43,105 nucleotides of DNA from Verrucomicrobiota bacterium (GTDB lineage: Bacteria > Verrucomicrobiota > Verrucomicrobiia > Limisphaerales > JADLHS01). Numbering within the stretch: position 1 is the stretch's first letter; each line of letters begins with the position of its first letter. The notes beneath the pieces were generated by a model. It did not search any database, was not told where the DNA came from, and saw only the letters and a program-made list of their open reading frames with translations. A program made the position numbers and the translations under genes. This document shows, piece by piece, positions 1-43,105 of this stretch. The stretch is from positions 1 to 43,105 of the forward strand of contig JANXWY010000461.1 in the NCBI GenBank assembly GCA_025350905.1, read 5' to 3'.

Positions 1-2062
1 AACGCCCGCCGGAGGTCAGGATCATGCCCTCGGCACCGCCGTCCGGCACGGTGAGGTCGGCGGTGATGGTGTAGGAAGCATCCAGCAGCATCGGCGAATC
101 GCCTTGCGGCAGGCCAGTCATTGGCTTGGTGTACACGAACTCGGTGCGGCCCGCCGTGATGTTTGGACGCGGGGCGACAATGCGTCCGGCGACCGAAGCG
201 TCCAGCGGGAAGATCTGATACTTCTTCGCTTCCGCGATGAACATCTTCTTCAACTCCTTCACTTTTTCCGGATACTTGGCGGCGAGATCCTCGGACTGGC
301 TGAAGTCCTTGTCCAAGTTGTAGAGCTGGAGCACTTGGTTGTTGAGCGGGTCGGGATTGGCGGCGCCGAAGGCTTCCCACGGCGCGCGGTTGACCTTCGT
401 GCTCAACAGCCAGCCTTCGTGATACAGCGCCCACTGGCCCATCATCTCGAAGTACTGGGTCTTGTGCCGGGTCGGTACTTTGGCGTTCTGGGCGTCGAAT
501 GTGTAAACCAAGCTCGTGCCTTCGATCGGTTTCTGTTTGATGCCGTCCACGACTTCGGGCGCGGCGATGCCGGCCGCTTCGAGGATCGTGGGGACGATGT
601 CAATGGCGTGGCAGAACTGCTCGCGGAGCGCGCCCTGGTCCTTGATGCGCGCCGGCCAGGAGATGGCCATGGACTGCCGGATACCGCCGAGTCGCGAGGC
701 GTTCTGCTTGAACCAGGTGAAGGGCGTATCAAAGGCCCACGACCAACCGGCCGACATGTGGTTGTAAGTCTGCTCCGTGCCCCAGACGTCGTACCATTTC
801 ATCTGGACCTCAACCGGCACGGACACGCCGTTGAAGAACGCGACTTCGTTGGGCGTTCCCAGCGGGCCGCCCTCGGCGCTGGTGCCGTTGTCGCCATTGA
901 TATAGATGATAAGGGTGTTGTCGAGCTTGCCCATGTCCTCAATCGTTTGGATGACGCGCCCGATCTCGCTGTCGTTGTAGGCGGCATAGGCGGCGAAGAT
1001 TTCCACTTGTTTGATGTAGAGCTTTTTCTCCTCGGGCGTGCAGGCTTCCCAGTTCTTGATGACATTCGTTGGCCAAGGCTCGAGTTGGGTGTCCGCCGGG
1101 ATCACGCCGAGCTTCTTCTGGTTCTCAAAGATCCGCTCCCGCAGCTTATTCCAGCCATCGTCGAACAGATGCAGGTCGTGAATCTTATCCACCCATTCCT
1201 TGGTCGGGTGATGTGGCGCGTGCGTGGCGCCGGGCGCGTACTTGATGAAGAACGGCTTGCGGGGATCCACTTGGTTCAACCGGTTCACGTGGTCAATCGC
1301 GTCGTCGGCCATGCCGGTAATCAGATTCCAGCCGGGCTTGCCTTGGAAGGGATAGATCTGCGTGGTGTTGCGGAACAGGTTCGGCTCCCACTGGTTCGCG
1401 TCACCGCCGACGAAACCGTAGAAATACTCGAAGCCCATGCCGGTCGGCCACTGATCAAACGGCCCGATGGCGCTGGCCTCGAAAGCCGGCGTGTTGTGAT
1501 CCTTGCCGAACCACGCGGTGGCATAACCGTTGTCCAGCAGGATGCGGCCGATGGTGGCCTTGTCCTTGTCGATAATGCTGTTGTATCCGGGGAAACCCGT
1601 GGCTTGCTCCGAGATCACGCCGAAGCCGGCGGAGTGATGATTGCGGCCGGTAATCAACGCGGCGCGCGTCGGCGAACAGAGCGCGGTGGAATGAATGTTA
1701 TTGTAGAGCAGACCGTTCTTCGCGATGCGGTCCATGGTCGGCGTGGGAATGACGCCGCCGGAAGTGCTCGGAACGCCGAACCCAGCATCATCGGTGATGA
1801 TGAGCAGGACGTTGGGCGCGCCCTTGGGCGGCACGATGCGCGGCGCCCACCAAGCTTTGGATTGCAGCGCGCCGTCTTTGATGACGCCGCCGAACTTCGG
1901 ATCGGGCGCGGGGAGTTGTTTACCGCTGAGGCTGGTCGTTGCGCTGGGTGAACCGGGCGTACCGGTGGTTTGGATTTCCGCTTTGGCGGAAAGCATGGCC
2001 GCCGTCAGGGCAGCGCCAATCAAACTGCTTAGGAGGATTTGGCGGCTTGGTTTCATTGTCAT
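1..2062 (-). CDS. Secreted arylsulfatase (sulfatase family), 3' end cut by window edge
   Basis: This is a sulfatase that should hydrolyse sulfate esters, probably on sulfated polysaccharides, in the periplasm or outside the cell. An N-terminal signal peptide is visible (MKPSRQILLSSLIGAALTAA...), followed by a metal-binding ITDDAGFG (about residues 87-94) and the sulfatase signature CSPTRAALITG. Its Cys (about residue 127, counted from the inner ATG) is the one converted to formylglycine, in a C-x-P-x-R context. A second metal-binding segment, INGDNG, follows further on. The gene reads off the left edge after about 685 codons, so the C-terminus is missing; long AtsA-like arylsulfatases reach 750-800 residues. 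Two in-frame ATGs compete, at 2062 and 2056, and neither has a clear Shine-Dalgarno. A formylglycine-generating enzyme is not in the window. The 615-codon plus-strand frame opposite is a shadow. Confidence 0.93.
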   Translation of the reverse strand, partial: MTMKPSRQILLSSLIGAALTAAMLSAKAEIQTTGTPGSPSATTSLSGKQLPAPDPKFGGVIKDGALQSKAWWAPRIVPPKGAPNVLLIITDDAGFGVPSTSGGVIPTPTMDRIAKNGLLYNNIHSTALCSPTRAALITGRNHHSAGFGVISEQATGFPGYNSIIDKDKATIGRILLDNGYATAWFGKDHNTPAFEASAIGPFDQWPTGMGFEYFYGFVGGDANQWEPNLFRNTTQIYPFQGKPGWNLITGMADDAIDHVNRLNQVDPRKPFFIKYAPGATHAPHHPTKEWVDKIHDLHLFDDGWNKLRERIFENQKKLGVIPADTQLEPWPTNVIKNWEACTPEEKKLYIKQVEIFAAYAAYNDSEIGRVIQTIEDMGKLDNTLIIYINGDNGTSAEGGPLGTPNEVAFFNGVSVPVEVQMKWYDVWGTEQTYNHMSAGWSWAFDTPFTWFKQNASRLGGIRQSMAISWPARIKDQGALREQFCHAIDIVPTILEAAGIAAPEVVDGIKQKPIEGTSLVYTFDAQNAKVPTRHKTQYFEMMGQWALYHEGWLLSTKVNRAPWEAFGAANPDPLNNQVLQLYNLDKDFSQSEDLAAKYPEKVKELKKMFIAEAKKYQIFPLDASVAGRIVAPRPNITAGRTEFVYTKPMTGLPQGDSPMLLDASYTITADLTVPDGGAEGMILTSGGR

Positions 2063-2098
2063 TCGTACTTTTATTTTTTGAAATTGCCTGTCGGTCGA

Positions 2099-2128
2099 TT
2101 AATAAGCAACCCTGGCCTGCTGCGTCAA
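2099..2128 (-). promoter_or_regulatory. Putative sigma-70-type promoter for the sulfatase gene
   Basis: On the minus strand, TTGACG (2128-2123) is followed after 18 nt by TATTAA (2104-2099). This predicts a start of transcription near 2092 and a leader of about 30-36 nt. It lies between the stop of the preceding lipoprotein gene (2141) and the sulfatase start. Read by eye only. Confidence 0.5.
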
Positions 2129-2140
2129 GGCATTCGCGCG

Positions 2141-2755
2141 CTACGGTTTCTCGACCCAGATGGCGGTCATTTCCGTCACCCGGAAGACGGCCTGATCGCC
2201 CAATTTGACCCGGCGCAGATCCACATCATCGCGTATCGGAAGCGTCTGGGTGCTACCGTCTTCAAACCGAAGGGTCGCGGTGCGCTTGCTGGCATCAATC
2301 GCCGAAACCTTGGCGGTTATTTGCATGGTCCCGGCCGCCAGCACTCCCGGTTGATCGCCTTTCGGGGCCAGGACCACGGCCGCGGCCGCTCCCTCAACCG
2401 CCTTGCTGCCTTCGTTTTCGAGGGCGGCGACAATCTTCTGCGTCACGGTGGCGTTGACCCGGTCGCCGACATGGACCTGGTCAAAATTGACAGCCTCCGG
2501 CCCGACCTTGACTTGGAATTTCTTACCGTCCGCTCCTAGCAGCGTCGCCGTGCGATTTGCTTGATCGATCGCCGTCACGGTGGCGGTGGTTTTGAAAGTC
2601 TGGACAATGACTCCGCCAGGCACGCCTTTGGTATAATCAATCCTGGCCGACCCCACGCCGGGTGGCAGCGTAGACGTGGATGAGCAAGAGGTGAGGGCAA
2701 GCACGGCGGCGGATAGCAGCGACCGGGTGGTGAGGTTTAGGGCTTTCGTCGTCAT
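2141..2755 (-). CDS. Lipoprotein with two tandem OB/SH3-like beta repeats
   Basis: No named function is recognised. The product is about 204 residues with a lipoprotein signal: a hydrophobic stretch ending in LALTSC, whose Cys should be lipidated. The mature part contains two copies of a roughly 50-residue module. Both read T.TVxAID.xxRTATLxxxDG, followed by a segment with VxxGDxVxxxVT. The copies lie at about residues 55-105 and 140-195 and are separated by a Lys/Ala-rich linker. This pattern suggests two small beta barrels in the periplasm. The reading frame extends to an ATG at 2791, but the ATG at 2755 gives the better signal peptide, and a possible -35/-10 pair (TTGCTC, 17 nt, AATAAA) overlaps the upstream ATG. 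The gene lies upstream of the sulfatase, on the same strand. Confidence 0.75.
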   Translation of the reverse strand: MTTKALNLTTRSLLSAAVLALTSCSSTSTLPPGVGSARIDYTKGVPGGVIVQTFKTTATVTAIDQANRTATLLGADGKKFQVKVGPEAVNFDQVHVGDRVNATVTQKIVAALENEGSKAVEGAAAAVVLAPKGDQPGVLAAGTMQITAKVSAIDASKRTATLRFEDGSTQTLPIRDDVDLRRVKLGDQAVFRVTEMTAIWVEKP

Positions 2756-3032
2756 GGGATTCAGGTTGGTTTTATTTGAGTGATTGGACATTTATTCGCA
2801 GGCCTTCCGTTTGGAGCAAATGATCGGCCGCTCGGGTCCTTCCGGTGCCGCTTCCGATTGGAGATAGCCAGTACCGGTTGGAAGCCCACTGGACGCCCTT
2901 GGATGACCAGCGAGGAGATTATTTTCACGCGCGCGCTGATTCGGATTACCTTAGCCAGGGTACCGGCGCGCAGCCGTTCAAGACTGAAATCGCCGCGGCC
3001 GGATTTGGAAAAGGAAATTTCGATTCGATTAC

Positions 3033-4472
3033 TCATGACACCCATTTGTGTTGCCGCACCAGTTCGGGAAAACTACAGCCGTCGCAGGCGGCATTGGCAT
3101 GGTCGCAAAAATCCCGCACGATTTGAAGCAGCCCTTGCTGCTCGACAGCCGTCCTTCCAACCCGTCCGCCCAGCGTGGCTCGGCCGAGCAAACGCTGACG
3201 CGCCAGGCGTAACACCGCGTTGTCTTCGGCGGCCGGCCAGACCGCATGGCGCCGCTCGATTTCGGTGCGCAGTTTTTCGTTTTTTCCGACGACGGCCCGC
3301 GTCCACAGCCACGGCAGAATCACGTTGACCGCCAGGTCCGTAACGCGCTGGGCGCCGAGCAGGGGCTGGGCTTTTTTCAAGCGTGCCGAACGGCAGGTCC
3401 AGTGCCACGACCAATAATCGTCGGCCTCCACCTGCAGAATTTGCGTTAGCGAGGAGAGTAATTTTTTGTCGGGCGTAACCCCGGCTGACCAGCGTTCGAT
3501 GCGGGCGACCAGCTCCCCGGAGTGCGCCCAGTGCGCCGCCAGCGCGAGCCGGCGTTGGGGATGATTCGCCGGGCGCAGACCGTGGAAGCGCCAGAGATTT
3601 CGCGGCAGGGTGCAATCCGAGAATTCCTCACGTTCGCGCCACCAACAATCCCAAATCCGACGCCAGTAGTCATCCGCACCCGCAGCGCGGCGGCTCAGCT
3701 CGACGGGCAGCAGTCCGCCAAGCCCCAGCAGCCGGGCCTGCAAGATCAAGGGTGAAGACGCGCCGTGCGCCCAGCGCGCCCGTGGTTCGGCCAGGCATTG
3801 CATCGGCCAGACATTGTGCTTGTAGCCGAGCGCGCGGAATAAGCCTTCCCACAGCGATTGTTCCCAACCGACGTGCTGGGCCCGCGCGCGAAAGGCCGCC
3901 GCCTTGTTTTGCAACCGGACGTGGGCCGCCTGCTGTAGCAGTTCCCGCAATGCCGCCTCCGGCAGCTCCCGCAGCGGGGCGGCGCATTGGCCACGAAATT
4001 TTTCCGGCAACACGCGCAACGACGTCTGTTCGAGTTGTGAACTGAGTTCGGCAAGCGATGCGTCGAGCGCCGAGTGCAGCGGCAGCGTCGCGGCGACGCT
4101 CACTGCGCGGTCGGCGTCCCAAACGACATGGAGCACAACATTGCGGAACGCCGGATTCCGGTCGTGCCCGTGGGCGCGCCAACCACTCGCCTGCAAATCC
4201 ACTTCCACGTCGCCCGAGACGGCGTCGGCCTCGCCGAATTTCAATACCGCCCCGCGGAAATCGGGCCCGCCTTCGACATTGGCGAAACCGGGGTGAAGCA
4301 CCCGCAGGGTTTGCCCGTCCAAAGTTCGCAGTTGATCACGCCGCAAACGTTGCTGCTGCCAGACGGCTTGGAGCAACCGCTCCGGCGGCGGGTCCGGCGC
4401 GTCCTGAAGCCCCGGGGCCAAACCGTGCCGGGTCCGCCAGGCGGCGTAAAAGCCATGAGTATGCAGAGTCAC
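3033..4472 (-). CDS. DUF2851 family protein
   Basis: The protein of about 479 residues matches, from memory, the DUF2851 family of unknown function. Characteristic stretches are the N-terminal FYAAWR, then LHPGFANVEGGPDFRGAVLKF, a segment GDVEVDLQASGWRAHGHDRN, and further on VVLHVVWD. Its C-terminus carries several Cys (FCDHANAACDGCSFPELV) that could bind a metal. The beginning resembles the nuclease-like pattern 'GDVE.H....W..HGH..(N/D)..Y..VILHVV' described for the family, but no catalytic activity is established. The open frame runs far upstream (to 5225) only because it is antisense to the HtrA gene. I place the start at the GTG at 4472, just before LHTHGFYAAW, because the family begins there; no good Shine-Dalgarno supports it. 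It is divergent from the protease gene, with only 78 bp between starts. Confidence 0.85.
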   Translation of the reverse strand: MTLHTHGFYAAWRTRHGLAPGLQDAPDPPPERLLQAVWQQQRLRRDQLRTLDGQTLRVLHPGFANVEGGPDFRGAVLKFGEADAVSGDVEVDLQASGWRAHGHDRNPAFRNVVLHVVWDADRAVSVAATLPLHSALDASLAELSSQLEQTSLRVLPEKFRGQCAAPLRELPEAALRELLQQAAHVRLQNKAAAFRARAQHVGWEQSLWEGLFRALGYKHNVWPMQCLAEPRARWAHGASSPLILQARLLGLGGLLPVELSRRAAGADDYWRRIWDCWWREREEFSDCTLPRNLWRFHGLRPANHPQRRLALAAHWAHSGELVARIERWSAGVTPDKKLLSSLTQILQVEADDYWSWHWTCRSARLKKAQPLLGAQRVTDLAVNVILPWLWTRAVVGKNEKLRTEIERRHAVWPAAEDNAVLRLARQRLLGRATLGGRVGRTAVEQQGLLQIVRDFCDHANAACDGCSFPELVRQHKWVS

Positions 4473-4550
4473 CGGGGATTGCTTTTGCGCTGAACCTTTC
4501 GCAAAGTCAAGCGTTGGAATTGACCCGCAAAAATCAATTTGGCATTTAAT

Positions 4551-5990
4551 ATGAGAAGGAAATCGCAGTCTTGCCACTTGGCGGCCAACCGATTCGGCCG
4601 GGTATGGGTTTACCCAATCGGCCTCATCGCCGCGTTGGGCACACTGCTGGCATGGCACGCGAAAGCAGTGGTCGAAACCGATCTCCGGCGCGACGCGACC
4701 GTGGACGCGGTGGAGCAAGTGATGCCCAGCGTCGTGAACATCGCTACCTCCCGTCAGGTGCAACGCGACAACCCGCAGGATGAGGCGTTTCGCCGTTGGC
4801 TGGAGCTCATGCGCCGGCTGGCCCGGGGGGATGGCGCTCCGCCGGTTGAGGAACCAATCAAAGGCATCGTCGGGTCCGGGGTCATCATTGACGAGGAGGG
4901 CTACGTCCTGACGAATAACCATGTGGTGGAGAACGCGGATCGCATCCAGGTGCAACTCTGGGATGGGCGGGAGTATGAAGCCCAGCGCCTGTTGCGAACC
5001 GACCAAAAGGATCTGGCGTTGTTGAAAATTGTGCGGCGGCCCGGCGACAAGGCATTCAGGCCCATCCGGCTGGCCAAGGACGATGATCTGCTCCTGGGCG
5101 AAACGGTAATCACGGTCGGCAATCCTTTCGGTCTGGGGGGCTCGGTCTCGCGCGGCATCCTGAGTTCCAAAAACCGGCGCGCCATGCCGGGGAATGAGAA
5201 ACTTTATTTTCCGGACTGGTTGCAAACCGACGCGGACATCAACCCCGGTAACAGCGGGGGTCCGCTCATAAATTTACGCGGTGAGGTAATCGGCATTAAC
5301 GTCGCGATCTACGGCCAGGGCCAGGGCATGGGCCTCGGCTTTGCCATACCGGTGAAACAAATTTCCGCCGCCCTGTCGGATTTCTTCACGCTGGAATGGA
5401 CGGCCTCCCTCTGGTTCGGGGCGCGCTTGAAGGCCGCGCCGTATCCCCTGACCGTGCTGGAGGTGAAACCCAACAGCCCGGCCGAGCGGGCGGGACTGCA
5501 AGTCGGCCAGGAAGTGATCGAGGTCAACGGGAAACCGGTCCACGGTCTGGTGGAATTCAACGAACTCGTCGCCGGCAGCGCCGAGCATCGAGCAAATCTG
5601 ACGGTCCAGGAGAACGGCGCTCGCCGCACGCTCCGCGCCGATCTGATGCCCATGCTGGAATCCCTGCAACTTCTGCTCCAACGCCAGCTCGGCCTTTCAG
5701 TGCAAACGCTGGTTGGAGCAAAAGCCGAACAGTTGCAGCTCAAGCCCGGCGAGGGATTGGTGGTGAGCGCGACCGAGAAAAACAGTCCGGCCGAACGCGC
5801 CCAAATCCAAACCGGATTTCTCCTCACGACGATTGACGGCAAACCCGTCAGCGATTTGGTGAATGCCGCCAACGCCCTGCGCAGCAAGTCCGCCGGTGAA
5901 CGCGTCCAACTCACCCTCCTCGTACCGCGCCTGGTTAACGGCCAACTGGTGCAACTCCAACCGGCGACGGCCATTGTCGTGGTCCGCTGA
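4551..5990 (+). CDS. Trypsin-like serine protease of the HtrA/Deg family with two PDZ domains
   Basis: This is an envelope quality-control protease of about 479 residues, probably anchored or exported by the hydrophobic segment at residues 18-36. The catalytic triad is visible: His124 in TNNHVV, Asp154 in DQKDLALLKI and Ser235 in NPGNSGGPL. Two PDZ domains follow, at about residues 280-370 (PNSPAERAGLQVGQEVIEVNG) and 385-479 (KNSPAERAQIQTGFLLTTIDG). Overall length and order fit DegP/DegQ-type HtrA proteins. The ATG at 4551 is preferred over an in-frame TTG at 4539. The product could degrade or hold misfolded periplasmic proteins; which paralogue type it is cannot be told. It is transcribed away from the DUF2851 gene and converges on the secreted protein gene ending at 6100. 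Confidence 0.93.
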   Translation: MRRKSQSCHLAANRFGRVWVYPIGLIAALGTLLAWHAKAVVETDLRRDATVDAVEQVMPSVVNIATSRQVQRDNPQDEAFRRWLELMRRLARGDGAPPVEEPIKGIVGSGVIIDEEGYVLTNNHVVENADRIQVQLWDGREYEAQRLLRTDQKDLALLKIVRRPGDKAFRPIRLAKDDDLLLGETVITVGNPFGLGGSVSRGILSSKNRRAMPGNEKLYFPDWLQTDADINPGNSGGPLINLRGEVIGINVAIYGQGQGMGLGFAIPVKQISAALSDFFTLEWTASLWFGARLKAAPYPLTVLEVKPNSPAERAGLQVGQEVIEVNGKPVHGLVEFNELVAGSAEHRANLTVQENGARRTLRADLMPMLESLQLLLQRQLGLSVQTLVGAKAEQLQLKPGEGLVVSATEKNSPAERAQIQTGFLLTTIDGKPVSDLVNAANALRSKSAGERVQLTLLVPRLVNGQLVQLQPATAIVVVR

Positions 5991-6099
5991 GTACCGAAAC
6001 ACCGGCAGCCAACCGGCAAGTCGGCAGGCCATCGCGCGTCTCTTTCTGGGCCGCGAAGTTGGGATTCGCGATCCGCCGTCGCCCACGCCCGCGCTCCAT

Positions 6100-7071
6100 T
6101 TACGGCACGGACCGAGCTCGATAGAAGCGTTGCTTCGACCCGGACGCAGTGGTGTCCACTACATCAAAAGCGAGGTCGGAAACCACATTCGTTTTGAGCG
6201 CCGTCCAGTCGAGGAAATTCGTCGTCGCCTCCACCGCCCAGCGCGAGCCCGTCAGAGCGAACACGCGCAACAGCGCCCAGCCTTCCATGCTGCGACCGAG
6301 AAATTCCATGCGGGCGGGCGGCACCGGCAAGCCTTCGGCGGTGACGCGGTAGTTGTCGAACAGCATAAAATTATCACCGGGCGCGTTGGTGTGGTAGATC
6401 AGCCAAACGGCATCGATGTCGCCGAGCGCCATAGTCGCGTTGGTGGTGGTGATCGGTTGGTTCGTTGCGATCAGTGCGTTATCCAACGTCGCGCTCCAAC
6501 GGTTGGAAGCAAAGTTCATCGTGACAAGCAAGGTGTAATTCGAACCCGGGGTGTAGGGAAGGTCGGCGAGGACGAGGGTGTTAGTGCCATCGAGGAGATA
6601 GCTGATGTCGGCGTAAAAATTGTCGAAGTCCAGGGAGAAAAAACGGTGGCCCTGGGGGTTGTAAACACTCCAGCGAAAGTTATCCCAGCTAGCGTTCATC
6701 GAATCCGAGATATTCATCAACACGGAAAACCGGACGACCTCGCGGTGGGCGGCTAGCGGGTCGAAATTCAAAGGCGGCCAGGCCACTAATTCATCGTAGC
6801 CGGCAGCGGGCGCCCCGAAACCGAGATACGCCTGCTGCCCCTCGCCACTGATGAATTGGTTCACGATGCCGTTGCCACCAGAGCCAAATCCCAGCCAGCC
6901 GTTTTGACCGATCAAATCGAGGTTGGTGCTGTAGCCTTCGCTCGCCTCAAATTGGGTGGAAAAAATGTTGGTCGGGGTGGCCATCACCGGGGTAACGGCA
7001 AGGCAGGCAATCGCGGGCAGGCCGAGCGTCAGCAGAAATCGTCGAAAGCCCGAACGCGATTTCATCAGCAT
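6100..7071 (-). CDS. Secreted beta-sandwich protein with Trp/RFYRA-type C-terminal domain
   Basis: A signal peptide (FLLTLGLPAIACLAVTPVMA) leads into about 290 residues rich in aromatic and Asn residues, resembling a concanavalin-like/LamG-type beta sandwich (FSVLMNISDSMNASWDNFRW, DGTNTLVLADLPY). The last 60 residues form a separate module with the pattern W.VEAT.NF.DW..L.TN, ending in F.VVDTT..GSKQRFYRA. I associate this module with secreted proteins of Pedosphaera-like Verrucomicrobia. A related module ends the protein at 15541-16437. Function is unknown; the domains suggest a surface or extracellular carbohydrate-binding role. The gene starts 18 bp after the stop of the DUF6600-type lipoprotein gene on the same strand, so the two are probably co-transcribed. 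ATGs at 7071 and 7065 are both possible. Confidence 0.8.
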   Translation of the reverse strand: MLMKSRSGFRRFLLTLGLPAIACLAVTPVMATPTNIFSTQFEASEGYSTNLDLIGQNGWLGFGSGGNGIVNQFISGEGQQAYLGFGAPAAGYDELVAWPPLNFDPLAAHREVVRFSVLMNISDSMNASWDNFRWSVYNPQGHRFFSLDFDNFYADISYLLDGTNTLVLADLPYTPGSNYTLLVTMNFASNRWSATLDNALIATNQPITTTNATMALGDIDAVWLIYHTNAPGDNFMLFDNYRVTAEGLPVPPARMEFLGRSMEGWALLRVFALTGSRWAVEATTNFLDWTALKTNVVSDLAFDVVDTTASGSKQRFYRARSVP

Positions 7072-7089
7072 AAGTCCGCCGCCGCCGGC

Positions 7090-9168
7090 CTAACGACTGC
7101 GCGTCCCCGGACTGACTCCGGGTACTGCCGGCGACCGGGCCGGCACCATTGCCGGACTGGTCGGCGCCGGGGCGGAACGGGATTCAAAACGCGACTCGTT
7201 TGGCGCCGGTCGCGGAACAACGGGTTGCGGACTAAAGCTCGGTTCGGGGCGGGACGGCACGGAACGCGAAGGTGCAGCCGGCGCACTGTAGGCCGGCCTT
7301 GAGGAATTTGAATACGCATCGCGGCTGGTGACCGCAAGGTCCGCTTGGCCCCCCGAAGCCGGGACCGGTGACGCACTGGCGGCGGTCGACAGTGCCGATC
7401 GTGGAGGACCGGCCACGCTCGACGCGCTCACTGAAGCGCTGGCGACCGGTGAAGGCAAAGTTGTGCTCCACACGGAATAATCACGACCACCGGATCGCGC
7501 GGGACTCCGGCCGCCGATGACGACCAACGAACTGGAAGATGCGGCGGAGGTCGGGCGCGAGTTATTTTGCGGAACACCTTGAATAATGCGCGGCTCGTAG
7601 ACTTTTGGGGCCGAAGCCGGCGCGGGCGGTGTGGAGCGGGTGGGCGGGCGAACGGAACTGGGCGAACTTGCACGACCCGAGTTAGGTGGATCACCAACGA
7701 CCCGTGGTTGCGGCTCGCGGCCAGAGCGAGGATCAACCCGTGGGGGCGACAAGGTCGGCGCTCTGGTCACCTCGATTCTCGAAGTACCGCTGGGAGCGGG
7801 CGGAGTCACTCGAATCGCCGTCGGGTTTTGTGCCGAGCCGGATACGATTGGCAAGCTGGCTCTGGGCGAAGCACTACGAACCGGGACGTCCAGCCGGCTG
7901 GCGCCACTGCCCGTGAGCGGGGTCAGTTGGGGACGATGCACGGCAAGCGTTCGGCCATCGCGTGCGAGTTGCTCGCTGCGCGACCCGCCCGCCGCCTGAT
8001 CACGAATCTTAACCGTCCGCACTTCGGCACGCGAGTACTGGCGAACGCGGTCGGGGGAGAGGCCATGGTTGGCGACCGTGTTGTTATGACCCCGGGCATA
8101 ATTATTCAGGACCGTGGAGTTGTTATAAACTTGGTTGGCAGCATACGTCGAGACCCGATATTGGTAAGGCCGCGCGCCGCAAAAATTTCCCCACGGCACG
8201 AACGTGTAACAATTGGCCGCAAGGCCAAAGCTAAAGCCCATGCCCACGGAACTGCCATAAAACGAGAAGCCAAAGCCCGGTTGGTAGCTGGCCCCCGGCG
8301 GCAAGGGCGCCCAGCCACAGTAAGTGCCGCTGTAACGCCAGTTCACCCAGGACGACGCCCACACCGTGTCCGGCCACCAGCACCAACCTACGGACGGATG
8401 GCTGAACCACCGTCCATAATGAAAAGTGGTGGCCCCCCACGAATAATCCGAAAGCCAATACCATCCGGCGTCCGTATACATCCAGCGACCGCGATCGCAG
8501 TAGGGTTGCCAGTTGCGATTGGCAACCACGACGGTCGGTTGCCAGCAGCGGCCGTAACCTTCGAGCTCGACCCAGTTGCCGTACGGCGCCAGCGAGTTGT
8601 AGAAATAATTATTGGATACGATTGGCGGCTGCGTTTCCGCCACCGGCGCGGCGACCGGTGCGTCCACATAACTCGGCGCGGCGGCGACTGCCGGCGGCTC
8701 CGGCGCCACGGCGGGCGCTGGGTTCGCAGGCACTGGCGTCAACCCTTGGTCATGCTGCATCATCGTCGTGATGACGCTATCCGGGACCCCGATGTCGTTG
8801 AGGTAAACAATTTCCTCCGAGCTGAGGGTGAACGGTTTAGTCGAGTTGGTGATGAAAGCAAGCATGACGCCCTCGCCGACGCCGGACTGGGCGAGTTTGA
8901 CGACATCCGCAAGCGGGGTTGCGGGGAGAATGTTCGGCGGCAAGACGGGTTCAGCGGGCGGCACGGGCGGCGGGGTGGCGGCCTCCGTCGGCGCTGGTAT
9001 TATTGTAGCGGACTCCGCGGCGGACGTAACCGTTGCGGGAGAGACATTGGTGAGGGCAGGTTCCGCGTTGGTAGCACTCGACTGGGTGCAGCCGCCCGTA
9101 AACGGCACCGCCAACAGCGCCAACAGCGCCAGCAACAGAGTCAGGTTGGTAAGCGAGAGGGTTTTCAT
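7090..9168 (-). CDS. Large DUF6600-type lipoprotein with Trp/Tyr-rich domain and disordered Pro/Ser-rich tail
   Basis: The 692-residue product has a lipoprotein signal peptide with the lipobox region VPFTGGC. Residues about 30-190 are Pro/Ala/Val-rich and include a short helical segment with LPATPLADVVKLAQSGVGEG. Residues about 190-340 form the recognisable part: very rich in Trp, Tyr, Gly and Cys (GRWMYTDAGWYWLSDYSWG, then GWCWWPDTVW and YCGWAPLPPGA), which matches the DUF6600/YXWGXW-like type. The remaining half (about 400-692) is a low-complexity Pro/Ser/Arg/Ala tail, probably disordered. The function of the family is unknown to me. The start is well supported: AAGGA lies 7 nt before the ATG at 9168. 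It precedes the gene at 6100-7071 with an 18-bp gap. The 563-codon plus-strand frame opposite is a shadow. Confidence 0.82.
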   Translation of the reverse strand: MKTLSLTNLTLLLALLALLAVPFTGGCTQSSATNAEPALTNVSPATVTSAAESATIIPAPTEAATPPPVPPAEPVLPPNILPATPLADVVKLAQSGVGEGVMLAFITNSTKPFTLSSEEIVYLNDIGVPDSVITTMMQHDQGLTPVPANPAPAVAPEPPAVAAAPSYVDAPVAAPVAETQPPIVSNNYFYNSLAPYGNWVELEGYGRCWQPTVVVANRNWQPYCDRGRWMYTDAGWYWLSDYSWGATTFHYGRWFSHPSVGWCWWPDTVWASSWVNWRYSGTYCGWAPLPPGASYQPGFGFSFYGSSVGMGFSFGLAANCYTFVPWGNFCGARPYQYRVSTYAANQVYNNSTVLNNYARGHNNTVANHGLSPDRVRQYSRAEVRTVKIRDQAAGGSRSEQLARDGRTLAVHRPQLTPLTGSGASRLDVPVRSASPRASLPIVSGSAQNPTAIRVTPPAPSGTSRIEVTRAPTLSPPRVDPRSGREPQPRVVGDPPNSGRASSPSSVRPPTRSTPPAPASAPKVYEPRIIQGVPQNNSRPTSAASSSSLVVIGGRSPARSGGRDYSVWSTTLPSPVASASVSASSVAGPPRSALSTAASASPVPASGGQADLAVTSRDAYSNSSRPAYSAPAAPSRSVPSRPEPSFSPQPVVPRPAPNESRFESRSAPAPTSPAMVPARSPAVPGVSPGTRSR

Positions 9169-9282
9169 AATGTATTCCTTAAGACTCGCAGCATGCGTTG
9201 GTCAATCTATTCGACGAACGGCTACCGGCGTTATTCAGCCGTGGAATCCCGCCGCTAACGCCCGTGCGCTAGGGTCGTTAAC

Positions 9283-9358
9283 TGGTAGCCCCACCCCGAA
9301 TTGAACGGGGATCCACGGTTTAGGAAACCGCTGCTCTATCCATTTGAGCTATGAGGCC
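9283..9358 (-). tRNA. tRNA-Arg (anticodon CCU)
   Basis: The 76-nt minus-strand sequence folds into a cloverleaf. The acceptor stem pairs GGCCTCA with TGGGGCT (including two G-U pairs), the D arm has GCTC/GAGC, and the anticodon stem pairs GCGGT with ACCGT around the loop TTCCTAA, which places CCT at positions 34-36. The variable loop is GGAT, the T arm is CCCCG-TTCAATT-CGGGG, and the 3' CCA is encoded. It decodes the codon AGG. Confidence 0.95.
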
Positions 9359-9376
9359 AAAATATTGTTATTTAGT

Positions 9377-9405
9377 ATTGTATGACCAAAACAACCGCGC
9401 ATCAA
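9377..9405 (-). promoter_or_regulatory. Putative promoter of tRNA-Arg
   Basis: On the minus strand, TTGATG (9405-9400), a 17-nt spacer and TACAAT (9382-9377) form a good sigma-70-type promoter ending 18 nt before the tRNA. The surrounding 60 bp are markedly AT-rich compared with the rest of the window. Confidence 0.65.
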
Positions 9406-9453
9406 TATCCTATTGGTAACCCATGTGTGTGACCCGCTGGCTCGGAGGTATGA

Positions 9454-9939
9454 AAGGGGTCTTTTCAAGCAATAACTCGGCACCGGCTCAGCCTAGTTTT
9501 TGCCAAGGTCGCAAAGTGCCTTCATCGCAACGCGTCATCAGGCATTTACTATGCCCTCGTCAATGGTCACAGCAAGCAGTTTCGCCGGTCGCTCAAGACT
9601 TCTGAATGCACGCTTGCCAATCGTCGGCTTGCCGAATTCCGGAAGAAAGTCACGCGACTCAGCCAGTCCAAACATGTAAGCAAGCTGAACTTCGAGGAAC
9701 TCACTGACCGTTGGTTGGAAACAATCGAGCAGGGCCTCAAGCCATCTTCCTTCCGCCGCCGGACCCAATGCGTCGCAAACCGTAAGCCCCATTTCAAAGA
9801 CATGTCCGTTCGCAACAGCTTGGCCCGCGCGTCCAACATCGAACGCGAAACCCTTCACTCGATATTCGATTATTCGCGCGCGGCGCTTCCCACCAATGAT
9901 CTCGCACCCGAGGGGATCCGGATCATCCACAAGGGATAA
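9454..9939 (+). pseudogene. Remnant of a tyrosine-recombinase integrase (N-terminal half)
   Basis: One frame, open from 9454 to the TAA at 9937-9939, reads VAKCLHRNASSGIYYALV, then SKQFRRSLKT, ANRRLAEFRKKV, NFEELTDRWLETIEQGLKPS and PHFKDMSVRN, ending with IERETLHSIFDYS. This is the arm-binding plus core-binding region of a phage-type integrase, of a kind I know from Verrucomicrobia. There is no credible start codon at its beginning, residues between VRN and IERETL look shortened, and the whole catalytic domain (the R, H-x-x-R and Y motif part) is missing. It is therefore a decayed fragment. It lies 96 bp from the tRNA-Arg gene, a typical integration target. It lies on the 5' side of the tRNA, although islands usually insert at the 3' end. 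Confidence 0.7.
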
Positions 9940-9948
9940 AGCGTACGA

Positions 9949-12396
9949 TCAAGCCGCGGCGCCGAGATGCTTGACCGCGAAATTCAATTGCTCCCCCAGT
10001 GCAAGAAACGCTTTGGTCCACTCGCGCGCGTCCGGGTCAGCCGGGCGGGCTTGCGGTCTAAATATAGCAAATTCCGACTGCAGCATTCCCCAGTACGTAT
10101 TCTGCACCTTCCACAAATTCAAGTCCAGCGGCGTCCCGCGTACGAGCGCCGCGAGCGCCGCGATGTATTGCAGGAGTTCCACGTCGCCGGGATTGGCCTT
10201 TAGTTTCTGCATCATCCGTTCGAGCGTGGTTTTCACGACGTAAGCCAGTTCGGCATCGAAAAGGTGGCTCTGCCGCGCGTGGACTTGTTCCAACAGCGGT
10301 CGGACGCGGTCCAGGTCCGGCTTTTCCGCCGCAAGAGCGCGACACACATCGGCGTGAAGGTTAAATTCCGCCGCCCGCTGCAGCGGCCCGGGCGGCGGGA
10401 TGTGCAGGTCACGCAGAAAGTTCATCAGGGGCAGATGGCGCTCGATGGCGAGCCGATAGCCACGCTCCACGTCGTCGCGCGCGGCGGCGATGATTTCGTT
10501 GAGGATCTTGCGCTGCTCGTCCTTGAAAAGTGTTTTGAGCGTGTAGGACGGGCTTTCCAGATGATGATCAATCAGCCGGATGACCTCGGCGTAATCCGAA
10601 CGTTCAAACGCCGCCCGCATGGCTTCGGTTGCCTGCTGAAAGGCTTTCGCGACACTGTATGAATTCACACCGCAAATAACGCTGTGCTCGCCCAGATAAA
10701 GTACGGCGTAAATCATGACCGACGATTCGCGCGCGATTTCAAAACCCACGCGCACGCGGCCATAGGCGAGCTTGGTTTTGCCAGCTACGTGCACCTGACG
10801 CTCCTCTGATTCGAAGTCGTAGAGGTAGATGTGTGTCCGCTGTTCGTAGGCTTCGAACAGGGAGCTCATCGCGTAGTGAGCAATGACGATTTCCCAGTTG
10901 AGCATGGCCGGACGCACAAACTTCTCGTAAATCACCCGGCCATCCTGATGCTCGGGAATGTTGCTGCGCGCCTGCTGCAATAAATCGAGAAAGCCAGGCT
11001 CAAGGTCTTGCTCGAAGACGTCGCGGGCCAGTTGGAGCGCGCGGCCGGCATATTGAATTACCTGGACGGTCTCGATCCCGGAAATCTCATCAAAGAACCA
11101 CCCACAGCTGGTATACATAAGCATGGCGTGGCGCTGCATTTCGAGGAGTTTGATGGCCACGATTTTTTCCACCTCGTTGAGCGGATGGTTGGCGTGCTGC
11201 GCGAAGAACTTCGCAACGTTCTCGGGCGAGCGGTCCAGGATGACGTCAATGTACTCATTGCGTGCGACCCACGGATCCTTAAAAAGCCCCGCGCCATTCT
11301 TCTCGTAGAGCGGAGCGAGTTGATCGCGCAGCCAATCGAGTGCCTGCCGGAGCGGCGCCCGCCAATCCTGATGCCACCCCGCGTGGCCGCCGCTGTTGCA
11401 ACCGCAATTTGCCATCCAGCGCCCGACGCCGTGGGAGCAACTCCACGCGCTCCCTTCGTGAATTTGCGCTTCGTGGGTGGGCGCATGCAGCTCCAGATAT
11501 TCTGCATAGTTCGTGAGCCGCGCGAGGTGGTTGCTCTCGATGTGCTGCAACGCGTGGGCCAGCGCCATTTCGCCGAGGCGATGATGATGGCCATACGATT
11601 CGCCGTCGGTCGCGACGTGGACCAGTTGATCCCAAGGGCGCTGGTCGGAGAAGCCGCTCATCAACCGCCCGGCAAACCGCTCGCCGCTTTCGAGCAGATG
11701 CTCGAACGCGATCGCCTGCGATACCGGTGCATCGTAGAAGAACAAGTTGATTTCCCGCCCGGAAGGCAGTTTGCGGAGATAAGCGCGAGAGGGATCAATG
11801 CACCCGACGTTGACATCTTCCCAATGCTGGTTCGAAGCCAGCTCGCGCACGCTTTTCGCCTGAAACGGCGAGAGAATTGTGAACCGAATCCCGAGTTCGG
11901 CGAGCACGTCGAGCGTTTCGGAATCGGCGGCGGTTTCCGACAGCCACATCCCTTCAGGTTTGCGGCCAAAGCGGAATTCGAAATCGCGAATCCCCCAGAG
12001 CACCTGCGTGTATTTGTCGCGCCGATTCGCCAGGGGCAGGATCACATGGTTGTACACCTGCGCCAGGGCCGAGCCGTGGCCGGCAAATTTCTGGCGACTG
12101 CACCGATCCGCTTCGACCAAGGCTTCGTGAATCTCCGGCAGGGCGCGCTTCATCCACGTCAGCAGCGTCGGGCCGAAGTTGAAGCTGATGCGCGAGTAAG
12201 TGTTCACGATGCTCGCGATCTTGCCCTCGCCATCGAGCAGCCGCGCAGTGGCATTGGGCGCGTAACACTCGGCGGCGATGCGCTCGTTCCAATCGTGATA
12301 AGGGGCGGCGGAGTCCTGAAGTTCAACCGATTCGAGCCATGGATTCTCCCGCGGTGGCTGATAAAAGTGCCCGTGAATGCAGACGAATTTTTGCAT
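9949..12396 (-). CDS. Glycoside hydrolase family 57 protein with DUF3536 C-terminal region
   Basis: The 815-residue protein is a GH57-type enzyme, a family of retaining alpha-amylases, 4-alpha-glucanotransferases and branching enzymes. No signal peptide is seen, so it should act in the cytoplasm on glycogen-like or malto-glucans. The N-terminal HGHFYQPPRENPW, the nucleophile Glu154 in GMWLSETAAD and Asp264 in HVATDGESYGHHH fit GH57 catalytic motifs. The second half, from roughly residue 400, is long and helical and corresponds to DUF3536, which accompanies a distinct GH57 subgroup whose substrate is not settled. The ATG at 12396 begins with MQKFVCIHGHFYQPP, as expected for the family. It is divergent from the secreted glycosidase-like gene at 12704; the integrase remnant lies just past its stop. 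Confidence 0.9.
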   Translation of the reverse strand: MQKFVCIHGHFYQPPRENPWLESVELQDSAAPYHDWNERIAAECYAPNATARLLDGEGKIASIVNTYSRISFNFGPTLLTWMKRALPEIHEALVEADRCSRQKFAGHGSALAQVYNHVILPLANRRDKYTQVLWGIRDFEFRFGRKPEGMWLSETAADSETLDVLAELGIRFTILSPFQAKSVRELASNQHWEDVNVGCIDPSRAYLRKLPSGREINLFFYDAPVSQAIAFEHLLESGERFAGRLMSGFSDQRPWDQLVHVATDGESYGHHHRLGEMALAHALQHIESNHLARLTNYAEYLELHAPTHEAQIHEGSAWSCSHGVGRWMANCGCNSGGHAGWHQDWRAPLRQALDWLRDQLAPLYEKNGAGLFKDPWVARNEYIDVILDRSPENVAKFFAQHANHPLNEVEKIVAIKLLEMQRHAMLMYTSCGWFFDEISGIETVQVIQYAGRALQLARDVFEQDLEPGFLDLLQQARSNIPEHQDGRVIYEKFVRPAMLNWEIVIAHYAMSSLFEAYEQRTHIYLYDFESEERQVHVAGKTKLAYGRVRVGFEIARESSVMIYAVLYLGEHSVICGVNSYSVAKAFQQATEAMRAAFERSDYAEVIRLIDHHLESPSYTLKTLFKDEQRKILNEIIAAARDDVERGYRLAIERHLPLMNFLRDLHIPPPGPLQRAAEFNLHADVCRALAAEKPDLDRVRPLLEQVHARQSHLFDAELAYVVKTTLERMMQKLKANPGDVELLQYIAALAALVRGTPLDLNLWKVQNTYWGMLQSEFAIFRPQARPADPDAREWTKAFLALGEQLNFAVKHLGAAA

Positions 12397-12703
12397 CGGT
12401 CAGCGGTGCCCAATAAACTGGTTGTACGGTTACGACCGTCACGAATACTTGGTTGCGAATCGCCCCGCAAGCGCAGAATCGCCCGCAACGGAATTGCCGC
12501 GCCACGACGAGAGCCGGGTCGCGGTGGCATCCCATTGCACGGGGGTTTCACCGGACCCGCCAGCGATTGAGCCCCGACTTGAATTCAAACCAAAGCCCCC
12601 GTTTCCGCCCGCGCCGTCCTGGAAATTTAGTTTCTTGATCCCGACCCGAACCTCAGGCGTTTTTCCTTGCGCACCCATCCGACCTTTGCCGACATATGTG
12701 GCG
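12397..12703. other. Divergent intergenic region without a recognisable gene
   Basis: These 307 bp separate the divergent starts of the GH57 gene and the secreted glycosidase-like gene. They are open in the downstream gene's frame, but the encoded sequence is Pro/Arg-rich with no family likeness and would precede a clear signal peptide, so it is treated as non-coding. Promoters for both genes are expected here; I see no convincing box pair. Confidence 0.5.
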
Positions 12704-15100
12704 ATGAATTTATCCCGAACCCATCTGCTGGCAACGTCCCTTTTCCTGATGTGCGGCTGGGATCTGGTGGCCAATTCCAACACTCCGACAATACTCGACT
12801 TGACCCGGACGACCGTTGTCATTCGATCCGGCAAGCTCCCCGCCGCCGAACAAACGGCGGCACACGTCTTGGTGGAAGAAGTCAAGAAACGCACGAGCTT
12901 GAATTGGCGGATCTCCACCGTCTGGCCCAAGCGCGGGGTCGTCATTGCCATCGCATCGGGCGCGAGTGACCCTGGTTTTCCCCAAGCCATGCCCCGTCGC
13001 CAAGGGATTGATTTGCCGGAACTTCGTCCCGAAGGTTTTCGACTCGTAGTCGATGGCGTCGGCACGGGCAATCCCATCGTCTGGATCCACGGCGCGGACG
13101 GGCGCGGCGCTTTGTTCGGCGTGGGCCAATTGCTGCGATCGCTCAACTGGGTCAAAGGTTCTGCGAATGTTCCATCCGGACTCGACATCGCCACGGCGCC
13201 GGCCCACCCCATTCGCGGCCACCAACTTGGGTATCGGCACACGGCCAACAGCTACGATGGTTGGGACGACCGCCAGTTCGAACAATACATTCGTGAACTG
13301 GCCTTGTTCGGGGCGAATAGCATCGAGGGGATCCCGTTTCAGGACGATCGCCCAAGCCCGCACATGCCGCTGCCGCGCGCGGTGATGAACCGCAAACTCA
13401 GTGAAATCTGTGCCCGCTACGAAATGGACTACTGGATTTGGTCGCCGGCGGATTTCGATCTCAAGGATACCAAGAAGCGAGCGGAGCATCTGGCCAAACA
13501 CGAAGCCCTGTTTCGTGAATGCCCTCGCCTCGACGCCATTTTCTTTCCAGGCGGCGATCCCGGCGACAATGCACCGGAGCTGGTGATGTCCTATCTGGCA
13601 GACCTGTCCCGGTTGCTGGCCCATTCCCATCCGCGCGCCAAAATCTGGCTCTCGATGCAGGGCTTCGAGCAGCCGCAGGTGGATTTTGTCCACCACTGGA
13701 TCAACGAACAAATGCCCGACTGGCTCGGCGGCCTGGTGGCCGGCCCGAGCAGCCCGCCCATTCCGGAAACCCGGGCCCGCCTGCCGCGACGTTACGGGCT
13801 CCGCGATTACCCGGACATCACGCACACCGTACGCTGCCAATACCCGGTGGCCTGGTGGGATCCGGCATTTCATCTCACGTTGGGCCGGGAGTCAGCCAAC
13901 CCACGCCCGGCGTTTTACAAACTCATTCAGGACTATTTCGGCCCCTACACCAGCGGGTTCATCAGCTATTCGGACGGCGTGCATGACGACGTAAACAAGG
14001 CCGTCTGGAGCCGCCTGGGCTGGGAGCCCGACGCCGATCCGCGCGGAATTGCGCTCGAATACGCGCGCTGTTTCTTCGGGACTGCCGTCGCCGAGTCCGC
14101 CGCCGACGGCATTCTCGCCTTGGAAAAAAACTGGGACGGGCCGCTGGCCGAAAATGGCAGCGTGGCTGCAACGCTCGCGCTCTGGCAACAACTCGAACGC
14201 AAAGCCCCGGATTTACGCGGCAACTGGCGCTGGCAACTTTGCCTCCTCCGCGCCTACTACGACGCCTACACCCGTCAACGGCTGATCTACGAGTCCGAGT
14301 TGGAGCGCGCCGCCAACCAAATTTTGGCGAAGGCGCCAACGGACGGAGCGGACGCCGCGATGGACGCTGCCCTCGCCGTTGTGCAACGTGCCGTCAAACA
14401 GCCCGTAAATGAGGAGTGGCGTGCCCGCATCGGTCAGTTATGTGCGGACCTCTTCCAGTCCATCAAACTGCAAACCAGCGTACCGCTTTACCAGGCCAGC
14501 GGCTATGAACGGGGCGCGGTCCTGGATTTCGTGGATCACCCGCTCAACAATCGCTGGTGGCTCGAGGATGAATTCGCCCGCATCCGCCAGCTGCCCGCCG
14601 AAGCCGAAAAGCTCAAGCGCCTGGAGTCGATCCGCACTTGGGAAACTCCCGGGCCGGGCAGCTTTTATGATGAGGTCGGGAACATTGCCAAGTCGCCCCA
14701 CGTCATCCGCGGCGAGGGACTCAACACGGATCCATTGATGGAAAGAAATCCCGGCCCCGGCTTTTGGTGGTGGGACGAAGGCTCAAGTCGCAAGCGCTTG
14801 TCCTGGCAGACCAGCATGGATTGGCCGCTAGGGCTGGCGTATCACCATCTCGATCCGCAATCGTCCTATCGGGTGCGGCTGATTGGTTACGGCCAGGTGA
14901 AATTGCGAGCGAATGGCCGGCTGCTGACTCCGACTCGGGACGGGCGGCAAAATCTCGGCGAGCCGAAGGAATTTCCCCTGCCCACCAACCTGATCCAGGA
15001 CGGCAAACTGCAGTTGACCTTCGACCGACCAACGGACGAAGGCCAGCTCAACTGGCGACAGCAATCGCGGGTCAGTGAAGTGTGGCTGCTGAAGGATTAG
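12704..15100 (+). CDS. Secreted glycoside-hydrolase-like protein (zincin-like N-terminal domain plus barrel)
   Basis: The product has about 798 residues and starts with a signal peptide (MNLSRTHLLATSLFLMCGWDL). Residues about 25-160 resemble the small N-terminal alpha/beta domain that precedes catalytic barrels in GH20, GH67, GH84 and GH115 enzymes (PAAEQTAAHVLVEEVKKRTS, later GADGRGALFGVGQLLRSLNW). From about 170 a TIM-barrel-like part follows, with AIFFPGGDPGDNAPELVMSYL and IWLSMQGFEQPQ. The C-terminal region (about 640-798) ends in a beta-rich module. An alpha-glucuronidase or hexosaminidase-like activity is possible, but I could not assign the family or catalytic residues. The frame is open upstream to 12377, yet the ATG at 12704 is chosen because the signal peptide begins there. 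Confidence 0.75.
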   Translation: MNLSRTHLLATSLFLMCGWDLVANSNTPTILDLTRTTVVIRSGKLPAAEQTAAHVLVEEVKKRTSLNWRISTVWPKRGVVIAIASGASDPGFPQAMPRRQGIDLPELRPEGFRLVVDGVGTGNPIVWIHGADGRGALFGVGQLLRSLNWVKGSANVPSGLDIATAPAHPIRGHQLGYRHTANSYDGWDDRQFEQYIRELALFGANSIEGIPFQDDRPSPHMPLPRAVMNRKLSEICARYEMDYWIWSPADFDLKDTKKRAEHLAKHEALFRECPRLDAIFFPGGDPGDNAPELVMSYLADLSRLLAHSHPRAKIWLSMQGFEQPQVDFVHHWINEQMPDWLGGLVAGPSSPPIPETRARLPRRYGLRDYPDITHTVRCQYPVAWWDPAFHLTLGRESANPRPAFYKLIQDYFGPYTSGFISYSDGVHDDVNKAVWSRLGWEPDADPRGIALEYARCFFGTAVAESAADGILALEKNWDGPLAENGSVAATLALWQQLERKAPDLRGNWRWQLCLLRAYYDAYTRQRLIYESELERAANQILAKAPTDGADAAMDAALAVVQRAVKQPVNEEWRARIGQLCADLFQSIKLQTSVPLYQASGYERGAVLDFVDHPLNNRWWLEDEFARIRQLPAEAEKLKRLESIRTWETPGPGSFYDEVGNIAKSPHVIRGEGLNTDPLMERNPGPGFWWWDEGSSRKRLSWQTSMDWPLGLAYHHLDPQSSYRVRLIGYGQVKLRANGRLLTPTRDGRQNLGEPKEFPLPTNLIQDGKLQLTFDRPTDEGQLNWRQQSRVSEVWLLKD

Positions 15101-15261
15101 GGGGAATTACGGCAACAGCGCCGGATCCGATTCGGGCGAGGCGCTCATGTTTCCGACCCGTGTCGGTTCGTTACAAGGTGAACTCAGCGACGGCGGCCAC
15201 GCGGCGCGGCGATGGTAACCGCGCCCGCTCGCCGCCGATCGCGACTGGCCGCCAGTGCCTG

Positions 15262-15504
15262 ATCTCCGCGCAGAAATATTTTGGCGCCCTTTACCACCGC
15301 TGGAAGGCGCGCCTGGAAACACTCAAGGCGCTCACGGCCGTGGCGCTCAAACTGGCGCGCATCCTCTGGCATCTCTTCAAATACGGGGAAGCCTTCAGCC
15401 CGGAAGTATTCCGACTGGCGGAGGTAAAAATGCAACCCAAGAAGCTCACCCGCCTCCACCAAACTACCACCGCCCTCGGCCTAAAACGCATCGCTATCCA
15501 CTGA
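15262..15504 (+). pseudogene. Transposase C-terminal remnant
   Basis: About 80 codons in frame read KYFGALYHRWKARLETLKAL, then TAVALKLARILWHLFKYGEAF and KKLTRLHQTTTALGLKRIAIH before the stop. The pattern (A..A.KLARI.WHL.KYGE.F, then a Lys-rich helix and a short hydrophobic end) matches the C-termini of transposases that carry an R-M/W-x-A-R...K-A-x-T-A-x-A-x-K-x-A-R-I segment. I could not settle the IS family. The sequence upstream in the same frame (15100-15260) shows no likeness, and no start codon, catalytic residues or terminal inverted repeats were found. It sits between the glycosidase-like gene and the secreted protein gene and is a decayed fragment. Likeness is from memory only. Confidence 0.5.
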
Positions 15505-15540
15505 CAAATCCCATCAGCTCATCAGGAGGCGGCTGGTCCC

Positions 15541-16437
15541 TCATTGTGTTTTCAGTAGAAAAAACCGCTGCACATCCGTCCCTTCAACCTCAACGCTGAA
15601 TTCGCTGCCTGCCATCGCAGGAATATTTGTAACCGCATCCCAACTTGTAGCGGTCGGCGAGGCTGCGGACTGGAGTCTGTAGCCAGGATAATTCGTGGAC
15701 CATGAAATCCGAAGCCCCGTCGGATTCACCGATGAGATCTGAAGCTCGGGCACCGCGCGAAAAGTAAGATCGTCAATCGCGAGTGTATGCGCGGTAGAGA
15801 ACGGATACGCCACGCCGCTCCATCGAATCCACAAGTCTTGATTTGGCAACCACGATATTCCGGAAACGGTGCTGGCCACGGATTGCCGGTTCGAGATCGC
15901 ATTGCCATTCACGGCTGCAGCGACTCCGTCGCCATCCAGAATGCTGTGCAGGTCCAGCGCAGGCACACTCACGAACAATCCATTGGTCAGCGAGGTCGCC
16001 AGAAGACTGTAGGAAAATGGAATCGCCTGGTGATTGGAGGACACCGCGCCCTTGCGCCACTGTTCTACAAAATAGCTCAAGGAAAAAGCTGTCAGTGTAA
16101 CGCCGCTCGTATTGCGAAAACGAGCGCCGAGATAGGCTGGCCCGGTGCTGCCGATAACGAGGCCAATGGACTTGTCCGGGTCACTGGCCGTCAACGAAAA
16201 ACAATACTTCCCGTAGTTGTTGCTGTAGCCGTTCGTTCCGGTCGTCCAAACGTAGGAACCGGAATTGTAGGTTGAGCTAACAGTCCAACCCGTAGGAAAA
16301 TTCGTGTATTCGGTGTATATCGTGCCACTTTGAAGTGCGTCGAAATCTTGCGCGTAGATGCCACCATTGTAGCGGATTTGGGCAATAGCCGCCAAAGGCA
16401 GCGTTGCCGTGAGGAGTGCGGGTAATATTGTGTTCAA
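15541..16437 (-). CDS. Secreted protein with RFYRA-like C-terminal domain
   Basis: The roughly 298-residue protein starts with a signal peptide (LTATLPLAAIAQ), followed by a beta-rich domain beginning NGGIYAQDFDALQSGT and containing GLVIGSTGPAYLGARFRNTS and TLAIDDLTFRAVPE. This recalls secreted, PEP-CTERM-like adhesin domains. The final 65 residues (LQISSVNPTGLRISWSTN..., then W.AVTNIPA...G.EFSVEVE and VQRFFLLKTQ) are a variant of the module that ends the protein at 6100-7071. No catalytic motif is visible. The start is weak: the first plausible start is a TTG at 16437, with no ATG or GTG in frame after the neighbouring stop at 16501 and no Shine-Dalgarno. The TTG places the signal peptide correctly. 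Function unknown. Confidence 0.72.
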   Translation of the reverse strand: MNTILPALLTATLPLAAIAQIRYNGGIYAQDFDALQSGTIYTEYTNFPTGWTVSSTYNSGSYVWTTGTNGYSNNYGKYCFSLTASDPDKSIGLVIGSTGPAYLGARFRNTSGVTLTAFSLSYFVEQWRKGAVSSNHQAIPFSYSLLATSLTNGLFVSVPALDLHSILDGDGVAAAVNGNAISNRQSVASTVSGISWLPNQDLWIRWSGVAYPFSTAHTLAIDDLTFRAVPELQISSVNPTGLRISWSTNYPGYRLQSAASPTATSWDAVTNIPAMAGSEFSVEVEGTDVQRFFLLKTQ

Positions 16438-16500
16438 GCGCGTGGTGTTGGCAATGCCCTCTAATTCCAGGGTTGGGTTCGATCGGGTCGGAACCGAGAA

Positions 16501-17445
16501 CTACGGCTTGATTTTTCGCCGGCCAACGACGAGTTGAACCTCGCGCATGTTGGTTTCCGGGTGCGCTGGAAAGTTTACCTGGATCCGGGGCGCGTACGGA
16601 TCATCCAGGAGTTTGATGATGGTGCCGTCATGGGGGCCGTAGTGGATGGCTTTGCCGACCTTGCACTCCGAAATCGAAAGCGGTTGGTCCGGTAAATACT
16701 CCAGGCCACCGAGGCGCTTCCGCAACTCCGGGTGAGCGCTTGCCGACGGCCCTGTGGTTTCCCGGGATTTCTCAGCTTCCGGGAGGCCATAACTTTTGCG
16801 AGTGAGAAACTCGATGTGCGGTTCCGGCGCCGCGGGCATTGGCCGCGGCCGGGAAGGAATCGCGACCGGCTCCTGAAAACCATTTCTTCGAGCGGACGCA
16901 CTTGGATTGGCTTCGGGTCGCGCCCGGTTGGGGGGGAGCGGTTTCGGAACGGCAGATGCGCTACCGACGGGTCCTGGGCCTGGGTAGCGAATTTTGGGCA
17001 CGAAACAATTGCGGTTCCCGTTTTGCACGGGGACGCGATTCCCATTGGAGATACTTTCCGCCCGGCACACTTGCAATCGTTCAAGGTCCGCCGGGTTGAC
17101 GCGCAATCGCTTGGTGAGATCCACAAACCCTTCGAGCTTTCCCTTCTCGCACCGCGCTTTCAGCGTTCCATCCTTGACCGTGGTAAGCGCGCTGGCTTCC
17201 TGCAGCGTCGGCCACCCGAACAAGGCATATTTGTGTAACTCCGCCAGCCGGAGCGCCAGCGCATGCGGAATATAGTTCGTTCGGCCGACGGTCTGCACCT
17301 CGACCCGTTCACGACGAAATCTGGCGTTCAAGGTGGTCGTCTTAACGCCCAGCAGTTTTGAAAGGGCCGGGACAGAAATATTTGAGCCTTTATGTTCTTC
17401 GATCACCGAAAGAACCCGCTCGTAAATTTCAGGTCTTGGTGCCAT
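16501..17445 (-). CDS. Predicted DNA-binding protein: two HTH segments plus Tudor-like C-terminus
   Basis: The 314-residue product shows an N-terminal helix-turn-helix-like segment (YERVLSVIEEHKGSNISVPALSKLLGVKTTTLNARFRR, about residues 8-45). A second segment at about 78-125 (TLQEASALTTVKDGTLKARC, then KLEGFVDLTKRLRVNPADLERL) follows the excisionase/MerR-like pattern in which a short wing precedes a DLExL helix. Residues 130-240 are Pro/Arg-rich and probably disordered. The C-terminal about 55 residues (VGKAIHYGPHDGTIIKLLDD...IQVNF) recall the small Tudor-like barrel found at the end of UvrD/PcrA helicases. The combination is inferred from pattern only; no named family is recognised. The ATG at 17445 fits the first helix; no strong ribosome-binding site is seen. 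Confidence 0.72.
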   Translation of the reverse strand: MAPRPEIYERVLSVIEEHKGSNISVPALSKLLGVKTTTLNARFRRERVEVQTVGRTNYIPHALALRLAELHKYALFGWPTLQEASALTTVKDGTLKARCEKGKLEGFVDLTKRLRVNPADLERLQVCRAESISNGNRVPVQNGNRNCFVPKIRYPGPGPVGSASAVPKPLPPNRARPEANPSASARRNGFQEPVAIPSRPRPMPAAPEPHIEFLTRKSYGLPEAEKSRETTGPSASAHPELRKRLGGLEYLPDQPLSISECKVGKAIHYGPHDGTIIKLLDDPYAPRIQVNFPAHPETNMREVQLVVGRRKIKP

Positions 17446-18036
17446 AACTTAGGAAACGGGACCGGGTTGAAGGTTCTCTTGTCGGCAGGGCACGAGAACG
17501 AAGTTGTGCCGACAGTCATTCGTGCCTGCGGCAGCACCGGTCGGTTTCCACTTTTCAGGCCTGGAGTTTCGTTGGCGTTGGGCTCGTGCGCGACATGTCA
17601 TAAAATGCCTATTACACCGTAGGCTAATGGCGTCTGCGCGGTTTGGAACTGTGCGTTTGACCGCACACTCCGGCCTTTTTCGCCCGATCGCGCCACCTCT
17701 CGGCCAAGGCCCGCCACCGCAGTTGGGGACACGGCGCTCGGGAACTGAAACCAATTGCTCACCGCGCGGGTGAAAAGGTGTCCTCCGGTCCACGCTATAC
17801 CCCTTGCCGCTGAACCATTACACCGGCAAACAAACGATTCTGAGTGACGCTCTTCTGCCTGATGAATTCCTCCTCAACAGCCGCGAGCCAAATCGCGGAG
17901 GCAGGCGGCAGGCGTTGCGGGATCAAAACCAGTATGAGCCATGGAGCGGGCGGGGCTATGGAGGCGTTGCACCAAGCCCGTGCCCGGTTTGTGACCCGGA
18001 GTTGCATCCCGACGACCGCGGCATTATGACTAGGGA
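17446..18036. other. 591-bp intergenic region, no supported gene
   Basis: Several short frames exist on both strands, but all are Arg/Pro/Ser-rich, lack family likeness and look like GC-driven shadows. A small hairpin with a 6-bp stem (TGTGCG/CGCACA) lies at 17650-17667. The part from 17800 to 18036 is open in the plus direction but its translation has no recognisable domain. Confidence 0.45.
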
Positions 18037-18993
18037 ATGTGCCATGGCACCGGCAGTCCATCCCAACCGCCTTCACCTGGAGCCGGTGACTCCGACGCGC
18101 AATTGATGCACCAATTCCAAGCGACAATTGATTCGTGGGCCGAGGCCACTTCGGCCGGCCAATTGGAAGCGGCCAACGCCGTCGCCCTACAGGCATTACA
18201 GCTCGCTGGGGAACACGCGCTCAAGCATCCCACGCCCAGCTTGCTGCTGAAGTTGGAAGCCGAGGATTTGGAAGGCAAAGGCGACTGGGCCGCCGCGGAA
18301 GCTGTCCGCCGCCAGGTCTTGGTGCTGGAGGAGTCCGGCGGCAATTCTGGAATGATCGCTAAAGCCCAGATGGATTTGAGCCAATTGCTGCAGATGGTTG
18401 GCCGCGGGGCAGAGGCCCTGCAGGTGGCGACCACGGCGACGGCGTCCGCGCGGCGGACTGAAATGTACCCACTTATTTACCAAGCATTGGAAAGGGAGGC
18501 GCGCGCGGCCCTTGATCAAGGGGATTTGCCGCAGGCCTTGGCGGCGACGGCGGAGGCGCTGCAGATCATTGAGCCAGGCAAACTGACTGAGGGCATGCGC
18601 GCCCGCGCGCTGACCGCCCGCGCCCGATGTCTGCTGGCCAATCATGATTTTACTGGCGCCGATTTACACCTGAGCCTAAGCTGGGAACTGCTCCAATTGC
18701 ATGCCGGCACCAGGCTGCTGCCGGGAATGATCGCTACGTTTGCTCATTGGTGGGAAGTCAAAAGCCAGCTCGGCGAACAACAGGGCGACGGCGACGGCGC
18801 GCGGGCGGCCATAATCCAGGCCATCGATTTTCGACGCCAATGCCAGGGTCCGTACGCGCTTTGCGCCTTGGCCCGGGCGCTCGACCGGCTGGCTTCGATC
18901 TCAAGCGCGACGGGTGATTTCGTGGTGGAGCAACAAGCCCGGAACGAGGCCCGGTCCCTTCGCAACGACCTTAAGTTGGTCGCCGATGATTGA
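18037..18993 (+). CDS. Alpha-helical, TPR-like repeat protein
   Basis: The 318-codon frame encodes an Ala/Leu/Gln-rich helical protein. Repeats of about 40 residues with TPR-like spacing are visible (LEAANAVALQALQLAGEHAL, then GDWAAAEAVRRQVLVLEESG, GRGAEALQVATTATASARR, GDLPQALAATAEALQIIEPG). No signal peptide, membrane segment or catalytic motif is seen. It may be a scaffold, or the C-terminal piece of a larger TPR protein whose front has been lost, because the region upstream shows no likeness. The ATG at 18037 has AGGGA directly against it, which is too close for a good ribosome-binding site; a second ATG at 18106 would begin at MHQFQATIDSWAEA. Its stop overlaps the proposed start of the GH92 gene by 8 bp, suggesting translational coupling. 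Confidence 0.65.
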   Translation: MCHGTGSPSQPPSPGAGDSDAQLMHQFQATIDSWAEATSAGQLEAANAVALQALQLAGEHALKHPTPSLLLKLEAEDLEGKGDWAAAEAVRRQVLVLEESGGNSGMIAKAQMDLSQLLQMVGRGAEALQVATTATASARRTEMYPLIYQALEREARAALDQGDLPQALAATAEALQIIEPGKLTEGMRARALTARARCLLANHDFTGADLHLSLSWELLQLHAGTRLLPGMIATFAHWWEVKSQLGEQQGDGDGARAAIIQAIDFRRQCQGPYALCALARALDRLASISSATGDFVVEQQARNEARSLRNDLKLVADD

Positions 18994-21424
18994 CTTGCCG
19001 CCGAATGAATCTGCAGCCATGACTGATGACGAAAGCGCAAAGCGGCCCAGCGGTGTCGAGCAGCCGATTCCTAAGCCGAGGCCTTGGTGGCAGCGGTGGA
19101 TCAAACGCGCGCTTTACGTGTTGCTTGCGCTTGTGGCGGGGGGCGCCGCGTTCATCGGCGCCTTGGTTTTCGAACACCAACGCATTGTCGGGGCAAAGCC
19201 GGGCCAGTTGCAGACGAAGGTTCAACCAACGGAATTAGGGCGCTGGGTAAATCCCTTCATCGGGACCGGAGGCATTCCCTGGGTCTGCGGACATAACTTT
19301 CCCGGCGCGATGGTGCCGTTCGGAATGGTTCGCCTCGGCCCCGAAACGGCCTCGATGCTGATCCGCAAGCGGGCGCTGAACACTTCCGGTTATTATTATG
19401 GCGATGATCGGATCCTGGGATTCAGCCACACGCGCTTGAACGGCACGGGCGCAACCGATGGCGGACATTTTCTCGTGGTGCCGGCCATCGAGCCGATTCC
19501 GACGCAGGTCTACCGCAGGGGCCACCCCACGAGTTTCTCGCACGGTGAAGAACTCGCGTCGCCCGGTTATTACGCGGTCAACCTCCCGCAACTCGGGACC
19601 CTCGTTGAACTCACCGCCACACCCCGGGTCGGCGTTCATCGTTACACTTTTGGCCAGGGTAAAACGCCGCATCTGCTGCTTGATGTGATGAATGCTCTCG
19701 GCGGCCACAAAAGCCGCGAAGGAAAATTGCGGGTCCTGCCCGCAGCCAAGGAAGTGGAAGGAGCGGTGCGGATTTGGGGGACTTTTTCAAGCCGCTATGG
19801 TGGCATCAAAGCGTATTTTGTGGCCCGATTTAGCCAGCCATTCGCCGCGTTTGATACGTGGCAGAATGAAACGGTTTTCCCAAATCAGACGACGGCGGAG
19901 GGCGATGGCGTAGCCGTCGATCTTGGCTTTGCCGCCACGAACCAGCCACAGGTGATCATCCTAAAACTAGCGATTTCGTACGTCAGCATTGAAAACGCGC
20001 GCGCCAATCTGGAGACCGAAGCCGGCGCCAAAGATTTCGATGCGGTGTTAGCCGAGGCCCAGCAGGCGTGGGACGCCAAGCTGTCGTTGATCAAAGTTTA
20101 CGGCGGTACCGAACCACAAAGGCGGATTTTCTACACCGCGTTGTACCGCGTTTTCCAGATGCCTACGGTTTTCAACGACGCCAAAGGTGAGTATTTGGGG
20201 TTTGACCGCAAGGTTCATCAGACCTCGGACTTCCAATACTTCACGGACCTTTCCCTCTGGGACACCTTTCGGACGGTGCACCCGCTCTACACGTTGATCG
20301 CGCCGCAGGATCAACGGGACATGGTGGTGTCGCTCGTGAAAATGCTGGAGCAAGGCGGCTGGCTGCCGCGCTGGCCTTCGGGCCATGGCTATTCGAACTC
20401 CATGTTGGGCACGCCCGCCGATATCGTGATCGCCGACACCTACCTGAAAGGCATTCGCGACTTCGACGTGGCCGCGGCGTATCAAGCGATGCGGAAAACC
20501 GCGCTGGGGCCGACGCCACCGGGCGCGGCCTTTTCGGGTCGGCAAGGCGTCGAGCATTATTTGCAGTACGGGTATTGTCCGGCGGGGTTAGTGGAACGAT
20601 CTGTATCCCGAACCCTGGAGTTCGCCTGGGCCGACGATGCAATCTCGCGTTTGGCGGAAGCTCTCGGCCATCCCGAAGACGCGACACTCTTTCGGGAACA
20701 TTCGCAGTTCTACCGGAATTTGTGGAATACCAATACCCAGTATTTTCAACCGCGCGATGCACAGGGGATATTCGTCGAGCCCTTCAAACCATTGCTCCTG
20801 ACTTACATGGATCGCGGAGATAAGTTCACTAAAGACTACGTCGAAGGCAGCGCGCTCCAATGGCGTTGGGCGGCGCCGTTTGATGCGCCGGGATTGATCT
20901 CCCGGTTCAAGAGTCGTGAGTATTTCGTTGAGGAACTCAACAGTTTTTTCGCCCGATCCGATCCGGCCATGGGCACATGGACACCCGGCTCATACTATTG
21001 GCACGGCAATGAACCCGATCTCCCCGCCGCCTATTTGTTCAACGCCGCCGGCCGGCCGGACCTCACGCAAAAATGGGCGCGCTGGATTCTGGACCACAAA
21101 TACAGCGATGCCTACGACGGCTTGGACGGCAACGACGACGCCGGCACGCTCTCGGCGTGGTATGTCTTCAGCGCGCTGGGATTCTACCCCATTGCCGGCT
21201 CCGACCGTTATCAACTGGGCGCGCCTTTGTTCGAGAAGACGGAAATAAAATTGAAGGATAAGCCGCTAATGATCATCGCCGAGAATTACGCGCCGAACCA
21301 TCCGTATGTCAGCAGGGTATCCCTGAATGACGTTCCGCTCGACCGCTCCTGGATCCGCCATGCGGAAATCGAGCAAGGTGGAGTTTTGAAGTTCGTGATG
21401 AGCGCAGAACCCGGCCGAAATTAG
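18986..21424 (+). CDS. GH92 family alpha-mannosidase
   Basis: This is an exo-acting, calcium-dependent alpha-1,2-type mannosidase (GH92) that releases mannose from glycans; exact linkage cannot be read from sequence. A membrane anchor at residues 42-62 (LYVLLALVAGGAAFIGALVF) follows a cytoplasmic Pro/Arg-rich stretch, so the enzyme should face the periplasm as a membrane-bound protein. Family motifs are clear: VNPFIGTGG, GHNFPGAMVPFGMVRLGP, LGFSHTRLNGTGATDGGH, then HGNEPDLPAAYLFN (Glu near residue 675 as general acid) and GLDGNDDAGTLSAWYVFSALG (Asp pair near 716). Total length of 812 residues is normal. The ATG at 18986 is chosen because it overlaps the previous stop; an ATG at 19019 is an alternative. 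The frame's upstream extension to 18914 lies inside the previous gene. Confidence 0.94.
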   Translation: MIDLPPNESAAMTDDESAKRPSGVEQPIPKPRPWWQRWIKRALYVLLALVAGGAAFIGALVFEHQRIVGAKPGQLQTKVQPTELGRWVNPFIGTGGIPWVCGHNFPGAMVPFGMVRLGPETASMLIRKRALNTSGYYYGDDRILGFSHTRLNGTGATDGGHFLVVPAIEPIPTQVYRRGHPTSFSHGEELASPGYYAVNLPQLGTLVELTATPRVGVHRYTFGQGKTPHLLLDVMNALGGHKSREGKLRVLPAAKEVEGAVRIWGTFSSRYGGIKAYFVARFSQPFAAFDTWQNETVFPNQTTAEGDGVAVDLGFAATNQPQVIILKLAISYVSIENARANLETEAGAKDFDAVLAEAQQAWDAKLSLIKVYGGTEPQRRIFYTALYRVFQMPTVFNDAKGEYLGFDRKVHQTSDFQYFTDLSLWDTFRTVHPLYTLIAPQDQRDMVVSLVKMLEQGGWLPRWPSGHGYSNSMLGTPADIVIADTYLKGIRDFDVAAAYQAMRKTALGPTPPGAAFSGRQGVEHYLQYGYCPAGLVERSVSRTLEFAWADDAISRLAEALGHPEDATLFREHSQFYRNLWNTNTQYFQPRDAQGIFVEPFKPLLLTYMDRGDKFTKDYVEGSALQWRWAAPFDAPGLISRFKSREYFVEELNSFFARSDPAMGTWTPGSYYWHGNEPDLPAAYLFNAAGRPDLTQKWARWILDHKYSDAYDGLDGNDDAGTLSAWYVFSALGFYPIAGSDRYQLGAPLFEKTEIKLKDKPLMIIAENYAPNHPYVSRVSLNDVPLDRSWIRHAEIEQGGVLKFVMSAEPGRN

Positions 21425-21436
21425 ACGGCACGGAGG

Positions 21437-21515
21437 CTGGGAGCGCTCGCATCCTGGCCGGCGAGTCTCAGGGCTCTTGGTCGCGACCTGCTGGCCAGGA
21501 GGCCAACGCTCCCAG
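21437..21515. repeat. Imperfect inverted repeat (REP-like hairpin)
   Basis: Arms at 21437-21462 and 21490-21515 pair with 22 of 26 positions matching. Both begin, reading inward, with CTGGGAGCG and share TCCTGGCC. The loop is about 27 nt. It begins 13 bp after the GH92 stop codon. No T-run follows, so it is more like a repetitive extragenic palindrome than a classic terminator, although it could stabilise the 3' end of the mRNA. Confidence 0.75.
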
Positions 21516-21543
21516 TCGAAGATTACGGTTCCAAAATCTCAAA

Positions 21544-21846
21544 ATGGCGCAGTTCCATCTCGACTGCCCGTTCAACTTTGTGTGGTGGCTGCAACACAAA
21601 GTTGAAGTAGGAGTCCAAGCGGCTCCTGGAGAGCAGAACCTGATGGACGCCGTGCTGGAACGCGTGAAACAACAGGCGTCTCCGAAGTTGTTCCAGATGT
21701 TCGCCATTTACGCGCTCAAAGGCTGGCCGGTCAAGGATGTAGTCCGGACACTGGCCGTCAGAACGACGCAGGGTTACCTCGCCAAGCATTGCATCGCCGC
21801 CTTGATCAAAAAGGAAATCAAGAATCTCCGGCGGAAAAATAATTGA
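21544..21846 (+). pseudogene. C-terminal remnant of an ECF-type RNA polymerase sigma factor
   Basis: About 100 codons encode LMDAVLERVKQQASPKLFQM, then FAIYALKGWPVKDVVRTLAV and YLAKHCIAALIKKEIKNL. This is sigma region 4, the -35-recognising helix-turn-helix, in the form typical of the ECF sigma factors abundant in Pedosphaera-like Verrucomicrobia. Region 2 and the linker are absent: the ATG at 21544 is followed by about 30 residues without likeness, then region 4 begins. The usual protein is roughly 190 residues, so this is a 5'-truncated copy. Within the helix, the normally conserved residue pattern VARTLGV appears as VVRTLAV. It lies between two intergenic hairpins (21437-21515 and 21930-21962), which suggests a rearranged spot. 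A functional short protein is not excluded. Confidence 0.7.
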
Positions 21847-21929
21847 GATCTATTCCGCGGGAGAATCCGTGAAGGGTCAGACTTCGGCGGGCGGGACAAC
21901 ACTGAGAAAGATCTTGGTTATTTCGGTCA

Positions 21930-21962
21930 GGATCCCACTTCGCAAAGTGGGATCCTTCCTAC
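21930..21962 (-). repeat. GTAGGA-type hairpin repeat
   Basis: Reading the minus strand, the box GTAGGA (21962-21957) is followed by a perfect 11-bp stem (21955-21945 with 21940-21930) and a 4-nt loop. It lies 42 bp beyond the stop codon of the minus-strand glycosidase-like gene, so it could also end or protect that transcript. Its stem sequence differs from the copies at 31.9-33.3 kb, but the box and geometry are shared. Confidence 0.7.
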
Positions 21963-22004
21963 GATTGTTCGATAACTTGATGGAGGCAACCTACGCTCAA
22001 CGTT

Positions 22005-23537
22005 TCATTGCGGGACAATCCGCAGTTCCACCCAGACGATTTTCTGTTCCGGCTCACCGGGCAGTTGCTGGATCTGGATTTCGTTGCAGCCGTCACGGAG
22101 CGATGGGGACGGGTACGAGTGCTGGACCGCCCGGGCGACACCGGAAAACTGCGAGCGATCGGTGAGATCGGTCGTCGGGAGGCATGGCTTGCCGTTGATT
22201 ATGATCTTGAACTTGCTGGCCGCCATGCCGTCGGCCTGGGCCAGACCGGCGATGACCGCCACCTCGGCCTTTTTCGGTGCGGGTCCAATGTAAACTCTGA
22301 ATGTGCCGCCCGTGAAGCCATCCACCGGCAGCACCACGTCACTCGACATGCCGGGGGCGACGGTGTCGCGGTAAGTGATCACATGCCGCCGCGGTTTTTG
22401 GGTGACGGTCTCAAGGCTCAACCCTTCCTGCAACAGCATGCGGTAAGCATCCTGACCACCGGTCATCGGACCGGGATCCAGGTAGTTAAAAAGGTAAATG
22501 GTGTCCGCGCCGCGATAGCGGCCGGCAGCGGCGAATCCGCGCGTAGACGTGAGATCCGCTTCGATGGGTTTCGCCGCCGGATACGGCCGCACGAGAATTT
22601 CCGCGCCCGCCGCCAGCACGATGTTCTTCGCGGGACTCCCGATTCGCTCACGCCACAGTTCGATCGGGATGTCAAAATCGGTCGTGGCCCAGAACGGCGT
22701 CGGCACGAGCATATCCACCAAGCCTTCACGAACCCAGGAGACGCCGTCCATACCTAATCCCTTGGCGGCATCCGGAAGCGTCGGCACGCGCGCGCCGAGC
22801 TTGATGGAATGGCCCCGTTTCCCCGCCCATTGTCGCGTCAAGCCGCGCACCTCGCGCATGAATTGATTCAAGATCACCACGCCTTCCGCTTCCTGGCCGG
22901 GCTGGAAATGATAGCCGAACCGCATCCAATCCAGTTCGAGGCCGTCAGGATCGTAGCGTTCGAGCAACTCCCGGACATAAGCCATGGCGTGTTCGCGCAC
23001 TGCGGGGATGCCGTAATCCAACGCGCGATCGGTCCAGCCTTTGCCGCCGGGCACGCGCCAGTAGTCGGGATGCTTACGCCAAAACGAACTGTGGATGTAA
23101 TTGTCCACGTCATCCACGTTGTGCACATCGTTCATCCGCATGGACAGCCAAGGGGAAATCTTTTTCTCGCGACAGCGCGCGATCCATACGGAGTAGGGAT
23201 CGAGGCCACGTTCATCCAGCAAGCGCGCATTCGCACACCACTTCTTCGCGAATTCTTCCGCCGGCGGATTCTGGCCTTCTCCCAGCTCCCAAATCGCATC
23301 CCGCACCTGGCTGCGATAACTGGCCTTCATCGCGTTGGGACAAAGAAAAAGGTGGGACACCGCCGTGTTCGCGTATTGATCAACGAACGCGTGCAGTCCT
23401 GCGAGGGTCATTTCCTCTGCAGACCGCGAACCGAAGAAATGACTGTCGTCTTCATTGAGTGCCAGCGCCCCGGGCGAATCGTACGGCATTGCACACGCCA
23501 CCCAGAGCCAGAGCAGGAGCGAGAGCGCAAGCGGCAG
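22005..23537 (-). CDS. Putative secreted TIM-barrel glycoside-hydrolase-like protein; start codon unclear
   Basis: The translated frame gives a hydrophobic export signal (LPLALSLLLWLWVACAM) followed by about 480 residues. Barrel-like motifs include VSHLFLCPNAMKASY, WIARCREKKISPWLSMRMND, and YDPDGLELDWMRFGYHF, whose DGLELDW is the kind of strand end that carries catalytic acids in glycosyl-hydrolase-like (GHL) families. Later come GADTIYLFNYLDPG and a C-terminal beta domain. Substrate is unknown. There is no ATG, GTG or TTG in frame within 300 bp upstream of the signal. The nearest canonical codons, a GTG at 23501 and an ATG at 23489, lie inside or after it. I mark the frame from a CTG at 23537. 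A frameshift or a lost start is possible. Confidence 0.7.
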   Translation of the reverse strand: MPLALSLLLWLWVACAMPYDSPGALALNEDDSHFFGSRSAEEMTLAGLHAFVDQYANTAVSHLFLCPNAMKASYRSQVRDAIWELGEGQNPPAEEFAKKWCANARLLDERGLDPYSVWIARCREKKISPWLSMRMNDVHNVDDVDNYIHSSFWRKHPDYWRVPGGKGWTDRALDYGIPAVREHAMAYVRELLERYDPDGLELDWMRFGYHFQPGQEAEGVVILNQFMREVRGLTRQWAGKRGHSIKLGARVPTLPDAAKGLGMDGVSWVREGLVDMLVPTPFWATTDFDIPIELWRERIGSPAKNIVLAAGAEILVRPYPAAKPIEADLTSTRGFAAAGRYRGADTIYLFNYLDPGPMTGGQDAYRMLLQEGLSLETVTQKPRRHVITYRDTVAPGMSSDVVLPVDGFTGGTFRVYIGPAPKKAEVAVIAGLAQADGMAASKFKIIINGKPCLPTTDLTDRSQFSGVARAVQHSYPSPSLRDGCNEIQIQQLPGEPEQKIVWVELRIVPQ

Positions 23538-23989
23538 CCGCCGACCACTCCGGGGCGTGACTGCGCACGGCCGGCTCCCGGTGATGTGCCCGCGCTTACT
23601 CTGAGTACTGGCCTGGAGTTCAGAAGCACATTGTTTTGGGACTAAAGCGTCCTTCAGGCGTGGGTCGAAGCGAAGGCGTTCATGGCCCCAACTTGTAATA
23701 TTCAATGGTTGCCGGCGCAGCGCAGGAAAAAAACAACGGATCACGGACGAAGTTGTATCCCTCTCGAGCCCTAAGTCCAAACCCAAAGACACAGACCCGG
23801 CAAAGCGATCCCGGCCCCCGGCGACCCTTCGGTTGAATCGGCCAGAACCAAACGCAAAACCAGGGACCATGACAGCGCACGAACGATTCGAGCGGTCCGT
23901 TCCAAAAATCCCGACGCGGAAAAAGTTTCGATCCGCAAACCGCAGCTCCCAGCCGGCAACGATGGTGCCCGCGGCCCCGTGCCGCATCC

Positions 23990-24018
23990 TTGCTCTGCGC
24001 GCCGGCCCTTGGCAACAT
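23990..24018 (+). promoter_or_regulatory. Putative promoter of lpxK
   Basis: TTGCTC (23990-23995), a 17-nt spacer and CAACAT (24013-24018) lie 8 nt before the ATG at 24027. This supports that start over the longer frame and predicts a leaderless or nearly leaderless mRNA. Confidence 0.45.
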
Positions 24019-24026
24019 GCGGCCAG

Positions 24027-25199
24027 ATGCGCGAATCATTCCGGGCCTGGGTGGAAAATCTCGAGACGTTTGTCCTGGAGGTCATCTTCGACGAGCGGCG
24101 CGGGGCCAGCGCGAGCATCGTCCGGGCACTGCTATTCGGCGCCTCCAAACTTTTCGCCGTACTGGTCAAGCTGCGCCGATTTCTTTACAACGTCCGCATC
24201 CTGCGCGATGCCACGCTCGGCGTACAGGTCATCGCCATTGGCAATCTGACCGTCGGCGGGACGGGCAAAACGCCGGTCGTTGAAAAATTCGCGCGCGAAC
24301 TGCGCGATGCCGGACGGAATGTGGCCATCCTGTCGCGCGGGTACCGTTCCAAGCCCCCGCCCGTGCATGAATGGTTAAAGAATAAACTCCTGTTCCGCGA
24401 GGACACGACCCCGCCGCGCATTGTGTCCGACGGCAAATCGCTCCTGCTCGATTCCGAGATGGCCGGCGACGAACCGCACATGCTGGCCTCGAATTTGAAG
24501 GATGTTGTCGTGCTGGTGGACAAGGACCGCGTGAAGAGCGGGCGCTACGCGATCGAGAAGTTCGGCTGTGACACCTTGTTGCTCGATGATGGTTTTCAAT
24601 ATTGGGATTTACGCGGCCGGCGGCACGACGTGGTCCTGATTGACCGCCAGCAGCCCTTCGGCAATGAACATCTGCTGCCCCGCGGCACCTTGCGCGAACC
24701 CCCGTCGCACCTGGCCCGGGCGCACACGATCTTCATCACCAAAAGCGACGGCCAGACCGGGGAATTGCGGCGCCGGATCGCGACCCTCAACACCACCGCC
24801 GCCATCATCGAGTGCGTGCATCACCCCATGTATTTCGAGGATGTTTTTACCGGGGAACGGCAGTCGCTCGATTTCATCAAGGGCCGCAAGGTGGGTTCGT
24901 TTAGCGGCATTGCGCAACCGGAAAGCTTCGAACAAAGCCTCGTGCAACTCGGCGGCGAACTGGTTTACGCCAAGCGCTTCGCCGATCACCACCGTTTCAG
25001 CCAGCAGGAAATCCTGAACGCCATCAATCGCGGCAAGAAGCGCCAGGCGGAACTCATCATCACCACCCAAAAGGACGCGGTGCGCTTCCCGAAGCTGGAC
25101 CGCCGCGACCTGCCGATCCTGTTCATGCGCGTGGAAATTAAGATTGTCAGCGGCGCTGATGACTTCCGCGATTGCGTGCGGAAGATTTGTTTCCGCTGA
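24027..25199 (+). CDS. lpxK: Tetraacyldisaccharide 4'-kinase
   Basis: LpxK phosphorylates the 4' position of the tetraacyldisaccharide 1-phosphate precursor, giving lipid IVA in lipid A synthesis at the inner membrane. The P-loop GNLTVGGTGKT (residues 72-82) carries the family-specific form. It is preceded by a hydrophobic helix near 31-50 that would associate with the membrane. Other family blocks are AILSRGYRSK, VVVLVDKDRVKSG, LLLDDGFQYWDL and ITTQKDAVRFPKL. Its 390 residues are a little longer than the E. coli enzyme (328 residues). The upstream extension of the frame to 23979 is not used because the promoter-like boxes overlap it. The heptosyltransferase gene follows after 15 bp on the same strand, so both LPS steps are probably co-transcribed. 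Confidence 0.95.
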   Translation: MRESFRAWVENLETFVLEVIFDERRGASASIVRALLFGASKLFAVLVKLRRFLYNVRILRDATLGVQVIAIGNLTVGGTGKTPVVEKFARELRDAGRNVAILSRGYRSKPPPVHEWLKNKLLFREDTTPPRIVSDGKSLLLDSEMAGDEPHMLASNLKDVVVLVDKDRVKSGRYAIEKFGCDTLLLDDGFQYWDLRGRRHDVVLIDRQQPFGNEHLLPRGTLREPPSHLARAHTIFITKSDGQTGELRRRIATLNTTAAIIECVHHPMYFEDVFTGERQSLDFIKGRKVGSFSGIAQPESFEQSLVQLGGELVYAKRFADHHRFSQQEILNAINRGKKRQAELIITTQKDAVRFPKLDRRDLPILFMRVEIKIVSGADDFRDCVRKICFR

Positions 25200-25214
25200 A
25201 GCCGCCCTATCGTC

Positions 25215-26384
25215 ATGGCCGTGAGTTTTCATCCACCCCCGCGCCGGATTCTGGTGCGCGGCGTGAACTGGCTGGGCGATGCGGTAATGACCACGCCGTC
25301 CCTGATCCGGTTGCGGGAGCACTATCGCTCAGCGCACATCACCATCCTCACACCCACCAAGTTGTGCGACCTGTGGCAGCACCACCCAGCGGTGGATGAA
25401 GTAATCGGCTTCGAGGCGGGCGAAGGGTTGCTTTCTGTGAGTCAAAAATTGCGCGCCGGCAAATTCGATCTCGCGCTCGTGTTGCCCAACTCGCCACGCG
25501 CGGCGCTGGAAACCTGGCTCGCCGGAATCCCGCAGCGGATCGGCTACGCGCGCTCGTGGCGGAACTGGTTGCTCACGCGAGCCGTGCCCACGCGCCCGGG
25601 CCATGTGGCGATGCGGAAACGGACCCCGGATGAAATTCGCGAACTCGTGCGCCGGCCCGGAGCAAAGGCTGGATTCCATGAACCTGATCCGGCCTCGGCT
25701 CACCAGATTCACGAATATCTTGAACTGGCGGGGGCGCTTGGGGCTTCGTCCGCGCCCGTGGCGCCAAGCCTCCACCTCAGAGCTAACGAGCTTGAAACCG
25801 TGGCCAGCAAGTTTCGGTTGGTCTCACCGACCAAGTGGCTGGGGATCAATCCCGGCGCCGAGTACGGTCCGGCCAAACGCTGGCCCGCCGAGCGATTTCT
25901 GTTCATGACGCGCGAAGCCGCCGCGTGGCCGGAGTGGGGGGTGATTTTGTTCGGCGGAAAAGCGGATCTGTTGACGGTGGAAAAAATCGAACGGGAATTC
26001 TGGACCGTGGCGCGGCAATGGTCGTTTCGTCCCCAACTCGTCAACGTCGCGGGCCAGACTTCGCTGCGCGAATTGATGGCGCTGCTCAAGCTTTGCCGGG
26101 TGCTGCTCACGAACGACAGCGGCCCGATGCACGTCGCGGCCGCCCTCGGCACTCCCGTGGTGGTGCCGTTTGGCAGCACCTCGCCGGAACTGACCGGGCC
26201 GGGGTTGCCCGGTGACCCGCGCCATCGCCTGTTGAAATCCGATGCGCCCTGCGCCCCCTGTTTTCTCCGCGAATGTCCGATTGATTTTCGTTGCCTGAAT
26301 GGCATTGGGGTCGAGCGCGTGGCGGCGGCGGTCCTGGAAGCGGTGACGGCCGGCTCCGGCACGGAAAAGCAATCTGAAAGGTAG
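25215..26384 (+). CDS. waaF: Lipopolysaccharide heptosyltransferase II (GT9 family)
   Basis: The 389-residue protein is an ADP-heptose:LPS heptosyltransferase, building the inner core at the cytoplasmic face of the inner membrane. Family features: RILVRGVNWLGDAVMTTPSL at the N-terminus; LGINPGAEYGPAKRWPAERF in the middle, as in WaaF nucleotide-sugar binding; and LTNDSGPMHVAAALGTPVVVPFGSTSPELTGPG near the end, with the Asp-Ser-Gly-Pro-x-His motif of GT9. The Cys-rich end (APCFLRECPIDFRCL) is typical of WaaF. It follows lpxK by 15 bp. The stop codon TAG is supplied by the first bases of a repeated GTAGCCGCCGACG element, so the present C-terminus may have been set by that insertion. The label WaaF rather than WaaC rests on motif form. 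Confidence 0.9.
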   Translation: MAVSFHPPPRRILVRGVNWLGDAVMTTPSLIRLREHYRSAHITILTPTKLCDLWQHHPAVDEVIGFEAGEGLLSVSQKLRAGKFDLALVLPNSPRAALETWLAGIPQRIGYARSWRNWLLTRAVPTRPGHVAMRKRTPDEIRELVRRPGAKAGFHEPDPASAHQIHEYLELAGALGASSAPVAPSLHLRANELETVASKFRLVSPTKWLGINPGAEYGPAKRWPAERFLFMTREAAAWPEWGVILFGGKADLLTVEKIEREFWTVARQWSFRPQLVNVAGQTSLRELMALLKLCRVLLTNDSGPMHVAAALGTPVVVPFGSTSPELTGPGLPGDPRHRLLKSDAPCAPCFLRECPIDFRCLNGIGVERVAAAVLEAVTAGSGTEKQSER

Positions 26385-26465
26385 CCGCCGACGTGCGGAG
26401 GCTTTGGCTATTGACCGGAGCGCTTGGCTCCAGCCGGGCGATTCGAGCCGCCTAACTTAAGCGGC
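26381..26465. repeat. REP-like element overlapping the waaF stop
   Basis: The 22 bp from 26381 match those from 34043 at 19 positions (GTAGYCGCCGACG...GGAGGC). Small hairpins follow: GGAGC/GCTCC around 26417-26431, and GCCGC/GCGGC at 26447-26465. The element supplies the TAG stop of waaF at 26382-26384. Confidence 0.5.
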
Positions 26466-26568
26466 CACGACCAAAGTTGGTATTTTTAATCGGCTCAAAA
26501 GTCCAGAACGCCTAGCGAACTTGATCCTCGCTGGGGTGGGGCTCTTCGCTCCGGTTTGCTTTTGAACT

Positions 26569-26597
26569 TTGAACTTCGTGCGGCGGGCTGCTACTCT
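26569..26597 (+). promoter_or_regulatory. Putative promoter of ftsK
   Basis: TTGAAC (26569-26574), a 17-nt spacer and TACTCT (26592-26597) end 6 nt before the ATG at 26604. A second TTGAAC lies at 26562. Transcription would start at or next to the start codon. Confidence 0.5.
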
Positions 26598-26603
26598 GGC
26601 CGC

Positions 26604-29252
26604 ATGTCTCGGAAAGATTCCTCGGAATCACAGCACGGTTGGGCGGATGTCATCGGCGTTGTCCTGCTGGCCACGGCGCTGGCGCTGGCGCTGGCGCAAT
26701 GGACTTTCGACAAGTACGACCTTGCTTATGTTCGTGTTCCGCCAAACAGTCCGCCGCATAACTTGATTGGACCGTTTGGCGCGCATTTCGCGCATTGGTT
26801 TTTCCTCGTCTTTGGCGTGACGGCCTACCTTGTGCCGCTGATTCTTGTGGCGTTCGGTCTGGCTTACCTTTTCAATTTTCTCGGCTATTTGCGGGCACGG
26901 ATCAAATGGTCGGTGCTCTGGACGTCGCTGTTACTCGTGTCGGTCACAGGATTGCTCCACATCGCCAGCGGGTGGAGTTTTCTCAGGAGTTTGTATGAGC
27001 ATATCCACGCCCAAAGCGCGGGCGGTATTCTCGGGTCGGTGACCTACGGACAAAATGACAAATATGAATGGGGCTTGAGTCTGGCCGGGGCCGTCGGCGC
27101 AACGATCATTTACACCGCACTTTGCTGCGTCAGCGTTCTGATCCTGACGAATTTCCGGCTCGGCGAATGGCTGCGGGCGTTGTTTGACGGCGAAACCAGG
27201 CCGGCGGCAGCCCCGAAGGCCGACCCCCAGGAAGCCGTGCTGGAGCGCAAGGCGCGGGAGTTGGAAAAGAAGAAGCGGGAACTGGAACAGGAAGTCGCCG
27301 CCGTCACCCGCTCGGGCCTCGGCCAGGATTTGAAACCGGTACCGGAACCGAACGTGCGCGACCTGAGCGTGCCGCAAGCGAAGGCCAAGAGCAGCAAGCG
27401 GCCCCCCGGCGAGCCCGAGAAAGAAATTGAACCGGCGGATGAAGTCATCGTTATTTCCCCCCGCGAATTCGGCGCCGCTTCGACGGCGGAGATTTTGCGC
27501 GGGCCCGCCGAGGCGGCCGCGAAGCCGGAGGACAAAAAATCTGACGAAGATGCCAAGAGCGAGGCCCCGCCGGAAGCGGATAAAAAGTCGTCCGAGGCGC
27601 AGGTCAACATTACTGGCCTCACGCCAACGCGACCCAAACTGAAGTCCAAGAAGCCCATTACCGTCGCGTCCACGCCCATCATCGGGAATTACCAGTTGCC
27701 CTCGATTGATTTTCTCCAGTTGCCCGACATGACGGTGAAACCCACCGAGTCGCGAGAGGAATTGCTCGCCAACGCGCGCCTCATGCAGCAGACGCTTGCG
27801 CAGTTCGACATCCCGGTGGAGTTGGGCGACATCACCAAAGGCCCGACGATTACGCGCTACGAATTGCATCCCGCTCCGGGCGTGAAGCTGGAACGCATTG
27901 CCGCGCTCTCCAATAATATCGCGGCCGCACTCAAGGCCGAACGCATCAACATCCTGGCCCCCGTGCCCGGCAAGAGCTCCGTCGGTGTCGAGGTGCCGAA
28001 CTCGATCAAGACCAAGGTCATCATGCGGGATCTGTTCGAATCCGACGAGTGGCGCAACACCAAGGCGCGGATTCCTGTCGCACTCGGCAAGGATGTTTAC
28101 GGTCACCCGATCATCGCCGACCTCGCCGAGATGCCGCACTGCCTGATCGCGGGCAGCACGGGTTCCGGCAAATCCGTTTGCATCAATGCCATCATCGCCT
28201 CGCTCCTCTACCGCTTCTCGCCGGATCAATTGCGGTTCGTGATGATTGATCCCAAGGTCGTCGAGTTGCAGCAGTACAACGCCCTGCCGCACCTCGTGGT
28301 GCCGGTTGTCACCGATCCCAAAAAGGTCATCCTCGCGCTGCGCTGGGTGGTGAACGAGATGGAAAAACGTTACCAGATTTTTGCCCGCGTCGGCGTGCGC
28401 AACATCGCCACGTTCAACGCCCGGCCGAAAAACAAGCCGTTGCCGGTGGCGGAACTGGAGTTGCCGCTGAAAGTGAAAAAGGAAAAAGTCGAGCCGGGCG
28501 CGGAAGGTTTCGCGGTGGAAGTGGACGAGGAAATTGTTGTGCCGCGCGAGGAAGACATCGTGATACCCGAAAAGCTCAGTTACATCGTGGTCATCATTGA
28601 CGAGCTGGCGGATCTGATGTTGGTCGCGCCGGCGGATGTGGAAATGGCCATCGCGCGCATCACGCAGATGGCGCGAGCCGCCGGCATCCATTGCATCGTG
28701 GCCACCCAGCGGCCGAGCGTGGACGTCATTACCGGCGTCATCAAGGCCAACATCCCGGCGCGCATTGCGTTTCAGGTCGCGGCCAAGGTGGATTCGCGGA
28801 CGATTCTCGACGCGATGGGGGCCGACAAGCTGCTCGGCAAAGGCGACATGCTCTATCTGCCGCCCGGCTCGGCGAAGTTGATTCGCATCCAGGGCGCGCT
28901 CGTCACCGACCACGAGATTCAAAGCGTGGTGGATTTCATCGCCAAGCAGGCGAAGCCCAGCTACGAAATGGAAATTCATCAACAACTTTCCAAACCCACG
29001 CCGAGTTACGGCGACGAGAGCGGCATCGATGAGGATGAGGAGATCATCCAACAGTGCATCGAAGTGATCCGCAGCGAACAGAAAGCCAGCGTGTCGCTGT
29101 TGCAACGGCGCCTCCGCCTGGGCTATGGCCGCGCGGCCCGCATCATGGACGAACTCGAGAACCGGGGCCTGGTCGGCCCGAGCAAGGGCGCCGAACCGCG
29201 GGACATCCTGATTGATCTCGACGTCGCGCCGCAGCCGGAAGCCACGCCGTAG
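26604..29252 (+). CDS. ftsK: DNA translocase FtsK/SpoIIIE
   Basis: FtsK is a septum-anchored, ATP-driven DNA pump that clears chromosome termini during cell division. The 882-residue protein has hydrophobic N-terminal membrane segments (about residues 11-35, 60-90, 95-120 and 165-185). A charged Lys/Glu/Pro linker follows (about 195-350), then the alpha/beta motor with Walker A GSTGSGKS near residue 517 and Walker B VVIIDELADLM near 661. TQRPSVDVITGVIKANIPARI belongs to the motor's conserved core. The C-terminal gamma winged helix (IEVIRSEQKASVSLLQRRLRLGYGRAARIMDELE), which reads KOPS-type polarity sites, is present. Between the Walker motifs it carries an acidic insertion (about 615-655, KVKKEKVEPGAEGF and following). 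The ATG at 26604 is chosen over the frame start at 26556 because a promoter ends 6 nt before it. Confidence 0.96.
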   Translation: MSRKDSSESQHGWADVIGVVLLATALALALAQWTFDKYDLAYVRVPPNSPPHNLIGPFGAHFAHWFFLVFGVTAYLVPLILVAFGLAYLFNFLGYLRARIKWSVLWTSLLLVSVTGLLHIASGWSFLRSLYEHIHAQSAGGILGSVTYGQNDKYEWGLSLAGAVGATIIYTALCCVSVLILTNFRLGEWLRALFDGETRPAAAPKADPQEAVLERKARELEKKKRELEQEVAAVTRSGLGQDLKPVPEPNVRDLSVPQAKAKSSKRPPGEPEKEIEPADEVIVISPREFGAASTAEILRGPAEAAAKPEDKKSDEDAKSEAPPEADKKSSEAQVNITGLTPTRPKLKSKKPITVASTPIIGNYQLPSIDFLQLPDMTVKPTESREELLANARLMQQTLAQFDIPVELGDITKGPTITRYELHPAPGVKLERIAALSNNIAAALKAERINILAPVPGKSSVGVEVPNSIKTKVIMRDLFESDEWRNTKARIPVALGKDVYGHPIIADLAEMPHCLIAGSTGSGKSVCINAIIASLLYRFSPDQLRFVMIDPKVVELQQYNALPHLVVPVVTDPKKVILALRWVVNEMEKRYQIFARVGVRNIATFNARPKNKPLPVAELELPLKVKKEKVEPGAEGFAVEVDEEIVVPREEDIVIPEKLSYIVVIIDELADLMLVAPADVEMAIARITQMARAAGIHCIVATQRPSVDVITGVIKANIPARIAFQVAAKVDSRTILDAMGADKLLGKGDMLYLPPGSAKLIRIQGALVTDHEIQSVVDFIAKQAKPSYEMEIHQQLSKPTPSYGDESGIDEDEEIIQQCIEVIRSEQKASVSLLQRRLRLGYGRAARIMDELENRGLVGPSKGAEPRDILIDLDVAPQPEATP

Positions 29253-29265
29253 GGTGGCGCCCCGC

Positions 29266-30447
29266 TCAGCGCGGGAGCGCCCGGGCGGCGGCGTAGGCCG
29301 CGAGAAATTTCTGCGCCATCAACTCCGGGGCCAGATACGCCCGCATCTGGGCGAGGGTTTCCGGCGCCACCTGCCCCTGGCGAAACAGCGGATGCGCACA
29401 GGCGGCGCGGAGCGCCCGCCCGAATTCTTCCAGATCGCCAGCTGGAGCTAACACACCATTCTTCCCCGGGATCACGTAATCGGGAATGCCCCCGACGGTC
29501 GCCGCCACGACCGGGACGCCGGCCACGACGGCTTCCTTGACGGCGTTCGGACTGTTATCGGCCCGGGTCGGCATGAGTAACAACGTCGCAGTTTCGAGTT
29601 CGGCGGCGACTTCGTGAGGGAGCAAATGCTGCTTGAACTCGGTGCGGCGCCAGGTGCGTTCGGAGACCGTGGGGCGGAGCGACTCGATGAGTTGCCGGGA
29701 AGCGTCGGTAATGATCTTGAGTTTGAAATCAAGCTCCGAAGCCAGCCGGTCGAGCGCCGCGAACAACAAGTCCGTTCCTTTCAACCGGGTCAGGCTGCCG
29801 ATGCTGACGAACTCGAAGGGTTGGCTCGACGGCCGACGGCACACTCGGCCAAATACGGGGTGGGGAGCGTGTTCGACCTGAAACACTTTAGGTCTTGGAA
29901 AATGGTTTCCCAAAAACTGCACGGCGAAATGGGATTCCGCTGTAACCACCCGGGCGCGCTGAAGACTGATCCGCTCCACGCCTTCGATGAAACGGACATA
30001 AGGGCTGAGTTTGACGTGCTGTTTAAGCCAGGCGAACAAGCCTTGAATCGTCATCACGTAGGGATAGGCCAGGCGGGAAGCAATCAGGCCGGCCCCCTTC
30101 TCACTCCCCCAGGCATGCACCAAGTCCGGCTGGATTTGCGCGCAAAGCCGGCGGATCCGCAGGGTGTCGAGCCAGAAGCACGACGCCACCCGTAACTTCG
30201 GAGAGGCCTTGAGCACATGGAACGTGACGCCCTGACGGCGGAAAGAAAAATCTGCGGCCAGCTGCCCGCGAAACAGGATGACATGGCAACGCAAGGCGGG
30301 ATTCTTTTCCAACTCCGCCAAGAGGACCATCTGCCACGTGGCCGGATTGCGCCGTTCAAGCTTTTGCAGTTGAGCCGGAAGGTCCGACAGCCACTCAATC
30401 GGGAAATCGGAAATCCAAGCGATGGTTAAAGGTGTGTTGGCGGCCAT
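29266..30447 (-). CDS. GT4-like glycosyltransferase (paralogue 1)
   Basis: The 393-residue protein has the two-domain GT-B layout of GT4 retaining glycosyltransferases. The N-terminal half shows PDLVHAWGSEKGAGLIASRL and a helix with VERISLQRARVVTAES. The C-terminal half shows FVSIGSLTRLKGTDLLFAAL (donor-site strand) and the E-x7-E-type block SPNAVKEAVVAGVPVVAATVGGIPDYV. The sugar and acceptor are unknown; the location beside lpxK-waaF and another GT, a methyltransferase and an acyltransferase suggests LPS or other surface polysaccharide. It is clearly paralogous to the gene at 30596-31774, roughly two-thirds identical by eye over the N-terminal half. It converges on ftsK with only 13 bp between the stops. 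The ATG at 30447 begins MAANTPLTIAWISDFP, matching the paralogue. Confidence 0.88.
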   Translation of the reverse strand: MAANTPLTIAWISDFPIEWLSDLPAQLQKLERRNPATWQMVLLAELEKNPALRCHVILFRGQLAADFSFRRQGVTFHVLKASPKLRVASCFWLDTLRIRRLCAQIQPDLVHAWGSEKGAGLIASRLAYPYVMTIQGLFAWLKQHVKLSPYVRFIEGVERISLQRARVVTAESHFAVQFLGNHFPRPKVFQVEHAPHPVFGRVCRRPSSQPFEFVSIGSLTRLKGTDLLFAALDRLASELDFKLKIITDASRQLIESLRPTVSERTWRRTEFKQHLLPHEVAAELETATLLLMPTRADNSPNAVKEAVVAGVPVVAATVGGIPDYVIPGKNGVLAPAGDLEEFGRALRAACAHPLFRQGQVAPETLAQMRAYLAPELMAQKFLAAYAAARALPR

Positions 30448-30595
30448 GAATACTTAGCTGCCGCTTTATCGGCGCGCACAAATTGGAAACCGAACCGGAG
30501 GGTGTAAAGGTAATTTCGCAACCGACCCGGCGGGCGGACCTGCCGCATTCTCCCAATCCACCCGTGCCGCCCGCGGCGCGGAACACAGCCGGAGT
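30448..30595 (-). promoter_or_regulatory. Upstream region of glycosyltransferase 1, partly duplicated upstream of glycosyltransferase 2
   Basis: On the minus strand the block around 30515-30469 contains AAATTACCTTTAC followed by CCAATTTGTGCGCGCC. The related block upstream of the paralogue (about 31846-31801) contains AAATAAACTTTAC followed by CCATTTTGTCCGCGCC. The shared parts lie at similar distances from the two start codons (23 nt and 29 nt). The duplication therefore carried regulatory sequence, though I cannot name the binding factor. Confidence 0.5.
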
Positions 30596-31774
30596 TCAGC
30601 GCGGCATCGACAAGGCCGTGGCGTACGCCGCGAGAAAATTTTTCGCCATCAATTCCGGGGACAGATATTCCCGTTGCACGGCCAGCGTGGCCGGATCCAC
30701 CCGACCGCAACCAAACAAGGGATGGGCGCAAGCGGCCTGGATCGATTGGATGAACGCCTCCAAATCCCCCGGCGGAAACAAGAGCCCGTTTTTTCCCGGC
30801 ACCACATAGTCGGGAATTCCGCCCACGGCGGCCGCGACGACCGGCAGGCCGGCGACGACCGCTTCCTTCACGGCGTTCGGACTGGTATCCGCGCGCGTCG
30901 GCATCAGCAACATCGTCGGCGTCTCCAGTTCGACGGCGACCTCGTGCGGCAACAAGTGATGTTTGAACTCGACCCGTTCCCAGGTTTGCGCGGACACCGA
31001 ACGGCGCAGCGACTCGATGTATTCCGACGACGGCCCGGAGATGACCTTGAGCCGAAAATCCAGTTGGGGCGACAAGCGATCCAGCGCCGCGAAAATCATA
31101 TCGGTGCCTTTGCGATGCCCCAACCAGCCTACGGTGAGGAACTGAATCGGCGCCGTTTGAGGCCGGCGCACGAGGTGGCGAAAAACCCCGTTCGGGGCGT
31201 GTTCGGCCTGGTGAATTTTCGGACCCGGGAAATTCTCGGCGAGAAACTGGACGGCGAAGTTGGACTCCGTGGTCACCACCCGCGCCCGCTTGAGACTGAT
31301 GCGCTCGACCATGGCAACGAACCGATCGTACGGCGCGAGCTCGATTTTTTGCTGGTACCAGGTAAACAACCCCTGAATCGTCATGACGTACGGCCAGCGC
31401 AACCGCGAGGCGATCAAAGCGGCGCCCTTCTCGCTGCCCCAGGCGTGCACCAAATCCGGCTGCAGGCGCTGGCACACGCGCCGGATCCGCAACGTGTCCA
31501 ACCAGAAGTAGGTTGCCAACCGCAGTTTCCCCTTCGCTTTCAAGACATGAAAGGTCGTGCCGTTGCGCACAAAGGAAAAGTCCTGCGCAATGGGGCCGCG
31601 CAAGACAATCACGTGCGTCCGGATCGCCGGATTTTTTTCGAATTCGGCCAGCAAGACCATTTGCCAGGTCGCGGGTGGCCGCCGCGGCAGGGCCCGCACG
31701 GTTTCGGGAATATCCGGCAACCACTCAATCGGGAAATCGGAAATCCAGGCGACGGTGAGCGGGGGGGTCAACAC
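30596..31774 (-). CDS. GT4-like glycosyltransferase (paralogue 2)
   Basis: This paralogue has about 392 residues and the same GT-B architecture as its neighbour: PDLVHAWGSEKGAALIASRL, VERISLKRARVVTTES, FLTVGWLGHRKGTDMIFAAL and SPNAVKEAVVAGLPVVAAAVGGIPDYV. Differences cluster in the N-terminal acceptor-binding half (DRFVAMVERIS, TWYQQKIELAPY), so the two copies may add the same kind of sugar to different acceptors. The frame extends to a TTG at 31801. I prefer the GTG at 31774, because alignment with the paralogue puts VLTPPLTVAWISDFP opposite MAANTPLTIAWISDFP, and the bases from 31775 to 31801 align with the paralogue's untranslated leader. The intergenic gap to the paralogue is 148 bp; a separate promoter for each is likely. 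Confidence 0.87.
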   Translation of the reverse strand: MLTPPLTVAWISDFPIEWLPDIPETVRALPRRPPATWQMVLLAEFEKNPAIRTHVIVLRGPIAQDFSFVRNGTTFHVLKAKGKLRLATYFWLDTLRIRRVCQRLQPDLVHAWGSEKGAALIASRLRWPYVMTIQGLFTWYQQKIELAPYDRFVAMVERISLKRARVVTTESNFAVQFLAENFPGPKIHQAEHAPNGVFRHLVRRPQTAPIQFLTVGWLGHRKGTDMIFAALDRLSPQLDFRLKVISGPSSEYIESLRRSVSAQTWERVEFKHHLLPHEVAVELETPTMLLMPTRADTSPNAVKEAVVAGLPVVAAAVGGIPDYVVPGKNGLLFPPGDLEAFIQSIQAACAHPLFGCGRVDPATLAVQREYLSPELMAKNFLAAYATALSMPR

Positions 31775-31920
31775 AGTGAGATCTCGCAGTCGTTTTCGCA
31801 AAGGGCGCGGACAAAATGGTGAGCGACCCAGACAGAGTAAAGTTTATTTGGCGGCCCCAAGAGCCCGCGAAAGTCGGATCGCCTTCGCACGGTAGCTGAC
31901 CTCCCGCGTACCGCAGCCAA

Positions 31921-32098
31921 TGGGGTGCGACTGGAAGTGGCGGTCCGTGTGGTAGAACGGCTCGCGCTGCGAGCCGTCGTGCCGCGTCCAGCGGCACGTC
32001 CGAGTCACCGCACGTTCCGCCCGCTCGGCGCGGGCGGAGTGTTCGCAGTGCGAACACTCCTACCACCCGGGTTGACCGCCACTTCTGGTCGCACCCCA
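31921..32098. repeat. Composite multi-hairpin element (BIME/REP-like)
   Basis: Outer arms 31921-31945 and 32074-32098 pair at 23 of 25 positions, and both mismatches would be G-U in RNA. Inside, GTGGTAG (31949-31955) pairs with CTACCAC (32060-32066). Between these lie four hairpins: 31957-31977 (9 bp, 3-nt loop), 31978-31998 (8 bp, 5-nt loop), 32016-32038 (9 bp, 5-nt loop) and 32038-32058 (9 bp, 3-nt loop). The two halves are themselves related copies in opposite orientation. It occupies the divergent intergenic region between glycosyltransferase 2 and the methyltransferase. Confidence 0.85.
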
Positions 32099-32112
32099 GC
32101 CAATGCCGTCGG

Positions 32113-32141
32113 TGGACAAACCCGCCCGCGCCCGTCATGCT
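32113..32141 (+). promoter_or_regulatory. Putative promoter of the methyltransferase gene
   Basis: TGGACA (32113-32118), a 17-nt spacer and CATGCT (32136-32141) end 6 nt before the GTG at 32148. The boxes are weak, but the position matches the promoters of ftsK and the LON-domain gene. Confidence 0.35.
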
Positions 32142-32147
32142 GGCGGC

Positions 32148-32963
32148 GTGAACAAGCTGAATTTCGGATGTGGCCACCGCTACGCTCCCGGCTGGGTGAA
32201 CATTGATTTTCACTCGGAACACCCCGAGGTGCTTCGGGTGAACCTGCTGCGCCGACTGCCCTTCGCGGACAACGCCTTCGAGGTCGTTTACAGCAGTCAC
32301 GTCCTCGAGCATTTTGCCCCGGCGACCGCGGAAGGCTTGCTTCGTGAGTGTCACCGGGTGCTGAAGCCGGGCGGCATCCTGCGGACGGTGCTGCCGGACT
32401 TGGAGAGCGCCTGCCGGGAATACGTACGCCTGCTCGACGAGGTCCAGACCTCGGAGGCGGCGCGGCGACGTTACGAGTGGATCATCTTGGAATTGCTGGA
32501 CCAACTGACTCGCACCCAACCCTCCGGCTTGATCGGAGCCTACCGGGAAAAACTCCTGGCCGCCAACGATCAGGAAATGATTGCCTACGTCCAGTCCCGA
32601 ACCGACACGATCCCGTGGACTTCGCCCGCTCCGGCCACGCTGGCCAATCGCGTCCAGTCCCTCACCTGGAACAAACTCCGCACCAAACTGGTCTACGGTT
32701 ACGTTGGTTTGGTGAAACGCCTGCTGCCGCCGGGTCTGCGCGCAACGCTGATGGATGACACTCGCATTGGGGAGAAGCACAAGTGGATGTATGACCGGCA
32801 CGGGCTCTCGGGGCTGCTGCACCGCTGCGGCTTCGACCAGATTGTCTTCCTGTCGGCCGCGGAATCCCAGATCCCCGAATTTGCGAGCGACCACCTCGAC
32901 ACGGAAGCGGATGGGCGACCGTACAAGCCCGGCTCCCTTTTCTCCGAAGCGCGGAAGCGATGA
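32148..32963 (+). CDS. Class I SAM-dependent methyltransferase
   Basis: The 271-residue protein is a Rossmann-fold methyltransferase. Motif I is LNFGCGHRYAPGWVNIDFHS (residues about 4-23). Post-I and motif II follow with LPFADNAFEVVYSSHVLEHF, and motif III with LLRECHRVLKPGGILRTVLPDLE. The pattern resembles methyltransferases in polysaccharide clusters that modify sugars or nucleotide-sugar intermediates; the substrate is unknown. It has a long C-terminal extension (about 100-271). The frame is open from an ATG at 32103, only 4 bp after the composite hairpin, but family members start close to the K-L-N-F-G-C-G motif. The GTG at 32148 begins VNKLNFGCG and has promoter-like boxes 6 nt upstream, so I use it. 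Confidence 0.85.
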   Translation: MNKLNFGCGHRYAPGWVNIDFHSEHPEVLRVNLLRRLPFADNAFEVVYSSHVLEHFAPATAEGLLRECHRVLKPGGILRTVLPDLESACREYVRLLDEVQTSEAARRRYEWIILELLDQLTRTQPSGLIGAYREKLLAANDQEMIAYVQSRTDTIPWTSPAPATLANRVQSLTWNKLRTKLVYGYVGLVKRLLPPGLRATLMDDTRIGEKHKWMYDRHGLSGLLHRCGFDQIVFLSAAESQIPEFASDHLDTEADGRPYKPGSLFSEARKR

Positions 32964-33173
32964 AGCGGCCCGGCGGCAAAATGGTGGGCCGCTCTGGTTG
33001 CAATCCGCGCGGAGCTTGCAGGTGGATAGGGAGACACCGGAGTTAACTGCGCGAATAACGCGAACCAAGTCCGGAATCCTTCCAGAGCGAGAGCTGACTG
33101 TGCCCCCTCCTGCCAGGGGGAAGTCGCCGTTGCCAATTCCGCAATTCGCGCAACCCGAAGCCGGAATGTTGCA

Positions 33174-33329
33174 GTAGGACAGGCGTTGCGCCGGTCGTAA
33201 ACTAATAATCTCCGCCTTGAGGCGTGGTTCTTCGGTGGGCGGGTTGGAGTCACCAAAAGGTGCGTAGTAGCCTTGTGCAGATGGAGACAGGCGCGACGCC
33301 TGTCCTACGAATCACGGCGGAGCTCCGCC
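33174..33329. repeat. Pair of GTAGGA-type hairpins in inverted orientation, plus palindrome
   Basis: GTAGGACAGGCGTTGCGCC (33174-33192) and the reverse complement of 33290-33308 match at 18 of 19 positions. The second copy has a perfect 8-bp hairpin (33286-33293 with 33297-33304, 3-nt loop). A perfect 14-bp palindrome, GGCGGAGCTCCGCC, follows at 33316-33329. The element lies in the 390-bp gap between the convergent methyltransferase and acyltransferase genes, which otherwise shows no gene. Confidence 0.75.
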
Positions 33330-33353
33330 CAGTTTTCCACCACCGGGTTCCAG

Positions 33354-33968
33354 CTAAGGTTTAGTCAGGGGGACGACGCGGGCGGGACTGCCCACGACCC
33401 GGTGGTGGGCGGCAACGTCCTTGGTCACCACGGCCCCGGCGCCAACCACGACCCGGTCGCCGATGGTCACCCCTTTGAGAATGATGGCCCGCGCCCCGAT
33501 GAAGACGCCGCGGCCGATCGTGACCGGCTTCGGATTGTCCGGTGCCGCTTCGCCCCAGCTCCACTCGCCGATCGGAGCGTGAAAATCGTTGTCCACGATC
33601 ATGGCCCCGGCCCCGACAAAAGTTCCCTCCCCAATGTGAATCCGCAGGGCAGCGCACACGGAGTTGCCGCTCAGCCCCACGCCGCGACCGAGGCGAATCT
33701 CCGCGCCGGGCCGCAGCGTGCGCAACACCACCGGCTGGGAGCAGCCGAGCGGGTTGCTACGGAGCGAACTGTTGAGGCAGACGTCATCGGCCAGGACAAT
33801 GCGCGACCCGGGATGGCGATAGAGACAAGGGCGACCGTTGAGGATGAGTCGATCCCCCAACACCAAGCCCCGAAGCCGAGCTTCCGCGAGCCAACCGGCA
33901 TTCATCAGTCCCCGCGGGACCGCATTGACGCGACGCAGCAGCCGCCAAAGCAGGTTCTCACTTTCCAC
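33354..33968 (-). CDS. Hexapeptide-repeat (left-handed beta-helix) acyltransferase
   Basis: The roughly 204-residue protein carries isoleucine-patch hexapeptide repeats, which fold as a left-handed beta-helix and form trimers using acyl-CoA. The repeats run from about residue 55 to 195: [60 protein letters not shown], then [38 protein letters not shown]. The end VVGSPARVV is typical of sugar O-acetyltransferases such as WcaF-like enzymes. A His in VDNDFHAPI is the likely base. The acceptor is unknown, presumably a surface sugar. The frame reaches a TTG at 34007; I use the GTG at 33968, with a possible TTGCGC/AAACAT promoter ending 5 nt upstream. It converges with the methyltransferase gene. 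Confidence 0.85.
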
Positions 33969-34042
33969 GTGCAATGTTTGCGGGCGCGGACGCGGACGCG
34001 CAAGCAAGAAGCATTATTTTGGTTGGCCATTTCCCGGACTTC

Positions 34043-34113
34043 GTAGTCGCCGACGGGAGGAGGCGGACGGACTCGCGCCGCCAGAAGTCCGACTCCTCCC
34101 GGTGGCGGCTATC
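34043..34113. repeat. REP-like inverted repeat, GTAGYCGCCGACG family
   Basis: Arms at 34049-34068 and 34087-34106 are imperfect inverted repeats. The left arm begins GTAGTCGCCGACGGGAGGAG and matches 26381-26402 at 19 of 22 positions. The right arm reads similarly on the opposite strand (GATAGCCGCCACC...). A small inner stem GGACT/AGTCC is also possible. It lies between the divergent acyltransferase and LON-domain genes. Confidence 0.6.
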
Positions 34114-34222
34114 GTCGGTAAAGGTTTCCTGCGCGGTGTGACATCTCCAAGTTTGCTCGCTTCATCGCCCTCTTGCGATCCCAAGCCCGGGCGTTCCGAC
34201 CGAACGGAGTCGTGCTGTAAGC

Positions 34223-34250
34223 TTGCGCCCGCGCGCCCGTCTCCTAAATT
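34223..34250 (+). promoter_or_regulatory. Putative promoter of the LON-domain gene
   Basis: TTGCGC (34223-34228), a 16-nt spacer and TAAATT (34245-34250) end exactly 6 nt before the ATG at 34257. This predicts a leaderless or near-leaderless mRNA. Confidence 0.5.
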
Positions 34251-34256
34251 GTCCGC

Positions 34257-34943
34257 ATGGATTTGCCGAGCGAAGTACCCGTGATGACGCTGCCCAACGC
34301 CACGTTGTTCCCCCAGGCGTTGTTACCGCTTTATATCTTCGAGTCGCGCTACCGGCAGATGCTCGCCGACGCACTGCATTCCAACCGCCTGCTCTCGGTC
34401 GCCATGCGGCGGCCGGGCAGCACGCGCGAAACCCCGACGGAAGTCGCCGGCCTCGGCTTGATCCGCGTCTCGGTCGCCCACAAGGACGGCACGTCGCATC
34501 TGATCCTGCAAGGCTTGACCCGCGTGAAGTTGGAGCAGGCCGTGCGCTATCGGCCGTATCGCATCCATCGCATCACGCCGTTGCCGACCCCGCCGTGCGA
34601 CTCCCCCACGGCCGACGCCCTGCTGGTGACCGTCCGGGAACTCCTCAAGGAACGCGTGCAGTTGGGCATGCCCTTTCCTTTCCCGCTCGTCTCTCATCAA
34701 CAGCCCGGCGCGCCTGGCAAATCGCCGCCCGCGTTTTCCGCCAAGGAAGTCATCGGCTATCTCGATTCCATCACCGACCCGGAACAGGCGGCGGATCTGG
34801 TGTCGTGCGCCGTGTTGGCGGGCGGGGAAGATCGCCAGGCCATCATGGAGGCCCTGGACGTGGAGACCCGGCTCCGGCGACTCGCCCAGTTTTTATTGCG
34901 CGACATCAAAGGCCATCCGAAGAAGAAACGCGGCCCGAAGTAA
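34257..34943 (+). CDS. LON substrate-binding-domain protein (stand-alone)
   Basis: The 228-residue protein corresponds to the N-terminal LON domain of Lon protease without the ATPase and peptidase parts. Typical features are VPVMTLPNATLFPQALLPLYIFESRYRQML at the front, the beta-rich middle GLGLIRVSVAHKDGTSHLILQGLTRVKL, and a helical end (EVIGYLDSITDPEQAADLVSC, then LLRDIKGHPKKKRGPK, strongly basic). In the family this domain is thought to bind substrates or partner proteins; the job of stand-alone versions is not settled. The ATG at 34257 is supported by the promoter 6 nt upstream. The next gene starts 62 bp downstream and has its own promoter-like boxes. Confidence 0.9.
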   Translation: MDLPSEVPVMTLPNATLFPQALLPLYIFESRYRQMLADALHSNRLLSVAMRRPGSTRETPTEVAGLGLIRVSVAHKDGTSHLILQGLTRVKLEQAVRYRPYRIHRITPLPTPPCDSPTADALLVTVRELLKERVQLGMPFPFPLVSHQQPGAPGKSPPAFSAKEVIGYLDSITDPEQAADLVSCAVLAGGEDRQAIMEALDVETRLRRLAQFLLRDIKGHPKKKRGPK

Positions 34944-34965
34944 GAAGCCCGGCACCGCAACCGCT

Positions 34966-34994
34966 TGACGTTCCCGCCCGGGCCACCTATTAAC
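34966..34994 (+). promoter_or_regulatory. Putative promoter of the zinc-ribbon gene
   Basis: TTGACG (34966-34971), a 17-nt spacer and TATTAA (34989-34994) lie 10 nt before the ATG at 35005. This is one of the strongest box pairs in the window and argues against using the TTG at 34996 as start. Confidence 0.65.
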
Positions 34995-35004
34995 GTTGTT
35001 CTAT

Positions 35005-35352
35005 ATGCCGACTTACGAATACGTCTGCGCGAAATGCGGACACGAGTTTGATAAATACCAATCCATCGCCGATCCCGCCTTGACGACCTGCCTCAAGGAA
35101 GTTTGTGCGGAGAAGAAATGGGGCCGGGGCCGCGTGAAACGCAAAATCAGCAGCGGGGGCGGGCTGATCTTCAAGGGCAGCGGGTTCTACATCACGGACT
35201 ACCGCAGCGAGGGTTATAAGCAGGCCGCCAAGAAAGACTCCGACTCCGCCAAGCCCGCCACGGCCAGCACCGACAATAAAGCCACCACCCCCGCCAAACC
35301 CGCCGCGAAGGCGGAGTCCAAACCCGCCAAGACCGCGGGCGCGAAAACCTGA
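35005..35352 (+). CDS. FmdB-family zinc-ribbon protein
   Basis: The 115-residue protein begins MPTYEYVCAKCGHEFDKYQS, the classic start of the FmdB/CxxC zinc-ribbon family. The first metal pair is C-x-x-C (residues 8 and 11). The second pair is C-x4-C, in TTCLKEVC, rather than C-P-x-C; this variant is followed by VKRKISSGGGLIFKGSGFYITDYRS, the conserved core. The C-terminal 40 residues are a Lys/Ala/Pro/Thr tail of low complexity. The family is small and poorly characterised, with proposed regulatory or nucleic-acid roles. The start is set by the family and by a strong promoter 10 nt upstream. A secreted-protein gene follows 24 bp later. Confidence 0.88.
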   Translation: MPTYEYVCAKCGHEFDKYQSIADPALTTCLKEVCAEKKWGRGRVKRKISSGGGLIFKGSGFYITDYRSEGYKQAAKKDSDSAKPATASTDNKATTPAKPAAKAESKPAKTAGAKT

Positions 35353-35376
35353 CGCCGGCGGGTCGCGGTTCGTCGC

Positions 35377-36741
35377 ATGAATTTCGTCGTCGTCATTTGC
35401 CTGCTGCTCGCCACCCGACTGATGCTGCCGGCGCAAAGCTTTTCGCCCGAAAACCGGCCGGTGCGGAGTGTCACCGGACAATTCGTCGTGAGTGACGCCC
35501 GGCCAGCGACCGCCTTCGGCGCGACCCCGGGCCCGGCGGGGACAAATCAGAATCTCCTGCCGCTGCAACCCGCTTTCCTCGCTGTGACCAGTGAGCGCAT
35601 CAAGCAGGCCCTCTACTCGGACTTGGGCGTTACGACGCAATCGCGGGGCATTATTTATCTTACGATCCGCTCCGGACACGGCCCGAGTTGGGAGCCCGCC
35701 TACACCGCGGAGCGCTTCGGCAACAATTGGATCTATCGCCTGGAGCTACCGCCTCAAATCGAGCGGCGCCGATTGGTACGCGTGGTGGTGCAATTGCTCC
35801 TGCAGGAGATGGCCAATCGCGGGGCCACCGACCATTTGGCGGAAATCCCCGCCTGGCTGACCGACGGTTTCACCGAGCAACTGCTCAATTCACGCGCCGT
35901 GGAAATCCTGTTGCCGCCGCCCGACCAGAATTTTGGCGCGTTGCTGCTCGGCCCCGTGGTCCTCCAGGCCCGCCAGCGCGATCCGCTCGCGGAGGCCCGC
36001 CGCGTGTTGCACGACCAACCGCCGCTCGCGCTCGCCGAGTTGAGCTGGCCCGGCACCGCCCCGTGGGACAGCGCCGCGGGCGAGGCTTTTCGGTGCAGTG
36101 CCCAGTTGTTCGTGACGGAACTGCTGGGCTTGCCGCAGGGGCGGCAGGAATTACGAGCGATGATCAACGGCTTGGCGGGCTGCTACAACTGGCAGACGGC
36201 GTTCCTCCGCGCGTTCGCGCCGCAGTTCGCGAATCAACTGGCCGTCGAAAAATGGTGGACCTTGCAAGTGGTGCATTTTGTCGGGCGCGATGCGATGCAC
36301 CTCTGGACAGTGGCGGAAAGCTGGCAAAAACTCGCCGACCTTCTGCACGCCAGCGTGGCGGTTCGGCGCACCCGCAGCGAACTGCCCGCGCATGCGGACA
36401 TCACCCTGCAAACCGTCATCCGGGAGTGGGAACCCTTGCGCCAGCTACCGATGATCCGCGGGAAAATCAACGAACTGGAACTGGCGCGCGTACGGGTCGC
36501 CCCCGAGTTCATGGCGCTGGTGGACGAGTACCGCCGCGTCCTCGCCACGTATCTGGAACGCCGCGAACGCGCCGCCACGACCTTCGCCCGGCTCTGGCTA
36601 TTGTCGCCCGGGGAAGGCAAGGTCGTGCGCGAGGCGGTCCAGCGATTGGATGAACTCGACGGGCAGCGCCTCGCCTTGCAGCCGAAGCCCGGCAATTCCC
36701 CAGCCCCACCGCCGATCGCGGCCACCGCGCCCGGACGCTGA
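35377..36741 (+). CDS. Secreted peptidase-MA-like protein lacking the HExxH motif
   Basis: The 454-residue protein starts with a signal peptide (MNFVVVICLLLATRLMLPAQ). Around residues 128-172 it reads RRRLVRVVVQLLLQEMANRG, then AEIPAWLTDGFTEQLL. This has the layout of the gluzincin 'peptidase MA' group: a helix with HExxH, then L-P-x-W-L-x-E-G-x-A-E. Here the HExxH position reads QLLLQE and the downstream E-G is D-G, so metal binding and catalysis are probably lost. Later, SAQLFVTELLGLPQGRQELRAMINGLAG resembles the helical region that follows the active site in those enzymes. A coiled, Arg/Glu-rich part (about 330-425) and a Pro-rich tail end it. A binding or scaffold role in the envelope is a guess. 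It follows the zinc-ribbon gene by 24 bp, probably in one transcript. Confidence 0.7.
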   Translation: MNFVVVICLLLATRLMLPAQSFSPENRPVRSVTGQFVVSDARPATAFGATPGPAGTNQNLLPLQPAFLAVTSERIKQALYSDLGVTTQSRGIIYLTIRSGHGPSWEPAYTAERFGNNWIYRLELPPQIERRRLVRVVVQLLLQEMANRGATDHLAEIPAWLTDGFTEQLLNSRAVEILLPPPDQNFGALLLGPVVLQARQRDPLAEARRVLHDQPPLALAELSWPGTAPWDSAAGEAFRCSAQLFVTELLGLPQGRQELRAMINGLAGCYNWQTAFLRAFAPQFANQLAVEKWWTLQVVHFVGRDAMHLWTVAESWQKLADLLHASVAVRRTRSELPAHADITLQTVIREWEPLRQLPMIRGKINELELARVRVAPEFMALVDEYRRVLATYLERRERAATTFARLWLLSPGEGKVVREAVQRLDELDGQRLALQPKPGNSPAPPPIAATAPGR

Positions 36742-36784
36742 AAATCGGGCCATTTTTGAACAGGCAGCGAATCCACCGGTCAAC

Positions 36785-36812
36785 TTGACAGCCCCAAGTT
36801 CAATCCTATAGT
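36785..36812 (+). promoter_or_regulatory. Strong putative promoter of the aminomutase gene
   Basis: TTGACA (36785-36790), a 16-nt spacer and TATAGT (36807-36812) are close to sigma-70 consensus. The -10 box overlaps the GTG at 36811, ruling that codon out as start. The ATG at 36826 lies 13 nt beyond the box, giving a leader of only about 7 nt. Confidence 0.75.
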
Positions 36813-36825
36813 GCGCTACGAAAAA

Positions 36826-38064
36826 ATGCACACCGTGACCCAGTCGACCGCCAGCGCCGAGCCACCCCCGCGGGCTCGTCTAGACGAACTCAAGAAATTC
36901 GCCACGGCCGGACGCGGCTTCTGGTCCGACGTGAATGCCGCCGATTGGAACAGCTGGCGCTGGCAGCTCCAGCATCGCATCACCACGCTGGAACAACTGG
37001 TGCGGCTGATGCCCACGCTCACGCCGGAGGAATACGCGGGCACCCAGCTGGCCAATCACAAGCTCGCCCTCGCCATCACGCCGTATTTTTTCAACCTGAT
37101 CGATCCGGCGGATGAACACTGTCCCATCCGGCGGCAAGTCATTCCGCGCATTGAGGAAACCCACACCGCCACTTGGGAACTGAGCGATCCGTGTGGCGAA
37201 GATTCGCATTCGCCCGTCCCCGGTCTGGTGCACCGCTATCCCGACCGGGTGTTGTTTCTCGTCACCGACCGGTGCGCGGCCTATTGCCGTTATTGCACCC
37301 GCTCCCGGCTCGTGAGCAACGCCGCCGGCTACGATTTCCATCCGGAATTCGACAAACAAATCGCCTACATCGCGCAACATCCCGAAGTGCGCGACGTGCT
37401 GTTGAGCGGCGGCGATCCCCTGTTGTTTAGCGACGAAAAACTGGAGTCGCTGCTGGCCCAACTGCGGGCGATCCCGCACGTCGAATTCCTGCGCATCGGC
37501 ACGCGCATCCCGATTTTTTTGCCGCAACGGATCACACCCGAGCTGTGCGCGATGCTGAAAAAATATCACCCGCTCTTCCTCAGCATTCACACGAATCACC
37601 CGCGCGAGTTGACGACTGAAGTGCGCGAAGCCCTTGGACGCCTGGCCGACGCGGGCATCCCGCTGGGCAATCAATCGGTGCTCCTCAAGCAGGTCAACGA
37701 CGACGTGACCGTGATGCGCGCGCTCGTGCAGAAACTCCTGATGTGCCGCGTCAAGCCCTACTACATCTATCAGTGCGACCCGATTTCCGGTTCCGCGCAC
37801 CTGCGCACCAGTGTCGCGAAGGGCTTGGAGATTATGGAAGGCTTACGCGGTCACACCACGGGTTATGCCGTTCCGCAGTACGTAATTGATGCCCCGGGCG
37901 GCGGTGGCAAGGTGCCGGTCAGCCCCGAGTACGTCCTGAGCCACGCCGCCGATCGCGTGGTCATTCGCAACTACGAAGGCAAAGTCTTTGAATATATTGA
38001 AGGCGCGCGGCCCGCTCCGCGCTATAAACCGTCCGAGAATTTCGTGGTGCCCGAGTTGGACTGA
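36826..38064 (+). CDS. kamA: Radical-SAM lysine 2,3-aminomutase homologue (KamA family)
   Basis: This enzyme family uses a [4Fe-4S] cluster, S-adenosylmethionine and pyridoxal phosphate to interconvert L-alpha- and L-beta-lysine. The 412-residue protein aligns along its length with the clostridial enzyme: DWNSWRWQLQHRITTLEQL, SPVPGLVHRYPDRVLFLVTD, the cluster motif CAAYCRYC (Cys150, 154, 157), VRDVLLSGGDPLL and HPLFLSIHTNHPREL. The PLP lysine lies in DAPGGGGKVPVSP, and the lysine-binding aspartates are kept (IYQCDP, VIDAPGG). The zinc site is missing: the Cys-x-Cys-x2-Cys cluster near the C-terminus is gone, and the Cys in clostridial NDCVHV is Asp here (NDDVTV). Substrate could therefore be lysine, an EF-P lysine or another amino acid. 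The start is fixed by the promoter. Confidence 0.9.
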   Translation: MHTVTQSTASAEPPPRARLDELKKFATAGRGFWSDVNAADWNSWRWQLQHRITTLEQLVRLMPTLTPEEYAGTQLANHKLALAITPYFFNLIDPADEHCPIRRQVIPRIEETHTATWELSDPCGEDSHSPVPGLVHRYPDRVLFLVTDRCAAYCRYCTRSRLVSNAAGYDFHPEFDKQIAYIAQHPEVRDVLLSGGDPLLFSDEKLESLLAQLRAIPHVEFLRIGTRIPIFLPQRITPELCAMLKKYHPLFLSIHTNHPRELTTEVREALGRLADAGIPLGNQSVLLKQVNDDVTVMRALVQKLLMCRVKPYYIYQCDPISGSAHLRTSVAKGLEIMEGLRGHTTGYAVPQYVIDAPGGGGKVPVSPEYVLSHAADRVVIRNYEGKVFEYIEGARPAPRYKPSENFVVPELD

Positions 38065-38414
38065 GCTGACGCCGCATTCGGCAACCGGTTGCGCGCCTTG
38101 AGCGCGGGGCGCGGTCGCCGCTTCGTGCCGCTCAGAAGTTCGCAGCGCCGGAATCCACATTGATGTGCGGCGGTGGTTAACGGTTTCCCGTGCGGGTCGG
38201 CTCCAAACGGCAGGCCTACACGTTTCTAACCTAATCACAATTTCACCTTACTCCTCATCGTTCATGAAAGGTTCGGTGGTCGGCAGTGGCCGGGAGCGAT
38301 TAACATTACGAAAAAGAGTGAGATTATGAATTAAGTCGCCCGACAGTTTTCACCGCCCCCCGGTCCCCGCGCCGGTTGACTTGCCCCCGCGCTTTGTTAG
38401 CGTGACAGCGCGTC
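38065..38414. other. 350-bp intergenic region with promoter only
   Basis: No coding frame here has any family likeness. The first 60 bp are GC-rich with short self-complementary stretches (GCGCC...GGCGC near 38093-38112), the middle is AT-richer, and the last 40 bp hold the promoter described separately. No T-run terminator was found behind the aminomutase gene. Confidence 0.5.
38376..38403 (+). promoter_or_regulatory. Putative promoter of the BrkB-like gene
   Basis: TTGACT (38376-38381), a 16-nt spacer and TAGCGT (38398-38403) end 11 nt before the ATG at 38415. The -35 box is good, the -10 weak. No Shine-Dalgarno lies between. Confidence 0.45.
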
Positions 38415-40181
38415 ATGTCGAAGATTTCGTTTACCCGCCTCGCCCGCATTGTCACCGAGACTTTCGGTGCGGGGAAGGAGGACGGCTTTTCGCTGGAAGC
38501 CAATCTCACGCGGTTCGAAAAGTTCGTCCACTTCTGGGTACTCGTGTGGCACAGTTTCGTCCGCAATCGCTGTCCGGTGCGCGCCTCGGCGTTGTCCTAC
38601 ACCACGTTGCTCGCGCTGATCCCAATGCTGGCCGTGGCGATGAGCCTGAGCAGCGTGTTCCTCAAGTCCCAGGGTGAGGAACAGATTGAACGTTTTATTC
38701 AGGGCTTCGTGGATAATATTGTTCCCGCGGCGGGCGCGGTTGACAGCTATGGCGCGGAACCACCGGTGGCCACGGAGCAGGTCTCCAGCAACGCCGCCGC
38801 GGGCGGTGACACGAACGCCACGGAACACGTGGCTGGAACGGCCGACCCAAACGTGCCCTCCTCCGCCGGCGTCCTCGCCGTGGCCCGGGTGAAAAAGAAC
38901 GTGGCCAAAGAGGCAGCGGGTTACATCCATGGTTTCGTCGCCAAGACGTATACCGGAACGCTCGGGGTCACGGGCATGATCTTTCTCGTGCTCACGGCCA
39001 TCCTGACCATGACGCGGGTGGAAGAAACCTTCAACGACATCTGGGGCGTGACGCGCGGCCGCGACTGGTGGTCGCGCATCGCCAACTATTTCACCGCGAT
39101 TGCGCTGGGGCCGGCCCTGCTCATCGCCGCGCTGGGACTGATGAGCGGGCCGTATTTTCAAAAGACCAAGAGCCTTCTCGGCGTGGTGCCCTTTCTCGAA
39201 CCGCTGCTTTCCAGCTACCTGCCGGTGTTGGTCATCTGCCTGACGTTCGCGCTGTTTTACAAACTGGTGCCGAATACCAAGGTTGATTTCGGCGCGGCGC
39301 TCGTGGGCGGCACCCTCGCCGGGGTGGCGTGGCATATTTACAATCAACTGGGTTTTCTGCTCGCGTCCCGCGCCGTAAATGCGAGCGCCATCTACGGTGG
39401 CCTCGCGTTGATTCCCTTGCTGATGGGTGGACTTTACATGGTCTGGCTCACGGTCCTGTTCGGATCGCAAGTGGCGTACGCGTTCCAAAACCGCGCCGCC
39501 TATCTGCAGGAGCAACTGGCGGAGAATGTGAATCAGCGCGGACGTGAATTCGTCGCGCTGCGGTTGATGACGTGCATCGGCCAACGGTTCCATCGCGGCC
39601 TGCCGCCGGTGACGATCAAGGAAATCTCCGCCGAACTGGGCGTGCCCAGCAAACTCGCCCAACAGGTATTACGCACCTTGCTGGCCGCCCGGCTCGTGGT
39701 GGAAGTGTCCGGCGTGGAAGCGGGCTATTCCCCGGCGCGCGCCCTCGACACCATCAACTGCCACCACATTCTCCTCGCCATGCGGGCAACCCAGGGGCAG
39801 GAACTGGTCACCCGTGACGAACCGGTGCGCGTGGAAGTGCTGGGGGAATTTGCCCGCATCCAGGCGGCGGAAAAGGCCGCGGCGTCAACCGTGACGATGC
39901 AGGCGCTCGTAAACCGCGCCCACGCCCGGCTGGAACTGGCGGCACTGACCGGCCCGGAGATCGCCAGCCCGCCGGCCCCATCGGTGGTGGCGGTGACCCG
40001 GGCGCCGGTGCAGTTGCCGGGCGAGAAACCTCTGGGAGAAGTGCTGCCCGCAGTAAATTTTGCCGAAGCCATTGAACCGGTGGCGCGCGCGGAATCAAAA
40101 TCTGCTTCCCCCAAGAACATTGCCGCGGCCGCGCCCACGGTGGCCTCGGCCACCCACGACGACGAAAGTTTTCCGTTATGA
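38415..40181 (+). CDS. YihY/BrkB-family inner-membrane protein with C-terminal winged-helix-like part
   Basis: The 588-residue protein belongs to the YihY/BrkB family, once called ribonuclease BN, now regarded as integral membrane proteins of unsettled function. The family signature RASALSYTTLLALIPMLAV is at residues 56-74. Membrane helices follow around 180-205, 220-245, 275-300, 310-330 and 350-375. Two features are unusual: a hydrophilic Ala/Thr/Asn-rich insertion at about 110-155, and an extended cytoplasmic C-terminus. The latter has a winged-helix-like segment near 395-435 (VTIKEISAELGVPSKLAQQVL) and ends in an Ala/Pro-rich tail of about 100 residues. The stop codon overlaps the alanine dehydrogenase start (ATGA), so the two genes are translationally coupled. 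Confidence 0.88.
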   Translation: MSKISFTRLARIVTETFGAGKEDGFSLEANLTRFEKFVHFWVLVWHSFVRNRCPVRASALSYTTLLALIPMLAVAMSLSSVFLKSQGEEQIERFIQGFVDNIVPAAGAVDSYGAEPPVATEQVSSNAAAGGDTNATEHVAGTADPNVPSSAGVLAVARVKKNVAKEAAGYIHGFVAKTYTGTLGVTGMIFLVLTAILTMTRVEETFNDIWGVTRGRDWWSRIANYFTAIALGPALLIAALGLMSGPYFQKTKSLLGVVPFLEPLLSSYLPVLVICLTFALFYKLVPNTKVDFGAALVGGTLAGVAWHIYNQLGFLLASRAVNASAIYGGLALIPLLMGGLYMVWLTVLFGSQVAYAFQNRAAYLQEQLAENVNQRGREFVALRLMTCIGQRFHRGLPPVTIKEISAELGVPSKLAQQVLRTLLAARLVVEVSGVEAGYSPARALDTINCHHILLAMRATQGQELVTRDEPVRVEVLGEFARIQAAEKAAASTVTMQALVNRAHARLELAALTGPEIASPPAPSVVAVTRAPVQLPGEKPLGEVLPAVNFAEAIEPVARAESKSASPKNIAAAAPTVASATHDDESFPL

Positions 40182-41278
40182 TCATTGGGCTTCCGCGCGA
40201 AATCAAAGATCACGAATACCGCGTGGCCTTGTTGCCCTCCGCGGCGTACCAACTCATCAAGCGCGGCCACACCGTCGCGGTGGAACGCGGGGCCGGGATC
40301 GGTGCGGGCTATCCTGACCTCGAATACGAGCGCGCCGGGGCAAAGCTCGTGGGCTCCCATGCCGGCGTGTTTGAACAGGCCGACCTGATCGTAAAGGTCA
40401 AGGAACCGCTGCCCGCCGAATATGCCTTGCTCCGTCCCGGCCAACTGCTGTTCACCTATCTGCATCTCGCCGCCAGCCTGCCGCTGACCGAGGCGCTGAT
40501 CCAATCCGGCGCGACGTGCATCGCCTACGAAACCATCGAAGTGAACCGCCGCCTGCCGCTGCTCGAACCCATGAGTGAAATCGCCGGGCGCATGAGCGTG
40601 CTGGTGGGCGGCTATTTTCTGGCGAAGCATTTCGGGGGCAGCGGCGTGTTGTTGGGGGGCGTGCCGGGAGTTTTGCCGGGCAAGGTCGTGGTGCTGGGGG
40701 GCGGTGCGTCCGGCATCAACGCCGCGCGCATGGCCCAGGGTCTTGGCGCGGACGTGACGATTCTCGAAGTCGATTTGGAACGCATGCGCTTTCTTGACAT
40801 CACCCTGCACACGGCGCACACGCTCTACTCCAGCGAGGCCCACCTGCTGGATTTGTTGCCGGACGTGGATTTGCTCATCGGCGCCGTGCTGGTGCCGGGC
40901 GCCCGGGCGCCCAAGCTCATCAGTCGGGAAATGCTCGCCCGGATGCGACCCGGCAGCGTGCTGGTGGACATCGCAATTGATCAGGGCGGCTGCGCCGAGA
41001 CCTCGCGAGCAACCACGCATCAAGCACCGGTCTATGTCGAGGAAGGCGTGACGCATTATTGCGTCGCGAACATGCCCGGCGCCTATGCGCGCACTGCCAC
41101 CCAGGCGCTCACAAACGTGACTTACCGCTACGTGGAAACGCTGGCGGATTATGGACTGACCGAAGCCTGTCACAAACAACCTTCGCTGCTCGGCGGGATC
41201 AACGTGATGGGCGGCAAGGTCACGCACAAAGCCGTGGCCGAAGCGCACGGAATGACGTGGGCCGCCCCGATGGTGTGA
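40178..41278 (+). CDS. ald: Alanine dehydrogenase
   Basis: This enzyme interconverts L-alanine and pyruvate plus ammonia with NAD in the cytoplasm. The 366-residue protein is close to the 371 residues usual for Ald and follows the family throughout. It has [17 protein letters not shown] with Arg15 for substrate binding, VKVKEPLP with Lys75 and LFTYLHLA with His96 (the same numbers as in the Mycobacterium enzyme). The NAD-binding glycine loop is [17 protein letters not shown] (about 170-186), and VDIAIDQGG holds the catalytic Asp268. GGVPGV precedes the nucleotide domain, as in the family. The start ATG overlaps the stop of the BrkB-like gene by 4 bp. A small hairpin (41327-41342, GCCGGA-taaa-TCCGGC) lies 48 bp after its stop and could mark the transcript end, although no T-run follows. 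Confidence 0.95.
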
Positions 41279-41326
41279 ACGGAACGTCGCGTTTACGCGG
41301 CCGGGCAAATGTTGGTCGAGGTTGCT

Positions 41327-41342
41327 GCCGGATAAATCCGGC
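41327..41342. repeat. Small hairpin downstream of ald
   Basis: A perfect 6-bp stem GCCGGA/TCCGGC with a TAAA loop follows the alanine dehydrogenase gene. It could be part of a weak terminator or another small extragenic palindrome; there is no T-run. Confidence 0.4.
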
Positions 41343-41389
41343 GTTCTGCAGACAGTGTAGGGATCCGTCCGTCGCGCCTGCGCTGGGAG

Positions 41390-41424
41390 TTTAGCCTTTA
41401 GACTACAGACGTTAGACCTTAGAC
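41390..41424 (+). repeat. Tandem heptamer repeat upstream of the ABC ATPase gene
   Basis: Five head-to-tail 7-bp units read TTTAGCC, TTTAGAC, TACAGAC, GTTAGAC and CTTAGAC. They end 7 bp before the ATG at 41432. The consensus is YTTAGAC; units differ at one to two bases. They cover the place where a -10 box and ribosome-binding site would be expected. Confidence 0.8.
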
Positions 41425-41431
41425 TTCCACA

Positions 41432-42409
41432 ATGTCGGCAATCGAAGTCAGCGGCTTGACCAAATCCTTTCGCACCTACAAGAAGCAGCCCGGCTTTGCG
41501 GGAGCGATTCGCGGCTTGTTCAAACGCCAATACGATCAGACCGTCGCGGTGGCCAACGTCAGCTTCACGATCGAACCCGGCGAACTCGTCGGCTTCCTCG
41601 GTCCGAATGGCGCCGGCAAGACCACCACGCTCAAAATGCTCGCCGGCCTGCTCTACCCGACGAGCGGTGCCGCCAAGGTCCTCGGCCATGTCCCGTGGGA
41701 ACGCGCCGACGCCTATCGCCGCCAATTCGCTCTGCTGCTCGGAAATAAAAATCAACTCTGGTGGGATTTGCCCGCACGCGAATCGCTGGAGCTGAACGCC
41801 AAAATCTACGGCATTCCCAAAGATCGCTTCGAACGTACCGTCGCGGAAATGACCGAGATGCTCAACGTCCGCGAGAAGCTCAACGTCAGTGTCCGCGAGC
41901 TTTCCCTGGGCGAACGCATGAAGATGGAGCTGATCGCCTCGCTCCTGCACCAGCCCAAAGTTCTGTTGCTGGACGAACCAACCATCGGCCTGGACGTGGT
42001 GTCGCAGAAGGTCGTGCGCGAATTCCTCAAGCGCTACAACGCCACCCAACAGACCACCATCCTGCTCACCAGCCATTACATGGCCGACATCCAGGCCCTC
42101 TGCGAACGCGTCATCATCATCGATCACGGCAAAATCTCCTTTGACGGCAAGTTGAGCGAGGTCGTGGACCGCTTCGCCGATTTCAAACTCATCACCATCC
42201 AATGTGACGGCGCGGACGGCGGTTCCGATGAGAGCCTAAAAAAATACGGCGAACTCGTGGAGCGCATTCCAGGCAGCATCAAGCTCAAGGTCAAACGCGA
42301 CCGTGTCATCGCCGTGTGCAAAGCGTTGCTCGACGAACTCCCTGTGCGCGACATTGACATCGAAGAAGTCCCGATCGAAGACGTCATCCGCCAGATTTTC
42401 GCGCGATGA
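41432..42409 (+). CDS. ABC transporter ATP-binding protein (ABC-2 type exporter)
   Basis: The 325-residue protein is an ABC ATPase of the DRA/ABC-2 export type. Walker A is GPNGAGKTT (57-65), the Q-loop is at NKNQLWWDLP (Gln108), the signature is LSLGE (157-161), Walker B is VLLLDEPT (177-184) and the switch His is in LTSHYM. The N-terminal KKQPGFAGAIRGLFKR insertion between the first strand and AVANVSF is typical of the subgroup that pairs with two ABC-2 membrane subunits. A C-terminal domain (about 245-325) with small beta-alpha units follows. The substrate is unknown. The usual permease genes do not follow here; the next gene, overlapping by 4 bp (ATGA), encodes a TPR protein, so permeases must lie elsewhere or outside the window. 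Confidence 0.92.
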   Translation: MSAIEVSGLTKSFRTYKKQPGFAGAIRGLFKRQYDQTVAVANVSFTIEPGELVGFLGPNGAGKTTTLKMLAGLLYPTSGAAKVLGHVPWERADAYRRQFALLLGNKNQLWWDLPARESLELNAKIYGIPKDRFERTVAEMTEMLNVREKLNVSVRELSLGERMKMELIASLLHQPKVLLLDEPTIGLDVVSQKVVREFLKRYNATQQTTILLTSHYMADIQALCERVIIIDHGKISFDGKLSEVVDRFADFKLITIQCDGADGGSDESLKKYGELVERIPGSIKLKVKRDRVIAVCKALLDELPVRDIDIEEVPIEDVIRQIFAR

Positions 42410-42984
42410 AAAAGCTGCTGGCCAAGGCAACGGCGCTCTACAAAAAGGAGCGCTATCAAGCCGCAATGACGATTGCCAAAAAAGTTTTGGCGATTGAACA
42501 GAACAACGACGCGGCTTTGTTCTACGTGGCGCACGGCTTGTATTACGCCGGGCAATTCCGCCGATCCATTCAATATTGGAAGCGACTTGCCAGAATCAAT
42601 CCAAGTGAACCGGTCATTCACCTGAACATGGGCGCTTGTTACGACGATTTGGGCGAGTTTGCATTGGCATCTGAGAATTACAAAAGAGAGCTTGAACTTA
42701 ATCCCGTGTACGGCGTGGCGCTCTACAATCTTGGAGCACTTTACTACAAAGCTCACAGATACAAGCTCGCAGCGCATTATCTGGAGCGCTGCTATTCACA
42801 GAAACATGAAGTCCGCGCATGTGTTAGCAGGCTGGCTCACGCCTACTTCAAAACAGGGCAACTGGAAAAGGAGCAGATGCTCTATGAAGAATGGTTGCTG
42901 GCAAACCCGAACGACACTTGGGCTTTGAATAATTTGGGGTCTCACTTTTTGGGACAAGGGAAATACCAGCCATTCTCACTATGA
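42406..42984 (+). CDS. TPR-repeat protein
   Basis: The 192-residue protein consists of about five tetratricopeptide repeats. Clear units are YQAAMTIAKKVLAIEQNNDAAL, GQFRRSIQYWKRLARINPSEP, GEFALASENYKRELELNPVYG, HRYKLAAHYLERCYSQKHEV and GQLEKEQMLYEEWLLANPNDT. There is no signal peptide, so it probably acts in the cytoplasm as a protein-protein scaffold. It starts at an ATG overlapping the ABC ATPase stop (ATGA), which suggests coupling and perhaps a partner role. Its base composition is visibly more AT-rich than the genes upstream, so it may have a different origin. Confidence 0.85.
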   Translation: MKKLLAKATALYKKERYQAAMTIAKKVLAIEQNNDAALFYVAHGLYYAGQFRRSIQYWKRLARINPSEPVIHLNMGACYDDLGEFALASENYKRELELNPVYGVALYNLGALYYKAHRYKLAAHYLERCYSQKHEVRACVSRLAHAYFKTGQLEKEQMLYEEWLLANPNDTWALNNLGSHFLGQGKYQPFSL

Positions 42985-42997
42985 CCCAGCGTGAGGC

Positions 42998-43024
42998 TGG
43001 CGGAGCGGAGTATGGCGGAGCGGA
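42998..43024. repeat. Two 12-bp direct repeats
   Basis: TGGCGGAGCGGA occurs at 42998-43009 and 43013-43024, separated by 3 bp. The remaining bases to the window end show no gene; the minus-strand frame over them is Pro/Ser-rich and overlaps the TPR gene. Confidence 0.5.
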
Positions 43025-43105
43025 CTCCGAGTCAGGGGGTGGCTTCACCTGTTCGTCACGTTTGTCACCCAATTGTAACTTGTACTTTTGGGACCGTACC
43101 GGCAT

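Follow-up and report, generated by a model that had tools for sequence, protein, structure and literature searches.

A miniature transposable element carrying a REP-like dimer ahead of a methyltransferase gene in a Verrucomicrobiota genome

Introduction

The question raised by this locus is what kind of element occupies a strongly folding 178-bp stretch at positions 31921-32098 and what could have moved it there. The window, which is the whole stretch of 43,105 nucleotides that was analysed, comes from a Verrucomicrobiota assembly (G000) of 6.27 Mb in 489 contigs. An earlier note on this DNA had read the stretch as a composite of inverted repeats and hairpins resembling the BIMEs of E. coli, and had proposed that it could be a REP unit moved by a RAYT-type transposase. 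The BIMEs of E. coli have specific Y/Z REP sequences and sites for IHF or gyrase. We find that the inside does have the layout of a head-to-head REP dimer, but that the element as a whole is a MITE bounded by terminal inverted repeats (TIRs).

Results

Anatomy and fold

The outer arms, the second inner pair (GTGGTAG/CTACCAC) and the four hairpins described in the earlier note are all present. The arms at 31921-31945 and 32074-32098 are 25 nt long and 92% complementary, with two mismatches that are both G-U compatible, and the stem arms of the hairpins are AACGGCTCGC/GCGAGCCGT, CGTGCCGC/GCGGCACG, CGCCCGC/GCGGGCG and GAGTGTTCGC/GCGAACACTC. The two halves are indeed inverted copies of each other (50-nt arms, 72%). 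Folded as RNA, the 178-bp stretch reaches -130.8 kcal/mol with a z-score of -10.3, and folded as DNA it has a z-score of -10.8; no shuffle reached either value.

Alignment of the copies with their flanks places the true ends of the element at 31923 and 32096, which gives a length of 174 bp, and the window copy lies between perfect 9-bp target duplications (Table 1). The complementarity of the 25-bp outer arm holds, but its outer two base pairs are flanking DNA within the target duplication and the TIRs are 23 bp long. Inside the 174-bp element a consensus scan found no intrinsic terminator or promoter, and no Rfam family matches it at gathering score. A known structured RNA was rejected, as the low-threshold matches to microRNA precursors were weak and of the kind that any such fold may give by chance. 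A phage or plasmid origin was also rejected, with no match found.

Table 1. Features of the element and its surroundings, in window coordinates
Feature	Position	Strand	Remarks
Glycosyltransferase gene	29266-30447		next gene beyond the ORF 30426-31724
432-aa ORF between glycosyltransferase gene and element	30426-31724	-	
Left target site duplication, CAGCCAATG	31914-31922		identical to 32097-32105
Left terminal inverted repeat, GGGTGCGACTGGAAGTGGCGGTC	31923-31945	+	common to ISKra4-like ISs in L117 and L084
GTGGTAG with GTAG tag	31949-31955	+	partner 32060-32066; relatives show double changes, A-U to G-C
Inner module, head-to-head REP-like dimer	31949-32066		covariance model R1; in relatives also outside recognisable TIRs
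Hairpin 1, first REP-like unit	31957-31977	+	96.9% of cells paired
Hairpin 2, first REP-like unit	31978-31998	+	85.8% paired; double changes
Spacer between the two inverted units	31999-32017		varies among relatives in length and sequence
Hairpin 3, second unit	32018-32036	-	96.4% paired
Hairpin 4, second unit	32037-32059	-	94.7% paired; 15 sequences have a U-A to C-G double change
CTACCAC, inverted GTAG tag	32060-32066	-	partner 31949-31955
Right terminal inverted repeat, GACCGCCACTTCTGGTCGCACCC	32074-32096	-	pairs with left TIR
Right target site duplication, CAGCCAATG	32097-32105		identical to 31914-31922
Putative -35 box TGGACA, 16 bp beyond the element end	32113-32118	+	offset enrichment across all copies
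Putative -10 box CATGCT, 17-bp spacer	32136-32141	+	read from sequence
Methyltransferase gene	32148-32963	+	Pfam Methyltransf_11, E 5.8e-13; likely GTG start at 32148

The insertion locus

The methyltransferase neighbour named in the earlier note is confirmed, but on the other side the directly upstream ORF has no match in Pfam or NCBIfam and the glycosyltransferase is the next gene along. Nor does the element fill the promoter region between divergent genes, as had been stated; it ends 16 bp before the putative -35 box. A stricter consensus promoter scan does not call the TGGACA/CATGCT pair, so the methyltransferase promoter stays putative. The likely GTG start is in frame with an ATG at 32103, and the putative CATGCT stands only 6 bp ahead of this GTG (window 32113-32150), so that the predicted methyltransferase mRNA may be nearly leaderless.

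Copies in the genome

At least 40 places in the window's own genome match 141 bp or more of the element at 90-100% identity, and about 50 copies are present in all, mostly 94-99% identical. We counted about 52 places with hairpin units, of which some 18 lie at contig ends, and from this we put the number of element copies at roughly 45-50. A search with the TIR pattern gave 113 matches, which include a second family of 227 bp described below, against 2 for the reversed control pattern. Among the 36 copies with both flanks available, 15 have perfect 9-bp target duplications and another 5 match at 8 of 9 positions, while mismatched control pairings of flanks never exceeded 7 of 9. Open frames of at least 600 nt hold the insertion sites of 6 of 19 copies, compared with 76% of control positions in this rough test, and insertions are therefore mostly intergenic. 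With exact-end TIRs, a duplication of fixed length and TIRs common to an autonomous IS, the DNA at 31923-32096 is a repeated mobile unit, a MITE.

Many contigs of this assembly (C2, C6, C18, C19, C34, C35 and others) terminate within the element, which makes it a likely cause of the fragmentation of the assembly.

Promoter targeting

The outward flanks of the own-genome copies, with the 174-bp and 227-bp families pooled (n = 93), were compared with TTGACA. With the hexamer placed exactly 16 nt beyond the element, 20 flanks match in at least 5 of 6 positions and 30 in at least 4; at 28 other offsets the mean count for at least 5 of 6 is 0.39 and the maximum 2. Matches to the -10 box average 2.73 of 6 in promoter-facing flanks as opposed to 1.86. 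As each copy contributes two flanks, of which usually one is able to face a promoter, a large share of the copies is promoter-linked; some copies have no recognisable -35 box. A promoter is faced more often by right ends (15 of 31) than by left ends (6 of 36; Fisher p 0.008). The same 16-nt offset is seen in two of the ISs described below and in several decayed copies in the related genome G006. Comparable behavior has been reported for several members of the ISKra4 group, with insertions lying 13-17 bp ahead of sigmaA promoters, and for TnGBS, where the distance is 15-17 bp (PMC3942029).

The inner module and its relatives

A covariance model, R1, was built on positions 31947-32070. Of 116 genomes that were sampled from the order, 28 have matches to it, in several cases 24 copies or more, and the 194 other genomes in the sample of the phylum have none. 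For most copies in many of the matching genomes no outer TIRs could be recognised, and some copies form tandem arrays, for example at L272 (G049:C245:3500-6200) with a spacing of 192 bp.

In an alignment of 32 copies, taken from the own genome and its relatives, 91.6% of cells are paired, against 32-48% in slid controls, and 62 cells carry double changes, against 9-23. Columns 32 and 139 of this alignment switch jointly from A-U to G-C, so that where the own genome has the tag GTAG, G006 has GTGG; with the preceding base the tag is GGTAG in the own genome and GGTGG in G006, G049 and G124. The earlier note was right that the element is repeated and mobile, and the pairing is conserved and covaries. 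Both outcomes that the earlier note had named as contrary to its reading, a lack of further copies and a lack of conserved pairing in related genomes, are at odds with what we find. The inside belongs to an order-wide family of REP-like dimers which is also present outside recognisable TIRs.

An IS partner for the terminal inverted repeats

A scan of GTDB genomes found the TIR almost only in Verrucomicrobia records. In a Pedosphaera sp. (L117) two matching TIRs bound a 1444-bp IS with a 447-aa ORF. The best NCBIfam match of this transposase is ISKra4 (NF033572, E 4.8e-42), at 144.5 bits where the curated cut-off is 205, and a frameshifted relative at L084 reaches 187 bits against the same cut-off. 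ISs of this kind with GGGTG-type TIRs and perfect 9-bp duplications were found in three relatives, at L084 (CTCACGCGG), at L185 (GCACCGCGT), in a genome of the same genus as the window genome, and at L186 (TTGGAAATG). An intact ISKra4 transposase was not found in the own 489-contig assembly, where the sole trace is a 73-aa match at 33% identity.

Other combinations of REP dimers, RAYTs and TIRs

Another MITE family of the own genome, about 227 bp long, shares these TIRs but has a different REP-dimer interior (G000:C262:16654-16880, C87:4520-4746, C87:1133-1363 and others; L061, L051, L050, L056, L062-L064, L077); several of its copies have perfect 9-bp duplications. A division of this family into separate types B and C was rejected, as these are one family in two orientations. 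Its dimer can be aligned with the repeats around a RAYT gene of the same genome (L040, G000:C377, ORF 1438-2097 on the minus strand). These flanking repeats (1272-1442 and 2144-2314) are 171-bp REP dimers, 91% identical, with two hairpins per unit, and the protein scores 95.5 bits against the REP_Tyr_transpos cut-off of 80, making it a genuine RAYT. In addition, at L284, L285 and L306 (G110, G081) the inner module lies within a different TIR, GGTRGTGGTACA, with duplications of about 8 bp. The 174-bp family, the 227-bp family and the GGTRGTGGTACA TIR apparently stand for at least three occasions on which a REP-like dimer and a TIR pair came together, and it would seem that REP dimers have been captured repeatedly.

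The RAYT genes L318 (G110:C49) and L327 (G006:C155) are flanked by another REP type, in which GTAG is followed by a CCCACGG/CCGTGGG hairpin.

Discussion

We consider it very probable that the mover of the element is a DDE transposase of the ISKra4-like type and not a RAYT, and that the element is the MITE of an IS with such a transposase, with a REP dimer as payload and a preference for sites upstream of promoters. The assignment comes from the 9-bp duplications, the 23-bp TIRs common to ISKra4-like ISs and the fixed 16-bp spacing to the -35 box, and TIRs, duplication length and promoter spacing all concur on the class of transposase. An ISKra4-type DDE transposase made elsewhere would bind both 23-bp TIRs in trans, move the element through a 9-bp staggered cut, and choose sites that lie 16 bp before the -35 box in promoters of the sigma70 type. 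Such a selection of sites would account for the position of the window copy immediately before the promoter of the methyltransferase gene. Between the TIRs lies the payload, the head-to-head REP-like dimer in the order GGTRG, hairpin, hairpin, spacer, hairpin, hairpin, CYACC, which was probably captured on entry into a TIR pair. We saw no empty TIR-TIR palindrome in 57 genomes, so the capture step is without an intermediate; the dimer may have been inserted into an existing MITE, or the TIRs may have formed around it.

The proposal of the earlier note, that a RAYT (a Y1 tyrosine transposase) spread a REP/BIME unit or REPIN here, would make the outer palindrome a favoured target or a by-product. 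It agrees with the inner architecture and the GTAG tag, with the copies outside recognisable TIRs and the tandem arrays in relatives, and with the 16 Y1_Tnp matches and the genuine RAYT flanked by REP dimers in the own genome. Against this, the own genome has no GTAGRA hairpin unit outside the TIR-bounded element, and the copies end at TIRs with 9-bp target duplications. IS200/IS605-type transposition is not known to make such duplications or TIR boundaries, and the duplications at the TIR ends refute a RAYT as the current mover in the own genome. The search for an adjoining RAYT points the same way. None of 66 RAYT (Y1_Tnp) loci has the R1 module beside it; where weak R1 matches lay beside Y1_Tnp (L045) inspection found no module, and the tag-plus-hairpin patterns beside RAYTs are of other REP types (CCCACGG, CGCAGGC). 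The genome G053, which is 97% complete, carries 25 copies of the module but no Y1_Tnp match. We therefore regard this explanation as very unlikely.

Another possibility is that the inside has a function as structured RNA or DNA, for example as an insulator, a 5' or 3' mRNA structure or a protein-binding site, and is kept under selection while the MITE merely distributes it. The covariation and the position 16 bp upstream of promoters would fit this, as would the conservation in G006, where the inside is 88.5% identical between copies and the TIRs 73.7%; in the own genome both are about 96% alike. The difference in G006 could come from constraint on the inside, from conversion or from independent activity. 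However, copying alone is expected to give a common structure, covariation is normal in REPINs also (PMC3116915), and there is neither an Rfam family at gathering score nor a terminator-like site, so we give this explanation only a slight chance. Any effect of the element on transcription would be an inference. Finally, a non-mobile, fixed regulatory palindrome of the methyltransferase locus would suit the position at that promoter, but it is refuted by the presence of roughly 50 copies that lie at unrelated sites and have target duplications, and it has next to no probability.

The ISKra4-type MITE reading can be compared with three kinds of known systems. The MITEs of bacterial ISs (RUP, NEMIS, Nezha, MITEAba12 and others) are likewise short and non-coding, with TIRs common to an autonomous IS, a duplication of fixed length, many copies and an intergenic bias, but here the interior is a REP-like dimer related to copies outside TIRs and not leftover IS sequence. 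The ISKra4-group ISs and TnGBS/ISLre2, which have p-MULT 3/4 Mutator-like transposases (PMC3942029), share with our case a TIR-bounded IS with an ISKra4-like transposase, insertion at a fixed distance upstream of sigmaA promoters and unequal use of the two ends; the element here differs in having no transposase, its TIR pair holding only REP-like DNA, and the transposases of the partner ISs score under the family cut-off. GTAG REP dimers, or REPINs, and their RAYTs (PMC3733652, PMC3116915) resemble the module in the outer tag (GTAG in the own genome), the two inverted units, the structured spacer, the compensatory changes and the tandem clusters in relatives. They differ in that the module here has two hairpins per unit, a tag which varies between GTAG and GTGG and pairs with a partner, no adjoining RAYT found, and movement as the cargo of a MITE. 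Closest in outline are the REP dimers in long palindromes of Anabaena variabilis and Halothiobacillus neapolitanus (PMC3733652), where an outer inverted repeat also encloses a REP dimer. That palindrome was described as a target, whereas here the inverted repeat is made up of the TIRs of a transposon that has target duplications, a partner IS and a preference for promoters. Each part is of a known kind; in the literature that was searched, neither their combination nor its repeated occurrence has been described as such.

A broader and rather doubtful idea, which we put forward tentatively, is a parasite with two modes of mobility. REP dimers of the order-wide family would time and again become lodged between the TIRs of unrelated DDE transposons and so acquire another way to spread, delivery 16 bp upstream of some 50 promoters, where the folded dimer would serve as a shared regulatory or insulating cassette kept under selection by the host or the element.

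The element joins two classes of miniature mobile DNA, REP dimers and MITEs, which are usually treated apart. REP dimers within palindromes were recorded in 2013 but not explained, and the present case suggests that they can be the cargo of transposons. It also becomes testable whether the regulation of a genome is altered when one strong cruciform or RNA structure stands at a constant distance in front of dozens of promoters. The fixed 16-bp offset could also be used to map promoters in an uncultured lineage.
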